A stretch of 64,000 nt of DNA from Brevundimonas vesicularis (GTDB taxonomy: Bacteria; Pseudomonadota; Alphaproteobacteria; Caulobacterales; Caulobacteraceae). The notes under the pieces were generated by a model that was not told the DNA's origin, made no database searches, and saw only the letters and a list, made by a program, of their open reading frames with translations. Shown here piece by piece: positions 1 through 64,000 of this stretch (positions are counted from its first letter, which is position 1; every line of letters starts with the position of its first letter). The DNA lies in the NCBI RefSeq assembly GCF_027105095.1, contig NZ_CP114278.1, positions 434,001 to 498,000 on the forward strand. The letters run 5' to 3'. The position numbers and the translations under genes were made by a program.

Positions 1-597
1 CTGCTGGCGACCGGGGTCGTCGATCACCATCCCGACTTGCCGGGCGTCGAGGACGCGGTGCGCAAGGCGCTGGTCCGCATCTGTCCCATCTGCGACGGCT
101 ATGAGGCGACCGACAAGGCCGTGGCCATCATCGGGCGAAGCGACAAGGGCGCGCGCGAGGCCGCCTTCATGCGCACCTATTCCGACCGCGTGACCCTGAT
201 CCATATCGACGCGCCCGACGCGCTCAGCCGGCGCGACGAACTGGAACGGCTGGGCGTCGAACTGATCCTGGCGCCGCTGGATGCGATCGACATCGAGAAC
301 GATCGCGTGACGGCGCTGAGCTACGCCGGCCAGAGCCGCGCGTTCGACCTAGTCTATTCGGCGCTCGGAACCTCGCCGAACGCCGAACTGGCCCGAGGGC
401 TGGGCGCGCGTCTGGCCGACGACGGTCGGTTGGAGGTCGATCTGCACCAGGCGACCAGCGTGCCGGGCCTGTATGCCGCCGGCGACGTCGTGCGCGGCCT
501 CAACCAGATCGCCGTCGCGACCGCCGAAGCCGCCGTCGCCGCCACCGACATCCACAATCGCCTGCGCCAAGCCGACGGCCTGACCGTCGCCGACTAG
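1..597 (+). CDS. NAD(P)/FAD-dependent oxidoreductase, thioredoxin-reductase-like (5' end missing)
   Basis: The reading frame is open from base 1, so the N-terminal FAD-binding part lies outside the window. What remains carries a CPICDGYE motif (in-window residues 28-35) in the place of the redox-active CxxC of thioredoxin reductases, then a degenerate nucleotide-binding loop (AIIGRSDKGA) and the C-terminal FAD signature GLYAAGDVV. These are known features of the class II pyridine nucleotide-disulfide oxidoreductase family. It probably transfers electrons from NAD(P)H through FAD to a disulfide or small redox partner; the substrate cannot be told. The altered glycine loop suggests a TrxB paralogue rather than the housekeeping enzyme. 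Its stop codon overlaps the stop of the convergent downstream gene by 4 bp. Confidence 0.85.
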   Translation: MLATGVVDHHPDLPGVEDAVRKALVRICPICDGYEATDKAVAIIGRSDKGAREAAFMRTYSDRVTLIHIDAPDALSRRDELERLGVELILAPLDAIDIENDRVTALSYAGQSRAFDLVYSALGTSPNAELARGLGARLADDGRLEVDLHQATSVPGLYAAGDVVRGLNQIAVATAEAAVAATDIHNRLRQADGLTVAD

Positions 598-2426
598 GCT
601 TGGGTCGCGACCCAGCCGTCGACGATCCGTTCCAGCACCGACAGGGGCACGCCGCCGGCGGCGAGGGCGGTGTCGTGGAAGCCCTTGATGTCGAACCTGG
701 ACCCCAGGCTGGTCTTGGCCTTTTCGCGCAGGCGGACCCATTCGTTGTGACCGACCTTGTAGGCGCAGGCCTGGCCCGGCCAGCCGCAATAGCGCTCGAC
801 CTCGGACGTCGCCGCGCCTTCCTGATCGCCATAGGCCTCCATCATGTAGCGAATGCCCTCTTCGCGGCTCCAGCCCTTGGAGTGGATGCCGGTGTCGACG
901 ACCAGGCGCGCGGCGCGGAACATCAGCGATTGCAGGTAGCCGATCTGACCCACCGGGTCGTTCTCATAGGCGCCCAGTTCGTCGGCCAGCTGTTCGGCGT
1001 ACAGCCCCCAGCCCTCGACGTAGGACGAGAAGCCCAGCAGGTTCATCAGCAGCGGCGCGGATTCGCTTTCCTGTTGCAGGCTGATCTGCAGATGGTGGCC
1101 CGGCGTCGCCTCGTGATAGGTCAGGGTGGGCAGCGTCCAGGACGGCCATTCCGCCGTGTCCTTCAGATTGATCCAGTAGATGCCGGGCCGCGTCCCATCC
1201 AGGCTGGGCGAGTTGTAATAGCCCATCGGCGCGCCGGCCTCGATCTCGGACGGGACGCGCTTGATCTCGACCTTGGCCTTGGGCAGACGGCCGAAGGCGT
1301 TGGGCAGGCGGGCCTGCATGTCGGCCATTTGGGCGTTCAGCTTGGCGATCAGCTCGGCCTTGCCGGCGTCGGTGTTGGCGTAGACGTATTTGGGATCGTC
1401 CCCCAGGGCCTTGATCCGCTCGGCGACCGAGCCTTGCGTCAGGCCTTGCGCCTTCAGCAGGACATCGGCGCGCGCCGTCAGATCGGCCATCTGTTCCACG
1501 CCGGTCCGGTGGATCTCGTCGGCGGTCAGCCGGGTCGTGGTGATGTAGCGCAGGCTGTTGGCGTAATACTGCTCGCCCTGCGGCAGGCGTCGAACCGAAG
1601 CCTCGTGCACGGCGTTCGGTTGAGCCGCTTTCAGCACGGCGTTCTGGGCGGCCAGGGCCGGATACACCCGCTCGGTCACAAGCCGTTCCACCTGGGCTCC
1701 CCAGTCGCCGGTCAGGCCCTTGGCGCTGGCCCGGTCGACGACCGACTGGGTCAGGGGCGAGGTCGCCGCCGGCGTCGCCAGGACGCCGTCCTGCTGGCGG
1801 ATGGCCTTGGCCAGGATGAAGTCGGGCGGGATGACGCCCAGCGCATAGTCTTCCTTCAGCCGATCCGTTTCAGCCAGCAGCACGTCGGCGAAGGCGTTGA
1901 TGCGGGCGACATAGGCGTCGGCGTCGGCAGCCGTCTCGATCGTGTGCTGGTTGGCCAGGAAGTCGGGCGTGGACTGATAGGCGCCGCCCTGCTGGCTGAC
2001 GCGGTACGGATTGGGCCAGCCGCCCTGGCCGTAGGGGATGTCGTAGGTGGCGATCACCCCGTCCAGATTCTGGGTCAGGCTGTCGTAGTAGTTGGCGTTG
2101 CGCGCATCCAGCTGAGTGCGGTCGATGCGGGACAGTTCGGCGCGCTGGCGGCGGGTGAAGGCGCGCTGGTCGTCTTCCTCGGCGCGGGTCGGAACGGTCA
2201 GCCTGGACTTCGCGGCGGCGCGGTCGCCCTTATCCAGGCCGAACATGGTGACGACCTCGGGGCTCTTGTCCAGCGTCTGCTCGAACGTTGCGTCCATGAA
2301 GGTCTTGAGCTGGGCGGCGGCGTCGCCCTGCGATGCCCCGGCCTGACGCGCGAAGGCGGGGCCGCCCACGGCGACGAGACCGGCGCCCAGGGCGGCGGAC
2401 TGAAGAAGACGACGACGATCGAACAT
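594..2426 (-). CDS. DUF885 family exported peptidase-like protein
   Basis: The 610-residue product starts at the ATG giving MFDRRRLLQSAALGAG, a twin-arginine-type signal followed by a hydrophobic stretch and an AFA cleavage site, so it should be periplasmic. The frame is open 42 codons further upstream, but only this start gives a signal peptide. The family hallmark HEATPGHH is at residues 438-445; the HExxxGH pattern and a later glutamate-rich stretch suggest a zinc metallopeptidase of the M32/M3-like fold described for DUF885. Substrate unknown. A monocistronic gene, convergent with the flavoprotein and downstream of the pnp terminator. Confidence 0.9.
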   Translation of the reverse strand: MFDRRRLLQSAALGAGLVAVGGPAFARQAGASQGDAAAQLKTFMDATFEQTLDKSPEVVTMFGLDKGDRAAAKSRLTVPTRAEEDDQRAFTRRQRAELSRIDRTQLDARNANYYDSLTQNLDGVIATYDIPYGQGGWPNPYRVSQQGGAYQSTPDFLANQHTIETAADADAYVARINAFADVLLAETDRLKEDYALGVIPPDFILAKAIRQQDGVLATPAATSPLTQSVVDRASAKGLTGDWGAQVERLVTERVYPALAAQNAVLKAAQPNAVHEASVRRLPQGEQYYANSLRYITTTRLTADEIHRTGVEQMADLTARADVLLKAQGLTQGSVAERIKALGDDPKYVYANTDAGKAELIAKLNAQMADMQARLPNAFGRLPKAKVEIKRVPSEIEAGAPMGYYNSPSLDGTRPGIYWINLKDTAEWPSWTLPTLTYHEATPGHHLQISLQQESESAPLLMNLLGFSSYVEGWGLYAEQLADELGAYENDPVGQIGYLQSLMFRAARLVVDTGIHSKGWSREEGIRYMMEAYGDQEGAATSEVERYCGWPGQACAYKVGHNEWVRLREKAKTSLGSRFDIKGFHDTALAAGGVPLSVLERIVDGWVATQA

Positions 2427-2518
2427 GGAGCGGCCCCTCGAAACTGGATGCGGCAATGGAGACCGCATGGGCCGGGGCGGCAAGTGAAATTCCCGACAGG
2501 CTTTGGCGGCGCCCAAGG

Positions 2519-2548
2519 AAAAGGCCCGGCGGATCGCTCCGCCGGGCC
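2519..2548 (-). terminator. Rho-independent terminator of pnp
   Basis: A perfect 11-bp GC-rich stem (2523-2533 with 2538-2548) closes a 4-nt loop. On the minus strand it is followed directly by TTTT (2519-2522). It sits 26 bp after the pnp stop and ends the rbfA-truB-rpsO-pnp transcription unit. Confidence 0.9.
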
Positions 2549-2573
2549 TCATCAGTCTGGGATGCGAAGACGC

Positions 2574-4805
2574 TTAGTCGCGACGACGACGTCCGCGATC
2601 GCCACCGCGATCACCGTCGCGCTTGGGACGACCGCCGGTGTCTTCCGACAGCGGGGCCTCGCCACGCTCGGCGCGCTCGGCGTTGATCTTGTCCGTCAGG
2701 TCTTCGCCGGTTTCCTGATCGACGACCTTCATCGACAGCTTGGTCTTGCCGCGGTCGTCGAAGCCCAGGAACTTGACCTTGACCTCCTGGCCTTCCGACA
2801 GGACGTCGGCCGGGTTGGCGACGCGTTCCAGAGCGATCTGGGACACGTGGACCAGGCCGTCCTTGGCGCCGAAGAAGTTCACGAAGGCGCCGAAATCGAC
2901 GACCTTGACGACCTTGCCGGAGTAGATGGTTCCGACTTCCGGCTCCGAGGCGATGGACTGGATCCAGGCCTTGGCGGCGTCGATCTTCTCCTGGTCGTTG
3001 GCGGCGACCTTGATGGTGCCGTCATCGCCGATGTCGATCTTGGCGCCGGTCTTCTCGACGATCTCGCGGATGACCTTGCCGCCCGAACCGATGACTTCAC
3101 GGATCTTGTCGACGGGGATTTTGACCGTTTCGATCTTGGGCGCGTGTTCACCCAGTTCGGCGCGCGGCGCATCCATGGCCTTGGACATTTCGTCCAGGAT
3201 GTGCAGGCGACCGGCCGAAGCCTGCGTCAGGGCCTGTTCCATGATCTCCTTGGTGATGCCGGCGACCTTGATGTCCATCTGAAGGCTGGTGATGCCTTCC
3301 GACGTGCCGGCGACCTTGAAGTCCATGTCGCCCAGGTGGTCTTCGTCACCCAGGATGTCCGACAGGATGGCGAACTCGCCCGACGGCTCCAGGATCAGGC
3401 CCATGGCGATGCCCGAGACCGGACGGACCAGCGGCACGCCGGCGTCCATCAGGGCCAGCGACGAACCACAAACCGTGGCCATCGAGGACGAGCCGTTCGA
3501 CTCGGTGATCTCGGAGACCAGACGGATGGTGTAGGGGAAGTCTTCCTTGGTCGGCAGCATCGGACGGATCGCGCGCCAGGCCAGCTTGCCGTGACCGATT
3601 TCGCGACGGCCGGGCGAACCCATGCGGCCCGCTTCACCCACCGAATAGGGGGGGAAGTTGTAGTGCAGCAGGAAGTTCTCTTTGTAGGTGCCCTGCAGGC
3701 TGTCGATGTACTGCTCGTCCTCGCCGGTGCCGAGGGTGGCGACGACCAGGGCCTGGGTTTCCCCACGCGTGAACAGGGCCGAACCGTGGGTGCGCGGCAG
3801 GACGCCGACTTCCGATACGATGGCGCGGACCTTGTCGAGGGCGCGGCCGTCGACGCGGTGCGCGTTCTCGATGATGTCGCGACGCAGGACCTCGGCTTCG
3901 CACTCCTTGAAGGCGGCCGAGAACTTGGAACCGTCGACGCCATCGGGGTTCTCGTCGGTCCTCACCAGCTTGGCGGCGGCGGCTTTCTTGGCCGCGTCGA
4001 CGCCCGAACGGCGCTCATATTTGCCGGCGTGGGTGTAGGCGCTCTTGATGTCTTCGCCGACCAGCGACTTGATCGAGGCGACGACGTCGGAGTGGTCTTC
4101 GGCCTGGAAGTCGAAGGGCTCCTTGGCGGCGTGTTCAGCCAGTTCGATGATGGCGTCGATCACCGGCTGCATGCCCGCATGCGCGAACATCAGGGCCTCG
4201 AGCATCTTCTCTTCCGACAGCTCCTTGGCTTCGGATTCGACCATCATCAGGGCGTCTTGCGTGCCGGCGACCACCAGGTCGAGGTCCGAGGACGGGATCA
4301 GGTCGATGGCGGGGTTCAGCACCAGCTCGCCGTCGATCAGGCCGACGCGCGCGGCGCCGATGGGGCCCATGAAGGGCACGCCCGAGATGGTCAGGGCGGC
4401 CGAGGCGGCGACCATGCCCAGGACGTCGGGGTCGTTTTCCATGTCGTGCTGCAGCACGGTCACGACGACCTGGGTCTCGTTCTTGAAGCCCTTGACGAAC
4501 AGCGGGCGGATCGGACGGTCGATCAGGCGGGAAACCAGGGTTTCCTTCTCGGACGGACGGCCTTCACGCTTGAAGTAGCCGCCCGGGATCTTGCCGGCGG
4601 CGAAGGTCTTTTCCTGGTAGTTGACCGTCAGGGGGAAGAAATCCAGGCCGGGCTTGGGCGCGCGGCCATAGACGACGGTGGCCAGAACCACGGTCTCGCC
4701 GTAGGTCGCCAGCACGGCGCCGTCAGCCTGGCGGGCGATGCGGCCCGTTTCCAGGGTCAGCGGGCGGCCGGCCCAGTCGATCGTCTTGCGTTTGATGTCG
4801 AACAT
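2574..4805 (-). CDS. pnp: Polyribonucleotide nucleotidyltransferase (PNPase)
   Basis: This 743-residue protein is a full PNPase: two RNase PH-like domains (about 1-230 and 310-540) joined by an alpha-helical segment, then a KH domain ([16 protein letters not shown]) and an S1 domain ([15 protein letters not shown]). It degrades RNA 3' to 5' by phosphorolysis and is a partner of RNase E in the alphaproteobacterial degradosome. It is slightly longer than the roughly 710-residue norm because of an Arg/Gly/Asp-rich C-terminal tail ending GDRGRRRRD, which could bind RNA or RNase E (inference). It lies downstream of rpsO in the order seen across Proteobacteria and ends at a strong terminator. Confidence 0.98.
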
Positions 4806-4944
4806 ATTTCGTCTTTCGTATCCCGGACGGCGTATTCCGTGCGGGGTCCCATCATGGGGCGGATGCGTCGGCGTTCAGTCCTTCGATCCAGAGGCCGCCG
4901 CGCCATCGCGACGACCGGGAGAGGACCGTCATGGCCCTCGCAGC

Positions 4945-4968
4945 TGCGCCGGTAAGTCCTGCGGCGCA
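4945..4968 (-). other. Stem-loop in the rpsO-pnp intergenic leader
   Basis: A perfect 7-bp stem (4945-4951 with 4962-4968) closes a 10-nt loop in the 298-bp gap between rpsO and pnp. It is too far from the pnp start to be a terminator of pnp and has no U-run on the minus strand. In other bacteria the pnp leader carries a stem cut by RNase III for autoregulation, so this could be such a site, but only the hairpin itself is visible. I see no ORF with support, tRNA or repeat in the rest of 4806-5103. Confidence 0.4.
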
Positions 4969-5046
4969 CAGGTCGTATTTTTGTCGTCACGCTTCCCGGG
5001 CGGCCAACCGGCAGCCACTTGGCCTGGAAGCGCTTAGTTGCACAAC

Positions 5047-5074
5047 GAGGCGCGGACGTGACCGCCCGCGCCTC
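5047..5074 (-). terminator. Possible weak terminator or attenuator after rpsO
   Basis: A perfect 9-bp GC-rich stem (5047-5055 with 5066-5074) starts 30 bp past the rpsO stop. On the minus strand it is followed by GTTGTGC rather than a U-tract, so it is more likely a 3'-end stabiliser or partial terminator between rpsO and pnp. Confidence 0.45.
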
Positions 5075-5103
5075 GAAAGCGTATTCTACACTGTTCCGAC
5101 GCC

Positions 5104-5373
5104 TTAGCGGCGCAGGCCCAGTTTGGAGATGAGCGCCTGGTAGCGACCGGCGTCGACCTTGTTCAGGTGGTCGAGCAGGCGGCGACGTTGCGACACCATC
5201 TTCAGAAGGCCACGACGCGAGTGGTTGTCCTTCTTGTGGGTCTTGAAGTGTTCGGTGAGGTTGGCGATGCGTTCCGACAGGATCGCGACCTGAACCTCGG
5301 CCGAGCCGGTGTCGCCAGCGGAGCGGGCGTTATCGGCGATGATCTCGTGCTTGCGTTCAGCAGTAACCGACAT
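5104..5373 (-). CDS. rpsO: 30S ribosomal protein S15
   Basis: At 89 residues it has exactly the family length and reads through the conserved S15 helices ([56 protein letters not shown]). S15 binds 16S rRNA helices 20-22 early in small-subunit assembly. A good Shine-Dalgarno (GGGAG) lies about 10 nt before the ATG. It sits between truB and pnp, the usual order. S15 commonly represses its own mRNA, and the leader here is structured (see 5374-5454). Confidence 0.98.
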
Positions 5374-5454
5374 CGTAGTTCTCCCTTGGTAGCCTACCGC
5401 GCTTTCGCGCTACTTGAGGCCGGGTTGGAGTTTCCTGATCAGGCGATCAGGAAA
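5374..5454 (-). promoter_or_regulatory. Structured leader of rpsO, candidate S15 autoregulatory RNA
   Basis: On the minus strand two stems precede the rpsO ribosome binding site. The first is a perfect 10-bp inverted repeat with a 4-nt loop (5431-5440 with 5445-5454) that starts inside the last codons of truB and spans its stop. The second is a GCGC stem capped by a GAAA tetraloop (5399-5410), followed by a self-complementary GGTAG/CTACC segment next to the Shine-Dalgarno. Neither has a U-tract, so they do not look like ordinary terminators. Autoregulation by S15 binding is known in several bacteria; here it is inferred. Confidence 0.45.
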
Positions 5455-6379
5455 GATTGAAAACGCGGTCGGGTTCTAGCCGGCCGGCCCGCAACTGACA
5501 GAGGGCGACGAGGGTCTGGCCCTGAAAGGCTGAAACCGTGCGCGAACCGCCGGTGAGACGATCCTTGAGGGTTTCCACCTGACGGGGGAGCAGAACGATC
5601 GGGCGTCCCTGCCGAAGCGAGAAGGCGTCCTGTTCATTCACGGCCAGTTCCGGGATGTCGTCCAGAGCGGTCGCGACGGCAAGCAAGCCTTCCGAGGCGG
5701 CGCCCCTATGCACCATTTCCTCCAGAGAATCCAGAGTGACGGCGTTTTGCGTGCTGAACGGCCCCACGCGCTCGCGTCTCAGGGCGCTGACATGACCCTC
5801 GGCATCGAGGGCGGCGGCCAGATCGCGGGCCAGCGAGCGGACATAGACGCCCTTGCCGGTGCGGATGGTCAGTTCCACGTGGTCGGCGTCGGGCGCATCC
5901 GTCACCTCGGCCGAGTGGATCGTCACCCGGCGGGCCTGAAGCTCGAACTCCACCCCGTCGCGGGCCAGGTCATAGGCGCGGGCGCCGTCCACCTTGATCG
6001 CGGAAAAGCGCGGCGGCGTCTGGTCGATCTCGCCGACGAAGGCCGGCAGGGCGGCCTTCACCTGATCGACGGTGGGGCGCACGTCGGAGCGGCCGATGAT
6101 CTCGCCCTCGCGGTCCACGCTGTCGGTCGAGACGCCCCAGTTGATGGTGAAGCGATAGACCTTCTGCGCCTCCATCATCATCGGCACGGTCTTGGTCGCC
6201 TCGCCCAGCGCGATGGGCAGGATGCCGCTGGCCAGCGGGTCGAGTGTTCCGGCGTGACCGGCCTTCTGGGCGTTGAACAGGCGACGGATGCGGCTGACGG
6301 CCTCGGTCGATCCCATCTCGAACGGCTTGTCCAGGCAAACCCAGCCGTCGACGATGTCGCCCTTCTTCTTGCGGGCCAT
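5447..6379 (-). CDS. truB: tRNA pseudouridine(55) synthase
   Basis: The 310-residue product isomerises U55 in the T-loop of tRNAs. The catalytic aspartate is D47 in [12 protein letters not shown], the TruB signature, followed by ALGEATKTV. The start at MARKKKGD is preferred over an upstream in-frame ATG (6418) because the upstream 13 codons fall in the palindromic repeat at 6386-6516 and the family begins near here. It follows rbfA and precedes rpsO. Its 3' end forms half of a perfect inverted repeat. Confidence 0.97.
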
Positions 6380-6385
6380 CCTCAG

Positions 6386-6516
6386 ATCCTCCCCTGCGAA
6401 GCGGGGGAGGGGGACCACGAAGTGGTGGAGGGGGCGGACGCAAGGCCGGTGTCTGGGGTCGCCCCCTCCACCACGCTGCGCGCGGTCCCCCTCCCCCGTG
6501 AAGGACGGGAGAGGAT
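6386..6516. repeat. Palindromic repeat element copy R1 (head-to-head pair), intergenic
   Basis: This element fills nearly all of the rbfA-truB gap. It has two inverted half-units, 6386-6435 and 6461-6516, separated by 25 bp. Read in the same sense both halves go ATCCTC, a small stem-loop, GGGGGAGGGGGACC, a second short stem-loop, then GTGGTGGAGGGGGC; they agree along nearly their full length. The outer ends are the ATCCTC sides, the inner ends the GGAGGGGGC sides. Four more copies occur at 9198, 21686, 43578 and 44002. I recall similar GC-rich palindromes in other Alphaproteobacteria but cannot name the family. Confidence 0.9.
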
Positions 6517-6524
6517 CGCCAGCA

Positions 6525-6980
6525 TCAGTCTTCGCCCTCGTCTTCGTCGCGGCGCTCCAGGTCGGCGCGGACGCGGGGGTCGTCGAACAGGCGGTCGATG
6601 TGGCTGGCGGCGTCGAAGCTTTCGTCGTGGCGGAAGCGCAGATCGGGGGTGAACTTCATGTCCAGCCGACGGCCCAGCTGGCCGCGCAGGAACTTGGCGT
6701 GGGCGTTCAGCGCCTTGATGATCTCGCTCTCGTGCCCGGCTGTCGGCGCGGTCTCCACGCCGGCGCCCAGCGGCTCGACGAAACAGGTGGCGTGCTTCAG
6801 GTCAGGCGACAGGCGCACTTCGGTCACGGTGACGGAAACGCCGGCCAGGGCCGGGTCGTGGATATCCTCTTCGCGCAGGATGTCGACCAGGGCGTGACGG
6901 ATCAGCTCGCCGGCGCGGAGCTGGCGCTGGCTGGGTCCGGCGGGACCGGAGGCGTTGCGGGTGTGTTGCTTGTGGGCCAT
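6525..6980 (-). CDS. rbfA: 30S ribosome-binding factor A
   Basis: A 151-residue RbfA. The KH-like core is recognisable from [17 protein letters not shown] to [28 protein letters not shown], ending in an acidic tail (RRDEDEGED). It helps mature the 16S rRNA 5' end and is needed in the cold. It is usually found directly after infB; here the next upstream gene is a DUF2459 gene 65 bp away, so the nusA-infB part of the cluster is not adjacent. The gap to truB holds a palindromic repeat. Confidence 0.96.
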
Positions 6981-7045
6981 CGGCCTCTCCTTCTTGTTCG
7001 CCCGCTGGGGATCGGACCCGGCCGGATAGGCGAAAGTCGGGCGGT

Positions 7046-7729
7046 CTAGTCCCGCAGCGGGGGTCTGTCCAGTTTTCGCGCCCGTTCAGCGGCCCGAACC
7101 GAGCGCATCACCTCGCCCGAGGTGATGGCCGGCACCGGACGAATGGCGACGCCGCCGGCGTTCAGCACGCCGGCCGTCCAGTGATTGCACAGATGCAGGA
7201 TGGAGAAGGTCTCGCGGCTGGCGAAGAAGCGCGCGTCGTCGCCGGGCCGCAGGGCTGCGATGCGCGGCCGGCCGTTCGACAGATCGAGCGAGGTCTCCAC
7301 CCGCGCGGCCAGATGATTGAACGCGGCACGGCTCAGGGTCAGGGCGGCGCTGTCTTCGCCATAGGCCAGCCGCGGATTCTCTCGACGAGGGGCCAGCATC
7401 AGCACCGATCGATTGCCGGGATGCAGAAAGGCGCGCGCCCCGTCCGGCAGCCGATCCGAAATCGGGCGCTGATCGACGTAGAATTTCGCATCGCCCCAGC
7501 CGATCAAAATCCAGTCGCCGGGCGCCAAGGATTGGACCGCAAGCGCCAGAGGACCGCCGCGGCGTTCCAGCGCGGCGCGCGGTACGGCGATATCGGTGTG
7601 AAAGCCGTTGTCGAGCACCTGGATGCCGACCGTATCCGCCGCCCCACGATCCTCCGCGCCCGGCCGGGTCCAGGTCAGAAGCGCGGCGACCAGTCCGGCC
7701 AACGCCGCCAGCAACAGGGCTCGCATCAT
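7046..7729 (-). CDS. DUF2459 (TIGR02117-type) membrane-anchored protein
   Basis: The 227-residue product starts with a hydrophobic segment (MMRALLLAALAGLVAALLTW) that is a signal peptide or anchor. Family landmarks are NGFHTDIAVP, GWGDAKFYVD and LHLCNHWTAGVLNAGG; the invariant-looking Cys/His pair suggests a papain-like or NlpC-like fold, but no activity is established. The ATG overlaps the stop of the upstream gene (ATGA), so the two are translationally coupled. The longer open frame begins inside the upstream gene and lacks a signal, so I rejected that start. Confidence 0.85.
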   Translation of the reverse strand: MMRALLLAALAGLVAALLTWTRPGAEDRGAADTVGIQVLDNGFHTDIAVPRAALERRGGPLALAVQSLAPGDWILIGWGDAKFYVDQRPISDRLPDGARAFLHPGNRSVLMLAPRRENPRLAYGEDSAALTLSRAAFNHLAARVETSLDLSNGRPRIAALRPGDDARFFASRETFSILHLCNHWTAGVLNAGGVAIRPVPAITSGEVMRSVRAAERARKLDRPPLRD

Positions 7730-8277
7730 CGGCTGACGTCCAGCACGGCGCACAGGCGGTCGTCGGCCAACAGGGCGCCCGGCGGTGGCCCCTGTCGCAC
7801 CGGCATCAGGACGAAACCGTCGCGCCGCACGGCCAGGGCCAGCCATCCGACGGGATAACCGGCGCACAGCCGTGTGTCTTCGTCAGCCGTGACGCGCCGC
7901 ACCTCGATCTGGGCCGTCGGCGGCACGGCCATGGCGTCGGTGAAACTTTTTGAGACGCTGGCCTGCTGATCCGCCTGAACCAGCCGATGGGGCGCCGAGG
8001 TCAGGCGGCCGCCCGCGGTCGTGCTCAGCGCGCCACCGTCTATGTCCAGCGCCATGTCGGACTTGGCCGCGGCGTAGCGTCCGGACAGCACGACTTCCCC
8101 GACCTCGACCTGTCCGGACGCGCGAGGTCTGGCGGAGGCGTCGGTCGGCGTGATCAAGCGGTTCAGAGCCGGTTCGACCACCAGTGCGCCGAGCATGAAC
8201 AGAGCAAAGGCGCCCGCGCCGACCGCCGCGATCCATTTCAGCGATGGGACGCCGGATGGCGGGGCGGTCGCGCTCAT
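7726..8277 (-). CDS. Hypothetical single-pass membrane protein
   Basis: 183 residues. A proline-containing cytoplasmic start is followed by one transmembrane helix (about residues 13-36, WIAAVGAGAFALFMLGALVV). The rest is a probable periplasmic domain with VGEVVLSGRYAAAKSDMALDI and a C-terminal CAGYPVGW...LCAVLDVSR pair of cysteines that could form a disulfide. I do not recognise the family. It lies between lolA and the DUF2459 gene with a 4-bp overlap to the latter, which suggests a shared envelope role (inference). Confidence 0.75.
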   Translation of the reverse strand: MSATAPPSGVPSLKWIAAVGAGAFALFMLGALVVEPALNRLITPTDASARPRASGQVEVGEVVLSGRYAAAKSDMALDIDGGALSTTAGGRLTSAPHRLVQADQQASVSKSFTDAMAVPPTAQIEVRRVTADEDTRLCAGYPVGWLALAVRRDGFVLMPVRQGPPPGALLADDRLCAVLDVSR

Positions 8278-8331
8278 GCGGCCAATCTAGGGGAACAGGG
8301 ATTGAGGAATGGTCACCCGCCCCCGAAAGCC

Positions 8332-9015
8332 CTAGTTGCGGCCGGGCCGGCGGGTCGGATCGCTGAGCTGAAACAGGCGCGCCGACAGGCCGGATGCCGG
8401 TTGCAGCGAGGTCAGCTGGGTCCGGGTGCGGGCGCCCTGCGGATCGGTGATGGTCCACTCTTGCAGACGCATCGGATTGCCGGCGAAGGCCAGCACGACC
8501 TGACCATCGTTCGGGCGGTTAGAATCCCGCGCCGTGATGGCGAACGCGCCCGAGGCCATCCGGGTCACGCGCTCGATACGCACGCCCTGATCCAGCCGCA
8601 CATTGCGCGCCAGGAAGGTGGACAGGGGCGTGCGGCCCAGCGGCACCTGCTGGAAATTGTTCAAACGCGGGTCATAGCGTTTGACGTTGTAGCCGTCCGA
8701 CACCACCAGAAGACCGGCCGGATTGGTGTATTCGAACCGCATCTTGCCGGGACGCTGCAGATAGAAGCGGCCCTGGCGCGTCTGTCCGTTCGGGCCCGTT
8801 TCGGTGAAGGTCCCTTGCGCCGAGGTCAGGGCCTGCAGATAGCCCTGCGCCTGTTGCACCACGGCGCGATCCTCGGCCGACAGGTTGGATTGGGCGTGGG
8901 CGGCGTCGAAGGCGCCCAGCGCGATCAGGCCAGTCGTCAGGCCGGCGCCCAGCAGCAGGCTGCGGCGGTGCAGATCGGGGGCCGGCAAGGCCAGGGTCTT
9001 GGTGCGCGAGGTCAT
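8332..9015 (-). CDS. lolA: Outer-membrane lipoprotein carrier protein LolA
   Basis: 227 residues. It has a long n-region, then a twin-arginine-like HRRSLLLGAGLTTGLIAL segment ending AHAQ, so the mature protein is periplasmic. The LolA fold is recognisable from LSAEDRAVVQQAQGYLQALTSAQGTFTETGPNGQ and GRFYLQRPGKMRFEY (the canonical RPGKFRW-type segment) to the C-terminal strands. It ferries lipoproteins from LolCDE to the outer membrane. It lies downstream of ftsK, an arrangement common in Alphaproteobacteria; the 340-bp gap between them holds repeat R2. Confidence 0.93.
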   Translation of the reverse strand: MTSRTKTLALPAPDLHRRSLLLGAGLTTGLIALGAFDAAHAQSNLSAEDRAVVQQAQGYLQALTSAQGTFTETGPNGQTRQGRFYLQRPGKMRFEYTNPAGLLVVSDGYNVKRYDPRLNNFQQVPLGRTPLSTFLARNVRLDQGVRIERVTRMASGAFAITARDSNRPNDGQVVLAFAGNPMRLQEWTITDPQGARTRTQLTSLQPASGLSARLFQLSDPTRRPGRN

Positions 9016-9197
9016 GAAGTTCGTCTCCCGTTCGGGATGGTTGTCGATCCTGCCGTCTTGCCCGGTCGGCTTGGCGTCGGAATGACGCGAGCCTGACCAT
9101 ATTCCGGCGCTGCGATGAAGCCCTGTTCATCGAAATGCTGAAGCTTGGACACGATGGCGGGTCAGACAACGGACATTGGGGAGGACGGTTGCATGGC

Positions 9198-9346
9198 GTC
9201 TCCTCCCCACTTGTGGGGAGGGGGACCGCGCGTAGCGTGGTGGAGGGGGTCTTGAAGGGCCACCGGCGCTCGCAACGATCTGAAGAACCCCTCCGTCACG
9301 GCGCGAAGAAGCGCCGCGCCACCTCCCCGCAAAGCAGGGAGGAGAC
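9198..9346. repeat. Palindromic repeat element copy R2 (head-to-head pair), ftsK-lolA gap
   Basis: The element is bounded by a perfect inverted repeat, GTCTCCTCCC / GGGAGGAGAC. The left half is the same sub-type as in R1 (GGGGAGGGGGACCGCG ... GTGGTGGAGGGGG). The right half, read in the same sense, is a variant: GGGGAGGTGGCGCG, a longer central stem (GGCGCG...CGCGCC) and GACGGAGGGG. The same variant half recurs in R4. The remaining bases of the gap (9016-9197) hold no ORF or structure I can support and presumably carry the lolA promoter. Confidence 0.88.
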
Positions 9347-9355
9347 CGGCTATTT

Positions 9356-11764
9356 TCACATCATCGGCGGCGGGCCGGCCAGGACGTCGCGTTTGCCGGC
9401 GTGGTTGGCGGGGCTGACCACGCCTTCCTGTTCCATCCGCTCGATCAGGGAGGCGGCGCGGTTGTAGCCGATCTGGAGGCGGCGCTGGACGTAGCTGGTC
9501 GAGGCCTTGCGGTCGCGGGTGACCACGGCCACGGCGCGGTCGTACAGATCGTCGCCCGAGCCGCCGCCGCCCTCGTCCATGGCGCCGTCCGCATCGCCGT
9601 CCGGCTCGTCGGTGATCAGGTCCAGATAGTCGGGCTCGGCCTGGGCCTTCAGGTGTTTGCAGACGTCCTCGACTTCCTTGTCGTCCACGAACGGGCCGTG
9701 CAGGCGCGTGATCCGCCCGCCGCCGGCCATATAGAGCATGTCGCCCTGGCCCAGCAGCTGTTCGCCGCCCTGTTCGCCCAGGATGGTGCGGCTGTCGATC
9801 TTGGAGGTGACCTGGAAGCTGATCCGAGTCGGGAAGTTGGCCTTGATGGTGCCGGTGATGACGTCGACCGACGGGCGCTGGGTCGCCATGATCAGGTGGA
9901 TGCCGGCGGCGCGGGCCATCTGGGCCAAGCGCTGGACGGCGCCCTCGACGTCCTTGCCGGCGACCAGCATCAGGTCGGCCATCTCGTCCATGACCACGAC
10001 CAGGAAGGGCAGGGGCTCGGGCCGGATCTTCTCGGACTCGTAGACCGGGCGGCCCTGGTCGTCGAAGCCGGTCTGGACCGTGCGTTCGAAATGCTCGCCC
10101 TTGGCCTGGGCTTCGCGGGCGCGCTCGTTGTAGGAGGCGATGTTGCGCACGCCCAGTTTGGACATGCGGCGATAGCGATCCTCCATCTCGCGCACCGTCC
10201 ACTTCAAGGCGACGACGGCCTTCTTCGGATCGGTCACGACCGGCGCCAGCAGGTGCGGGATGCCGTCATAGACCGACAACTCCAGCATCTTGGGGTCGAT
10301 CATGATGAAACGGCATTCGGCCGGGCTGTGGCGATACAGGATCGACAGGATCATGGCGTTGACCCCGACCGACTTGCCCGAGCCGGTGGTGCCCGCGATC
10401 AGCAGGTGAGGCATGCGCGCCAGGTCGGCGACATAGGGCTCGCCGCCGATGGTCTCGCCCAGGGCGAGCGGCAGCAGGTGGCCCTTCTTGTCGTATTCGG
10501 CGCTGGACAGCAGGTCGCGCAGATAGACGGTCTCGCGCTTGGCGTTGGGCAGTTCGATGCCGATGGCGTTACGGCCCTGGACCACCGAGATACGGCAGGC
10601 GCGGGCGGACATGGACCGGGCGATGTCGTCGGCCAAGGCGACGACGCGGCCGTGTTTCACGCCGGGGGCGGGAACCAGTTCGTACAGGGTGACGACGGGG
10701 CCGGGGCGGATCTGGTCGATCACGCCCCGGACGCCGAACTCCTGCAGCACGCCTTCCAGCATCTTGGCGTTCTGCTTCAGCGAATCCTCGTCCACAGAAG
10801 CGATGCGCTGGGCGGGCTTGGTCAGTATGCCCAGCGGCGGCAGGTCGAAGGCGCCTTCGGGCCGTACGAAGTCGAAGGCCTGCTGGTCCACGTCGTCCTT
10901 GCGGGCCTTGGGCGCCTTGACCGCGGCGACGCGCGGCTCGACCGGGCGGGCGGCCGACGGGCGGGACGCGGGCTGGACGGCGTCGTCCTCCCACGGCGGC
11001 AGGTCGTCATAGGCGGTCTGAGGCGGCTCTTCGGCATAGGTCGGGGCCAGCGGAGGCTCTTCCAGTGGCGCGGCGCGGGGCGCTCGGGCTTTGGCGGGCG
11101 CCTTTTCGCGGGCGGCCTGGGGTTTCGGCTGAGGCGGCGCGGGTGCGCGCAGCGACTTGCCCCAGTGCAGGGCGTCCAGGAAATCCATGGCGCGCAGGCC
11201 GATGGCGAAACCGACCAGCCACAGCCCAGCGACCAGGAAGACGAGGCCTGCAATGATCCGGCCGCCGGGGATATGCAGGGCGCCGAGGCCGCGCGCCGCC
11301 AGGCCCGTCACCGCATCGCCCCACAGACCGCCCAGACCGGCGGCGAGCGGCCAGGCGGCGGGCGCGGCCAGGGCGGCGAGCGCGCTGGACAGCAGCAGCA
11401 CCCCGCCGGTCGCGGCCAGAGCTTTCAACGGCGTGGGCTTGAGCCTTTGCTGGATCGCATCGCCGACCGCGCGCGCCAGGCCGAAGGCGACCAACAACAG
11501 GGCGGCGGGCCAGGCCGCAAGGCCTAGCGACTGCATGAACAGGTCGGCAAACAGGGCGCCGTTGGCCCCCAGCCAGTTGGTCGTCGGCAGGCTGGATGCC
11601 GCATTCAAGCTGCCGTCCGCCGGATTCCAAGACACCAGGGCGACCAGCAGCAGGGTCGCCAGCAGAGCCTGCAAGACGCCCCTGAACCGCACCACGAAGG
11701 GCGCGTCCCACAGGATGCGGGCGCTGATCCAGGCCTGACGGCCGATGACGAGGGCGGTGGACAT
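9356..11764 (-). CDS. ftsK: DNA translocase FtsK
   Basis: 802 residues. The N-terminal membrane domain (about 1-200) has four hydrophobic helices, followed by a Pro/Ala-rich linker of about 150 residues. The RecA-like motor carries Walker [13 protein letters not shown] and Walker [13 protein letters not shown]. The C-terminal gamma winged helix ([26 protein letters not shown]) would read KOPS sites. It couples chromosome segregation and XerCD dimer resolution to division at the septum. The start MSTALVIG is preferred; the open frame extends 16 codons upstream but the first part is Arg-rich and precedes the membrane domain. Divergent from the UbiH-family gene. Confidence 0.97.
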
Positions 11765-11820
11765 GAAGGGTCGAACCTTCCGGCGGCTGACGTTCGACCG
11801 CCCTTGTCGCACTCACAGGG

Positions 11821-11837
11821 TTAAGGGGCTGTTTACC
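11821..11837. promoter_or_regulatory. Candidate CtrA-type site between ftsK and the UbiH-family gene
   Basis: TTAA, seven bases, then TTTACC, against the Caulobacter CtrA consensus TTAA-N7-TTAAC (one mismatch). It lies about 57 bp before the ftsK start and about 70 bp before the divergent hydroxylase start. No other regulatory signal stands out in this 140-bp gap. Prediction from sequence only. Confidence 0.35.
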
Positions 11838-11904
11838 AGCTTGGCCTTGGCGATGGACAAACCGTCCTCTGGACCTTTGGCCGCGACGGCGCGACAAGCC
11901 TTCC

Positions 11905-13176
11905 ATGGCAGATACCGAACGCTACGACATCGTCATCGCCGGCGCGGGGCTGACCGGGGCGGCCTTCGCCCTGGCGGCGGGGCAAGGCGGGTTGAAGGTC
12001 GTGATGGTCGATCCGCAGCCTTTCAGCGCCCAGTTGGCGCCGACTTTCGACGGGCGTTCGACCGCCGTGGCCTTTTCGACCTTCCGCATGCTGGACGCGC
12101 TGGGCCTAGGCGAAACCCTGCGTCCCCACGCCTGTCGGATGGACCATATTCTGGTGACGGACGGGCGTCGGCCGGGCGCGGCCAGCCGGTCCGCCTCGCC
12201 CGCCTTCCTGCGCTTCGACGCCGACGAGATCGGTGGACGCACCGGGGGCGAACCGCTGGGCTATATGGTCGAGAACCGTCGCATACGCGCGGCCCTGGCT
12301 GAGGCGGTGACGCGCGCGGGGATCGCGGTGCGGGCGCCGGCGACGGTCGTCAGCGTCGCGCCCGATGCGGGCAAGGCGATCGTGACCCTGGCCGATGGAT
12401 CAACCCTGATCGCGCCCTTGGTCGTCGGCGCCGAGGGGCGAGGCTCGGCCGTGCGTCGCGCCGCCGGGATCGAGACCGTTGGCTGGGGCTATGGCCAGAG
12501 CGGCGTTGTGGCCACGGTGCGGCTGGGTCGCGACCACGGCAATGTCGCGCACGAATATTTCCTGCCCAGCGGCCCCTTCGCCATCCTGCCCCTGACCGAT
12601 CAGCGCGCTAGCCTGGTCTGGACCGAGACGACGCGACGGGGGGAGGCGCTGCGCGACGCCTCGGACGCCGCCTTCCACGCCCATCTGATGCGGCGGTTTG
12701 GGGAGTTTCTGGCCGCGCCTGGGCAACCAAGCGCGACGGTCGAGGGCCCGCGCTTCGTCTATCCGCTGTCGCTGAGCCTGGCCGAGAAACTGATCGCGCC
12801 GCGCATCGCCCTGATCGGTGACGCCGCGCACGGTGTGCATCCGGTCGCCGGCCAAGGGCTGAACATGGGGCTGAAGGATGCGGCGGCTCTGGCCGAGGTG
12901 CTGGCTGAGGCCGCGCGCCTGGGCGAGGACATCGGGTCGGAAACCGTTCTGGAGCGTTACGCCCGCTGGCGCCGGTTCGACAACGCGGCCCTGGCGGCCG
13001 GTTTCGACGCCTTTGTGCGTCTGTTTTCTAACGACATCGCGCCGGTGCGTCTGGCGCGCGATTTGGGCATGGCGGCGGTCAACCGCATCGGCCCCCTGCG
13101 CCGCGCCTTCATGCAGGAGGCGGGCGGCGCGACGGGCGACTTGCCCCGGCTGTTGCGCGGCGAGGCCGTCGTCTAG
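11905..13176 (+). CDS. UbiH/UbiF/COQ6-family FAD-dependent monooxygenase
   Basis: 423 residues. The N-terminal Rossmann motif GAGLTGAAFAL, the central region and the FAD-ribose motif GDAAHGVHPVAGQGLNMGLKD mark the ubiquinone-biosynthesis hydroxylase family, which adds hydroxyl groups to the polyprenylated ring with O2 and NAD(P)H. Which ring position (UbiH, UbiF, UbiI or alphaproteobacterial UbiL) cannot be decided from sequence alone, so I give no symbol. It is divergent from ftsK and its stop overlaps the stop of the convergent SirB1 gene by 4 bp. Confidence 0.9.
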   Translation: MADTERYDIVIAGAGLTGAAFALAAGQGGLKVVMVDPQPFSAQLAPTFDGRSTAVAFSTFRMLDALGLGETLRPHACRMDHILVTDGRRPGAASRSASPAFLRFDADEIGGRTGGEPLGYMVENRRIRAALAEAVTRAGIAVRAPATVVSVAPDAGKAIVTLADGSTLIAPLVVGAEGRGSAVRRAAGIETVGWGYGQSGVVATVRLGRDHGNVAHEYFLPSGPFAILPLTDQRASLVWTETTRRGEALRDASDAAFHAHLMRRFGEFLAAPGQPSATVEGPRFVYPLSLSLAEKLIAPRIALIGDAAHGVHPVAGQGLNMGLKDAAALAEVLAEAARLGEDIGSETVLERYARWRRFDNAALAAGFDAFVRLFSNDIAPVRLARDLGMAAVNRIGPLRRAFMQEAGGATGDLPRLLRGEAVV

Positions 13177-13988
13177 TTCAACTGCATCCGCACGCGTTCG
13201 AAGGTCGTGAACCGCCGCGCCTCCTCGACGCCGTCCAGACCCTGAGCGCGAGCGAGAGCATCCAGAGAGCCGGCCAGAGCGCCCTGTTTTTCACGCGCCG
13301 AGGCGACGTCGAGCCACGGCCGGTGGTCCTCGGGATCCAGAAGAGCGCGACGCAGGGCCGACCGCTCGGCGCCCTCATAATCCCGACCGCGAATGGCGCG
13401 GCTGAACAGCACGTTCTGCAGCCGGATCAGTGACTGACGATCCGTCACCGGCGCCATCAGGATGTCCAGCCGATCCGCGACGTGCGGCATCAGACCGGCC
13501 CGAAGCGCGCGCCGCGTCAATTCGCTGGGCAGGATCAGCCGCCCCTGGCTGAACGGGTCCAGGGCGACGGGGCCTTCGGGCGTCTCGACGCGAACCATGA
13601 AATGGCCGGGAAAATCGACGCCGGCCGCCGTGATGCCGGCCGCGCGCGCCGCGTGCAGATAGAAGACCGCCAGCGCGGCGGACAGGCCGCGCCGACGCTC
13701 GGCGACCGCGATGATGTCGGTGTTGTCGGGATGGTCGTAATGGATCAGGTCGCCATTGAGCCGCAGGTCGGCGCACAGGGTTTCGGCCAAGGCCTCGTCG
13801 GGCCCTTCGCCGCCGATCCGCTCCTTCAGCCGCTCGCAGGCGTTGTGGGCCAGGGCGCGCACGGGCTCGGGATCGCGCAACGGATGGTCGTGAATGGCGC
13901 AGGCGATCGCCGCCTCCAGCAGGGGGAAGGCGTCGTCTTCGGCCTGACCGGCAGCGGTCAGGACGGCCTCGGCCTCCTCGCGCGTCAT
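13173..13988 (-). CDS. SirB1-family transglutaminase-like/TPR protein
   Basis: 271 residues. The central part has the SirB1 pattern: the RRRGLSAALAVFYLHAARAAGI helix, then GVDFPGHFMVRVETPEGPVALDPFSQGR, a degenerate transglutaminase-like core in which the family cysteine is replaced. A C-terminal helical repeat region (RALLDPEDHRPWLDVASAREKQGALAGSLDAL) resembles TPRs. Biochemical function unknown. Last gene of the maeB-rsmI-yraN-sirB1 run, 12 bp after yraN. Confidence 0.85.
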   Translation of the reverse strand: MTREEAEAVLTAAGQAEDDAFPLLEAAIACAIHDHPLRDPEPVRALAHNACERLKERIGGEGPDEALAETLCADLRLNGDLIHYDHPDNTDIIAVAERRRGLSAALAVFYLHAARAAGITAAGVDFPGHFMVRVETPEGPVALDPFSQGRLILPSELTRRALRAGLMPHVADRLDILMAPVTDRQSLIRLQNVLFSRAIRGRDYEGAERSALRRALLDPEDHRPWLDVASAREKQGALAGSLDALARAQGLDGVEEARRFTTFERVRMQLN

Positions 13989-14000
13989 GCGATCCCCTCG

Positions 14001-14411
14001 TCAGCGCCTTTCGACGCCACGAAGATGACGTGGAACGCGCCAGGGAGCCAGCGCCACCATATCAATTCTCAAATCCAGACGTTGCAGACCCGGCCGATTG
14101 CGCCGGATCGCCTCGCCCGCCGCGATCAGTCGATCGTATTGGACCGGCTTCAGCGCCAGCAGGGCCGCCTCCATCGTCGCACGGCGTTTGACCTCGACGA
14201 CCGCCAGCACCCGACCGCGACAGACCAGCAGATCGATCTCGCCGGCCCGGCTTTTCAGACGGAACCCCAGCACGCGATAGCCGCTCAGGATCAGCCAGAA
14301 GGCCGCGATCCATTCGGCGACATGACCGGACTTGAACGCCGTCCCGCCCTTCGCCTGACGCCACGCCGCCTTGGGGCGACGGACCGGCGCGGGACGAGAC
14401 AGGCGCTTCAC
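14001..14411 (-). CDS. YraN family (UPF0102) nuclease-fold protein
   Basis: 136 residues with the UPF0102 core: AEWIAAFWLILSGYRVLGFR, AGEIDLL, VLAVVEVKRR, which is the E...D...ExK layout of PD-(D/E)XK nucleases. It is often encoded next to rsmI, as here, where its ATG overlaps the rsmI stop. The role is undefined; family members have been proposed to act in Holliday-junction or DNA repair processes. The basic N-terminal tail (KRLSRPAPVRRPK) is typical. Confidence 0.92.
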   Translation of the reverse strand: MKRLSRPAPVRRPKAAWRQAKGGTAFKSGHVAEWIAAFWLILSGYRVLGFRLKSRAGEIDLLVCRGRVLAVVEVKRRATMEAALLALKPVQYDRLIAAGEAIRRNRPGLQRLDLRIDMVALAPWRVPRHLRGVERR

Positions 14412-15276
14412 TTGCCCTTCAGCTCCAGCGCCCGGCGATACAGGGTCTTTCGGTTCAGACCCAAGGCCTTGGCCACCTCGGAAGCGGCGTCGCCGGTGGA
14501 CAGGGTCTGAAGGGCGTCGATCAGGGCGGCGTCCGCGTCGGCCTCGGTCGCCTGGACCGCTTCGCCGGGGCCGACGACCACGACGATTTCGCCCTTGGGA
14601 CTATCCAGACGGGGATCGACGGCCAAGTCGTCCAGCGTCCCGCGCACGCACTCTTCATAGAGTTTGGTCAGCTCGCGGGCGACGGCGGCGGGGCGCGGAC
14701 CCAGCACGGCGGCCATATCGGTCAAACTGTCCTTCAGGCGCGGCCCGCTTTCGAAGAAGACCAGCGTCTGGCGCTGGCTCTTCAAGCCTTCCAGCGCGGC
14801 GGTGCGGCCTGCCGTCTTGGGCGGCAGGAAGCCGGCGAACAGCACCCGGTCGGCCGGCAAGCCGGCGATGCACAGGGCGGCCAACAGGCTCGAGGCGCCG
14901 GGGATCGGATGGACGGGCAGGCCCTCGGCGATCACCGCCCGGGCGACGACGAAGCCGGGGTCGCTGACCAGCGGCGTGCCCGCATCCGACACCAAGGCCA
15001 CCACTTGTCCCTCGCGCAACCGTTCGATCGCCTGTTCGGCGGCGCGGCCGGACGCATGGTCGTCGCACCGTTCCAGCCTGGCCTTCAGCCCATAGGCGCT
15101 CAGCAGTTTGGCGGTGACGCGGGTGTCCTCGGCCAGCACCAGGTCGGCGGCGGCCAGCACGTCCAGCGCCCTCAGCGTCATGTCGCGCAGGTTCCCGATC
15201 GGGGTGGCCACCAGGTAGAGGCCCGGCTCCACCCGCCGGGGCGGCGGGGCGGCGGGCGGAAAGGGCGAGGCTTCGC

Positions 15277-15280
<4 letters not shown>
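14408..15280 (-). CDS. rsmI: 16S rRNA (cytidine1402-2'-O)-methyltransferase
   Basis: 290 residues of the tetrapyrrole-methylase (CbiF-like) fold. Signatures are GLYLVATPIGNLRDMTLRAL, the VLAEDTRVT motif, ALVSDAGTPLVSDPG and PIPGASSLLAAL, all diagnostic of RsmI. With RsmH it makes m4Cm1402 in the ribosomal P site. The C-terminal helix-turn-helix-like tail (GDAASEVAKALGLNRKTLYRRAL) is a normal RsmI extension. Its ATG overlaps the stop of maeB, so translation is likely coupled to the malic enzyme gene, an odd metabolic/ribosomal pairing. Confidence 0.96.
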
Positions 15281-17607
<2,327 letters not shown>

Positions 17608-17740
17608 CGGTCGTCCAGGGCGTCGGCGTGGCTTTAACCGTTCGTGTCCTAGAGGCTGGGACGGGCCGCGCCAACCCTTGACGCCGAGGAAGCCTGCGCA
17701 ATCGGCCCGGAGCCTTAGCTGCGCGTCAGCGTCAACGCCG

Positions 17741-18571
17741 TCAGATCGACAGCACGCCCGTCCGTTCGATCTCGACCGGTCCGGTCATCAGGACGTGATC
17801 GGTCGCGGCATCCCAGTCGATGATCAGTTCGCCGCCATCGACGACGACCGTCGCCTTACGTTCGGTCAGGCCGCGCCGCGCGGTGGCGACCAGGGCGGCG
17901 CAGGCGCCGGTGCCGCAGGCCTTGGTCAGGCCGGCCCCCCGTTCCCAGACCCGCAGGCGGATGTGGTCCCGGTCCAGCACATTGGCGAAGCCGACATTGA
18001 CCCCTTGCGGGAACAGCGGGTGATGCTCGACCAGAGAGCCGGACCCCGTGACGAAGCCGTCGTCCTGGCGGTCGGTGAAGAAGACCACGTGCGGATTGCC
18101 CATGGAGACGGCGCCGGGCGTATGCAGGATCGGCGCGTCGATCGGCCCGACCTGAAGCTCGATCCTGCGGGTGTCCATCTCTTCGGCCAGCGGAACCTGG
18201 GTCCAGTCCAGGCGGGGCCTGCCCATGTCCACGGTCACGCGGTGGTCGCCCGCTCGGGTGGCGGCGGTCGGGCCGGCCGCCGTATCGATGACGACGCGGT
18301 CCGAGGCGTTGGCCTGCATCAACAGCCAACCGACGCAGCGCAGGGCGTTGCCGCAGGTCTCGACCATCGATCCATCGGCGTTCCACACCCGCATGAAGGC
18401 GTCGGCCGTGTCTGACGGTTCGATGGCGATCAGTTGGTCGAACCCCTCGCCCGTCTGGCGGTCTCCCAGCGCACGAATCTGGTCCTCGCCGGGAGCGAAC
18501 GGCTGTTCCAGCGCATTGACGACGACGAAGTCATTGCCGGCGCCGTTCATCTTGACGAAAGGACGGGTCAT
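17741..18571 (-). CDS. dapF: Diaminopimelate epimerase
   Basis: 276 residues. Both catalytic cysteines are present: C73 in ETCGNALRCVGW and C219 in KACGTGACAALVA, the thiolate/thiol pair that interconverts LL- and meso-diaminopimelate for peptidoglycan and lysine. The start MTRPFVKMNGAGND matches the conserved N-terminus; two upstream in-frame starts (18643, and MACMTR at 18580) add non-conserved residues. Divergent from the K+ channel gene, with only 40 bp between the starts. Confidence 0.96.
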   Translation of the reverse strand: MTRPFVKMNGAGNDFVVVNALEQPFAPGEDQIRALGDRQTGEGFDQLIAIEPSDTADAFMRVWNADGSMVETCGNALRCVGWLLMQANASDRVVIDTAAGPTAATRAGDHRVTVDMGRPRLDWTQVPLAEEMDTRRIELQVGPIDAPILHTPGAVSMGNPHVVFFTDRQDDGFVTGSGSLVEHHPLFPQGVNVGFANVLDRDHIRLRVWERGAGLTKACGTGACAALVATARRGLTERKATVVVDGGELIIDWDAATDHVLMTGPVEIERTGVLSI

Positions 18572-18611
18572 GCAGGCCATATAGGCCCAACCCAGCGTCG
18601 CGGAAACCAGC

Positions 18612-19406
18612 GTGTCCCAGACCGAAACCGACCCCAAGGACAACGGCCTGCGACTGCGCGCCCGGCTGCGATACCTGTATCACGGCAGTCAGCCGCCGGC
18701 GGTGCGGTTCCGGTTGATGGTCATCGTCATCGATCTGGCGATCATCGCCTTTTTCTTGGCGGCGCCGATCCTGAAGAACATGGGCTGGGCCTTCTATGCG
18801 CTGGATTATTTCGTCGCGGCCATCCTGGCCCTGGACCTGGCCGCGCGGGCCTATGCCTATGCCAACATCAAGGACTGGCTGAAGCGGCCGATCGTCTGGG
18901 TCGATCTGTTCGTGCTGGCGACCCTGTTGTTTCCGGCCTGGCTGTTCAACCTCGGCTTCCTGCGGATGCTGCGCCTATGGACCCTACTGAACTCGGACTT
19001 CTTCTGGCGCACCGTGGGGGCGCGGTTCGATGATACGCGGGTCGAGGGGATCGCGCGGGCCCTGGCCAATCTGATCACCTTCGTCTTCGTGGCGACCGGC
19101 TTCGTCTACGCGACCTTCAGGGGGCACGACGGCATCGCCGGCTATGTGGATGCGCTGTATTTCACGGTGGCCACCCTGACGACGACCGGGTTTGGCGACG
19201 TCACCCTGCCCGGCCCGTGGGGGCGGTTGTTGTCCATCGCCGTCATGCTGGTCGGAATCACCCTGTTCCTGCGCCTGGCCCAGGCCCTGATCCGACCGCA
19301 CAAGGTGCATTTCCCCTGCGATCGCTGCGGCCTGCAGAACCACGATCCCGACGCCGTCCACTGCAAGGCGTGCGGTAATCTGCTTTGCATTCCCGACGAG
19401 GGATGA
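18612..19406 (+). CDS. Voltage-gated-channel-like K+ channel with C-terminal zinc ribbon
   Basis: 264 residues, GTG start. Hydrophobic segments at about 33-54, 58-84, 95-113, 147-168 and 204-226 flank a pore loop whose filter is TTTGFGD (190-196), close to the K+ signature TVGYGD. The segment before the pore (LGFLRMLRLWTLL) holds only two arginines, so voltage sensing is doubtful. The unusual part is the cytoplasmic tail: CDRCGLQNHDPDAVHCKACGNLLC, with C236, C239, C251 and C254 in a CxxC...CxxC zinc-ribbon arrangement. It probably conducts K+; gating by a metal or redox state is speculation. Divergent from dapF. Confidence 0.85.
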   Translation: MSQTETDPKDNGLRLRARLRYLYHGSQPPAVRFRLMVIVIDLAIIAFFLAAPILKNMGWAFYALDYFVAAILALDLAARAYAYANIKDWLKRPIVWVDLFVLATLLFPAWLFNLGFLRMLRLWTLLNSDFFWRTVGARFDDTRVEGIARALANLITFVFVATGFVYATFRGHDGIAGYVDALYFTVATLTTTGFGDVTLPGPWGRLLSIAVMLVGITLFLRLAQALIRPHKVHFPCDRCGLQNHDPDAVHCKACGNLLCIPDEG

Positions 19407-19505
19407 GGCGGCGCGTCCCGCCGATGTGACAAAACGGTTAGGTCGCACGGCTTGCCGCACGGGAAGGCGTCGTTAAGGTGCCGGCTTCGTTTTAGGGACC
19501 TGTCC

Positions 19506-21680
19506 ATGATCCGTGCTTCCGCCGTCGCGCTTGCGACGCTTCTCGCCTCCACCAGCCTGACCTCGGTATCCATGGCCCAGACCCCCACCTCCTCACCCGC
19601 TCCGACCTCCGGCGGCTTCGCTGTCAGCGATGCGACCGATCCCTATCTGTGGCTCGAAGAGGTCGAGGGCGAGCGGGCGATGGAGTGGGTCAAGGCCCAC
19701 AACGAACGCACCTTCGCCGTGCTGCAGGGCGATCCCCGCTACGAGACCCTGCATCAGCAGGCGCTGGAGATCGTTCAGGCCCAGGACCGCATCCCCTCGC
19801 CCGGCTTCACTCACGACGGCCATATCGACAACTTCTGGCAGGACGCCCAGCATGTGCGCGGGCTGTGGCGCCGCACGACGCTGGACAGCTATCGCACCGC
19901 CACGCCCGAGTGGCAGACCATCCTCGACATCGACGCCCTGGCGGCGGCCGAGGGCCAGAACTGGGTCTACAAGGGCTCGACCTGCCTTCAGCCCGACGAG
20001 CGCTACTGCCTGATCAGCCTGTCGAACGGCGGTAAGGACGCGGTGACCCTGCGCGAGTTCGACACGGTCGAGCGCAAGTTCGTCGACGGCGGCATCACCC
20101 TGCCGGAATCCAAGGGCGGCGCATCCTGGATCGACAAGGACACCCTGCTGATCTCGCGCGACTTCGGTCCCGGCACCCTGACCAACTCGGGCTATCCGAT
20201 GGTGGTCAAGCGGATGAAGCGCGGCCAGACGCCCGACCAGGCCGAGACCCTGTTCACCGGCCAGCCGACCGACGTCTCGGTGTCCGGCTATACGCTGCGC
20301 GACGCCGACGGGGTGGTGAAGGCGATGCTGATCAACCGTTCGGTGGACTTCTATTCGTCCGAGACCTGGCGCCTGGGCGACGACGGCGCCCTGACCCAGC
20401 TTCAGCTGCCGGCCAAGTCCGACATCACCGGCCTAGTCCAGGGCCAGCTTCTGGTGTCGCTGAAACAGGACTGGACCGCGCCGTCGGGTCAGGATTTCAA
20501 GACCGGCGACCTGATCGCCTGGCCGTTGGAGGCCTGGCTGGCCGATCAGGCGACCCCGGCCCAGCTGGTGCTGCGTCCAACCGAGCGTCAGGCCATTGAG
20601 GGCGTCAACGTCACGCGCAACAGGCTGGTCGTGGCCCTGTACGAAAATGTGCGCGGTTCGGTGCGGGTTTACACCCCCGGTCAGGGCGAATGGGCGCACA
20701 CGACGCTGGACCTGCCCCAGAACGTCTCTGTCGGCGTCGGTTCGGCCTCGGAGAAGGACGACAAGGTCTTTGTCAGCGTCACCGGCTATCTAAACCCCTC
20801 CAGCCTGTGGCTGGCGGATGCCGCGACTGGCGCGGTCGATCAGGTCAAGTCGATGCCGGCCAAGTTCGACGCCGCCGGCATGACGGTCGATCAGCACGAG
20901 GCCCGCTCGGCCGACGGGACCATGATCCCCTATTTCGTGGTGCATAAGGCGGACATGCCGCTGGACGGCTCCAACCCCACGCTTCTGTACGGCTACGGCG
21001 GGTTCGAAAGCTCGCTGCTGCCGGGCTATTCGGCGACGGTCGGCAAGCTGTGGCTGGAGCGGGGCGCCGTTTACGTCATCGCCAATACGCGCGGCGGCGG
21101 CGAGTTCGGACCGCGCTGGCACGAGGCGGCCTTGCAACAGAACCGCCAGCGCGCGCACGAGGATTTCCAGGCCGTGGCTCTGGACCTGATCGCCCGCGAC
21201 ATCACCAGTCAGCCCAAGCTGGGCATCATGGGCGGCTCGCAGGGCGGGCTGTTCATGGGCGCAATGCTGACCCAGCGTCCGGACCTGATCAACGCCGCCG
21301 TTATTCAGGTACCGCTGTTCGACATGCTGCGCTTCCACAAGCTTCTCGCCGGCGCCTCGTGGATCGGCGAATACGGCAACCCCGACATCCCCGAGCAGCG
21401 TGCCTGGATCGAGCAATACTCGCCCTATCAGAACCTGCGCGCGGGCCAGCCCTATCCAGAAGTCTTTATCCATACCTCGACCAAGGACGACCGCGTCCAT
21501 CCGGGCCATGCGCGCAAGGCGGCGGCGCGTCTGGAAGAGCTGGGCTATCCGGTGCTGTTCTACGAGAACGTCGATGGCGGCCACGCAGCGGGCGCCAATC
21601 TGCGCGAGACCGCGCGTCGTCTGGCGCTGGAATACACCTATCTGTCGCGCCGCCTGATGGACACGCCGGCGCAGGAATAG
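19506..21680 (+). CDS. Prolyl oligopeptidase family serine peptidase (S9A), exported, first paralogue
   Basis: 724 residues with a Sec signal peptide (MIRASAVALATLLAST...SMAQ). An N-terminal beta-propeller is followed by an alpha/beta-hydrolase domain. The active serine is S578 in GGSQGGLF, the aspartate lies in KDDRVHPGHA (661-662) and the histidine is H693 in DGGHAAG. It should cleave proline-containing peptides in the periplasm. GGSQGG replaces the family's usual GGSNGG. The start is chosen at the signal peptide, 18 codons inside the open frame. The next gene encodes a close paralogue. Confidence 0.93.
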   Translation: MIRASAVALATLLASTSLTSVSMAQTPTSSPAPTSGGFAVSDATDPYLWLEEVEGERAMEWVKAHNERTFAVLQGDPRYETLHQQALEIVQAQDRIPSPGFTHDGHIDNFWQDAQHVRGLWRRTTLDSYRTATPEWQTILDIDALAAAEGQNWVYKGSTCLQPDERYCLISLSNGGKDAVTLREFDTVERKFVDGGITLPESKGGASWIDKDTLLISRDFGPGTLTNSGYPMVVKRMKRGQTPDQAETLFTGQPTDVSVSGYTLRDADGVVKAMLINRSVDFYSSETWRLGDDGALTQLQLPAKSDITGLVQGQLLVSLKQDWTAPSGQDFKTGDLIAWPLEAWLADQATPAQLVLRPTERQAIEGVNVTRNRLVVALYENVRGSVRVYTPGQGEWAHTTLDLPQNVSVGVGSASEKDDKVFVSVTGYLNPSSLWLADAATGAVDQVKSMPAKFDAAGMTVDQHEARSADGTMIPYFVVHKADMPLDGSNPTLLYGYGGFESSLLPGYSATVGKLWLERGAVYVIANTRGGGEFGPRWHEAALQQNRQRAHEDFQAVALDLIARDITSQPKLGIMGGSQGGLFMGAMLTQRPDLINAAVIQVPLFDMLRFHKLLAGASWIGEYGNPDIPEQRAWIEQYSPYQNLRAGQPYPEVFIHTSTKDDRVHPGHARKAAARLEELGYPVLFYENVDGGHAAGANLRETARRLALEYTYLSRRLMDTPAQE

Positions 21681-21685
21681 GACTC

Positions 21686-21818
21686 AATCCTCCCCCGTGA
21701 GCGCCTGCGAACGGGGAAGGGGGACCACGAAGTGGGGGCGACCCCGCGCACCCTGTCTGGTTCCAGCCCCCTCCACCGCCTGCGGCGGTCCCCCTCCCCC
21801 GCGATGCGGAGGAGGATT
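21686..21818. repeat. Palindromic repeat element copy R3 (head-to-head pair), between S9 paralogues
   Basis: It starts 6 bp after the stop of the first S9 peptidase and ends 19 bp before the start of the second. The outer ends AATCCTCC / GGAGGATT form a perfect inverted repeat; the right half (GCCCCCTCCACCGCC ... GGTCCCCCTCCCCC) matches R1 and R5 closely, while the left half has drifted in its GGAGGGGG arm (GTGGGGGCGACCCC). Any ribosome binding site for the second peptidase must come from the last bases (AGGAGGATTAG) of the element. Confidence 0.9.
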
Positions 21819-21836
21819 AGTTTGCGGAGTTTTCGA

Positions 21837-24083
21837 ATGCGTCACCTGATCCTGTCCGCCGCCATCCCGGCCCTTCTGATGGGGGCGCCGCCCGTGCTCG
21901 CACAGACGTCGACTGCTGCGGCGCAAGACAAGCCGGTCTGTTATGACTGTTCTGGGCCAGATGGCGCAGCGTTGACGACGCAACTCCCCCCTCCTCACTT
22001 CCCGCACGACCTGACCCCGGCGGGCGTCGCGGCGGCGGACGATCATCTGGCTCTGGAGCAGGTGGACGGGGCCGAGGCCATGGCCTTCGTCGCCGAGGAG
22101 AACCGCAAGTCCCTCGCCGTCCTGACCGGCGACCCGCGCTACGAAACCTTCCGCGCCGAGGCTCAGGCGATCCTGACTGCGACCGATCGCATCCCCAGCC
22201 CGTCCTTCCTGGGCGACGGCATCGGCAACTTCTGGCAGGACGCGACCAATCCCAAGGGCGTCTGGCGTCGCACGACGCTGGCCAGCTACCGGACCGCAAC
22301 GCCGCAATGGGAGACGCTGCTGGACATCGACGCCCTGTCCAAGGCGGAGGGCAAGGACTGGGTGTTCAAGGGCGCTGACTGCCTGGCGCCGGACGACACG
22401 CGCTGCCTGATCAATCTGTCCGACGGCGGCAAGGACGCGGTGGTCGTGCGCGAGTTCGACCTGACGACCGGGCGCTTTGTGGATGGCGGTTTTAACCTGC
22501 CCGAGGGCAAGCACCGCATCGAATGGCTGGATCGCGACACCCTGCTGGTCGCCACCGATTTCGGCGCGGGCGCCATGACGGAGTCCGGCTATCCCTTCAT
22601 CGTCAAGACGCTGAAGCGCGGTCAGACCCTGGCCCAGGCGACCGAGGTCTATCGCGGCGAACAGGGCGACGGCGGCTATGGCGTCAGCCCCGCCGTCTAT
22701 CGCGACAGGGACGGCAAGGTGACGGCCGTCATCATCACGCGCCCGCTGGACACCTTCCGGTCCGAGACGTGGATGATGGCCCACGACGGTTCCACCCAAA
22801 AGCTGGCCTTGCCGGATCGGGTCAGCGTCTTCGGCGCGCAGGGAGACCTGTTGATCGTCTCCAACGACGAGGCCTGGACCTTCAACGGCATCGACTACAA
22901 GCCCGGTTCGCTGCTTTCGATCCCGCTGAACAGTCTGCGGGCCGACCGCGACGATCTGAGCATCAGCAATCAGGCCTACCTGATCTATGAACCGGCCGCG
23001 CGCCAATCTTTGGGTGACGTGCGAGTTCTGGATCGCCAGGTCGTCGCGTCTCTGTCCGACAATGTGGCCGGGCGGTTGGCGGTCTTCGAGAACAGGGGCG
23101 AGTTCGGCTGGCGGCGTCAGGACGTCGCCGTGCCCCAGAACATCGCCGTCGGTCTGGGCGATTCCTCCAAGTCGAAGGGCGAGGTCTTCGTCTCGACCCA
23201 GGGATTCCTGACGCCCCCGACTTTGAGCCTGACTTCAGTCGGTTCGACCGCACTGACCGAACTGAAGGCCGCCCCGGCCAAGTTCGACACCTCGACCCAT
23301 GTGGTGGAGCAGTTCGAGGCGACCTCGACCGACGGGACGAAAATCCCCTATTTCGTCACCCGGCCGCGCGACATGAAGCTGGACGGCTCGAACCCGACCG
23401 TCATGCTGGGCTACGGCGGCTTCCAGGTCAGTCTGAACCCGGCCTACAAGCCCGAGATGGGCAAGCTGTGGCTGGAGCGGGGCGGGGTCTTCGTCCAGGC
23501 CAACATCCGCGGCGGGGGCGAGTTCGGGCCCGACTGGCACCAGGCGGCCTTGGACGGCGATCGTCAGAAGGCCTTTGACGACTTCGCCGCCGTGGCGCGC
23601 GATCTGGAACAGCGCGGGATCACCAGCCCGCGTCGCCTGGGCATCTATGGCCGCTCGAACGGCGGGGTCCTGACCTCGGTGTCGATCACCCAGCACCCCG
23701 AACTGTTCAATGCGGCGGTGATCGAAAGCCCGCTGGTGGACATGCTGCGCTATCACGAATTGCCGGCCGGGGCGTCGTGGATCGGCGAATACGGCGACCC
23801 GCGCATCCCCGAAGAAGCCGCGTGGATCGCGAAATATTCCGCCTATCAGCAGCTCCGTCCGGGCCAACCCTATCCCCGCGTCTATCTGACCACCAACACG
23901 CGCGACGACCGGGTCCACCCCGGCCATGCGCGCAAGTTCGCCGCGCGCCTGGGCGATATGGGCTATGACCACCTCTATTATGAGGACACGGCCGGCGGCC
24001 ACTCCAACGACGCCGACCCGGTCGCCAACGCCCGTCGCTGGGCCCGCCACTATGTCTATCTGTCGCAACAGCTGATGGATTGA
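21837..24083 (+). CDS. Prolyl oligopeptidase family serine peptidase (S9A), exported, second paralogue
   Basis: 748 residues with signal peptide MRHLILSAAIPALLMGAPPVLAQ. It has the same two-domain layout as its upstream neighbour and is clearly homologous across the whole length (shared LDGSNPT, LWLERG, RGGGEFGP, AGASWIGEYG, DDRVHPGHARK). The active serine is S607 in GRSNGG. A cysteine-containing insert (VCYDCSGPDGAAL) just after the signal is absent from the paralogue. It arose by tandem duplication; both are probably periplasmic peptidases with different substrates. The 35 codons upstream of the chosen start lie in repeat R3 and were rejected as coding. Confidence 0.93.
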   Translation: MRHLILSAAIPALLMGAPPVLAQTSTAAAQDKPVCYDCSGPDGAALTTQLPPPHFPHDLTPAGVAAADDHLALEQVDGAEAMAFVAEENRKSLAVLTGDPRYETFRAEAQAILTATDRIPSPSFLGDGIGNFWQDATNPKGVWRRTTLASYRTATPQWETLLDIDALSKAEGKDWVFKGADCLAPDDTRCLINLSDGGKDAVVVREFDLTTGRFVDGGFNLPEGKHRIEWLDRDTLLVATDFGAGAMTESGYPFIVKTLKRGQTLAQATEVYRGEQGDGGYGVSPAVYRDRDGKVTAVIITRPLDTFRSETWMMAHDGSTQKLALPDRVSVFGAQGDLLIVSNDEAWTFNGIDYKPGSLLSIPLNSLRADRDDLSISNQAYLIYEPAARQSLGDVRVLDRQVVASLSDNVAGRLAVFENRGEFGWRRQDVAVPQNIAVGLGDSSKSKGEVFVSTQGFLTPPTLSLTSVGSTALTELKAAPAKFDTSTHVVEQFEATSTDGTKIPYFVTRPRDMKLDGSNPTVMLGYGGFQVSLNPAYKPEMGKLWLERGGVFVQANIRGGGEFGPDWHQAALDGDRQKAFDDFAAVARDLEQRGITSPRRLGIYGRSNGGVLTSVSITQHPELFNAAVIESPLVDMLRYHELPAGASWIGEYGDPRIPEEAAWIAKYSAYQQLRPGQPYPRVYLTTNTRDDRVHPGHARKFAARLGDMGYDHLYYEDTAGGHSNDADPVANARRWARHYVYLSQQLMD

Positions 24084-24153
24084 ATGAAGCGGAGGGAGAG
24101 CCTCACGCGAATATGAGGCGCTCCATTGCAGCCCGAGGGCTAAGAACGACGGC

Positions 24154-24909
24154 ATGAACACCAAGGGTTGGATCATCGCGGGCACGGTCATGGCGGGCGC
24201 CCTTGCAGCCGTCGCCTCGGCAGCCCAGCCGGCGGCGGGGCGTCCGCCGCTTGCGCCGCGCCACGCGACGGCCAACGGCCCGCCGGTGGTCGTCGAACTG
24301 TTCACCGCCCAGGGCTGTGGCGGCTGCATCGAGGCCAATGCGGCGGTGGAGAAGGCGGCGGCCCAGCCCGGCGTCATCGCCCTCACCTACGGCGTCGACT
24401 ACTGGGATTACCTCGGCTGGACCGACACCTTCGCCCGGCCCGAGTTCGTTCAGCGCCAGCGCGCCTATCGCGCCGCCCTGCGTCAGCGCGGCGTCTCGAC
24501 GCCGCAGGTCGTGATCGACGGCCGACGTCAGGTGTCGGGCGCCCGCAGCGTCGAGCTCGAAACCGCCATCGGTCAGGAGGCGGTGCGTCAGGCCTGGCCG
24601 CCGGAGATCGAGTTCCGCGAGAACGGAGCCGGCGTCGGCGTCGGTTCCGGCCGCGCGCCGGTCGGCGGCGCCGAGGTGGTGGCGGTGACCTATACGCCCG
24701 GTCCTCAGGTGGTCGAGGTCCGTCAGGGCGAGAACAGAGGTCAGGCCGTGCGACACATGAACGTCGTGCGCGGCGTGACGCGCCTGGGCGAATGGCGCGG
24801 CCGCCCGATGCTCTACGCGCTGCCGTCCGCCCGCCCCGGCGAGGCCGTGGCGGTGCTGGTGCAAGGCAAGACGGACAAGCGCATCTTGGGCGCCGCCGTC
24901 AGGGACTAG
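24154..24909 (+). CDS. DUF1223 thioredoxin-fold exported protein
   Basis: 251 residues with an N-terminal signal peptide or anchor (WIIAGTVMAGALAAVASAAQ). The diagnostic DUF1223 segment VVVELFTAQGCGGCIEANAAVE holds a CxxC pair (C55, C58) where family members typically have CSSC, followed by YWDYLGWTDTFARPEF and QRAYRAALRQRGVSTPQVVIDG. The fold is thioredoxin-like and the CxxC suggests periplasmic thiol chemistry, but no reaction is established. Its last 11 bp overlap the 3' end of the convergent GH62 gene. Confidence 0.9.
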   Translation: MNTKGWIIAGTVMAGALAAVASAAQPAAGRPPLAPRHATANGPPVVVELFTAQGCGGCIEANAAVEKAAAQPGVIALTYGVDYWDYLGWTDTFARPEFVQRQRAYRAALRQRGVSTPQVVIDGRRQVSGARSVELETAIGQEAVRQAWPPEIEFRENGAGVGVGSGRAPVGGAEVVAVTYTPGPQVVEVRQGENRGQAVRHMNVVRGVTRLGEWRGRPMLYALPSARPGEAVAVLVQGKTDKRILGAAVRD

Positions 24910-26014
24910 GCGGCAAGGCGTTGCCTTTCGTCGCCGAGGGGCATAGGGCGCTGATCGGATTGGGCCCTGTCGCCGTCAGCAGGCCCAGGCGATAGGGCAG
25001 GTCGATATAGGCCGTGTCCGCCGCATGCGGCTCCAGGCCTTGATAAAGGAACTGAAGCGGCTGGCAGGGATCTAGCGTCAGGGTCTGATCATAGCCGCTG
25101 CGAACCAACTCGCCATGCGATACGCCCTGAGACCAGGCCTCTCCATCGAAGACGACGTTGTCCGATCCGGCGAAGGAACGCGATGGACTGCCGGCCAGCA
25201 GACGCCAGTCGCCATCTAGGCGGTCGCTGGTCCAGGCGCGGAAATAGCGGCCCTGCGGTCCAATGGCCTCGACCAGGGTCAGGTAGGTGTTCGTGCCGGC
25301 CAGTCGATAGTGCATGCTGGCTTCGAAGACGTCGTCTCGCGGCCCTGTCATCATGCGGCGTGTGTCGGAGAAGCCGGCCGGAAATTGCTGGAGCGAGGTT
25401 CGCGACCGGAACAGATTTCCATGGTCGTCGGTGTTGAACAGATAGCAGGACACGTCATCGCATATGACCCAGAAATCGAGCCAGGCCTCCTGGCCCGTGG
25501 CGGCCTTAATGATGTCCGGGGCCTGATCGAAGAACGGTTTCGGCCCGCTCCAGGATAGTGGGTCGCCAATCGTCGCGGTCGTCGAATAGACGGGCGGCCC
25601 GCTCTGATAGACCATGTACCAGAGCTTCTGCGGCGCGAAGTAGAACACCTGCGGGGCGGCTCTGTAACCGGGCCCGATACCCGACTGCTTCAGATCGACG
25701 ATGGGGGCGGTCGATGCCTGCGACCAGTCTGTGAAATGGGTATAGGCCATGTGCCAGCCCTCGGCACCGACTGAGGTCATGAAGACATGATACTCGTCAT
25801 CCACATAGACGATCGTGGGGTCCTTCAGGGCCGAATATCCGTTCCCGTCACCGGCCCTTGGGGCGATGAGTTGGGCCGAAGAGCGCCAGTGGAATCGTGG
25901 AGGCGACGCCGCGTCTTCCACGGACTGCGCCGTCGTTGGATTGAAATGGACGACAAACACGCAGGCCAATGCGGCAATGATCGGCCGTGTCCATCGACGG
26001 TTGTTCCTTAGCAT
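24899..26014 (-). CDS. Glycoside hydrolase family 62 alpha-L-arabinofuranosidase, secreted
   Basis: 371 residues from the ATG start (MLRNNRRW), with a signal peptide ending near PTTAQS. GH62 landmarks run throughout: SALKDPTIVY (general-base aspartate, D65), FTDWSQAS, APQVFYFAPQKLWYMVYQ, WLDFWVICDD, DDVFEASMHYRL (general-acid glutamate), GRYFRAWTSD, SHGELVRSGYDQTLTLDPC and YRLGLLT. The family removes arabinose side chains from arabinoxylan by inversion. Most known members are fungal or actinobacterial. GC looks lower than in its neighbours, and no other xylan gene is in view, so gene transfer is possible. The GTG six bases upstream is less well placed relative to AGG. Confidence 0.92.
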   Translation of the reverse strand: MLRNNRRWTRPIIAALACVFVVHFNPTTAQSVEDAASPPRFHWRSSAQLIAPRAGDGNGYSALKDPTIVYVDDEYHVFMTSVGAEGWHMAYTHFTDWSQASTAPIVDLKQSGIGPGYRAAPQVFYFAPQKLWYMVYQSGPPVYSTTATIGDPLSWSGPKPFFDQAPDIIKAATGQEAWLDFWVICDDVSCYLFNTDDHGNLFRSRTSLQQFPAGFSDTRRMMTGPRDDVFEASMHYRLAGTNTYLTLVEAIGPQGRYFRAWTSDRLDGDWRLLAGSPSRSFAGSDNVVFDGEAWSQGVSHGELVRSGYDQTLTLDPCQPLQFLYQGLEPHAADTAYIDLPYRLGLLTATGPNPISALCPSATKGNALPPSP

Positions 26015-26026
26015 GATCACTGCCTG

Positions 26027-26034
26027 AAGCGCTT
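26027..26034. promoter_or_regulatory. Possible LacI-type operator half-sites before the GH62 gene
   Basis: AAGCGCTT is an 8-bp palindrome with the central CG typical of LacI/XylR-family operators. It lies 13-20 bp upstream of the GH62 start. Only the core is symmetric; the flanks are not. The position close to the ribosome binding site would suit repression. Weak evidence. Confidence 0.25.
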
Positions 26035-26088
26035 TGAAACGGAAATCAGACCCGGCCTATCCATAAATGGCGCTGACGTTAAAGACGT

Positions 26089-27165
26089 CTAGGCTCCCGC
26101 CTGCTTCGCAAACCCCCAGGCCGCGTCGCTGAGCGGACCGACCTGGGCGGCCATGGTCTTGGCGTGGGCGCTGGCGGCGGTGCCGTCGCGGACGCGGCCG
26201 GCGATGCCTTGGCAGATGGCCGCCAGGCGGAACAGATTGTAGGCGTAGAGCCAGTCGAGGTTGGCGGGCCGCATGCCTGTCGCGGCGGCGTAGCGTTCCA
26301 CGGTCTCCTCCACGGACGGGATGCCCAAGGCTTCCAGATCGGCGCCGGCGAGGCCGTTGCGCAGCGAAGCCGGAATGGCCCAAGCGATCAGCAGATAGGA
26401 GAAGTCGGCCATCGGATCGCCCAGGGTCGACAGCTCCCAATCCAGCACGGCGCGAACCTCTGCGCGGTCCGGCGCCAGGATCATGTTGTCGAGACGAAAG
26501 TCGCCGTGGACGATGCGGCTGGGTCCCTCGGCCGGGAGGCTTTCGGGCAGGAAGGCGATCAGCCGGTCCATCACCGGAACCGGCTCGGTCTCAGACGCCC
26601 GGTACTGCTTGGTCCAACGAGCGACCTGACGCGCGAAATAGTTTCCAGCCTTGCCGTAGTCGCCCAAGCCGATGGCGGCCGGATCGAAGGCGTGCAGCCG
26701 GGCCAGCGTGTCCGTCTGGGCTTCATATACGGCGCGCCGCTCCACGGGCGTCAGGCCGGGCAGCTTCAAATCCCAGAAGATCCGACCCTCGACCTTGTCC
26801 ATCACATAGAAGATCGAGCCGATGACGGTTTCGTCCAGGCATAGGGCATGCGGCTTGGCGACGGGGAAGCCCTGCGCGGCCAGAGCCGAGATGATCTGAA
26901 ACTCGCGGTCGACGGCGTGGGCGCTGGGCAGCAGGACGCCGGGCGGTTTGCGACGCAGCACATAGGCGTGCGTGGGCGTCACCAGTTCATAGGTCGGGTT
27001 CGACTGGCCGCCTTTGAACTGTCGCACCGTCAGCGGGCCGCCGTATCCCGAGACGTGGGCGCGCATCCAGGCATCCAGCGCCGCCTCGTCTAGGCGATAG
27101 CGCGGATCGACCTCGCGCGTGCCGGAGAAGGCGCTCTGGGCGTCCAGCGGGGCGGCGTCGGTCAT
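26089..27165 (-). CDS. APH-fold phosphotransferase family protein (ACAD10/11 N-terminal-like)
   Basis: 358 residues with the aminoglycoside-phosphotransferase kinase fold: an N-lobe FKGGQSNPTYEL and Y-VLRRKPPG, catalytic loop IVHGDFRLDNMIL and metal-binding LDWELSTLGDPMADF. This exact set belongs to the subfamily fused to acyl-CoA dehydrogenases in ACAD10/11, which phosphorylates 4-hydroxyacyl groups for their degradation. Bacterial stand-alone members are usually linked with acyl-CoA genes; here it follows glpK by 37 bp on the same strand, and no acyl-CoA dehydrogenase is in view. Substrate not determinable. Confidence 0.88.
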   Translation of the reverse strand: MTDAAPLDAQSAFSGTREVDPRYRLDEAALDAWMRAHVSGYGGPLTVRQFKGGQSNPTYELVTPTHAYVLRRKPPGVLLPSAHAVDREFQIISALAAQGFPVAKPHALCLDETVIGSIFYVMDKVEGRIFWDLKLPGLTPVERRAVYEAQTDTLARLHAFDPAAIGLGDYGKAGNYFARQVARWTKQYRASETEPVPVMDRLIAFLPESLPAEGPSRIVHGDFRLDNMILAPDRAEVRAVLDWELSTLGDPMADFSYLLIAWAIPASLRNGLAGADLEALGIPSVEETVERYAAATGMRPANLDWLYAYNLFRLAAICQGIAGRVRDGTAASAHAKTMAAQVGPLSDAAWGFAKQAGA

Positions 27166-27202
27166 GCGGCGGTCCTCGTCGTTTCCTTGAGCCGTCCGGA
27201 TC

Positions 27203-28699
27203 TCACGCCCGGTCCGACGCGGCGATGATGGCGGCCTTCACCGCGCGACGCCAGCCGGAAAGCAGACGCTCGCGCTCGTCCGCCTTCATGCGCGGTTTCC
27301 AGCAGGCGGGCGCCTCGGCCGGGCGCGCCTCCAAGTCCGGCAAAAGGCCGACGCCCAGGGCCGCCAGGCGCGCGGCGCCCAGGGCCGTCATCTCCTGGAA
27401 GGCCGGACGCTCCACCTCGACTTCGCAGATGTCGGAAACGAACTGCATGGCGAAACTGTTGGCGGTGACGCCGCCGTCCACCTTCAGCGTCTTCAGAGGC
27501 GGGGCGCCGTCGGCGGCCAGGGCGTCGAGCAGATCGCGCGTCTGATAGGCCAGGGCTTCCAGCGCGGCGCGGACGAAATGGGCCGGACCGGAATCCCGTG
27601 TCAGCCCGACGATGGTCCCCCTCGCTTCCGGTTCCCACCATGGCGCGCCCAGACCGGTGAAGCCCGGGACCATATAGACCCCGCCGTTGTCCCTGAGCGT
27701 CTGCGCCATCGCCTCCGACTGACGCGACTCCGAGATCAGCCCGACCCCGTCTCTCAGCCACTGGATCGCCGAGCCGGCCGAGAAGATCGACCCCTCCAGC
27801 GCATAGGCGGTCTGGCCGTCGGCCTGATAGCCGAGCGTGCCCAACAGACGCCGTGTCGAGGCCACCGGCTCCGCGCCGACATTGGCGACCAGAAAGGCGC
27901 CGGTGCCATAGGTGATCTTGGCGTCCCCGGCCTTCAGCGCCCCGTGCCCGACAAGGGCTGCCTGCTGGTCTCCGGCCGATCCGGCGATGGGCAGAGGCTG
28001 GCCAAACAGCGCCGGATCGCTCTCGCCGATCACACCCGCGCAGGGGACGATGTCAGGCAGGGCTTCGCGCGGGATGTCGAACACATCGCACAGGTCGTCA
28101 CGCCATTCGACCGTCCTCAGATCCATCAACGACGTGCGTGAAGCATTGGTCGCATCGGTGGCGTGGACCCGGCCGCCAGTGAGCTTCCAGATCAGCCAGG
28201 CGTCGATCGTGCCCAGCTTGACCTCGCCCTTCGCCGCCCGCTCGCGCGATCCGGGCACAGCGTCCAGGAGCCAAGCGAACTTGGTCGCCGAGAAATAGGG
28301 ATCGAGGATCAGGCCGGTCATGGTCTGGACCCGAGGCTCGTGGCCTTGGGCGGTCAGGCGTGCGGTGACGTCGGCAGTACGGCGATCCTGCCAGATGATG
28401 GCGCGATGCAGCGGCTCGCTGGTCGCTGCATCCCAGATTACGGCCGTTTCCCGCTGATTGGTGATGCCGATGGCGTTGAAGCGGGCGACGCCGCCGGCCT
28501 TGCGCACTACCTCTCGACAGGTCTGGAGCGTCGCCGCCCAGATTTCGGCGGCGTCATGTTCGACCCAGCCGGACTTCGGGAAATGCTGGGCCAGCTCGAT
28601 CTGGCTGACCGCGACGGGCCTGAGGTTCTGTTCCCGAATCTCGAAGGCGATGGCGCGGGTCGAGGTCGTGCCCTGGTCGATGGCGAGGATCAGGCTCAT
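27203..28699 (-). CDS. glpK: Glycerol kinase
   Basis: 498 residues, full FGGY-kinase length. The N-terminus MSLILAIDQGTTSTRAIAF, the substrate region SGWVEHDAAEIW, TNQRETAVIWD, IIWQDRRTAD, and the C-terminal ALEGSIFSAGSAIQWLRD and LKVDGGVTANSFAMQF are those of GlpK, which makes glycerol-3-phosphate with ATP. A clear Shine-Dalgarno (GGGAGAG) precedes the ATG. The start is 38 bp from the divergent dehydratase gene. No glpF or glpD is in the window. Confidence 0.95.
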   Translation of the reverse strand: MSLILAIDQGTTSTRAIAFEIREQNLRPVAVSQIELAQHFPKSGWVEHDAAEIWAATLQTCREVVRKAGGVARFNAIGITNQRETAVIWDAATSEPLHRAIIWQDRRTADVTARLTAQGHEPRVQTMTGLILDPYFSATKFAWLLDAVPGSRERAAKGEVKLGTIDAWLIWKLTGGRVHATDATNASRTSLMDLRTVEWRDDLCDVFDIPREALPDIVPCAGVIGESDPALFGQPLPIAGSAGDQQAALVGHGALKAGDAKITYGTGAFLVANVGAEPVASTRRLLGTLGYQADGQTAYALEGSIFSAGSAIQWLRDGVGLISESRQSEAMAQTLRDNGGVYMVPGFTGLGAPWWEPEARGTIVGLTRDSGPAHFVRAALEALAYQTRDLLDALAADGAPPLKTLKVDGGVTANSFAMQFVSDICEVEVERPAFQEMTALGAARLAALGVGLLPDLEARPAEAPACWKPRMKADERERLLSGWRRAVKAAIIAASDRA

Positions 28700-28737
28700 G
28701 GTTCTCTCCCGGCTGCGTCTTGGGCTAAGGGGAGCAT

Positions 28738-29718
28738 ATGACGACGCACCTGCCCAGCTATGAAGGCGTCCTTGACGCCGCCCGCCAGATCGATGGAGTC
28801 GCCGTCCGCACGCCCCTGCTTGAAAGTCCTGCGCTGAATGCAGCGGTCGGCGGGCGGGTTCTGATGAAGGCGGAAAGCCTGCAGCGCGCTGGAGCCTTCA
28901 AGTTTCGCGGCGCCTACAACCGCATCAGCCGACTGACCGACGATGAGAAGGCGCGCGGCGTCGCCGCCTTCTCATCCGGGAACCATGCCCAGGGGGTGGC
29001 CGCCGCCGCCGCCATGGTCGGGACGCCGGCGGTCATCGTCATGCCGTCGGACTCGCCCAGGGTGAAGGTCGAGGGCGTGATCGGCTTCGGCGGCGAGGTG
29101 CGCTTCTACGACCGCTGGAGCGAAAGCCGCGAGGCGATCGGCGCGGCCATCGCCGCCGAGCGCGGCTCGATCCTGGTTCCCCCCTTTGATGATCCCTTCG
29201 TTATCGAGGGTCAGGGGACGACGGCGCTGGAAATGCTGGATCAGGCGGATGCGCCCTTCGACCAGCTGCTATGCGGGGCGTCCGGCGGCGGGTTGATGGC
29301 CGGGATCAATCTGGTCATGGCCGAACGCAGTCCCGCGACGAAGGTGTTCGTGGTCGAGCCCGAAGCGTTCGACGACACCGCGCGATCGCTGGCGGCTGGA
29401 GAGCGTGTCGGTCATCCGCAAGGCGCGCCCTCGATCTGCGACGCCCTGATGTCGCCGATGCCGGGCGTGCTGACCTGGCCGATCAATCGAAGGCTGGCGG
29501 GGGCGATCACCGTCTCGGACGAGGAGGTTGCGCAAGCGATGCGGTTCGCGTTCCGCCATCTGAAGATCGTCCTCGAACCGGGCGGCGCCGTCTCGCTAGC
29601 GTCCGTGCTTGCCGGAAAGATCCGGACGAAAGGACGGACGACAGCCATTGTCCTTTCGGGCGGAAATGTTGATCCGACGCTGTACGCCGAGATCATCGAG
29701 GGGCGCTTCGGCGGCTGA
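28738..29718 (+). CDS. Threonine/serine (or hydroxyaspartate) dehydratase, PLP-dependent
   Basis: 326 residues, fold type II PLP enzyme without a C-terminal ACT domain. The PLP lysine is K55 in GAFKFRGAYN; SSGNHAQGVA binds the substrate carboxylate, GASGGGLMAG the phosphate, and SGGNVDP is near the C-terminus. The single-domain form matches biodegradative threonine dehydratases, serine racemase and threo-3-hydroxyaspartate ammonia-lyase; the sequence alone does not choose between them. A strong AGGGGAG lies just upstream of the ATG. Divergent from glpK. Confidence 0.88.
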   Translation: MTTHLPSYEGVLDAARQIDGVAVRTPLLESPALNAAVGGRVLMKAESLQRAGAFKFRGAYNRISRLTDDEKARGVAAFSSGNHAQGVAAAAAMVGTPAVIVMPSDSPRVKVEGVIGFGGEVRFYDRWSESREAIGAAIAAERGSILVPPFDDPFVIEGQGTTALEMLDQADAPFDQLLCGASGGGLMAGINLVMAERSPATKVFVVEPEAFDDTARSLAAGERVGHPQGAPSICDALMSPMPGVLTWPINRRLAGAITVSDEEVAQAMRFAFRHLKIVLEPGGAVSLASVLAGKIRTKGRTTAIVLSGGNVDPTLYAEIIEGRFGG

Positions 29719-29780
29719 GGGTCTTTCCTTCGTGACAACGGTCGGCCAACCTCACATCAAATGAACTGAGGAAACGCACA

Positions 29781-30248
29781 ATGACCAAGGCCAGTGAACT
29801 TCAGACATTGATCGGCCGGGAGGTCGGTGTGTCGAAATGGTTTGATGTCACTCAGGCCCGGATCGACGCCTTCGCCGATTGCACCGAAGACCACCAGTTC
29901 ATCCATGTCGATCCAGAAGCGGCCAGGGCCACGCCGTTCGGCGGAACAATCGCGCACGGCTTTCTGACCCTGAGCCTCGCTTCGGCCATGAGCTATGATG
30001 CGGTGGCGCCCCTGGAGGGCGTCGTGATGGGCGTAAACTACGGCTTTGACAAGCTGCGGTTCCTGGCGCCGGTGCCGGCAGGATCACGCATTCGCGGTCG
30101 CTTCAAGCTCTTATCGGCGGACGACAAGGGCGGCGGACGCTGGTTGCTGAAACACGAACTGACCGTCGAGATCGAAGGGGCCGACAAGCCGGCGATGATT
30201 GCGGAGTGGCTCGGGATGCAGATGGTCGATCCAAAAAACGAGCCATGA
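29781..30248 (+). CDS. MaoC-family (R)-hydratase-like protein
   Basis: 155 residues, one hot-dog domain. The hydratase 2 motif is present: ADCTEDHQFIHVDPEAARATPFGGTIAHGFLTLSL, with the catalytic Asp and His spaced as in R-specific enoyl-CoA hydratases. It probably hydrates short trans-2-enoyl-CoA esters. A GAGGAA Shine-Dalgarno is about 10 nt upstream of the ATG, and it lies 62 bp after the dehydratase gene on the same strand. Confidence 0.88.
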   Translation: MTKASELQTLIGREVGVSKWFDVTQARIDAFADCTEDHQFIHVDPEAARATPFGGTIAHGFLTLSLASAMSYDAVAPLEGVVMGVNYGFDKLRFLAPVPAGSRIRGRFKLLSADDKGGGRWLLKHELTVEIEGADKPAMIAEWLGMQMVDPKNEP

Positions 30249-30307
30249 CGCTCGCATAGGTTATAGCGCCGCGCGGTCCTAGATTGTGACGTGTCGAGGG
30301 CTGGTGA

Positions 30308-30315
30308 TTAACCAT
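30308..30315 (+). promoter_or_regulatory. CtrA half-site-like motif upstream of the OmpA-family gene
   Basis: TTAACCAT, the half-site form reported for CtrA targets in Caulobacter, lies about 170 bp before the OmpA start in the 233-bp gap 30249-30481. No full TTAA-N7-TTAAC pair is present. The rest of the gap contains a GGAGGG ribosome binding site (30466-30471) and no supported ORF. Confidence 0.3.
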
Positions 30316-30481
30316 TCTGTGGCCTGACCCGAAATTCACGTGTATCATCAAGGCCACGGTCTCAGATTTGCTGTTCGATATCGTCACGTTTCCGCCTCGA
30401 CCTTATACGGCAAGGCTGGTAAGACCCGCGTAGGCGGTAGACCCGCCCCCTACTATAACAGAGGCGGAGGGATACCCCCCT

Positions 30482-31645
30482 ATGCGTATGAAGACTTTCG
30501 TGCTGGCCACCAGCGCAGCGGCCGCCTTGGCCCTGTCGGCTGGCGCCGCATCGGCGGAACCCAATGGTTGGTACGGCGCCATCGACGCCGGCTACCACAT
30601 GATCGACGATATCAATGCTGAATCGTCCACGACCGGCGCCAACTGGAACTGGGAAGTGAACGACGGCTGGGCGGCTTTCGCTCGCCTCGGCTATCGCTTC
30701 AACCCGAACTGGCGCGTTGAACTGGAGGGCGGTTATCGCTCGGGCGACATCGGCCGCGTTCGCGCCGTGTCGGGCACGCAGGGCCTGTGCAACTTCACCC
30801 CGGCGACGGGCGGTTGCTTCTCGCCCGAAGGCGACATCGAATCCGCCACCCTGATGGCCAACGTCATCTATGACTTCGGCTTCGAGTACTGGGGCGTTCG
30901 TCCGTTCGTCGGCCTCGGCGCCGGCGTCAACCGCGTGAAGACCGACACGACCGGCGCTCTGCGCGCCAACCGCGCCGCCACCTTCACGGCTGATGACGAC
31001 TCGACCAAGTTCGCCGCTCAGGCGATCGCTGGTCTGGCCTGGGCTGTGGGCGACCGCACCAACATCGACCTGACCTACCGTTACCTGACGGGCGACGCCA
31101 ACTTCGCCTCGACGACGGTCGGCGCTGGTCCTGGCGCTACGCAGTTCGGCGAATGGGACGGCGACTACGATCAGTCGCACACCGTGACCCTGGGTCTGCG
31201 CTACAGCTTCGGTGCGGAAGACGCTCCGCCCCCGCCGCCTCCCCCGCCGCCCCCGCCCCCGCCGCCTCCTCCGCCCCCGCCGCCCCCGCCGCCGGTCGCT
31301 CAGACCCCGGTCGCTCGCCAGTTCGTCGTCTACTTCGACTGGGATCGCTCGGACCTGACCGCGGAAGCCCGTTCGGTGGTGACGCAGGCCGCCAACTACG
31401 CCAAGTCGGGTCGTCCGACGCGCGTCCTGATCGTCGGCTACACCGACACCTCGGGTTCGGCCGCCTATAACCTGGGTCTGTCCAACCGTCGTTCGCGCAC
31501 CGTCGCGGACGCCCTGGTCGCTCAAGGCGTCAACGGCGGCGTGATCGCCCTCGACGGCAAGGGTGAAACCAACTTGGCCAAGCCGACCGCCGACGGTGTG
31601 CGTGAACCGCTCAACCGCCGCGCGACCATCGACATCAACTTCTAA
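30482..31645 (+). CDS. OmpA-family outer-membrane protein with a 23-proline linker
   Basis: 387 residues. The signal peptide (MRMKTFVLATSAAAALALSAGAASA) is followed by a roughly 220-residue beta-barrel domain (GWYGAIDAGYHM ... HTVTLGLRYSFG), an uninterrupted run of 23 prolines (residues 249-271) and a C-terminal OmpA domain (FVVYFDWDRSDLT, VGYTDTSGSAAYN, LSNRRSRTVADAL) that should grip peptidoglycan. It would tether the outer membrane to the wall across the periplasm, the proline tract acting as a stiff spacer. Followed by a strong terminator; expected to be highly expressed. Confidence 0.95.
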   Translation: MRMKTFVLATSAAAALALSAGAASAEPNGWYGAIDAGYHMIDDINAESSTTGANWNWEVNDGWAAFARLGYRFNPNWRVELEGGYRSGDIGRVRAVSGTQGLCNFTPATGGCFSPEGDIESATLMANVIYDFGFEYWGVRPFVGLGAGVNRVKTDTTGALRANRAATFTADDDSTKFAAQAIAGLAWAVGDRTNIDLTYRYLTGDANFASTTVGAGPGATQFGEWDGDYDQSHTVTLGLRYSFGAEDAPPPPPPPPPPPPPPPPPPPPPPPVAQTPVARQFVVYFDWDRSDLTAEARSVVTQAANYAKSGRPTRVLIVGYTDTSGSAAYNLGLSNRRSRTVADALVAQGVNGGVIALDGKGETNLAKPTADGVREPLNRRATIDINF

Positions 31646-31652
31646 GACTTTC

Positions 31653-31742
31653 GGAGCCGATCCGGTTCGTCCGGGACGGCTCCGACCTTCGAAGTCGTCG
31701 AAAGACAGAACGCCGCCTCCGAAAGGAGGCGGCGTTTTCTTT
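31653..31742 (+). terminator. Rho-independent terminator region of the OmpA-family gene
   Basis: Two hairpins follow the stop. The first (31653-31683) pairs GGAGCCG with CGGCTCC and extends with bulges. The second is a canonical terminator: a perfect 10-bp stem (31711-31720 with 31725-31734), a GAAA tetraloop and a TTTTCTTT tract. The upstream hairpin may protect the 3' end. Confidence 0.92.
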
Positions 31743-31781
31743 GCCGTATCGTCTGCCCGTTTTGAGCAGCGACAGCAGAAA

Positions 31782-31805
31782 GGGCGGCGCCTTGCGACGC
31801 CGCCC
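31782..31805 (-). terminator. Terminator of the OmpA-domain lipoprotein gene
   Basis: A perfect 8-bp stem (31782-31789 with 31798-31805) with an 8-nt loop. On the minus strand it is followed by TTTCT, a short U-tract. It starts 25 bp past the stop of the lipoprotein gene and lies back to back with the plus-strand terminator. Confidence 0.65.
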
Positions 31806-31829
31806 CAGGTATTCTGACTTGAGGCCTGA

Positions 31830-32504
31830 TCAGCCGGTGAACGGACGGATCAGGATTTCGACGCGGCGGTTCTGCGCCTTGCCTTCGGCTGTGGCGTTGG
31901 TGGCCACGGGTTCGCTGGAGCTCTTGCCGGCGACATAGAGACGCTGGGCGAGAACACCGCGGCGAACCAGTTCCGAAGCGACGCTGCTGGCCCGACGTTC
32001 CGACAGCGGCTGATTGATCGCATCGCCGCCCGAGGAGTCGGTGTGGCCGATCACGTCCACGGTCGACTGGTCATACTGTTGCAGCACGCGGGCGACGTCC
32101 TCCAGCACGGGCAGGAAGCGCGGGTCGATCGACGATTGGTTGGTGGCGAAGGTCACGTCCGACGGCATCCGCAGCACAAGCAGGTCGCCCTGACGCGCCA
32201 CGCCGACGCCGGAGCCGGACAATTCGGCCTCCATCGCACGCTGCTGACGATCCATGTATTGGCCCACTGCGGCGCCGCCCAGCGCGCCAACGCCAGCCCC
32301 AATCAAGGCGTTCTTGCGGCCCTGCTCGCCGTTCGACGTGTTCGTCAGATAGCCGAGAAGCGCGCCGCCGACAGCGCCGGCGATGGCGCCGGTTCCGGTG
32401 TTGTTGCGGACCGGACCCGAGCGGTACGGGTCGGTGGTGGTGCAGGCGGCGGCGCCTAGGAGGGCGGCGATGGAGACGCTGGCGACGATAAACTTGGCGC
32501 GCAT
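31830..32504 (-). CDS. OmpA-domain outer-membrane lipoprotein (YiaD/YfiB-like)
   Basis: 224 residues. A lipoprotein signal ends at GAAACTTT, so C21 would be lipidated. It is followed by a glycine-zipper region (GTGAIAGAVGGALLGYLTN, NALIGAGVGALGGAAVGQYMD) and an OmpA peptidoglycan-binding domain (VTFATNQSSIDPRFLPVL, VIGHTDSSGGDAINQPLSERRASSV, NRRVEILIRPF). This glycine-zipper plus OmpA layout is that of YiaD. AAGGA lies 8-10 nt upstream of the ATG. Convergent with the larger OmpA-family gene. Confidence 0.93.
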   Translation of the reverse strand: MRAKFIVASVSIAALLGAAACTTTDPYRSGPVRNNTGTGAIAGAVGGALLGYLTNTSNGEQGRKNALIGAGVGALGGAAVGQYMDRQQRAMEAELSGSGVGVARQGDLLVLRMPSDVTFATNQSSIDPRFLPVLEDVARVLQQYDQSTVDVIGHTDSSGGDAINQPLSERRASSVASELVRRGVLAQRLYVAGKSSSEPVATNATAEGKAQNRRVEILIRPFTG

Positions 32505-32672
32505 GGACTAGTCCTTTTCTCTGATTGCGATCTGGCGCGAAAACGTAGGCTCACTGTGAAGGTTCCAATCTGTATCGGGCATGAACGCTCGTCCGATGGT
32601 TTCGCGACGCCCTGACAAGGGCGCAGATTAGGCGTATGGGAACCGCCGCACCTTTTCAGATCGAGGATGTTC

Positions 32673-33638
32673 GTGAGCACGACCCTGAACGACAGCCCTG
32701 CCGGCCGCGCCATCCAGCCGGTCTCGATGACCCAATATGATGTCGATTTCCAAGGGTTCAGCGACGCCCTGGGCGCGTCCTTCTCGCGCTACGGCTTCGC
32801 GGTGGTCGCCGACCATGGTTTGGACGAGGCGCGCATCGCGGCCGCCATCGACGACGCCAAGGCCTTCTTCGCCCTGCCGGAGGACGTAAAGCGCCAGTAT
32901 CACCAACCCGGCACAGGCGGCGCGCGCGGTTTGACGCCGTTTGGCGTCGAGGCGGCCAAGGACGCCAAGACGGTCGACCTGAAGGAGTTCTGGCACGTCG
33001 GTCGCGAGTTGCCCGAAGGCCATCCCTATCGCCGCTATATGCGCGACAACGTCTGGCCGACCGAGGTCGAGGGCTTCCGCGAGCATCTGTACGGCATGTT
33101 CGAAGACCTCGACGCTCTGGGAGCCAAGATTCTGCGCGCCATCGCTCGCTATCTGAAGCTGGGCGACGACTTCTTCGCCGACAAGGTCGAGATGGGCAAC
33201 AGCGTCCTGCGCATGCTGCACTATCCGCCGGTGCCTGCAGATGCACCGGGTGTTCGGGCCGGAGCCCATGAGGATATCAACGTCATCACCCTGTTGCTGG
33301 GCGCCGAGGAGGCCGGGCTACAGCTGAAGGAAAAGGACGGCAGCTGGCTGGACATCGCGCCGCCGCCCGGCGCCCTGGTGGTCAATATCGGCGACATGTT
33401 GCAGCGGCTGACCAACCACGTCCTGCCGTCGACCACCCACCGCGTGGTTAATCCGGCGCCCGAGCGCCGCGGGTTCGCGCGCTATTCGACGCCCTTTTTC
33501 CTGCACTTCAACCCGGACTTCCCAATCGAGACCCTGCCCAGCGCCATCACGCCGGATAATCCCGATCGCTATGCGGGCAAAACCATCCTGGCCGAGGACT
33601 ATCTGACAGAGCGCCTGCGGGAAATTCGCCTGCTCTAG
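32673..33638 (+). CDS. Isopenicillin-N-synthase-like 2-oxoglutarate/Fe(II) dioxygenase
   Basis: 321 residues from a GTG start. I chose it because GAGG at 32663-32666 is 6 nt upstream, whereas the ATG at 32667 directly abuts that sequence. The N-terminal DIOX_N region includes FSRYGFAVVADHGLDEARI and the Fe(II)/2OG domain has HEDINVITLLLG (His and Asp ligands) and the third His in STTHRVVNPAPERRGFARYS (with the 2OG-binding Arg). The substrate of this alphaproteobacterial subfamily is unknown. Convergent with the VWA gene, with 4 bp between the stops. Confidence 0.9.
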   Translation: MSTTLNDSPAGRAIQPVSMTQYDVDFQGFSDALGASFSRYGFAVVADHGLDEARIAAAIDDAKAFFALPEDVKRQYHQPGTGGARGLTPFGVEAAKDAKTVDLKEFWHVGRELPEGHPYRRYMRDNVWPTEVEGFREHLYGMFEDLDALGAKILRAIARYLKLGDDFFADKVEMGNSVLRMLHYPPVPADAPGVRAGAHEDINVITLLLGAEEAGLQLKEKDGSWLDIAPPPGALVVNIGDMLQRLTNHVLPSTTHRVVNPAPERRGFARYSTPFFLHFNPDFPIETLPSAITPDNPDRYAGKTILAEDYLTERLREIRLL

Positions 33639-33642
33639 GCCG

Positions 33643-35559
33643 TCAGCGGGAGATCCTCAGTCGGGTGATGTCGCGTCCGATGGCCTGGAAGTCGTTGGAC
33701 AGGTCCGCCCCCGACTGCGGCAGGAAGGCCTTGTCCTTGTCGGTGGCGCAACTGCTGAGGATGTTCGCCGCCTCGCTGCCGGGGGTGATCGAAAACCCCA
33801 CCGTATAGACGATGACGTCCTTCGCCTTCATGCCGGCACAGAGCTTCGCCGCCTGGTCGAACGGGTCGCCGTTCGTCGCGTCGCAGGCGATCTTGTCGTA
33901 GAGACTGCCTGACCCGGAACCGGCGTTTCGAGCGATCACGCCGCCGCAATAAGGGGTGTTGAACTCGCCGTCGGTCATCAGAATGACAGCCTTCAGCACC
34001 TTCGTCGGCGCATAGGCGGCGGCCGTATTCGATGTCCACAGCGCATTGAACTGGTTGGATACCGTGTACCACCCCCAGGCGAGGCCGATCTGACCGGCGG
34101 TCGATCCCGTGACCGACAGACCATTCACAAGGTTGGTCAGGGTGTCGATGTTGGACGTCAGAGGCTGGATCGTCGCCGCTGGACAGGGATTGCGTGGAGA
34201 CGCGTAGTTTCGGCCGACGTAGGCGGAACCGGGGGCCGTGTCGGTATAGGCCGACGACCCTGCACGCTCACTGACGCAGGTGGTGTTGTCGAACACGTTC
34301 AGACGATTGTACTGCGGATCGCGGAAGACGCGTTTCGCGCATCCGTCACGGCCGCATTGAACAGAGCCGCCATTGGAATAGTCGGCGTAGGCGGCGCCCC
34401 CGACGGGCAGGACGAAGGCATCGTTGGATGTGCGCTCATAGACTTCGAAAAGGCCGCCGTTGTTGTTCAGCGCGCTCATCCCATTCACGCCGGTGATCTG
34501 AACGCCTTCGTCCTCGGACAGGCCATGGTTATTGGAGGTGATGGTGATGAAGCAGTCCGAGCGCGTGCATTTGCGGATCTGGCCGCCGGAGCTGTAGCTG
34601 CTGTAACCGCTGCTCGTGTTCAGCGCATACCAGTTGCCGCCGGACTGATACTGCAGGGAGACCTTGTTGGAGTCGATGCGAACGACCTTGTAGGTGCGGT
34701 TGTTGATCTGGGTCATGCCGCTGACGCCGCTGATCCAGACGTAGTCGTTGGTCGCCAGTCCGTGGCTGTTGGCGGTAACGACGCCGGGTGAGGCGCGGGT
34801 GATGCCGGAAATCGACTTGGCGGAGGCCGCCGCCCACGAGGCGCCGGTGATGCTGGTTGATCCGATCGAGGCGCCGCGCGCGGCGTCTGCGCGAGAGCCC
34901 AGGTTCACGCCGATCGAATAGGGCACGATGGCCATGCGCGAATAGTAGGGCGTCTGTTTCGCCGCCGGTTGAACGACCAGCTTGATCAGCTGATTCGCCG
35001 CGTTTTTCAGATCGCCGATCCGGTTGTTGCTGCCCATGGAGCCGGTGATGTCGAGCACCAGCGAGACCTCGATGTCCTTGGACGATCGGTTCACCTCGGA
35101 GTGGACGCTCACAGGCAGGGTGTCGTCCAGAATCTTGCCATAGGGCGGCAGGACCACGTTGGCGATCAGGGTCTTCACCTGGACCTGAATGTCGGCGATG
35201 ACGACTTGATCCTTCGTCAGCTCGATCTTTACGGCATCGTCGGAAAACGGCTCGACCGAGGCGTTGCGCAGATTGGCTTTCAGGGCCACAAGGGCGACGG
35301 TCTTCAGGTCCTTGGGGTCGGTGTAGGATGACCGTGCGGCCGCGAGCGTGGCGGCGTCCAAGGCGTCCTGCACCCGCGCCTTGGCCGTCGTCACCCGATT
35401 GATGTCGATGCCGCCCAGCGTCAGCATGACCAGGGCCGGCATCACCAGGGCGAAGATCATCACGACATTGCCGCGCCGGTCCGAAGCCAGTTGGGTCGCC
35501 AGCCCGCGCAGGGCCCGAACCGCATTTCCGATCCGTTTGGACGCGTTCACAATGATCAT
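33643..35559 (-). CDS. TadG-like VWA-domain protein with two inserted HGL/GV-GM modules
   Basis: 638 residues from the ATG at 35559 (a TTG two codons upstream is possible). The N-terminus has the TadE/TadG membrane segment (DRRGNVVMIFALVMPALVMLTLGGIDINRV). A von Willebrand A domain starts near residue 163 with MIDAS motif DITGS (170-174) and resumes at VLKAVILMTDGEFNTPYC. Between them are two related modules, about residues 252-330 and 336-403 (SHGLATNDYVWISGVSGM; NHGLSEDEGVQITGVNGM), resembling repeats in phage structural proteins and matched by the E1 FCCH-like fold as I recall it. A role in Flp pili or surface adhesion is inferred; no other tad gene is present. Confidence 0.85.
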   Translation of the reverse strand: MIIVNASKRIGNAVRALRGLATQLASDRRGNVVMIFALVMPALVMLTLGGIDINRVTTAKARVQDALDAATLAAARSSYTDPKDLKTVALVALKANLRNASVEPFSDDAVKIELTKDQVVIADIQVQVKTLIANVVLPPYGKILDDTLPVSVHSEVNRSSKDIEVSLVLDITGSMGSNNRIGDLKNAANQLIKLVVQPAAKQTPYYSRMAIVPYSIGVNLGSRADAARGASIGSTSITGASWAAASAKSISGITRASPGVVTANSHGLATNDYVWISGVSGMTQINNRTYKVVRIDSNKVSLQYQSGGNWYALNTSSGYSSYSSGGQIRKCTRSDCFITITSNNHGLSEDEGVQITGVNGMSALNNNGGLFEVYERTSNDAFVLPVGGAAYADYSNGGSVQCGRDGCAKRVFRDPQYNRLNVFDNTTCVSERAGSSAYTDTAPGSAYVGRNYASPRNPCPAATIQPLTSNIDTLTNLVNGLSVTGSTAGQIGLAWGWYTVSNQFNALWTSNTAAAYAPTKVLKAVILMTDGEFNTPYCGGVIARNAGSGSGSLYDKIACDATNGDPFDQAAKLCAGMKAKDVIVYTVGFSITPGSEAANILSSCATDKDKAFLPQSGADLSNDFQAIGRDITRLRISR

Positions 35560-35615
35560 CCCCAAGGGCGCAGATCGCCCGGATCCCGCCTGAATAGCGC
35601 TCAGTCTGCCATCAG

Positions 35616-35652
35616 GCGGTTAAGGGAAGCCTCAAGCGGAAGAGTTAACCGC
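35616..35652. promoter_or_regulatory. Inverted TTAACC repeats upstream of the VWA gene
   Basis: GCGGTTAA (35616-35623) and TTAACCGC (35645-35652) form a perfect 8-bp inverted repeat 21 bp apart in the 102-bp gap between the M2 dipeptidase stop and the VWA start. The half-sites resemble CtrA half-sites, but the spacing does not fit the N7 full site. It could also fold as a hairpin after the dipeptidase gene. Confidence 0.3.
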
Positions 35653-35661
35653 GCCTCATGA

Positions 35662-37557
35662 TCAAGTGGCGCTCCAGCCGCATTGGTGGCCGCGGTTCTG
35701 TTCCTGAAGCCAGACATTGAGCGGGGCGAAATAGTCGGCGATGGCCGAGGCGTCGTTGCCGTCGTCGCCTGTGAAGGCCTTCATCGCCTCCTGCCACGGC
35801 TGTGACTGGCCCATCTGCAACATCGCGTCGAAGCGCGCGCCGACCTCCTTGTTCCCATAGACGGAGCAGCGATGCAGCGGTCCGGTCCAGCCCGCCTGCT
35901 TGCAGGCCGCGCGCTGGAACTGGAACTGATAGATGGCCGCCAGGAAGTAGCGGGTATAGGGTGTGTTGCCGGGCACATGGTATTTGGCGCCCGGATCGAA
36001 GGCGTTGGCCGGACGCGGTCCGGGCGGCACCAAGCCTTGATACTGCAGCATGTCGGCGGTCCAGGCGGTGTTGTAGGCAGCCGGCGCCGTCTCGCCCGAG
36101 AAGACATCCCAGCGCCAGCGATCGACCATCAGGCCGAACGGCAGGAAGGCGATCTTGTCCAAGGCCATCTTGAGCAGGAAGGGAATGTCCTCCTCCGCGC
36201 CCGGCGTGGTCTTGAGCAGGCCGATTTGGTTCAGATAGGTGGGGGTCAGGGCCGACAGGCCGACGAAGTCGCCGATGGCCTCATGGAAGCCATCGTTCGC
36301 GCCGTTCCGGAACAGCATCGGCTGGTTCTTGTAGGCCCGCTGATAGTAGTTGTGACCTAGCTCGTGGTGGACGGTGTAGAAGTCGTCGCCGTTGACGTTG
36401 GTGCACATCTTGATGCGGATGTCGTCGGCGTTGTCCAGGTCCCAGGCCGAGGCGTGGCAGACGACTTCGCGGTCGCGCGGGCGGGTGATTTGGCTGCGTT
36501 CCCAGAAGGTCTGTGGCAGCGGATCAAGACCCAGCGAGACGTAGAAGCCCTCGCCCGTCTTGACCATCTTCGTCGCGTCGTAGTCGGCGGCCTTGAGCAG
36601 TTCGGTGAGGTCATAGCTGGACGCGCCGCCGCTGGGCGGGGCGACCACATCATAGATATTGCCCCACTGTTGGGACCACATATTGCCCAGCAGATCGGCC
36701 CGGATCGGACCGTGATCGGGTTGCACCGCGTCGCCGTATTTCGCGTTCAGCCGGGCGCGCACATAGCAGTGCAGGTTCTCGTAGAAAGGCTTCACCTGGG
36801 CCCACAGCCGGTCGGTCTCGGCCGCGAAATCGTCGGCGGGCATGTCGTAGCCTGACCGCCACAGGGCGCCGGTGTCGGCGAAGCCCAGTTCGCGCGAGCC
36901 CTCGTTGGCGATCTCGACCATGCGGGCGTAGTCGTCGCGCATGACCGGGGAGATGGTCCGCCAGCCTTCATACAGCGCCTTGGTCTCGGCGGGGTCGCGG
37001 CTGTCGGCCAGGATCAGAGAGGCCTCGTCCAGCGTGATCGGCTTGCCCTTGAAGTCGAACTTGCCGGTCGAATAGGTCGAGTCCAGCCGCGTGGTGATCT
37101 GGGCCAATTCCTCGGCCGCGCCGGGGCGGTTGGGAGCGGGCAGGACCAGGCTGAGCCGCAGCAGGTTCAGCTTGCGGCGCACGACCGGATCGACCTGCAC
37201 GTCGTTGAACTTGGCGGCCTGATTGGCCAGCTGGACCTGAAGCTCGGTCGCCTCGGCGTTGGCCTTGGATTCCAGCCACATGGTGTCGAAGGTGATGTTG
37301 GTGGCGCGCGCCCATTGGATGCGGGCGACATATTCGCTGACCTCGGCCCATTTGGTTTCGGCGTCGGCGATGAAGGCCGTCGCGCCCTCGGCGGTGATCG
37401 GATAGTCGGCGCGCATGCCGCTGACGGCCGGCGCGGGCGTCGTCGAGGCCGTCTGTTCGGCGCCTGGCGCGCCGGCGGCGGGTTCGCTGGTGCTGGCGCA
37501 GCCGGCGGCGAAGGCGAGGGCGCAGACCGCGACGGCGGTCATCATCTGACGCTTCAT
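35662..37557 (-). CDS. Peptidyl-dipeptidase A (M2 family, ACE-like), lipoprotein
   Basis: 631 residues. The lipoprotein signal ends at AAGCAST and a low-complexity Ala/Thr/Pro spacer follows. The M2 zinc site is intact: H398-E399-x-x-H402 in [10 protein letters not shown] and E426 in FHEAIGDF, 24 residues later as in angiotensin-converting enzyme. It removes C-terminal dipeptides and is a known type in Caulobacter and Xanthomonas relatives. A good AGGAG precedes the ATG by 7 nt. It lies upstream of the VWA gene on the same strand, with an inverted repeat between them. Confidence 0.95.
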
Positions 37558-37621
37558 GATGGTTCTCCTGAATAGCGCGGGCAGGAGAGGTCAGGCCCGG
37601 TCGCCCGTCAAGCGTGACGGT

Positions 37622-38314
37622 TCAGCGACCGACGACGCAGGTGTTCAGACCCTCGTTGCGCACCGTGCCCATAGCCGCCTGAATACGCGCGGCGCGCCGA
37701 CGCACATAGGGGCCGGGCGCGGCGGCTTCGTAACGGCGCGGGGCCGGCAGGATGGCGGCCAGACGCGCCGCCTCACGCGGGCTCAGGTCACGGGCATCCT
37801 TGCCGAACCAGTGGCGCGACGCGGCCTGGGCGCCATAGACGCCGGGCGCCCATTCCACCACGTTCAGATAGACCTCCATGATCCGGCGCTTGGACCAGAC
37901 GGCCTCGATCAGGACGGTGTAGCCCGCCTCCAGACCTTTTCGGATCCAGTCGCGCCCGGGCCACAGGAAGACGTTCTTGGCCGTCTGCTGGCTGATGGTC
38001 GACCCGCCGCGCAGGCGCCCGCCTTCGGCGTTGTGGTCCAGCGCCTTCTGGATCGCCTCCATGTCGAAACCGTGGTGGCTGCAGAACCGGGCGTCCTCGG
38101 CGGCGATGGCCGCGTTCACCATGTTGGGAGAAATCTGGTTCAGACCGCGCCACCGATAGTCCATGCCATCGCCCCTCGCGAGTTGACGCAGCATCAGTAT
38201 GGTGGGCGGCGGCGGGACGATGGCGACGATCAGCACGCCTGCAACCGGGATCAGGGCCAGGATCAGAAGCGCGGTCAGCACCACGCGACGCCAGCTCTTG
38301 CGGCCCGTCGCCAT
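37622..38314 (-). CDS. mtgA: Monofunctional biosynthetic peptidoglycan transglycosylase
   Basis: 230 residues: one N-terminal membrane helix (VVLTALLILALIPVAGVLIVAIV) and a GT51 domain. Motifs are AAIAAEDARFCSHHGFD (catalytic Glu), GGSTISQQTAKNVFLWPGR and EAVWSKRRIMEVYLNVVEWAPGVYG. It polymerises lipid II into glycan strands. Its ATG overlaps the stop of the upstream WD40-like gene by one base (TAATG), so the two are probably co-translated. Confidence 0.96.
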   Translation of the reverse strand: MATGRKSWRRVVLTALLILALIPVAGVLIVAIVPPPPTILMLRQLARGDGMDYRWRGLNQISPNMVNAAIAAEDARFCSHHGFDMEAIQKALDHNAEGGRLRGGSTISQQTAKNVFLWPGRDWIRKGLEAGYTVLIEAVWSKRRIMEVYLNVVEWAPGVYGAQAASRHWFGKDARDLSPREAARLAAILPAPRRYEAAAPGPYVRRRAARIQAAMGTVRNEGLNTCVVGR

Positions 38315-39279
38315 TAGAGGATCAAGAGCCCGGCGGCGCCGTCTTCATCGGCCCAGGCCACCTTGTCGGCTGCGGGGCTGAGCGACAGGGCGACGATGGC
38401 TGGACCCTTCTCGGCCTTGACGAAGTTCAGACCCTGGGCCGCCGGATGCGCCACCCAGACCCGACCGTCGGTCAGGCCGGCGGCCAGCAGGCCATGGTCG
38501 GCGCGGGCCGAGACCAGATTGACCAGGGTCGTGTCGTCATAGCCGATCTCGGTCGCCTCGCGCCCCATCGGCCCATTCGATCCGATGAAGGGCCAAAGGA
38601 CCGCGCCCTGCGCGCCCGAGGTCGCCAACAGCTGACCATTGGCCAGGAAGGCCAGCGACCGCACCTTGCCGGGATAGCCGCCCATGCGCAGGTTCTTGGC
38701 GTCCTTGATGCGCCAGCCGTGCATCTGATTGTCCTGCATCGTCGTGACGACGAAGGCGCCGTCGGGCGAAAAGGCGACGCCGGTGTGCGATCCGGCCCAG
38801 ACCAGTTTCATGGGCTGCTGCTTTTCGATCCGCGCATACCACAGCGCCGCCCCGCCATAGGTCGAGGTGGCGATGCGCCGGCCCTTCGGCTCGAAGGCGA
38901 CGCCGGAGACGGTGCGCTCATGCTGGAAATCGCGCCGGAAACCCACCTCCTTGGGGTCGATCACCGACAGGGTGCGGCCGAAGGAAAAGGCGATCAGGCC
39001 CGAGGCCGGGGAGGCGTCGATGGCGTCGATCCACTGGTTCTTGGCCGTGGCGAGAACGACCGGGTCCTCGTCGCGACGGGTCCAGACGACCTTGCCGTCA
39101 TCGCCGCCTGTGACGATCCCGTCGCCGGACGGATGAACGCAGGCGCACAGCACGGCGCCGTCGTGCGCCTCCACCCGCGTCCGGTCTTCGAACCGGATCG
39201 AGCCGTCGCCGAGGGCGAAGACAGCGCCGGTGTTGTCGAACAGGGCGGCGGTGACCTGGGCGTCGAAATCGAAGTTCAT
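38314..39279 (-). CDS. WD40-repeat-like beta-propeller protein
   Basis: 321 residues from MNFDFDAQ; a second ATG three codons upstream is also possible. Repeated segments such as GAVLCACVHPSGDGIVTGGDDGKVVWTRR, GLIAFSFGRTLSVIDP and VGAFSPDG-type stretches mark a seven-blade-like WD40 propeller without a signal peptide, so it should be cytoplasmic. No partner is known. Encoded directly ahead of mtgA with a one-base overlap, which might tie it to cell-wall synthesis (inference). Confidence 0.85.
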   Translation of the reverse strand: MNFDFDAQVTAALFDNTGAVFALGDGSIRFEDRTRVEAHDGAVLCACVHPSGDGIVTGGDDGKVVWTRRDEDPVVLATAKNQWIDAIDASPASGLIAFSFGRTLSVIDPKEVGFRRDFQHERTVSGVAFEPKGRRIATSTYGGAALWYARIEKQQPMKLVWAGSHTGVAFSPDGAFVVTTMQDNQMHGWRIKDAKNLRMGGYPGKVRSLAFLANGQLLATSGAQGAVLWPFIGSNGPMGREATEIGYDDTTLVNLVSARADHGLLAAGLTDGRVWVAHPAAQGLNFVKAEKGPAIVALSLSPAADKVAWADEDGAAGLLIL

Positions 39280-39328
39280 AGGCCGCATGTAGCGATCCGA
39301 CCTCGCCGCGTCACCTTCTGCCTGCCCG

Positions 39329-40267
39329 CTAGACTGGATCGGTCGGCTTGGGCGTCACTGGCGCAGGCTCCGCCTGCGCCTTTGCGGGTTCGTCGGGCAG
39401 GGGGATGAACTCCAGATCGTCGGCGTCCGGCAGCGTCATCCGGCCCGCCTTCCAATCGGCCTTGGCCTGATCGATGCGGGCCTGGCTGGAAGCGACGAAA
39501 TTCCACCAGATCAGCCGTTCCCCCACCGGCTCTCCGCCCAGCACCATGACGGTCGACTGGGTCAGGGCCTTGACCGTCGGCTCGGCCGTCGGCTCCAGCA
39601 CGATCATCTGGCCCTCGTGGAAGGTGCGATCGCCGACCTCGATGGAGCCCTTCGCCACATAGAGGGCGCGCTCGCTCATGCCTCCGGCCCCCTTGCCGGA
39701 CGGCGGTGCCGTGCGCACGCCGGGCTGAAGCTCCCAATGGATATAGAACAGCGGCGAAGACACCGGCACGGCCGCCTTGGCGCCGTAAGCCTCGCCCGCG
39801 ACAAGACGCGCGAACAGGCCGCCGTTCTCGTAGGCGGGCTGAGCGTCCTCGCCCAGGTGATGAAAGGCCGGGTCCATCTCCTCGGCCTCGTCGGGCAGGG
39901 CGACCCAGGCCTGCATGCCGTGCATCGGCCCGCCCTTGCTCTTCTTCAGCGGATCGGTGCGCTCGGAATGGACGATGCCCTTGCCGGCGGTCATCCAGTT
40001 GACCTCGCCCGGCCGGATCGCTTGATCGTAGCCGAGATTGTCGTGGTGCATGATCTCGCCCTCGAACAGATAGGTCAGGGTCGACAGGCCGATATGCGGG
40101 TGGGGGCGCACGTCGATGGCCGTGGCGCCGGGCGCAAACTCCGCCGGTCCCATCTGGTCCAGGAAGATGAAGGGCCCGACCATCCGGCGCGAATGGAAGG
40201 GCAGGACGCGCCCGACCTCGAACCCGCCCAGGTCCTTGCGGCGTGCGTCGATCACCAGTTCGATCAT
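39329..40267 (-). CDS. Pirin family protein
   Basis: 312 residues, a bicupin. The N-terminal cupin has the pirin metal-site segment RPHPHIGLSTLTYLFEGEIMHHDNLG and later WMTAGKGIVHSER; the C-terminal cupin runs from PLFYIHWELQPG to MVLGGEP. The C-terminal tail (KAQAEPAPVTPKPTDPV) is low-complexity. Some bacterial pirins are quercetinases, others modulate regulators; none can be assigned here. Confidence 0.92.
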   Translation of the reverse strand: MIELVIDARRKDLGGFEVGRVLPFHSRRMVGPFIFLDQMGPAEFAPGATAIDVRPHPHIGLSTLTYLFEGEIMHHDNLGYDQAIRPGEVNWMTAGKGIVHSERTDPLKKSKGGPMHGMQAWVALPDEAEEMDPAFHHLGEDAQPAYENGGLFARLVAGEAYGAKAAVPVSSPLFYIHWELQPGVRTAPPSGKGAGGMSERALYVAKGSIEVGDRTFHEGQMIVLEPTAEPTVKALTQSTVMVLGGEPVGERLIWWNFVASSQARIDQAKADWKAGRMTLPDADDLEFIPLPDEPAKAQAEPAPVTPKPTDPV

Positions 40268-40306
40268 GTGTCGGCTCCCAGTGCGGCCCGCGCCGCCTGA
40301 GCGACG

Positions 40307-40795
40307 TTATCCGACGTGAGGCGTGACGATGCCAAGAGGCAGGGCGGTCACATTCTTCACGCCGCGCGTGACGATGTGGCTTTCGCAGTCCGAGACGATG
40401 CCCAGGGCCAACAGCTTTTCGCGCAGGAACAGGTCGAACGCATGCATGTCAGAGGTGATGATGCGCAGCACATAGTCCTCGCGCCCCGTGATTGTGGCGC
40501 ACTGGACCACTTCCGGCCACTTGGCCACGGCGGCCTCGAAGACATTGAGGTTTTCCGACGAGGGCAGCATCAGTTTGACGATGGCGTAGACCTCGAAGTC
40601 CAGGCCCAGCAGCTGAGCGTTCAGCAGGGTGACGCGCTTGGTGATCAGGCCGGAGTCTTCCAGCCGCTTGATCCGCCGCCAGCAGGGCGAGGCCGACAGT
40701 CCGACGCGATCGGCGACCTCTGCGACCGACAGCCCGGCGTCTTGTTGCAGGATATCCAGGATGCGGGCGTCGATGGGGTCGAGTTCGTCGGCCAA
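40307..40795 (-). CDS. Lrp/AsnC family transcriptional regulator (BkdR-like by position)
   Basis: 162 residues from a TTG start with GGAGA 7 nt upstream. The N-terminal helix-turn-helix is DARILDILQQDAGLSVAEVADRVGLSASPCWRRIKRLEDSGLI and the C-terminal RAM domain carries the effector-binding region (ATITGREDYVLRIITSDMHAFDLF). It is divergent from the branched-chain dehydrogenase operon, exactly where BkdR-type activators are found, so it probably senses branched-chain amino acids or their keto-acids. Two dyads in the gap are candidate operators. Confidence 0.92.
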   Translation of the reverse strand: MADELDPIDARILDILQQDAGLSVAEVADRVGLSASPCWRRIKRLEDSGLITKRVTLLNAQLLGLDFEVYAIVKLMLPSSENLNVFEAAVAKWPEVVQCATITGREDYVLRIITSDMHAFDLFLREKLLALGIVSDCESHIVTRGVKNVTALPLGIVTPHVG

Positions 40796-40806
40796 TGCGT
40801 TTCTCC

Positions 40807-40845
40807 GATTATGATTATCGCGAAATAAAATACCCGATATCGGGA
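40807..40845. promoter_or_regulatory. Candidate Lrp-family operators in the regulator/E1alpha gap
   Basis: In an AT-rich stretch, CGATTATGATTATCG (40807-40821) is a 15-bp near-perfect dyad, the length expected for an Lrp/AsnC site. CCCGATATCGGG (40834-40845) is a perfect 12-bp palindrome 12 bp further on. The first also overlaps the region just upstream of the regulator's own Shine-Dalgarno, which would suit autoregulation. Confidence 0.45.
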
Positions 40846-40932
40846 TTGCGCAAGGTCAAATTGAGCGAGCACCTGCTTAGGGGTCGTGTTATCACACGTC
40901 CAGAGGAAACACGGACGGACCCCAGAACGGAT

Positions 40933-42192
40933 ATGGACGCCCGCATGAACGACAAAATGAACAAAAAGAACAGCCAGCCCCTGTCCTTGCGCGTGCCGGA
41001 GCCGTCCGGCCGTCCCGGCGATACGCCGGACTTCAGCCATCTGCAGATGGACCCTGCCGGTGTCGTTGAACGGCCCGAGGTCGGATCGACGCCCTATCAG
41101 ATGCGCGATCTCGCCTTCCGTCTGATTCGGGTGCTGGACGATGAGGGCGCCGCGGTCGGTCCGTGGAACCCGCGCCTGGATCCCGAGACGATGCGTCGCG
41201 GCCTGAAGGCCATGATCCTGACGCGCGCCTTCGATGACCGGATGCACCGCGCCCACCGCCAGGGCAAGACCAGCTTCTATATGAAGTGCACCGGCGAAGA
41301 GGCCATCGCGATCGCGCAGGGCATGATCCTGAGCCGCGAGGACATGGGCTTCCCCACCTATCGCCAGCAGGGGCTTCTGATCGCGCGCGGCTATCCGCTG
41401 GTCGCGATGATGAACCAGATCTATTCGAACGCCGAAGATCCGATCAAAGGCCGCCAGTTGCCGATCATGTATTCGGCCAAGGACTACGGCTTCTTTACGA
41501 TCAGCGGCAATCTGGGCACCCAGGTGCCGCAAGCCGTGGGCTGGGCCATGGCCAGCGCCTACAAGGGCGACGACAAGATCGCCATCAGCTGGATCGGCGA
41601 CGGCGCCACGGCCGAAGGCGATTTCCACAACGCCCTGACCTTCGCCTCCGTCTATCGCGCCCCGGTCATCCTGAACGTCGTCAACAACCAGTGGGCCATT
41701 AGTTCCTTCCAGGGCATCGCCGGTGGGCTTGAAACGACCTTCGCCTCCAAGGCCATCGGCTATGGCCTTCCGGCCCTGCGGGTGGACGGCAACGACTTCC
41801 TGGCGGTCTGGGCGGCGACCCAGTGGGCCGAGGAGCGGGCGCGGTCGAACCAGGGGGCGACGGTGATCGAGCTGTTCACCTATCGCGGCGCCCCGCACTC
41901 GACCTCCGACGACCCCAGCCGCTATCGCCCCGGCGACGAGCATGAGAAATGGCCGCTGGGCGATCCGATCGAACGTCTGCGCCAGCATCTGACCGTCATC
42001 GGCGAATGGGACGACGAGCGTCACGCCGCCGCGCTGAAGGACGCCGTCGAGCAGGTCCGCGCCGCCGGCAAGGAATCCGAAGCCATCGGCACCCTGGGCC
42101 AGTCGCGCCCCAGCGTGAAGACGATGTTCGAAGAGGTCTATGCGACCGAAGACTGGCGGCTGATCGAACAGCGCCGCGAGGTGGGGGTCTGA
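40933..42192 (+). CDS. bkdA1: Branched-chain 2-oxoacid dehydrogenase E1 component, alpha subunit
   Basis: 419 residues from MDARMNDK; the open frame runs back to 40795 through the regulatory region, which I reject as coding. The thiamine diphosphate motif is GDGATAEGDFHNALTFASVYRAPVILNVVNNQWAIS (GDG...NN). RQQGLLIARGYPL and the phosphorylation-loop region YRGAPHSTSDDPSRYRP are typical of the BCKDH alpha chain rather than pyruvate dehydrogenase. It decarboxylates the keto-acids of Val, Leu and Ile. First gene of the operon; stop and next ATG are 2 bp apart. Confidence 0.95.
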   Translation: MDARMNDKMNKKNSQPLSLRVPEPSGRPGDTPDFSHLQMDPAGVVERPEVGSTPYQMRDLAFRLIRVLDDEGAAVGPWNPRLDPETMRRGLKAMILTRAFDDRMHRAHRQGKTSFYMKCTGEEAIAIAQGMILSREDMGFPTYRQQGLLIARGYPLVAMMNQIYSNAEDPIKGRQLPIMYSAKDYGFFTISGNLGTQVPQAVGWAMASAYKGDDKIAISWIGDGATAEGDFHNALTFASVYRAPVILNVVNNQWAISSFQGIAGGLETTFASKAIGYGLPALRVDGNDFLAVWAATQWAEERARSNQGATVIELFTYRGAPHSTSDDPSRYRPGDEHEKWPLGDPIERLRQHLTVIGEWDDERHAAALKDAVEQVRAAGKESEAIGTLGQSRPSVKTMFEEVYATEDWRLIEQRREVGV

Positions 42193-42194
42193 CC

Positions 42195-43319
42195 ATGAGC
42201 GAGCAAACCACCTTCACCGACGCCGATCGCAACGACGGCGTCGAGCCCGACATGGTCGACCAGAACGCCGCCCCCGCCTCGGAAGCGACGGGCGCGGGCG
42301 TGGTCCCCATGAACATGATCCAGGCGCTGAACTCGGCCATCGACGTCAAGATGGCGGAAGACGCCAACGTCCTGTCGTTCGGCGAGGACGCCGGCTATTT
42401 CGGCGGCGTCTTCCGCGTCACCGACAAGCTGCAGCAGAAGCACGGCCTGACCCGCAGTTTCGACGCCCCCATCTCGGAATGCGGCATCGTCGCCGCCGCG
42501 ATCGGCATGGGCGCCTATGGCTTGCGTCCGGTCGTCGAGATCCAGTTCGCCGACTACATCTATCCGGCCTATGACCAGATCGTCTCCGAAGCGGCCAAGA
42601 TGCGCTACCGCTCGGGCGGCCAGTTCACCTCGCCGATCACGGTGCGCAGCCCCTATGGCGGCGGCATCTTCGGCGGCCAGACCCACAGCCAGTCGCCCGA
42701 AAGCCTGTTCACCCATATCGCGGGCTTGAAGGTCGTCATTCCGTCCAACCCCTATGACGCCAAGGGCCTGCTGACCGCCGCCATCGAGGATGACGATCCG
42801 GTCGTCTTCTTCGAGCCGAAACGCCTCTACAACGGCCCATTCGACGGCTGGCACGAGAAGCCGGTCAGCCCGTGGAAGTCGCAAGGATTGGCCCAGGTCC
42901 CGACCGGCAAATATGTCGAGCCCATCGGCAAGGCGCGCGTGATGCGCGAAGGAAACGACGTCACTATCCTGGCCTATGGGACCATGGTCTGGGTCGCCCT
43001 GGCCGGGGCGGAGCACGCGGGCGTGGACGCCGAGGTCATCGACCTGCGCTCGCTCGTGCCGCTGGACATCGAAGCCATCGAGGCCTCGGTGAAGAAGACC
43101 GGCCGCTGCGTCATCGTGCATGAGGCGCCCAAGACCTCGGGCTTTGGCGGCGAGCTGTCGGCCCTGGTGCAGGAGCGCTGCTTCTATTCCCTGGAGGCGC
43201 CGATTGCGCGCGTCACCGGTTGGGACACGCCCTATCCGCACGCTTTCGAATGGGAATATTTCCCGGGGCCGCAAAGGGTCGCAGACGCCTTGAAGAGCGT
43301 CATGACGGGAGGTCGATAA
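42195..43319 (+). CDS. bkdA2: Branched-chain 2-oxoacid dehydrogenase E1 component, beta subunit
   Basis: 374 residues. After a roughly 35-residue acidic extension (TFTDADRNDGVEPDMVDQN), which is unusual for the family, the transketolase-like core begins at MNMIQALNSAIDVKMAEDANVLSFGEDAGYFGGVFRVT and includes FDAPISECGIVAAAIGMG, QFADYIYPAYDQIVSEAAK and the C-terminal GWDTPYPHAFEWEYFPG. It pairs with the alpha chain to form the E1 heterotetramer. Encoded 2 bp after E1alpha and 1 bp before E2. Confidence 0.96.
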   Translation: MSEQTTFTDADRNDGVEPDMVDQNAAPASEATGAGVVPMNMIQALNSAIDVKMAEDANVLSFGEDAGYFGGVFRVTDKLQQKHGLTRSFDAPISECGIVAAAIGMGAYGLRPVVEIQFADYIYPAYDQIVSEAAKMRYRSGGQFTSPITVRSPYGGGIFGGQTHSQSPESLFTHIAGLKVVIPSNPYDAKGLLTAAIEDDDPVVFFEPKRLYNGPFDGWHEKPVSPWKSQGLAQVPTGKYVEPIGKARVMREGNDVTILAYGTMVWVALAGAEHAGVDAEVIDLRSLVPLDIEAIEASVKKTGRCVIVHEAPKTSGFGGELSALVQERCFYSLEAPIARVTGWDTPYPHAFEWEYFPGPQRVADALKSVMTGGR

Positions 43320-43320
43320 G

Positions 43321-45027
43321 ATGGGTCGTTTCGTCTTCAAACTGCCCGACGTGGGCGAAGGCACCGCCGAGGCCGAACTGGTCGGATGGCACGTCAAGAT
43401 CGGCGACACGGTCGCCGAGGACCAGATCATCGCCGACGTCATGACCGACAAGGCCACGGTCGAGATCACCGCTCCGGTCAGCGGCAAGGTCGTCGCCCTG
43501 CATGGCGAACCCGGCGCCATGGTGCCGGTGCGCGGTCCCCTGGTGGAGTTCGAGGTCGAGGGGGCGGGCAATGCCGAAGAGAGCCCCTCCGTCTCTCCCC
43601 TGCGCTCCGAGCCACCTCCCCCCGCTTCGCGCGGGGAGGAAACTGTCGCTGCATCGTCTCCTCCCCACGACAGTGGGGAGGGGGACCGCGTAGCGGTGGA
43701 GGGGCTCTCTAACGCCGCGCCGACATCCGGCAATTACGTCTTCAAACTGCCTGACGTCGGCGAAGGCACGGCCGAGGCCGAGCTGGTCGGATGGCACGTC
43801 AAGGTCGGAGATGCGGTCGAGGAAGACCAGATCATCGCCGACATCATGACCGACAAGGCCACGGTCGAGATCACCTCACCGGTCGCCGGAACGGTCGTCG
43901 CCCTGTACGGCGAGGCAGGCAAATCTGTGCCGGTCGGCGGGCCGCTGGTCGCATTCGATGTCGAGGGTCGGGGCAATGTCTCGACGCCCGCGCCCGTTCC
44001 GGCCCCCTCCACCGCTTCGCGGTCCCCCTCCCCCGATGGGGGAGGATCGTCGCCTTCGAAATCTCCCCCCGCCGGGGGGAGTACCCGCGCAGCGGGGGAG
44101 GGGGGCAAGCCTGTTCCCGCCCTGACCGGCCGTGCGCCCGGCGAACGCCCGTCGGCCTCGCCGGCCGTGCGCAGTCGCGCGCGGGACCTGGGCGTCGATC
44201 TGACCTTCGTGCCCGGGTCCGGCCCGGCGGGTCGGATCACGCACGAGGATCTGGACGGCTTCATCGCGCGCGGCGGTTCGCAACCTGCGTCGGCGCCGTC
44301 CGGCGGCGGCTCGACCTATGCGAAGGCGCAAGGGACGACCGAGGTCAAGATCATCGGCCTGCGCCGCAAGATTGCGGAGAAGATGGCCGAGAGCGTGCGC
44401 CGCATTCCCCACATCACCTATGTCGAGGAAATCGACATGACGGCGGTGGAGGAGCTGCGCGCCCACCTGAATGCGACGAAGTCCAAGGATCAGCCCAAGC
44501 TGAACGTCCTGCCCTTCATCGCCCGCGCCATCGTGGTCGCCCTGCGCGACCAGCCGCAGATCAACGCCACCTATGATGACGAAGCGGGCGTCCTGACCCA
44601 GCACGCCCCGGTCCATCTGGGCATCGCCGCCCAGACCCCGAACGGCCTCATGGTGCCGGTGGTCCGCCATGCCGAGGCGCGCGACCCCTATGACACGGCG
44701 CTGGAGATCGCCCGCGTCTCGGGCGCGGCCAAGGACGGTTCGGCCAAGCGCGAGGAACTGTCGGGTTCGACCATCACCATCACCTCGCTGGGCACGCTGG
44801 GCGGGGTGGTCCATACCCCGATCATCAACCACCCCGAGGTCGCCATCGTCGGTCCCAACAAGATCGCCGAACGGGTCATGGTCAAGGACGGCCAGATGGT
44901 CGTGCGCAAGATGATGAACCTGTCGTCCAGCTTCGATCACCGCATTGTCGATGGGCATGATGCGGCGGTGTTCGTGCAGCGGATCAAGGGGCTCCTGGAA
45001 AACCCGGCGACGTTGTGGATGGGGTGA
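43321..45027 (+). CDS. bkdB: Dihydrolipoyl acyltransferase (E2) of the branched-chain complex, two lipoyl domains
   Basis: 568 residues. Two nearly identical lipoyl domains (about 1-80, lysine K44; and 139-217, lysine K179, both in MTDKATVEIT), then a peripheral-subunit-binding domain (SASPAVRSRARDLGVDLTFVPGSGPAGRITHEDL) and the acyltransferase core ending with SSFDHRIVDGHDAA. Most BCKDH E2 proteins carry one lipoyl domain, so this one is duplicated. Both linkers (residues 86-130 and 228-262) are encoded by palindromic repeat elements R4 and R5 that also occur between genes elsewhere in the window; the frame stays open through both. Confidence 0.95.
   Translation: MGRFVFKLPDVGEGTAEAELVGWHVKIGDTVAEDQIIADVMTDKATVEITAPVSGKVVALHGEPGAMVPVRGPLVEFEVEGAGNAEESPSVSPLRSEPPPPASRGEETVAASSPPHDSGEGDRVAVEGLSNAAPTSGNYVFKLPDVGEGTAEAELVGWHVKVGDAVEEDQIIADIMTDKATVEITSPVAGTVVALYGEAGKSVPVGGPLVAFDVEGRGNVSTPAPVPAPSTASRSPSPDGGGSSPSKSPPAGGSTRAAGEGGKPVPALTGRAPGERPSASPAVRSRARDLGVDLTFVPGSGPAGRITHEDLDGFIARGGSQPASAPSGGGSTYAKAQGTTEVKIIGLRRKIAEKMAESVRRIPHITYVEEIDMTAVEELRAHLNATKSKDQPKLNVLPFIARAIVVALRDQPQINATYDDEAGVLTQHAPVHLGIAAQTPNGLMVPVVRHAEARDPYDTALEIARVSGAAKDGSAKREELSGSTITITSLGTLGGVVHTPIINHPEVAIVGPNKIAERVMVKDGQMVVRKMMNLSSSFDHRIVDGHDAAVFVQRIKGLLENPATLWMG
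43578..43710. repeat. Palindromic repeat element copy R4 (tail-to-tail pair), inside the E2 gene
   Basis: The ends are a perfect 13-bp inverted repeat (AGAGAGCCCCTCC, 43578-43590; GGAGGGGCTCTCT, 43698-43710). The halves are the same units as in R2, one of each sub-type, but their order is reversed: the GGAGGGG ends are outside and the GTTTCCTCCCC / GTCTCCTCCCC ends inside. Read in frame it encodes the Pro/Ser/Glu-rich linker between the two lipoyl domains (residues 86-130). Confidence 0.92.
44002..44106. repeat. Palindromic repeat element copy R5 (tail-to-tail pair), inside the E2 gene
   Basis: The left half (44002-44048), read on the minus strand, runs ATCCTCCCCC, loop, GGGGGAGGGGGACCGCG, GCGGTGGAGGGGGC, an almost exact match to R1 and R3 halves. 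The right half, ending near 44106, is a diverged unit of the same kind (TCTCCCCCC ... GCGGGGGAGGGGGC). The element is 105 bp, 35 codons, and encodes the Ser/Pro/Gly linker (residues 228-262) between the second lipoyl domain and the subunit-binding domain. Confidence 0.88.
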
Positions 45028-45031
45028 GGCG

Positions 45032-45517
45032 ATGAGGTTCGCCTCCGCGTTTGCTGCAACATTGCTTGCTTTGCTTGCGTCAAGCGGGGCTGACGCCTGC
45101 ACGCTCAGCCCTCTCAATATGATCTTTCTGACTGAGCCAGCAGTGTTCGAAGCTGAGGTAGTTCGAGTTCGTCGGGTTTACCCCATGGACTGGGAGCGCA
45201 GCTTGGGACCAATTCACGAAGCCGAGTTCAAGCTCACAGGGCCTGTCCCAGCCAGAAATGTGCCGAGGTACAGGTGGGCGGAAAACGATGATTGCGGCCC
45301 GAGTTACGAAGTGAAAAGAGGCCAGCGCGTCTTGCTTCTACTAGAGTCGGATATTGCCGAAGCGCGTCGCCAATATGCCGAGATCATGGAATCTGCCCGC
45401 CTCGAAATGCCTTCTCGTGCCGAGGGCGATCCGGGTTATCAGGAAGATCTTCAAGTGCTTCCCTACACGAATGACCTGTCCAAAATACGTGAAATCTTAG
45501 AGCGTTATCGGCGATGA
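45032..45517 (+). CDS. Secreted protein of unknown function between E2 and E3 genes (possibly NTR/TIMP-like)
   Basis: 161 residues with a clear signal peptide ([22 protein letters not shown]) leaving an N-terminal Cys-Thr. The mature part has strands [12 protein letters not shown] and [10 protein letters not shown] and a second cysteine in [21 protein letters not shown]. An N-terminal cysteine, a mid-chain CG and a G.. .LLL strand resemble the netrin/TIMP-like fold of some bacterial exported proteins, but this is only a resemblance. GC and codon use look lower than in its neighbours. It begins 4 bp after E2 and overlaps the E3 start by 4 bp (ATGA), so it is built into the operon. Confidence 0.75.
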
Positions 45518-46911
45518 CCCAGACCCTGAAAACCAAAGTCCTGATCATCGGGGCAGGCACCGGCGGCTATGTCGCTGGCATTCGCTGCGGCCAGCTGGGG
45601 TTGGACACCGTGTTGGTGGACGGCGGCGATGGGCTGGGCGGTACCTGCCTGAACGTCGGCTGTATTCCGTCCAAGGCTATCATCCATGCGGCGGGCAAGT
45701 TCGAGACCGTGGCCAAGGCGGCCGGCGGCGGGACCCTGGGCATAACCGCAGCCCAGCCGGCCATCGACCTGAAACAGACGGTCGAATGGAAGGACGGCAT
45801 CGTCCGTAAGCTGAACGCGGGCGTCGCGGCTCTGCTGAAGAAGGCCAAGGTCAAGGTCATCAAGGGCTGGGCCGAGTTCGCCGACGCCAAGACCTGCGTG
45901 GTGAAAACCGACGAAGGCGACATCCGCATCACCGCCGAACACGTCATCCTCGCGACGGGGTCCGAGCCGGTCGAACTGCCCTTCCTGCCGTTCGGCGGCG
46001 ACGTCATTTCCTCGACGGAGGCGCTGAGCCTGTCGGACGTTCCAAAGAAGCTGGTCGTCGTGGGCGGCGGCTATATCGGTCTGGAATTGGGCATCGCCTA
46101 TCGCAAGCTGGGCGCCGAGGTGGCCATCGTCGAAATGGCCGACCGCATCCTGCCGCTCTACGACAAGGCTCTGACCGATCCGGTCGCCAAGTGGCTGGAG
46201 AAGCATGGCGTCGAGCTGCATCTGGGCGCACGCGCCGGGGGCTTCGGCGACAGGAAGCTGTCGATCACGACCAAGGACGGCGAGCCGCTGCAACTGGACG
46301 CCGACAAGGTGCTGGTCACGGTCGGCCGGCGTCCACGCACGCAAGGGTGGGGTCTGGAAAACATGGGCGTGGCCATGGACGGCCCGTTCGTGAAAATTGA
46401 CCAGCGCTGCGCCACCAGCATGAAGAACGTCTGGGCGGTCGGCGACCTGACCGGCGAACCCATGCTGGCGCACAAGGGCTCGGCCCAGGGCGAGGTGGTC
46501 GCCGAAATCATCGCCGGCCACGACCGGATCTTCGATCCCGTCACCATCGCCGCCGTCTGTTTCACCGAGCCGGAAATCGTTTCGGCCGGTCTGGGCCCGA
46601 ACGAGGTCGCGGGCCGTGACGATGTGATCCAGTCGGTCTTCCCCTTCGCCGCGATCGGTCGGGCCCTGGCCATCGAGGCGGGCGAGGACGGCGGCTTCGT
46701 GCGGGTGATCGCGTCCAAGACCGACCACCGCATCCTGGGCATCCAGGCGGTGGGCCAGCATGTGTCGGAACTGTCCAACAGCTTCGCCCAGATGCTGGAG
46801 ATGGGTGCGGTTCTGGAAGACGTCGCCGGGACGATTCACGTCCACCCGACGCTGGGCGAGGCCTTCCACGAGACCAGCCTGCGCGCCCTCGGGCACGCCA
46901 TCCACATCTGA
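45514..46911 (+). CDS. lpdA: Dihydrolipoyl dehydrogenase (E3)
   Basis: 465 residues. The FAD site is [14 protein letters not shown], the redox disulfide [14 protein letters not shown], the NAD site [13 protein letters not shown], the second FAD segment [16 protein letters not shown], and the catalytic His-Glu pair [12 protein letters not shown]. It re-oxidises the lipoyl groups of E2. Encoded last in the E1-E2-E3 operon, its ATG overlapping the stop of the small secreted-protein gene. Its stop abuts that of the convergent SDR gene. Confidence 0.97.
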
Positions 46912-47709
46912 TCATATCCGGTCCAGCCGCTTCGCGTGGTTCGCCACCATGCGGAGCGCCAGGCCATCGGGCAGGAAGCGAGCCAGTCCGGCCATGACGT
47001 TGTTCATGACGCCGGGTGTGACGCTGGGACGGTTGGCCTCGCAGGCGTCATGGCCGATGCGCGCCACGCGCGCGGCGTCCATCCACATCCAGGCCGGATA
47101 GGCGCTGGAGACTGGCTCGCGCGAACCGTTGACGTCGTGGAATTCTGTCAGGGTGTAGCCGGGGTTCAGCACCGTCACGTGAACGCCGGTTCCCTGCGTC
47201 TCCAGATGCAACCCCTGCGACGCCTTGATCAAGAAGCTCTTGATCGGTCCGTACAGGGTGTCGCCGCCGGTCGCCGGCATCTGGCCGGCCAGGGAGGCGA
47301 CGTTCAGCACCCGGCCGAAGTCGCGCTGGATCATGCCGGGCAGCAACAGGCGCGACAGTTCGACCGGCGCGGTCAGCATGACCTGGATCATGGCGCGGTG
47401 CGCGCTCAGATCGGTGTCCAGAAAGCCGGTGACTCGGCTGAATCCTGCATTGTTAACCAGCCCGTCGACGGTCAGGCCGCGGGCCGCGATGGTCGCAACC
47501 AGCCGCTCGGGCGCCGCGGGGTCGGACAGGTCTTCGGGAATGACGGTCGCGGTCACGCCGTGGGCGGCGGTCAGTTCGTCGGCCAAGGCCTGCAGCGGGG
47601 CTTGGCGACGCGCTGTCAGGATCACATTCCAGCCCTCGGCCGCATAGGTCCGGGCCAGGGCCGCGCCGATGCCGGCCGAGGCGCCGGTGATCAGGACGAT
47701 CCGGTTCAC
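46912..47709 (-). CDS. Short-chain dehydrogenase/reductase
   Basis: 265 residues from a GTG start (VNRIVLITGASAGIG), 7 bp after the Rrf2 stop. The longer frame from 47751 overlaps the Rrf2 gene and precedes the Rossmann strand, so I rejected it. Motifs are TGASAGIGAALA (cofactor), NNAGFS, and YGPIKSF (catalytic Tyr/Lys), with a classic SDR length. It is NAD(P)H-dependent with unknown substrate, possibly under control of the adjacent Rrf2 regulator. Confidence 0.9.
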   Translation of the reverse strand: MNRIVLITGASAGIGAALARTYAAEGWNVILTARRQAPLQALADELTAAHGVTATVIPEDLSDPAAPERLVATIAARGLTVDGLVNNAGFSRVTGFLDTDLSAHRAMIQVMLTAPVELSRLLLPGMIQRDFGRVLNVASLAGQMPATGGDTLYGPIKSFLIKASQGLHLETQGTGVHVTVLNPGYTLTEFHDVNGSREPVSSAYPAWMWMDAARVARIGHDACEANRPSVTPGVMNNVMAGLARFLPDGLALRMVANHAKRLDRI

Positions 47710-47716
47710 AGGTCGA

Positions 47717-48187
47717 TCAGGCTGCGACGGGGCAGGACTTGTGCGGCGCAAAGGCGGCCAACGAGATCGGGTTTTCGGCCAGAAGGTCGGCGATGGTGAT
47801 CTTGGACAAAGCCTCGGTCGCGGCCTCGTCGGCGGCGGTCAGGGCCTTGGCGACTTGGCGGGGAATGTGTTCGCTGATCGGGCAACCCTTGGCGCCGGCG
47901 GGGGGCGAGCCGATGTGGGCGCAGCCGTTCACCGCCTTCAGCACCTGATCCAGCCGGATGTCCTCGGGCTGCTGCAACAGCCAGGAGCCGCCAGTCGCCC
48001 CCGGACGAGTGGCGATCAGCCCAGCCTTGGCCAGCAGCGCGGTCACACGCCGCACCACGACCGGATTGGTCGGGATCGAGGACGCCAGCACGCCGCTGGG
48101 CATCGCCTGCGCAGGCCCAAACGCGCCCTTGTGGGCCATATAGGCCAGGGCGTGGGCGGCGACGGGGAAGCGTTGGCTGTCTGACAT
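47717..48187 (-). CDS. Rrf2-family transcriptional regulator
   Basis: 156 residues from MSDSQRFPVAAHALAYMA. It has the Rrf2 winged helix (SGVLASSIPTNPVVVRRVTALLAKAGLIATRPGATGGSWLLQ). Cysteines at C89 (NGCAHIG), C102 (GCPIS) and C152 (KSCPVAA) could bind an Fe-S cluster or act as a thiol switch, but the spacing differs from the IscR triad. It most resembles YwnA-type Rrf2 proteins. It precedes an SDR gene by 7 bp and is divergent from kup. Confidence 0.9.
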   Translation of the reverse strand: MSDSQRFPVAAHALAYMAHKGAFGPAQAMPSGVLASSIPTNPVVVRRVTALLAKAGLIATRPGATGGSWLLQQPEDIRLDQVLKAVNGCAHIGSPPAGAKGCPISEHIPRQVAKALTAADEAATEALSKITIADLLAENPISLAAFAPHKSCPVAA

Positions 48188-48355
48188 GGTTCTGTTCCTG
48201 ATGCGAAAATAGGCGTTCAGGGGCCGAATCACAAATCGCGCCACAGAACGCCGAAACCGAATCCGTCGCGGCGCGATTGAAGACAGCGTGGAATGGGCCT
48301 AAAGGCTCGCCGCTTTGAAGGGACCGACGCCGCGTCGGAGACCCGGAGGATACGC

Positions 48356-50332
48356 ATGGCCGGGGACACTCCCCACGACGCGAGCGCTCCCTCGCCCGCG
48401 TCGAACACGCCGGACAAGCCCACCCACGCCACGGGTCCGGAATCCCACGTCCTGGGCGGCCAGGCCGCCAAGCACGGCGGCTTCTGGGCCCTGACCATCG
48501 GCGCGATCGGCGTCGTGTTCGGGGACATCGGCACCAGCCCCCTCTACGCCCTGCGCGAGGCGATCGACCATGCACGCACCGGTGTCGGCGGCGATCTGGC
48601 CGTGATCGGCGTCGTGTCGCTAGCGTTTTGGGCGCTGATGGTGGTGGTGACGTTCAAATACGTCTTCTTCCTGATGCGCGCCGACAACAAGGGCGAGGGC
48701 GGCACCCTGTCGCTGATGGCGCTGGCCCAGTTCGCGGTCGGGCGACGCAGCGCCTGGATCTTCATCTTGGGCGTTTGCGGCGCAGCCCTGTTCTATGGCG
48801 ACGGCATCATCACGCCCGCCATCTCGGTCCTGTCCGCCGTCGAAGGGCTGCAGGACGCGCCGGGTCTGGCAGGGCGGCTGGATTCCTTCATCGTGCCGAT
48901 CTCAGCCGGCATCCTGATCGCCCTGTTCCTGGTCCAGTCACGCGGCACGGCCAGCTTGGCCAAGTATTTCGGCCCGATCACCGCCGTCTGGTTCCTGAGC
49001 CTGGGGGCGCTCGGCCTGTATCATATCTTCGACGACGTCAGCGTGCTGCGGGCCCTGTCGCCCCACTATGGCGTCATGCTTCTGCTCAATGACGGCTTCC
49101 TGGGCTTCGTGATCCTGGGCAGCGTCTTCCTGGCCGTCACGGGGGCCGAGGCCCTCTATGCCGACATGGGTCATTTCGGAAAGGCGCCGATCCGCATGGG
49201 CTGGCTGGCCTTCGTCCTGCCGTGCCTGACGCTGAACTATCTGGGCCAGGGCGCCCTGATCCTGGACAATCCGGCCGCGTCCGAGAACCCGTTCTGGAAC
49301 ATGGTGCCGCAGTTCGCCTATTGGCCGATGCTGATCCTGGCGACCGCCGCGACCGTCATCGCGTCCCAGGCGGTGATCACCGGCGCCTTCTCGGTGACGC
49401 AGCAGGCGGTGCAACTGGGCCTACTGCCGCGCATCGACATCAAGAACACGTCCGAGACCCAGGCGGGCCAAATCTTCGTGCCGGCGGTCAACACCTTCCT
49501 GATGGTCGGGGTTCTGGTGCTGCTGGTCGTGTTCCAGAGCTCGCATAATCTGACGGCCGCCTACGGCGTGGCGGTGACCGGCACCATGCTGGTCAATACG
49601 CTGATGGCCTATTCGGTCATTCGCAAGGGCTGGAAGTGGCCGATGTGGGCGGTGGCGGGGACCCTCATTCCGTTCGCCTTCATCGACAGCGTCTTCCTGA
49701 CGTCCAACCTGCTGAAGATTCCGGACGGCGCGTGGATGCCGCTGGTGCTGGGCGCCCTGCTGGTCGTCGTGATGTGGACCTGGGTGCGCGGGACGCAGAT
49801 TCTGACGACCAAGACGCGCAAGGACAGCCTGCCGCTGAACGATCTGATCGAGATGCTTCAGGCCAGGCCGCCGCACCGTGCGCCGGGCATGGCCATCTTC
49901 CTGACCTCGGATCCCGACGTCGCGCCGGTCGCCCTGATGCACAATCTCAAGCACAACAAGGTGCTGCACGAGAAGAACGTCATCCTGACCGTCCGCACCT
50001 CCGAGCGCCCGCGCGTCAAGGAGGCCGATCGGGTGCGAATGGAGCCGATCAACGACGACTTCAAGAAGGTCACGGTCACCTACGGCTTTATGGAGACGCC
50101 GAACGTGCCGCGCGCCCTGGGCCTGTGCCGCAAACAGGGGCTGAAGTTCGACATCATGTCGACCAGCTTCTTCCTGGGTCGTCGCTCGCTGATCCCGTCG
50201 GCGCGTCAGGGCATGCCGCTGTGGCAGGACAAGCTGTTCATCTTCCTGATGCGTAACGCCGCCAATCCGACCGACTTCTTCCACATCCCGCCCGGCCGCG
50301 TGGTCGAGTTGGGCGCGCAGGTGGCGGTATGA
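48356..50332 (+). CDS. kup: Kup-family potassium uptake protein
   Basis: 658 residues from MAGDTPHDAS (the open frame extends 21 codons further up without support). About 12 transmembrane helices begin at FWALTIGAIGVVFGDIGTSPLYALREA, the Kup/HAK/KT signature, with a hydrophilic C-terminal domain of roughly 190 residues. It imports K+ with protons. First gene of a six-gene same-strand run; its stop overlaps the start of the rRNA methyltransferase gene (ATGA). Confidence 0.95.
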   Translation: MAGDTPHDASAPSPASNTPDKPTHATGPESHVLGGQAAKHGGFWALTIGAIGVVFGDIGTSPLYALREAIDHARTGVGGDLAVIGVVSLAFWALMVVVTFKYVFFLMRADNKGEGGTLSLMALAQFAVGRRSAWIFILGVCGAALFYGDGIITPAISVLSAVEGLQDAPGLAGRLDSFIVPISAGILIALFLVQSRGTASLAKYFGPITAVWFLSLGALGLYHIFDDVSVLRALSPHYGVMLLLNDGFLGFVILGSVFLAVTGAEALYADMGHFGKAPIRMGWLAFVLPCLTLNYLGQGALILDNPAASENPFWNMVPQFAYWPMLILATAATVIASQAVITGAFSVTQQAVQLGLLPRIDIKNTSETQAGQIFVPAVNTFLMVGVLVLLVVFQSSHNLTAAYGVAVTGTMLVNTLMAYSVIRKGWKWPMWAVAGTLIPFAFIDSVFLTSNLLKIPDGAWMPLVLGALLVVVMWTWVRGTQILTTKTRKDSLPLNDLIEMLQARPPHRAPGMAIFLTSDPDVAPVALMHNLKHNKVLHEKNVILTVRTSERPRVKEADRVRMEPINDDFKKVTVTYGFMETPNVPRALGLCRKQGLKFDIMSTSFFLGRRSLIPSARQGMPLWQDKLFIFLMRNAANPTDFFHIPPGRVVELGAQVAV

Positions 50333-51717
50333 GCACCGAGGGACGGGGCGGGCAGAGCTCGCAGGCGCGCGGCCGTCGTATGGCCACCAAGGGCCGCCCG
50401 CGCCCGGCCCCGGCCGAGGCTGCTCAAGGTCCGTCGCAGGACGACATCGGCGTCGAGGCCCGCGTCGTCGCCGGCATCCTGCTGAACGCCGCGCTGGAGA
50501 AGCGCAACGGCCTGGACGAAGCCCTGTCTCAGCCCGCCGCACGAGCGCTTGAGCCAGTGGACCGCGCCTTCGCCCGCGCCGTGGCCATGGCGGCCCTGCG
50601 TCGCCTTGGTGAGATCGACCAGATCCTGGATCGCCGCCTGAAGAAGTCGCCGCCCGAGGCTGTGCGCACCCTGATGCGCATCGCCCTGGCCCAGACCCTG
50701 GTGCTGGAAACACCCGCCTTCGCCGCGGTCTCGACGGCGGTGAAACTGGCCGAGCGCGATCCCAAGACCCGGCCCTACAAGAATCTGGTCAATGCGGTGC
50801 TGCGCGGGGTTGGGCGTGAAGGCCCCGGCCTGACGACGGCTGAGAGCAATCTGCCGGACTGGATCGCGGCGCGCTGGAAGGCGAACTATGGCGAGGCCGC
50901 CCTGGCGGGTCTGGCCTTAGCCGCGCGCGAAGAACCCGCGACCGATCTCAGCCTGAAGTCAGGCGTCGATCCCGCCGCCGTGGCCGCCGCGGTCGAGGGC
51001 GAAGCTCTAGCCGGCGGCACCGTCCGCACCGGCCGTCGCGGCGACGTGGCGACCTGGCCCGGTTTCGAGGACGGCGACTGGTGGGTCCAGGACGCGGCCG
51101 CCGCCGTGCCCGGCCGGCTGCTGGATGTGAAGCCCGGCGAGACGGCGCTCGACATGTGCGCCGCGCCCGGAGGCAAGACGCTGCAACTGGCGGCCGCCGG
51201 CGCCTCGGTCGTCGCGCTCGATCGTTCGGCCCCGCGCCTGAAACGCCTGACACAGAATCTCGAGCGGACCGGGCTGACCGCCGAGGTGGTCGCCGTTCCG
51301 GCCGAGGACTGGGAGGACGCCCGCACCTTCGACGCTGTCCTGCTGGATGCGCCCTGCACAGCGACGGGCACCTTCCGCCGCAACCCGGAGGTCCTGCGCG
51401 CCACCAAACCGGCAGAGGTCGCCAAACTGGCCGACGTCCAGCACCGCCTGCTGGACGCCGCCGCCGAGCGCGTGAAGCCGGGCGGCCGTCTGGTCTATTG
51501 CACCTGCTCGCTGGAGCGTGAGGAGGGCGAAACCCAGATCATCGCCTTCCTGCGTCGCAACGCCGCCTTCCGCACGGTCGCCGCCGATCCGGCCGCCGTC
51601 GGCGCCCCGCCCAAGGCGCTGACGCCCGAAGGCTGGCTGCGCATCCTGCCCTCCATGTGGGCCGAACACGGCGGACTGGACGGCTTCTTCGCGGCCAGGC
51701 TGGAGCGGGTGTCCTGA
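50329..51717 (+). CDS. rsmB: 16S rRNA cytosine-C5 methyltransferase, RsmB/NOP2 family
   Basis: 462 residues. A basic N-terminal tail is followed by a NusB-like RNA-binding domain (about 40-170) and the SAM-dependent domain with DMCAAPGGKTLQLAAAG, the cysteine motif LLDAPCTATGTFRRNPE and YCTCSLEREEGETQI (catalytic cysteines). It methylates C5 of a 16S rRNA cytosine (C967 in E. coli). Overlaps kup by 4 bp. Confidence 0.93.
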   Translation: MSTEGRGGQSSQARGRRMATKGRPRPAPAEAAQGPSQDDIGVEARVVAGILLNAALEKRNGLDEALSQPAARALEPVDRAFARAVAMAALRRLGEIDQILDRRLKKSPPEAVRTLMRIALAQTLVLETPAFAAVSTAVKLAERDPKTRPYKNLVNAVLRGVGREGPGLTTAESNLPDWIAARWKANYGEAALAGLALAAREEPATDLSLKSGVDPAAVAAAVEGEALAGGTVRTGRRGDVATWPGFEDGDWWVQDAAAAVPGRLLDVKPGETALDMCAAPGGKTLQLAAAGASVVALDRSAPRLKRLTQNLERTGLTAEVVAVPAEDWEDARTFDAVLLDAPCTATGTFRRNPEVLRATKPAEVAKLADVQHRLLDAAAERVKPGGRLVYCTCSLEREEGETQIIAFLRRNAAFRTVAADPAAVGAPPKALTPEGWLRILPSMWAEHGGLDGFFAARLERVS

Positions 51718-51764
51718 GCGGGAGCGCCTTGCTCCTGCCCGCAACCCGCCTTATCCGGAAGGCC

Positions 51765-52439
51765 ATGGCCGTTACCCCTCTGATCTGCCCGTCGATCCTC
51801 GCCAGCGATTTCGCGCGGCTTGGTGAAGAAGTCCGCGCGCTTGAGGCGGCGGGCGCCGACTGGATCCACGTCGATGTGATGGATGGGCATTTCGTGCCGA
51901 ACATCACGCTTGGCCCCGACATCGTAAAGTCGATCCGACCGCACACGACCTTGCCGTTCGACGTGCATCTGATGGTCGCGCCGGTGGATCTCTGGCTGGA
52001 GGCATTCCGCGAGGCGGGCGCCGACGTTCTGACCGTTCATCCTGAAAGCGGGCCGCATCTGCACCGCACCTTGGGTCGCATTCGTCAGCTGGGCGCCAAG
52101 GCGGGCGTTGTGTTCAATCCGGCGACGCCGCTGTCGATCCTGGAAGAGGTGGTCGATCTGGTCGATCTGGTGCTGATCATGTCGGTCAATCCGGGCTTCG
52201 GCGGTCAGAAGTTCATCGACAGTTCGCTGAAGAAGATCGCGGGCGCGCGGGCCATTCTCGACCGCGCCGGCTCGTCGGCTCACCTTCAGGTGGACGGCGG
52301 CGTGACATCCGCCAACGCCGGGGCCTGCGTCGCCGCCGGCGCCGACGCGCTGGTCGCCGGCTCGTTCGTGTTCAAGGGCGATTACGCGGCCAATATCGCC
52401 GCCCTGAAAGCCGCGCCGGCTGCTCCGAGCCTCTCGTGA
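51765..52439 (+). CDS. rpe: Ribulose-phosphate 3-epimerase
   Basis: 224 residues, TIM barrel. Motifs: ICPSILASDFARLGEEV, WIHVDVMDGHFVPNIT (metal and catalytic Asp), FDVHLMV, LIMSVNPGFGGQKFI and LQVDGGV. It interconverts ribulose-5-phosphate and xylulose-5-phosphate in the pentose phosphate pathway. The start is the ATG before AVTPLIC; 36 upstream codons overlap the methyltransferase gene. Its stop overlaps the next gene's GTG (GTGA). Confidence 0.97.
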   Translation: MAVTPLICPSILASDFARLGEEVRALEAAGADWIHVDVMDGHFVPNITLGPDIVKSIRPHTTLPFDVHLMVAPVDLWLEAFREAGADVLTVHPESGPHLHRTLGRIRQLGAKAGVVFNPATPLSILEEVVDLVDLVLIMSVNPGFGGQKFIDSSLKKIAGARAILDRAGSSAHLQVDGGVTSANAGACVAAGADALVAGSFVFKGDYAANIAALKAAPAAPSLS

Positions 52440-54283
52440 GCCCGCTCGGCCCCTTCGCCCCACGGGGCCAGGAAACGACGCTGGACGTCGCCTCGGGTCA
52501 GATCCCCGGCCTGCCTGGCGCGCCGGTGCGCACGCCGGTGCGGTCGGGCGACACGATCGCCGGACCCGGCCTGTGGCCCGCCATCGCCGGACGGTTGGCG
52601 ACGCGGCAGCTGTGGATCGAGCTTTACGGTCTGCCCGGCTACGGCCTGACGCTTGGGGCTCCGCTGGGTGGGGGCAAGGTGACCGCGTTCGCCGCCACGC
52701 CGCGCGATTTCCGCCCTCATGATCCGGCGCCGGGGCGCAATGTCCTGGCCGGGCGTTTCATGCTGGCCGGCGCCTCGATGGAGGTCGAACCGCCGTCCGA
52801 TCCGTGGAACCGGCCCAGTCCCTCGCGGCCCTTTGCGGTCGAGCTTCACGCCTTCGCCTGGTTGCCGGCCTTGATGGCTCAAGGCGACCGTGGGGCGCGC
52901 GAGGCGCTGCGTCTGACCCTGGCCTGGGCCGACGCCTTCGCACGATGGTCGCCCTTCGCCTGGGGACCGGAAATCCTGGCGCGGCGGGTCGTCAATCTGG
53001 CGTGCGGCGCACGGCGGATGGGCGCCGTCGCGACAGAGGCTGAGCGACTGAAACTGGCCGACAGTCTGGCGCGCCAGACCCGACAGCTGCTGCGCCCGCC
53101 CGGCGGTCTTGCCAGCCGGGCCGAGCGCTTGACGGCGGCGGCCATCGGCGGCTGCGTGCTGGCGGGTGCGCCAGGGCAGGCCTTGCGTCGCCGCGCGTTG
53201 TCGCGGCTGGAGGGCGCGCTGAAGACGACGGTGCAGGCCGACGGCGGCCACGCCTCGCGCAGTCCCGAGGCGGGGCTTGAGCTGCTGCTCGACCTGTTGA
53301 CGCTGGACGACGCCCTGTCGCAACTTTCCGAACCGACGCCGGAGAGCGTCTCGGCCGCCATCGTCCCGCTGACGCAGGGCCTGCGCCTGCTGACCTTGCC
53401 CGATGGTCGTTTGGCCAGCTTCCAGGGCGGCGGCCCGTCCACCATTGAACGCGTCGCGGCCGCCCGCGCCCACGACGACGAAGCGATGGCGAGGAGCGAC
53501 GACGCGCCTGCAGCGACCGGTGCGGTCGCCGGCCTGACACGCATCGCCAGCCCCCTGCTCACCATCATCGCCGACACCGCTCCGCCGGCGCGCGACGCCT
53601 GGGGGGCGGCCGCCTGCGCCCAGCCGCTGGCGCTGGAGATCGCCTGCGGCAAGGATCGTTTGGTGACCGGCTCGGGGTGGACGCCGGCCTCGACCGACCG
53701 CCAGGCCCTGCGGCTGACGCCCGCCCATTCGACCCTGACCCTGGGCGAACGGTCGCTGAACGAGCCGCTGGGCGGCTGGAAGGGCGACTTGTTGGGTCCG
53801 CGCCTGGTCGGACCGCCGATCCATGTGACCACCGACCTGCGCGACGGCGACGGCGCCGTCTGGCTGGAGATGGAACACGACGGCTGGAATGCGTTGTTCG
53901 GCCTGAACCATCAGCGCCGGCTGTATCTGGATCAGCGGCTGGACGAGCTGCGGGCCGAAGAGAAGCTGTTTCCCACGCCAGGCCGCAAGGAGATGGTGCG
54001 CCAGATCGCGGCGCCCTACGCCATCCGCTTCCATCTGGAGCCGGGGGTTCAGGCTTCGCTGGCGCGCGACCGGCGCTCGATCCTGTTGCGGGGCGCCTCG
54101 GGCCGGGGCTGGTGGTTCAGGACCGACGGACCGGACGTAGCCATCGAGCCCAGCGTCCATATCGACGCCGGCCTGACCCGCCGCTCGCTGCAGATCGTGG
54201 TGCGCGGCTCGGCCCGCACCGACAGCGAGACCAAGATTCGCTGGAAGCTGAGCCCGGCCGGCGCAAGCGGCGAACCGGGCTGA
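52436..54283 (+). CDS. Heparinase II/III-like protein
   Basis: 615 residues from a GTG overlapping the rpe stop. The N-terminal half is an alpha/alpha toroid (FAVELHAFAWLPALMAQG, RWSPFAWGPEILARRVVNL, DGGHASRSPEAGLELLLDLLTL); the C-terminal half is a beta-sandwich (HVTTDLRDGDGAVWLEMEHDGWNALFGLNHQRRLYLD). No signal peptide is visible, so it may be cytoplasmic, unlike secreted lyases. Members of this family recur beside rpe/sun and purH in Alphaproteobacteria. Catalysis and substrate are not established. Confidence 0.88.
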   Translation: MSPLGPFAPRGQETTLDVASGQIPGLPGAPVRTPVRSGDTIAGPGLWPAIAGRLATRQLWIELYGLPGYGLTLGAPLGGGKVTAFAATPRDFRPHDPAPGRNVLAGRFMLAGASMEVEPPSDPWNRPSPSRPFAVELHAFAWLPALMAQGDRGAREALRLTLAWADAFARWSPFAWGPEILARRVVNLACGARRMGAVATEAERLKLADSLARQTRQLLRPPGGLASRAERLTAAAIGGCVLAGAPGQALRRRALSRLEGALKTTVQADGGHASRSPEAGLELLLDLLTLDDALSQLSEPTPESVSAAIVPLTQGLRLLTLPDGRLASFQGGGPSTIERVAAARAHDDEAMARSDDAPAATGAVAGLTRIASPLLTIIADTAPPARDAWGAAACAQPLALEIACGKDRLVTGSGWTPASTDRQALRLTPAHSTLTLGERSLNEPLGGWKGDLLGPRLVGPPIHVTTDLRDGDGAVWLEMEHDGWNALFGLNHQRRLYLDQRLDELRAEEKLFPTPGRKEMVRQIAAPYAIRFHLEPGVQASLARDRRSILLRGASGRGWWFRTDGPDVAIEPSVHIDAGLTRRSLQIVVRGSARTDSETKIRWKLSPAGASGEPG

Positions 54284-54307
54284 TGTCGCGCCGGGATCAG
54301 GATTGGC

Positions 54308-54607
54308 TTGCTTTTGGCGGCGTCGATCCTGATCGCATCCTGCGCCACACGCGGCCAAGTTTTCGACCGCGACCGCAGTGAGACATTTGTCATTGGCCAG
54401 ACGACGCCTGCGGAAGCCATCGCCGCCCTCGGCGAGCCGACTTTCGATTATCTGCGGCCGGACGGTCTGAGGGTCGTTCGATGGGAATATCAGCGCCTGC
54501 GAGGCCTGGTCATCACGCGCAACGTGATCGGAGCTAACTTCGGGGCCGACGGACGACTGAACTATCTGCACAATCCCAAACGACCAGAAGTCGTCGATCC
54601 GTTCTGA
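54308..54607 (+). CDS. SmpA/OmlA-like (BamE-fold) small lipoprotein
   Basis: 99 residues. The signal is short, with lipobox LIASC (C12), followed by TRGQVFDRDRSETFVIGQTTPAEAIAALGEPTFDYLRPDG, which matches the SmpA/OmlA pattern (FVIG.T...V...LG.P). No in-frame ATG or GTG exists after the stop at 54281. I take TTG at 54308 because AGGA lies 5 nt upstream; a near-start ATC at 54296 would give a more normal signal (xRIGLLLAAS). Encoded between the heparinase-like gene and purH. Confidence 0.7.
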   Translation: MLLAASILIASCATRGQVFDRDRSETFVIGQTTPAEAIAALGEPTFDYLRPDGLRVVRWEYQRLRGLVITRNVIGANFGADGRLNYLHNPKRPEVVDPF

Positions 54608-54685
54608 TGCGAGGTCTTGGATGACGCGTTGGGCCAGCGGTGCTAGAGGCCCCGCCATCCTCACAGCCTTCACGGACGCCGCCAC

Positions 54686-56290
54686 ATGCCCGCCGCTCCC
54701 GACTTTCCGTGCCCCCCTGACCGGGTCAAGCCGCAACGCGCCCTGATCTCTCTGTCCGGCAAGGCCGGACTGGAGGACGCAGCCCGCACCCTGCACGATC
54801 TGGGCGTCGAACTGGTCTCGACCGGCGGTACGCGCGCGGCGATCGAGAAGCTGGGCCTGCCGGTCAAGGACGTGGCCGATCTGACCGGCTTCCCCGAGAT
54901 GATGGACGGCCGGGTCAAGACCCTGCACCCCATCGTTCACGGCGGCCTGTTGGGCGTGCGTGACGCCGCCGACCATGCCCAGGCCATGACGGACCACGGG
55001 ATCGGCGGCATCGATATCGTCTGGATCGACCTTTATCCGTTCGAAAGCACCGTCGCGGCCGGTGGCGCGTTCGAGGCGGCGGTCGAGAATATCGACATCG
55101 GCGGCCCGGCCATGATCCGCTCGGGCTCCAAGAACCACGGCTATGTCACCGTCGCCGTCGACGGCGAGAGCATCGGCCTGATCCTTGAGGCGCTGAAGGC
55201 CGAAGGCTCGACCGATCTGGCCCTGCGCAAACGCCTGGCCGCCCGCGCCTTCGCCCGCACCGCCGCCTATGACGCCGCCGTCTCAGGATGGTTCGCCGGT
55301 CAAATCGAGGATGCCGCGCCGGCCCGCAAGTCCATCGCGGGCGCCCTGGCCCAGACCCTGCGCTATGGCGAAAACCCACACCAGACGGGCGCCTTCTACC
55401 GTACCGGGGAGCGTCGTCCGGGCGTGGCCTATGCCGAGCAGGTTCAGGGCAAGGAGCTGGGTTACAACAATATCGCCGACGCCGACGCCGCCTATGAGCT
55501 GGTCGCGGAGTTCGAACAGCCGGCCGTGGTCATCGTCAAACACGCCAACCCGTGCGGCGTGGCCGTGGGAGGTGATTTGTCCGAAGCCTACGCCCGCGCG
55601 CTGGAATGCGACGCCGTCTCGGCCTTCGGCGGCGTGATAGCGGTCAACCGTCCGCTTACGGCTGAGGACGCCCGCGCCATCACCGGCATCTTCACCGAGG
55701 TCGTCATCGCCCCCGGCGCCGACGATGAGGCCAAGGCCGTCTTCGCGGCCAAGAAGAATCTGCGCCTGCTGATCACCGACGGCCTGCCCGACCCGCACGG
55801 TCCGGGCGAGGTGTTCCGCTCGGTCGCCGGCGGTTTCCTGGTCCAGAGCCGCGACCGGTCGCTGATCAAGCCGTCGGACCTGAAGATCGTCACCAAGCGC
55901 CAGCCGACCCCGACCGAGATCCAGGACATGCTGTTCGCCTTCACCGTGGCCAAGCACGTCAAGTCCAACGCCATCGTATACGCCAAGGACGGCCAGACCG
56001 CCGGCATCGGTGCCGGCCAGATGAACCGTCGCGACAGCGCCCGCATCGCCGCCATCCGCGCCAAGGAGGCGGGTGAAGCCAAGGGCCTGACCCACTCCCT
56101 GGCCGACGGGTCGGCCTGCGCTTCGGAAGCCTTCTTCCCCTTCGCCGACGGCCTCTTGGAAGCGGTCGCGGCCGGCGCCACGGCGGTGATACAGCCGGGC
56201 GGCTCCATGCGCGACGCCGAGGTCATCGCCGCCGCCGACGAAAAGGGGATCGCCATGGCCTTCACCGGCGTTCGGGTCTTCCGGCACTGA
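54686..56290 (+). CDS. purH: Bifunctional AICAR transformylase / IMP cyclohydrolase
   Basis: 534 residues, full length. The N-terminal cyclohydrolase has [41 protein letters not shown]; the C-terminal transformylase has [50 protein letters not shown]. It performs the last two steps of IMP synthesis. The 78-bp gap upstream may hold its own promoter, but it is otherwise the last gene of the kup-purH run, before a strong terminator. Confidence 0.98.
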
Positions 56291-56297
56291 TGCTGGA

Positions 56298-56359
56298 AAG
56301 AAGGGCGCTAACGCTCGACGCGCGGCGTCTCGCTGCTTGAGCGCCCTTCTTCCCGTTTT
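56298..56359 (+). terminator. Rho-independent terminator of purH
   Basis: A perfect 12-bp stem (56298-56309 with 56340-56351) with an internal smaller stem-loop in its 30-nt loop, followed by CCCG and TTTT (56356-56359). It starts 8 bp after the purH stop. Confidence 0.85.
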
Positions 56360-56434
56360 AAAGCGCGCCTTAACGTGACTGGACGACTGTCGTCGGCCGT
56401 GATGCTCTGACGCCTTTCCGCGTTGGAGCGTCCC

Positions 56435-57334
56435 ATGACCGTGCTGATCCGCCCCGAAGGCCAGACCGCCGACGACCTGAAACTGAGCCGTCGAACTCTG
56501 GGCGCCTTGGGGGGCTTGCTCTTTTCCGGCTATGCGGTCGCGGCCCTGGCCAAAGAAGCCAAGCCCATAACGACCGACGCCGAGGGCCTGTCGACCGAGA
56601 CCGTAACCTATGCCGCGCCGGACGGGTTCCAGCTTCCGGCCTATGTCGCCCGGCCGGCGGGCGACGGGCCTTTCTCGGTCGTCGTGGTGGTGTCCGAAAT
56701 CTTCGGCGTCCACGAATATATCCGCGACATCTGCCGCCGTCTGGCCAAGCAGGGATACGCCGCCATTGCGCCAGCCTTCTTCGTCCGGGTCGAGGATCCC
56801 GCGCCGCTGTCGGATATGCAGCGGATCATGCAGATCGTCGCGGCGGCGAACTACGAGCAGGTGATGGGCGATCTATCGGCGACGCTGGAATGGGCCAGCC
56901 AACAGTCGTGGTCCAAGGACGGCAAGGTCGGCATCACCGGCTACTGCTGGGGCGGCAAGGTGGTGTGGCAGGCGGCGGCCCGCTTCGCCGCCATCGGCGC
57001 GGGCGTGGCCTGGTATGGCCGTTTGGCGCCCGCCGCAGACGCCACGCCGGTTCAGATATCATCGGGCCAACCCTGGCCGGTCGACATCGCCGACGATCTG
57101 AAGGCGCCCGTGCTCGGCCTGTACGGCGGCAAGGATCAGGGCATCCCATTGGCCAGCGTCGAACGGATGCGCGAAGCCCTGGCCCGCGCCGGCCAGACCG
57201 GCAGCCAGATCGTCGTCTATCCCGACGCCCAGCACGGCTTCCACGCCGACTACCGCGCAAGCTACTCGGAAGCAGACGCCAAGGACGGCTGGTCCAAGCT
57301 GCTGGCGACATTCGATAAAGCGTTAAAGAATTAG
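56435..57334 (+). CDS. Dienelactone hydrolase family protein
   Basis: 299 residues. The alpha/beta-hydrolase catalytic set is visible: SEIFGVHEYIRD (Glu), GITGYCWGGK (nucleophile Cys), GLYGGKD (Asp) and YPDAQHGFHADYR (His). The N-terminus has RRTLGALGGLLFSGYAVAALA, twin arginines before a hydrophobic stretch, so it may be exported by Tat. Dienelactone hydrolases open lactones in chloro-aromatic degradation, but the family is broad and no aromatic-pathway gene is nearby. Preceded by the purH terminator. Confidence 0.92.
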   Translation: MTVLIRPEGQTADDLKLSRRTLGALGGLLFSGYAVAALAKEAKPITTDAEGLSTETVTYAAPDGFQLPAYVARPAGDGPFSVVVVVSEIFGVHEYIRDICRRLAKQGYAAIAPAFFVRVEDPAPLSDMQRIMQIVAAANYEQVMGDLSATLEWASQQSWSKDGKVGITGYCWGGKVVWQAAARFAAIGAGVAWYGRLAPAADATPVQISSGQPWPVDIADDLKAPVLGLYGGKDQGIPLASVERMREALARAGQTGSQIVVYPDAQHGFHADYRASYSEADAKDGWSKLLATFDKALKN

Positions 57335-57388
57335 GGCGTTACTGGTGCGAAGGCTGCGGGAAGCAGCCTCGAGTATAGGAGGGTAGGC

Positions 57389-59671
57389 GTGAACGGATTG
57401 AAGCTTCGCGGAGCGGTGGTCCTGGGTCTGGGTCTGCTGTTTTTACCGCTGGCCGGTTGCGGCGGTGGTGGTGGAGGCGGCGGCGGCGCGATCACGCCCC
57501 CCGTTCCCCCGCCCCCACCGCCCCCGCCGCCTCCCCCGCCTCCGCCTCCGCCCCCGCCCCCGCCTCCGCCCCCACCGCCTCCTTCGGTCACGTCGAGCGA
57601 GTATCTGCGGAACTACGGCCTGGCCAATATGAAGGTCCAATCCGCCTGGCAGGCCGGGGCGACCGGAGCCGGCGTCACCGTCGCCGTCGTCGACTCCGGC
57701 ATCGCCAACACCCTGCCCGAGTTGGAGGGGCGTATTTCCAGCGCGTCGACCGACGTGGTTGTGGGACGCAACACACCCTATGTGGCGTCAAGCAGCCACG
57801 GCACGCGGGTGTCGGGCGTGATCGCCTCGAACTTCAACGGGTTTGGTACGATCGGGGTGGCGTACAATTCGACCATCCTGTCGATCCGCACCGACATCTC
57901 CGACTGCACGGACAAGAACACGGACGTCTGTTTCAGCAGTTCGGATCTGGTGCGCGCGCTGGACTACGCCGTCGCCAATGGCGTCAAGATCATCAACATG
58001 TCGCTGGGCGGCGATGGGCGGCTGGGCTCGGCATTCGAGGCGGCGCTGCTGCGCGCGGTCAACTCGGGCGCCGTTATCGTGGCTTCGTCGGGCAATGACG
58101 GAAACGCCAATCCGGGCTGGCCCGCACGTTACGCCATCGACCCCCGGTTCGCCGGCAGCGTCATCGCGGTCGGATCGCACGGCGCGACAGATGCGATGTC
58201 CAGCTTCTCGAACCGGGCAGGCGATACGGCGGCGGGCTATATCTCGGCCCCAGGCGAAAAAGTAGTCACCGGCTGTGAAGGCACGTCGTGCTGGGAGGTC
58301 AGCGGCACTTCCTTCTCGGCGCCGCATGTGTCCGGTGCGCTCGCTCTGCTGATGCAGGCCTTCCCCAATCTGACGGCGCGCGCGGCTCTGGATATCTTGC
58401 TCACGACCGCACGCGACGCCGGCGATCCCGGCACGGACATCGTCTATGGGCGCGGTCTGCTGGACATGGCCCGCGCCTTCCGGCCGGCAGGGACGACCTC
58501 GACCCCGATGGCGGACGGAAGCTCCATAGTCAGCATGAGCGAACCGGGCAGCTTCGTCGGCGCGGCGTTCGGGGACGCTTTCGGTCGCCAGACGGCGCTG
58601 AACACGGTGCTTTACGACACCTACGATCGAATGTTCGCCGTCCAACTGGGCGGCGCCTATCCGACTGCGCCGAGCCGATCCTATCAAGCGGCGCCGTTCG
58701 AGCAGAACACCACGGCGACAACCACCCTGGCCCTGCCGGGCGGCGGTCGATTGAACCTGATCGCCGCCCAGCCCAGCACTCAACCCGACCCGATCGCGCC
58801 TCGTCACGATCTGTATGATGCGTCCTGGATGGGGGACGAGCCGCGTCAGGAGGCGATGCTCGACGTCGCCACGGGCCGGATGAATTTTTCGGTTTGGCAA
58901 GGAAAGGGCGGGGCGACATCGCCGTTCAACGGTGCGGCAGGTGACGGTTTCGCCGCCCTGGCCCAGGCCGACCACGCCGTGCGGGGCGCCATGCGGTTCG
59001 GCCCGGTGACGGTCTCTGGCGAGAGGGGCGGCGGCGATCGCCGGATGCCGCTGCGTCGCGTCGAGCAGGACGCCTCGACCTATAGTCGCGCGGCGATCGG
59101 GTGGCGCGGAGCGGACGGCGGTGTGTCGTTCAGCGTCGGCGCGCTGGATGAACGTCTCGGACCCTTGGGCGCCTTCCTGCCGGGTGGGTCCGACTTCGCC
59201 CTGCCGTCACGAACAAGCTTCTATGCGCTGGGCGGCGACTGGACCCTGCGGCCGGGCCTGCGCCTGATTGGCGAGGCGGGGATGGGGTCGACCCGGATCG
59301 AGGGTCGGTTCCTGTCGATGGATCAGGCGGCGATCAGTTCGAACTGGCGGCTGGGCCTGCTGACGGGCTGTTCGATAATCTGCGACCGGATCAGCTTCAC
59401 CCTGGCTCAGCCGCTCAGGATCGAGCGCGGAACCTTCTCGGCCATGCTGGCGGACGTGCCGGTCGAATATTTCGATCCGCTGACCTATTCGCGCCGCAGG
59501 TTTTCGGCGACGCCCAGCGGCCGCCAGATCGACTTCATCCTCGGCGGCGAACGTCGGCTATGGGATGGGTCCAGCATGACGCTGCAGGCGGTTGCCAGCC
59601 GAGAGCCGCGCCATGTCGCAGACGCGCCGCCGGAGTTCGCCTTGATCGGAGCCTGGCGGCGTCAGTTCTGA
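57389..59671 (+). CDS. Subtilase (S8) lipoprotein with Gly9/Pro26 linker and beta-rich C-terminal domain
   Basis: 760 residues from GTG with TAGGAGGG upstream. The signal ends with lipobox LAGC (C24), followed by nine glycines, AITPPV and 26 prolines (40-65). The S8 domain has D102 (VVDSGI), H137 (SSHGTRVSG), N236 (SSGND) and S308 (GTSFSAPHVSGA). Residues about 385-760 are strand-rich with alternating hydrophobics and end in phenylalanine (FALIGAWRRQF), like an outer-membrane barrel or autotransporter domain. Lipidation plus an autotransporter tail is unusual. Convergent with grpE, 24 bp away. Confidence 0.9.
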   Translation: MNGLKLRGAVVLGLGLLFLPLAGCGGGGGGGGGAITPPVPPPPPPPPPPPPPPPPPPPPPPPPPPSVTSSEYLRNYGLANMKVQSAWQAGATGAGVTVAVVDSGIANTLPELEGRISSASTDVVVGRNTPYVASSSHGTRVSGVIASNFNGFGTIGVAYNSTILSIRTDISDCTDKNTDVCFSSSDLVRALDYAVANGVKIINMSLGGDGRLGSAFEAALLRAVNSGAVIVASSGNDGNANPGWPARYAIDPRFAGSVIAVGSHGATDAMSSFSNRAGDTAAGYISAPGEKVVTGCEGTSCWEVSGTSFSAPHVSGALALLMQAFPNLTARAALDILLTTARDAGDPGTDIVYGRGLLDMARAFRPAGTTSTPMADGSSIVSMSEPGSFVGAAFGDAFGRQTALNTVLYDTYDRMFAVQLGGAYPTAPSRSYQAAPFEQNTTATTTLALPGGGRLNLIAAQPSTQPDPIAPRHDLYDASWMGDEPRQEAMLDVATGRMNFSVWQGKGGATSPFNGAAGDGFAALAQADHAVRGAMRFGPVTVSGERGGGDRRMPLRRVEQDASTYSRAAIGWRGADGGVSFSVGALDERLGPLGAFLPGGSDFALPSRTSFYALGGDWTLRPGLRLIGEAGMGSTRIEGRFLSMDQAAISSNWRLGLLTGCSIICDRISFTLAQPLRIERGTFSAMLADVPVEYFDPLTYSRRRFSATPSGRQIDFILGGERRLWDGSSMTLQAVASREPRHVADAPPEFALIGAWRRQF

Positions 59672-59695
59672 CCGACGCCGCCTGACGACTGCGGA

Positions 59696-60331
59696 TCAGG
59701 CCTTGCCGTCGAAGGTGTGAGTCTCGGCGGCGGGGGCGGCGCCATAAGGGTTCGGGGCTTGCGCTCCGGATCCCTTGGCGGCGACGACGACCATGGCGGG
59801 GCGGACGGTGCGGCCGAACAGTTCAAAACCGGACTGCATGGTCTGGATCACCGATCCACCGGGCACGGTCTCGGACGGCTGTTCCATCATCGCCTGGTGC
59901 AGGTGCGGGTTGAAGGCCTCGCCGGCCTGGGGCGCGACGCGCTTCAGGCCGTTGGCGTCGAAGGCTTGCAGCAGGGCCTTCTGCGTCAGTTCCAACCCGG
60001 TCACCAGACCGGCGGTCGCGCCCTCGGCGTCCTTGGGTGCAGCCATCAGGGCGCGTTCCAGATTGTCGGCGACGCCCAGAAGGTCCTTGGCGAAGCGCTG
60101 GATGGCGAACGCGCGGGCGTCGTTCTGCTGCGTCTCCGAACGGCGCTTCAGATTCTCCATCTCGGCGGCGACGCGCAGGGCGCGGTCCTTCCATTCGTCA
60201 CGCTCGGCGATCACGGCGTCCAGCGGCGCCAGATCGTCTGACGGATGGGCGTCCAGGCCGTGTTCGGCGTTGGTTTCGGCCATGTCGGCGTCCACAGCGT
60301 TCAGTTCGTCGTTAAGGGGCTTGTCGCTCAC
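59696..60331 (-). CDS. grpE: Nucleotide exchange factor GrpE
   Basis: 211 residues: an acidic N-terminus, the long coiled-coil helix ([26 protein letters not shown]), then the GrpE core ([48 protein letters not shown]). It drives ADP release from DnaK. The ATG overlaps the hrcA stop (ATGA), so it is translated with the repressor. Confidence 0.97.
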
Positions 60332-61428
60332 TTGTCGTTCCCGTCCAGCATCCGGCCCAGCACCCGGGCGGTATAGTCCACCAACGGAATGACACGGGCG
60401 TAGTTCAGTCTTGCGGGGCCTATCACGCCGATGGCGCCCAGAACCCGCTGTCGGCCGCTCATATAGGGCGCCGCGATCACGGCGGAACCCGAAAGTGAAA
60501 ACAACCGTGTCTCCGCGCCGATGAAAATGCGCACCCCTTGCGCCGCATCGACGCCATCCAGCAGGCCGATCAGCTGTTCCTTCTGCTCCAGATCGTCGAA
60601 CAGGACGCGGACCCGCTCCAGATCGGCCAGGCCTTCCCGGTCCTGAAGCAGGTTGGCGCGACCGCGGACGATCAGGGCGCGCTCCCGGTCTGCGCCCCCG
60701 GACCAGGCGGCGAATCCGTCCTCGACCAGGCGGGCGGCGGTCTGGTCCAGTTCGCGCCGTGCGATTTCCAGCTCCTGGGTCATCTCTCGCTTGGCGTCGG
60801 CGAAGGGGCGGCCGCGCAGCCGGGCGTTCAGGAAGTTGGAGGCCTCGACCAGGGTCGAAGGCGTGACGCCCGCAGACAGAATCATGATGCGGTTTTCGAC
60901 CGTGCCGTCGTCAGCGACGATGACGGCCAGGGCCTGATCTCCGCCCAGGGCGACGAACTCGACATGTTTGACGCCGGAATCACGGACCGGGCTGGAGACA
61001 ACGCCGGCGCCGCCGGCCAGGCCCGACAGCAGATTCGAGGCCTCGTCCAAGGCGGACTCGAAGTTCCGGCCGCGCCCGGCGAGCCGCCCGTCGATCTCGC
61101 GACGCTCTTCCTTGGTCAGGTCGCCGACCTCCAGCAGGCCGTCCACGAACAGGCGCAGGCCCGCGTGGGTCGGGATGCGCCCGGCCGAGGTGTGGGGCGC
61201 CGCCAAGAGGCCCGCGAGGGTCAGATCCTGCATGGTGTTGCGGATCGAGGCAGGCGACAGGGCGATGCCGCCCAGCGACAGGGTCCGCGACCCGACCGGC
61301 TCGCCGGTTTCCAGATAGCTTTCCACGATGCGACGGAAGATGTCGCGCGCCCGCGCATCCAGCCCCGCCAGACCCGCGAGGGACTGGCCGGCGTCGAACG
61401 GCGGGTTTTTCGGGGCATACAGGCTCAC
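60328..61428 (-). CDS. hrcA: Heat-inducible transcription repressor HrcA
   Basis: 366 residues from a GTG start ([10 protein letters not shown]). The frame is open 108 codons further upstream, but that part is antisense to rph and has no homology I recognise. Motifs: [28 protein letters not shown] winged helix, [41 protein letters not shown], and the C-terminal [42 protein letters not shown]. It normally represses groESL through CIRCE sites; none is visible in this window. Divergent from rph, a conserved arrangement. Confidence 0.96.
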
Positions 61429-61488
61429 GGTTTCAGGATAAGCACCGCCGCCACAGCTTCCAAGGTCAGACTTCCAAGGATCCCTTTC

Positions 61489-62214
61489 ATGCGCCATTCG
61501 CAACGCACCGACGATCAACTGCGTCCCGTGACCATCGAGACCGGCGTCAACCGCTACGCCGAGGGCTCGTGCCTGATTAGCTTCGGCAACACCAAGGTGC
61601 TGGTGACCGCCTCGATCGAGGACAAGGTGCCGGGCTGGATGCGCAACTCGGGTCAGGGATGGGTGACGGCCGAATACGGCATGCTGCCGCGCGCCACCCA
61701 CACGCGCGGCCGTCGTGAAGCCGCCGCTGGCAAACAGTCGGGCCGCACACAAGAGATTCAGCGGTTGATCGGTCGCTCCCTGCGCGCCGTGGTGGACCTG
61801 AAGGCGCTCGGCGAACGTCAGGTGTTGATCGACTGCGACGTCATCCAGGCCGACGGCGGCACCCGCACGGCGTCGATCACCGGCGCCTGGGTCGCCATGA
61901 GTCTGGCCCTGAACTATCTGCGCGACGAGGGCGTGCTGAAGGCCGATCCGATCACGGACCAGGTGGCGGCGGTGTCGTGTGGCGTCTGCGACGGCGTGCC
62001 GGTGCTGGACCTGGATTACGAAGAGGATTCCGAGGCCGAGGCGGATTCGAACTTCGTCCTGACCGGCTCGGGCCAGATCGTCGAGGTCCAGGCCACCGGT
62101 GAGAAGCGCGGCTTCTCACGCGCCGAGTTCGACCGGCTCTTCTCGCTGGCCGAGATCGGCTGCACCGAACTGTTCGCCCTGCAAAGGGCGGCCTTGGCGG
62201 CGGTGAAGCGATAG
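61489..62214 (+). CDS. rph: Ribonuclease PH
   Basis: 241 residues. The signature block [60 protein letters not shown] and [19 protein letters not shown] are those of RNase PH, which trims tRNA 3' ends by phosphorolysis. Full length, with no frameshift (unlike E. coli K-12). The 60-bp gap to hrcA must hold both promoters. Confidence 0.97.
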
Positions 62215-62278
62215 GGGGTTTCACCTCGGGGCGCGGCCGGGCATCCTCGTCGGGTCAGTCCTGACCGGAGATATGCCC

Positions 62279-62767
62279 ATGCGTCGATCCAAATGGCTTT
62301 CGCTCGCCGCCTGCGCCTTTCTGGCGGCCTGCCAGCCGGCCGGCCCGAACCAGAAGTCGGCGTCCGACGATGCTGCGGCGAACGCCGATGTGATCGACGC
62401 GGTGCCGCTGCAGGCGGACGCTGCGCCCGCGCCACCTCCGAAAGCTCAAACACCTGCTTCAGAAAAGACTGAGCCGCAGCCAGCGCCTGCTCAGCCGGCC
62501 GAAGCTGCGTCAGCGCCTGACGCCAAGCAATCGCCGACCACAATACCGGAAGCTTGGGACATGAAGGCGGGCGATGTGCAGAATTGTCGCGAGGCCATCG
62601 GTTCCGCAGCCGCCGCGCGGCTGGTTGAACGCTGCATCCGCGTTAGCCCTGCGACCCGCCCTCCCTGCAAAGCCTCAAACCCCTGCGCCCTCATCCAGGG
62701 TGAGATCGACCGGTCCTGCAAACTGTGGGAACGCGACGGCGACCCACCGGCGGCATGCAAGCCCTAG
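62279..62767 (+). CDS. Hypothetical lipoprotein with Pro/Ala-rich spacer and cysteine-rich C-terminus
   Basis: 162 residues from the ATG 8 nt after GGAG (an ATG two codons upstream is too close). The signal [18 protein letters not shown] gives a lipidated cysteine. Residues about 30-90 are Ala/Pro/Gln-rich and unstructured; the last 70 hold six cysteines ([41 protein letters not shown]), which may form disulfides. I do not recognise the family. Follows rph by 64 bp and overlaps the stop of glmM by 3 bp. Confidence 0.75.
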
Positions 62768-64000
62768 GCTGAGCGCACCGCGCCCGCGACGTCGGCCACC
62801 ACCCGCTTGACCAGCGCCTCGTCGTCGCCCTCGGCCATGACGCGGATCAGTTTTTCCGTGCCCGACGGCCGCACCAGCAGGCGGCCCGAGCCGTTCAGCG
62901 CCGCCTCGGCCTCTGCGATGGCGCCCTTGACCGTGTCGGTCTCCAGCGGCTTGTCGGCGGTGAAGCGGACGTTCTCCAGCTTTTGCGGAACGGGATCGAA
63001 CTGGCGGGCCAGTTCGCTCATCGGCTTGCCGGATTCGACCAGGACGGCCAACACCTGCAGCGCCGCCATCAGGCCGTCGCCGGTGGTGGCGTGGTCGTGC
63101 AGGATGATGTGGCCCGACTGCTCGCCGCCGATGTTGAAGCCGCCTTCGCGCATCCGTTCCATGACATAGCGGTCGCCGACCTTGGTCCGCTCAAGCGTCA
63201 GGCCTTCGGAATTCAGTTTACGCTCCAGCCCCAGGTTGGACATGACGGTGGCCACCACGCCCCCGCCGGTCAGGAGGCCGCGCCTGGCCCAGTCCAACCC
63301 GACCAGGGCCATGATCTGATCGCCGTCCACGACCCGACCCGTCTCGTCGCAGATAATCAGTCGGTCGGCGTCGCCGTCCAGCGCGATGCCGATATCGGCG
63401 CGATAGCGTTTGACCGCATCGGCCAGGGTCGCCGGATGGGTCGAGCCGCACTCGGCGTTGATGTTGGTGCCGTTCGGGGTCACGCCCACGGGGAAGACTT
63501 CGGCGCCCAGTTCGAACAGGGTGGTCGGCGCGACCTTGTATCCGGCGCCGTTGGCGCAATCGACGGCGATGCGCAGGCCCTGCAGCGTCAGACGTTTGGG
63601 GAAGGCCTGTTTGGCGATCTCGATATAACGCGCCTGAGCGTCGTCGATGCGTTTGACCCGGCCTAGCTTGTTCGACGGCGCCAGGCCTTGGTCGAGACCC
63701 TGATCCATCATGGCCTCGATCTTCAGTTCGATCTCGTCCGACAGCTTGTAACCGTCCGGCCCGAACAGCTTGATGCCGTTGTCGGCATAGTCGTTGTGCG
63801 AGGCCGATATCATCACGCCCAGATCGGCGCGCATCGAGCGGGTCAGCATGGCCACGCCAGGCGTCGGCACGGGCCCGAAGGTGCGCACGTCCATTCCGAC
63901 CGAAGCGAAACCGGCGACCAGGGCGGGCTCGATCGTATAGCCGGACAGGCGCGTGTCCTTGCCGATCACCACCAGATGGCGGCGATCGTCGTCGGTGCGG
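62764..64000 (-). CDS. glmM: Phosphoglucosamine mutase (5' end outside window)
   Basis: The frame is open to the window edge; the first visible residues ([31 protein letters not shown]) are early in the protein, so only about 35 codons are missing. The phosphoserine loop is [21 protein letters not shown], the metal loop [15 protein letters not shown], and the substrate loop EQSGHIIL; the C-terminal phosphate loop is [17 protein letters not shown]. It converts glucosamine-6-phosphate to glucosamine-1-phosphate for peptidoglycan and LPS. Confidence 0.97.

Follow-up and report, generated by a model that had tools for sequence, protein, structure and literature searches.

Introduction

Palindromic repeats that lie within genes have been described case by case and taken as tolerated accidents, as far as the available text of the reports goes (PMC2229807, PMC2759123, PMC3733652). 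Rickettsia palindromic elements (RPE) are palindromic repeats of 105-146 bp that occur both between genes and in frame within them, and the accessible parts of two papers relate, after Ogata et al. 2000, that conserved proteins tolerate the in-gene copies (PMC2229807, PMC2759123). GTAG/CGTC REPs are dispersed palindromes that are mostly intergenic, with the in-gene ones often found in DNA-repair genes (PMC3733652, available in part). In equally partial accounts, the CIR of Caulobacter (Chen and Shapiro 2003) are intergenic, approximately 110 bp long and GANTC-bearing (PMC2229807), and RU-1/2/3 of enterobacteria are small mobile repeats whose open frames are fused into genes (PMC2759123). In a search of titles and abstract openings, lying largely outside the subscription literature, we found no paper on element-derived linkers in E2 and none on the palindromes of Brevundimonas.

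Here we describe an E2 acyltransferase gene of Brevundimonas in which two interdomain linkers are read from palindromic elements. A preliminary description of the 64-kb window (the whole stretch of DNA that was analysed) had recognised one of these, R4. R4 is a copy of a dispersed element that stands as a coding linker, and we propose that such an element was probably captured into E2, after which whole linker cassettes passed from one E2 gene to another.

Results

Two palindromic elements lie in the linkers of one E2 gene

The E2 gene at 43321 is preceded by genes for E1 alpha (40933) and E1 beta (42195) and followed by E3 (45514), in a genome of 3.12 Mb on a single contig. For E1 and E2 the nearest NCBIfam models are those of pyruvate dehydrogenase, all with scores under the curated cut-offs, and a separate E2 of the genome, at 1802749, scores over the pyruvate dehydrogenase cut-off. 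The complex at 43321 appears to be of the branched-chain type. Its E2 runs from lipoyl domain 1 through linker 1, lipoyl domain 2 and linker 2 to the subunit-binding and catalytic domains:

43321..45027, + strand, E2 acyltransferase of a 2-oxoacid dehydrogenase complex (ORF, 568 aa)
43330..43563, + strand, lipoyl domain 1 (by alignment with lipoyl 2 within the same E2)
43564..43734, + strand, linker 1, 57 aa
43578..43710, + strand, R4, two-half palindromic element of family F1, 133 bp, residues 86-130
43584..43621, + strand, module A of R4
43675..43704, - strand, module B of R4, 30-nt core
43735..43971, + strand, lipoyl domain 2 (by alignment with lipoyl 1)
43972..44157, + strand, linker 2, 62 aa
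44003..44106, + strand, second palindromic element, family F2, in linker 2, residues 228-262
44004-44033, module B core of element 2, in the orientation opposite to R4's

R4 is bounded by a perfect 13-bp terminal inverted repeat, AGAGAGCCCCTCC, and folds with a z-score of -6.0, none of 200 dinucleotide shuffles being equally stable. The preliminary description gave the extent of this palindrome, its ends and its in-frame reading as residues 86-130 exactly; it overlooked the second element, in linker 2 (44003-44106). Element 2 has arms of 42 nt that are 76% complementary and a fold z-score of -3.9. The two elements have a 30-nt module in common that is 97% complementary in reverse orientation, and one enzyme thus uses the same repeat in both orientations. 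Perfect 13-mer inverted repeats no more than 160 nt apart begin at 7 positions in the whole window, and Rfam gave no match there at the gathering score. R4 shares with MITEs the traits of terminal inverted repeats, shortness and the lack of a transposase of its own. No target duplication was seen at its ends, at a site where sequence has been replaced.

The elements are dispersed through the genome

Half-units of the same kind as those of R4 recur in three intergenic elements of the window, which confirms a claim of the preliminary description:

6386..6517, intergenic element with the same kind of half-units as R4
9198..9346, intergenic element of two halves with R4 half-units, GTCTCC ends outward
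21686..21818, intergenic element of the R4 kind

Element ends are of the type GTCTCCTCCCC or AGAGCCCCTCC. Across the genome, R4 is matched at least 73 times at E ≤ 1 and element 2 at least 56 times at E ≤ 0.01 (self counted in both), and the matches group into 48 clusters; because scoring covered 40 of 59 and 40 of 67 candidates from the first look, these copy numbers are lower bounds. Three of the R4 matches are nearly full-length, with identities of 78-81%, and one intergenic copy is 81% identical to R4 over 127 bp.

Where these copies lie was assessed with genes called in the fetched loci by a purpose-made codon-usage finder. The comparison of intergenic with in-gene copies raised in the preliminary description comes out strongly one-sided for the module-B core: of at least 44 copies at the loci examined, at least 39 are intergenic, one runs across a gene end and four lie within genes (counted with up to 5 substitutions and no indels, so that the 9198 copy is left out). 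Coding sequence makes up approximately 90% of the window, so copies inside genes are strongly depleted. Two of the four fall in a single gene, in the two linkers of E2, and the others lie in a ligase-associated DEXH helicase and in the C-terminal tail of RuvC. Module A has at least 14 copies at the loci examined, 13 of them intergenic and one in linker 1. In 19 intergenic two-half elements found by pattern, a mean of 3.4 of the six frames is open, versus 2.2 of six after base shuffling.

Element-type linkers are patchy among E2 genes of the genus

Among 131 genomes of the same genus, 124 had an E2 match, and 110 E2 loci were taken after 14, mostly fragmented, had been left out before linker analysis. 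Eight further loci (L126, L129, L130, L135, L137, L138, L139 and L140) were excluded for having one lipoyl domain in frame, a contig end, a masked stretch or a broken frame. All linker counts refer to the remaining 102 E2s, which have two lipoyl domains and both linkers. Linker 1 is of element type in 46 of the 102 and linker 2 in 45; the remainder are Ala/Pro- or Thr-rich, with 12 Thr-rich linker 2s scored as plain. At least one element-type linker is present in 61 E2s and neither linker is of this type in 41. The two slots are correlated (both 30, one only 16 and 15, none 41; Fisher p = 1e-4).

The family labels are regular expressions devised after inspection of the linkers, with L125 labelled by hand. 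A label-blind measure, the presence of an inverted-repeat arm that pairs perfectly over 9 nt or longer, agrees with them: such an arm occurs in 44/46 and 37/45 element-type linkers 1 and 2, versus 5/56 and 5/57 plain ones, and in 19-31% of codon-shuffled versions. Element-type linkers have median lengths of 59 and 66 aa, versus 43 and 56 aa for the others. Their fraction of Ala, Pro, Lys, Glu and Val is 0.45-0.47, versus 0.72-0.78 in plain linkers (Thr-rich linkers left out, values computed before L125 was relabelled). At least six recurrent peptide families could be distinguished:

F1: SPSVSPLRSEPPPPASRGEET
F2: PSTASRSPSPDGGGS
F3: SPFPLEGGRAGDGGG ... TPTQPSPLEGEG
F4: PPSNPAPQASVP
F5: SPASPVLPPRGGDRAA
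F6: PSVIAQ or PSVSSQ types

Halves of different families are also found joined, as in linker 2 of L052 (F1 first half, F2-type second half), linker 1 of L114 (F4 with an F2-type second half) and linker 1 of L069 (F6 with a module-B half). Use of the six module-B frames is uneven. In a loose pattern search of the 204 linkers, PSTASRSPS, GEGDREAVEG and GRGTA occur often or sometimes, and PLHRFAVPLP and PPPLRG are absent. The frame PRSGGGG was seen by eye in one linker (linker 2 of L035); L092 and L120 match its pattern and have a different reading.

Searches of 17 genomes show that other families are dispersed as well. F3 was matched in six genomes, with nothing in 11 including the own genome. 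Outside E2 it is spread over five further contigs in G082 and is found six times in G084, three times in G108 and once in G088; in G079 it lies only within E2, and G122 has one short match. Full-length copies of F4 are restricted to four E2s in the 17 genomes, with its halves dispersed elsewhere. A control search with a plain linker returned itself and otherwise only partial matches at E 1.6e-5 or worse, and is a weak control because distant orthologous plain linkers were missed as well. The motif GANTC is absent from R4, from element 2 and from all 30 matched stretches of the own genome (overlapping loci counted); in linkers of other species it occurs in 10/20 F3, 7/12 F6, 2/16 F4, 1/25 F2 and 1/1 H1b.

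The element takes the place of a plain linker core

Close relatives show both states: L032 has an F1 linker 1 and a plain linker 2, L035 a plain linker 1 and an F2 linker 2, and L040 is plain in both. Against the closest plain linkers 1 (L040 and L035), the flanking codons are kept and a core of approximately 100 nt has given way to an element of approximately 136 nt. Residues 86-130 are thus not ancestral, since close relatives have a plain linker between the same flanking codons. R4 replaced the plain core and was not simply added to it. The preliminary description had expected a clean absence of the element in relatives with intact flanks; the flanks are indeed intact, and the absence is not clean, the plain core having been lost. 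Its expectation of an Ala/Pro-rich site is borne out by the Ala/Pro-rich linker of close relatives, and these do not show the same linker protein everywhere with different DNA, the outcome it had named as speaking against an insertion.

A full plain linker plus an element was found in none of the 102 E2s. The longest linker 1 has 81 aa (L119, with a nested palindrome), versus approximately 88 aa expected for plain plus element (43 + 44). A candidate lead for such replacement is IS1272, described as inverted-repeat-replacing in the available part of the source (PMC5678879).

Linker types turn over and one variant is scattered across E2 lineages

A tree was built from the E2 domains without linkers (102 rows, 1341 columns), in which 35 of 99 inner branches have support below 80. 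On this tree, linker 1 requires at least 29 changes between plain and element and 39 by family, and linker 2 at least 30 and 38. In 200 label shuffles, the means were 34.2 and 44.3 for linker 1 and 33.3 and 41.5 for linker 2, with minima of 26 and 40 and of 27 and 35, respectively. The observed changes are slightly fewer than the shuffled means; on the tree of this core metabolic enzyme, linker type changes nearly as frequently as labels that have been shuffled.

Nine of the 131 genomes carry the loop variant of R4 (counted with no more than 2 mismatches), one copy each. Eight of these nine places are in E2, seven in linker 1 and one in linker 2 (G097), and the one place outside E2 is in G007. 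A tree in which the seven F1 linker-1 bearers form a clade is rejected (p-AU 4.8e-7, for a group picked once the tree had been seen). Two of them, L031 and L032, belong to a nine-row clade with support 99; because linker 1 is plain in the seven remaining members, F1 very likely entered the L031/L032 lineage from another E2 gene. The distribution of the variant suggests that E2 genes have exchanged linker cassettes. Beside the linkers, no dip in the DNA divergence of the flanking domains was found among species with a common family, so a recombination tract is not visible outside the linker. The absence of a dip would fit short tracts, old events or repeated insertion.

F1 linkers are under relaxed constraint and both E2 linkers are predicted to be coil

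Codon positions 1, 2 and 3 of F1 linkers differ at 0.11, 0.12 and 0.24 (20 of 21 pairs), and those of the domains of the same pairs at 0.05, 0.03 and 0.20. As judged from these substitutions, F1 linkers are relaxed yet not free. R4 itself differs from three full-length intergenic copies by 9, 16 and 29 changes at 120, 122 and 124 sites of codon positions 1, 2 and 3, versus 10, 11 and 15 changes at 117, 118 and 122 sites among the intergenic copies; the position-3 excess is modest (binomial p = 0.002, with R4 counted three times). Bulky hydrophobic residues make up 0% of the frame used in element 2, versus 12-29% in the other five frames, and 14% of the frame used in R4, the third lowest of six (9 to 27%). 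The linker frames are mostly hydrophilic and rich in Pro, Ser, Gly, Glu and Asp. Given that about half of the frames are open and that the linker frames are hydrophilic, the protein would tolerate elements as flexible tethers.

An AlphaFold2 model built from 12 aligned E2s (mean pLDDT 52.8, pTM 0.33) places residues 87-136 and 217-284, the linkers, in coil with pLDDT below 50 and both lipoyl domains in strands with pLDDT mostly 60-91. The binding and catalytic domains also have stretches below 50, and because of this poor overall confidence the model agrees with flexible linkers and is no proof of them. The open frame, the third-position excess and the predicted low-confidence coil are consistent with the preliminary suggestion that R4 was kept as a working, presumably translated linker.

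Single-lipoyl E2s, other E2 genes and other genera

Three of the excluded loci, L137 (G099), L140 (G100) and L135 (G115, cut by the contig end), code for E2s with a single lipoyl domain. In all three, by eye, a left flank of linker-1 type is followed by an element and a right flank of linker-2 type, and these genes may be deletions between the elements of linkers 1 and 2. Deletion between like elements is the simple reading for L137, the clear case, whose lipoyl domain is nearer to lipoyl 1 of its relatives than to lipoyl 2, at a distance of 0.068 from the former and 0.145 from the latter in L100, and whose element is F4, a family found in both linkers of L084 and L114. For L140 and L135 the indication is weak: the lipoyl domain of L140 is closer to lipoyl 1, with every distance large, and that of L135 is 0.188 from both lipoyl 1 and lipoyl 2 of the nearest row, which lends no support to a deletion. 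Collapse in draft assemblies is possible for the single-lipoyl genes.

Among pyruvate dehydrogenase E2s, element motifs occur in 2 of 30 loci (L273 and L275; 30 of 59 matches listed), and that of the own genome (L268) is plain. The E2 at 43321 is therefore special and not unique, given 2/30 versus 45/102 for linker 2 (Fisher p = 7e-5). In the outgroup, the E2 of Caulobacter sp. 17J80-11 (L252) has two lipoyl domains and two plain linkers. Two further outgroup E2s come from MAGs: in L249 (Caulobacteraceae) linker 1 is repeat-like, with an arm of 9 nt, and in L256 (uncultured Caulobacterales) it contains a perfect inverted repeat of 19 nt. Because of the last two, the use of element linkers is probably older or wider than the genus.

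Discussion

R4 is a copy of a mosaic, apparently non-autonomous palindromic repeat with two half-units, each a C-rich arm with a hairpin. It has become the coding linker between the lipoyl domains, in the place of a plain linker core whose flanks were retained, and a second element is likewise the linker from lipoyl domain 2 to the subunit-binding domain. We suggest that this probably began with the capture of a mobile element into E2. Whole linker cassettes would then have been traded between E2 genes by recombination, including from linker 1 to linker 2. The strongest competitor, which we consider unlikely, is that elements inserted repeatedly and independently and that selection on length deleted the surplus plain sequence, with no exchange between species. 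The many families, several of them with copies elsewhere in their hosts, fit this reading, as do distant linkers of the same family that vary in loops and spacers like separate genomic copies and the lack of a recombination tract beyond the linker. It does not readily account for an F1 loop variant of which all but one of the nine places in 131 genomes lie in E2, for junctions that look alike by eye in the seven linker-1 F1 bearers, or for 0 of 102 E2s with a full plain linker plus element.

Still less probable is a role of the palindromes as nucleic acid, an RNA hairpin or a DNA-binding site, with the linker as a by-product. The hairpins are strong, their arms stay complementary across species despite changes (CCATCC/GGATGG versus CCAGCC/GGCTGG), and intergenic copies show paired changes; however, the changes in R4 prefer third codon positions, and such a role is not general because 41 of 102 species are without an element in either linker. 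That the linker is ancestral and resembles the repeat merely through low-complexity, GC-rich composition has a negligible probability. Its Pro/Ser/Gly-rich sequence and high G+C would suit this explanation, which is ruled out by the copies (an intergenic one is 81% identical over 127 bp), the perfect 13-bp ends, the fold (z -6) and the plain linkers of close relatives; long inverted repeats occur in 10 of 113 plain linkers. We give as little credence to a tie between element insertion and lipoyl-domain duplication, a link the preliminary description drew from the position of R4 between both lipoyl domains. E2s with two lipoyl domains have plain as well as element linkers, so the link is unsupported; for the genus it is refuted by the 41 of 102 two-lipoyl E2s with two plain linkers, to which the Caulobacter sp. 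17J80-11 E2 adds a case that is plain throughout. The one connection with domain number runs toward loss, in the three single-lipoyl E2s. In summary, the preliminary reading is partly supported.

With capture and subsequent cassette exchange as the preferred reading, the two linker slots of E2 could tentatively be viewed as a natural cassette system, in which palindromes supply linkers, recombination moves these from species to species and from slot to slot, and a lipoyl domain is lost through deletion between two like elements. If this is true, selfish repeats drive the evolution of linkers and domain number in a central metabolic complex throughout the genus. For a single enzyme, 102 species provide 91 linkers of element type, not all of them independent, and close relatives supply plain controls. 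It can thus be tested directly whether selfish repeats turn into useful parts of proteins, and also how loosely a swinging-arm linker depends on its sequence.

As far as the accessible parts of the sources on known systems allow, the closest likeness is to RPE: R4 is 133 bp long, has 13-bp perfect ends and is read in frame. It differs in its host, Brevundimonas rather than Rickettsia, in that two interdomain linkers of one enzyme have been taken over in over half of the species analysed, and in that several families are involved, which replace sequence instead of only adding it. As with the GTAG/CGTC REPs described in part of PMC3733652, DNA-repair genes are among the hosts, the ligase-associated helicase and RuvC each having a copy; the elements here are longer and mosaic. 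REP/REPIN with RAYT were rejected, since the Y1/RAYT transposase (PF01797) was absent from all 17 genomes searched, in a search that was positive in 5 of 14 named control genomes, including E. coli and Caulobacter vibrioides. The elements resemble CIR, as partly described, in having two inverted-repeat arms with joining linker sequence; CIR were rejected for the own-genome elements, which have no GANTC. RU-1/2/3 are treated gene by gene in the available text, unlike the recurrent replacement at the same two orthologue slots seen here. What sets this locus apart from them is recurrent replacement in two homologous slots of one enzyme, genus-wide, by several families, one of them with a variant nearly confined to this gene.

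Module B and its hairpin

Within the 30-nt core of R4 that is dispersed in this genome (module B), position 10 is changed from G to A in 6 of the 39 distinct copies and position 16 from C to T in 7 of them. These two positions covary in copies such as CCACTTCGTGG, which preserves the hairpin. The two-half copies among the own-genome loci (L001-L030) occur in two arrangements, with either their GTCTCC ends or their AGAGCCCC ends facing outward.

Element-like linkers in E2 genes

Linker 1 of an outgroup E2 from an uncultured Caulobacterales (L256) contains a perfect 19-nt inverted repeat, and element-like linkers thus extend past the genus. A small CGTATACG-core palindrome is nested within element-derived linkers, namely linker 1 of L069 (GATCGTATACGATC), linker 2 of L136 (GGCTCGTATACGAGCC) and, judging from its similar peptides, probably linker 1 of L119; the reading frame is intact. 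Three E2s with one lipoyl domain each (L137, L140, L135) resemble deletions spanning linker 1 to linker 2. L137 looks like such a deletion, a reading that is firm for this locus only and not for L140 or L135.

Among pyruvate dehydrogenase E2 linkers (the best 30 of 59 matches), 8 share another recurrent peptide, similar to PAGHESGxAVATPxGVK (L258, L259, L261, L262, L270, L282, L284 and L287), which is possibly one more repeat family. Two further linkers, L273 and L275, share their repeat motifs with the E2 that we take to be of the branched-chain type.

Elements inside DNA-repair genes

Three genes were seen to carry an element in the own-genome loci examined, and two of these act in DNA repair (coordinates by locus, then by genome and contig):

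L172:1480-1640 (G000:C1:765535-765652), in-frame palindromic element in the ligase-associated DNA damage response DEXH helicase, flanked by GLSATIEDPDLIRGWLAPGDADAK and TLVRGDPGAPAVIDVL
L153:1398-1532 (G000:C1:3031311), module B as a portion of a C-terminal tail of RuvC

PMC3733652, on REPs, a system of dispersed palindromic repeats, likewise notes DNA-repair genes as carriers, as seen here for the helicase and RuvC.
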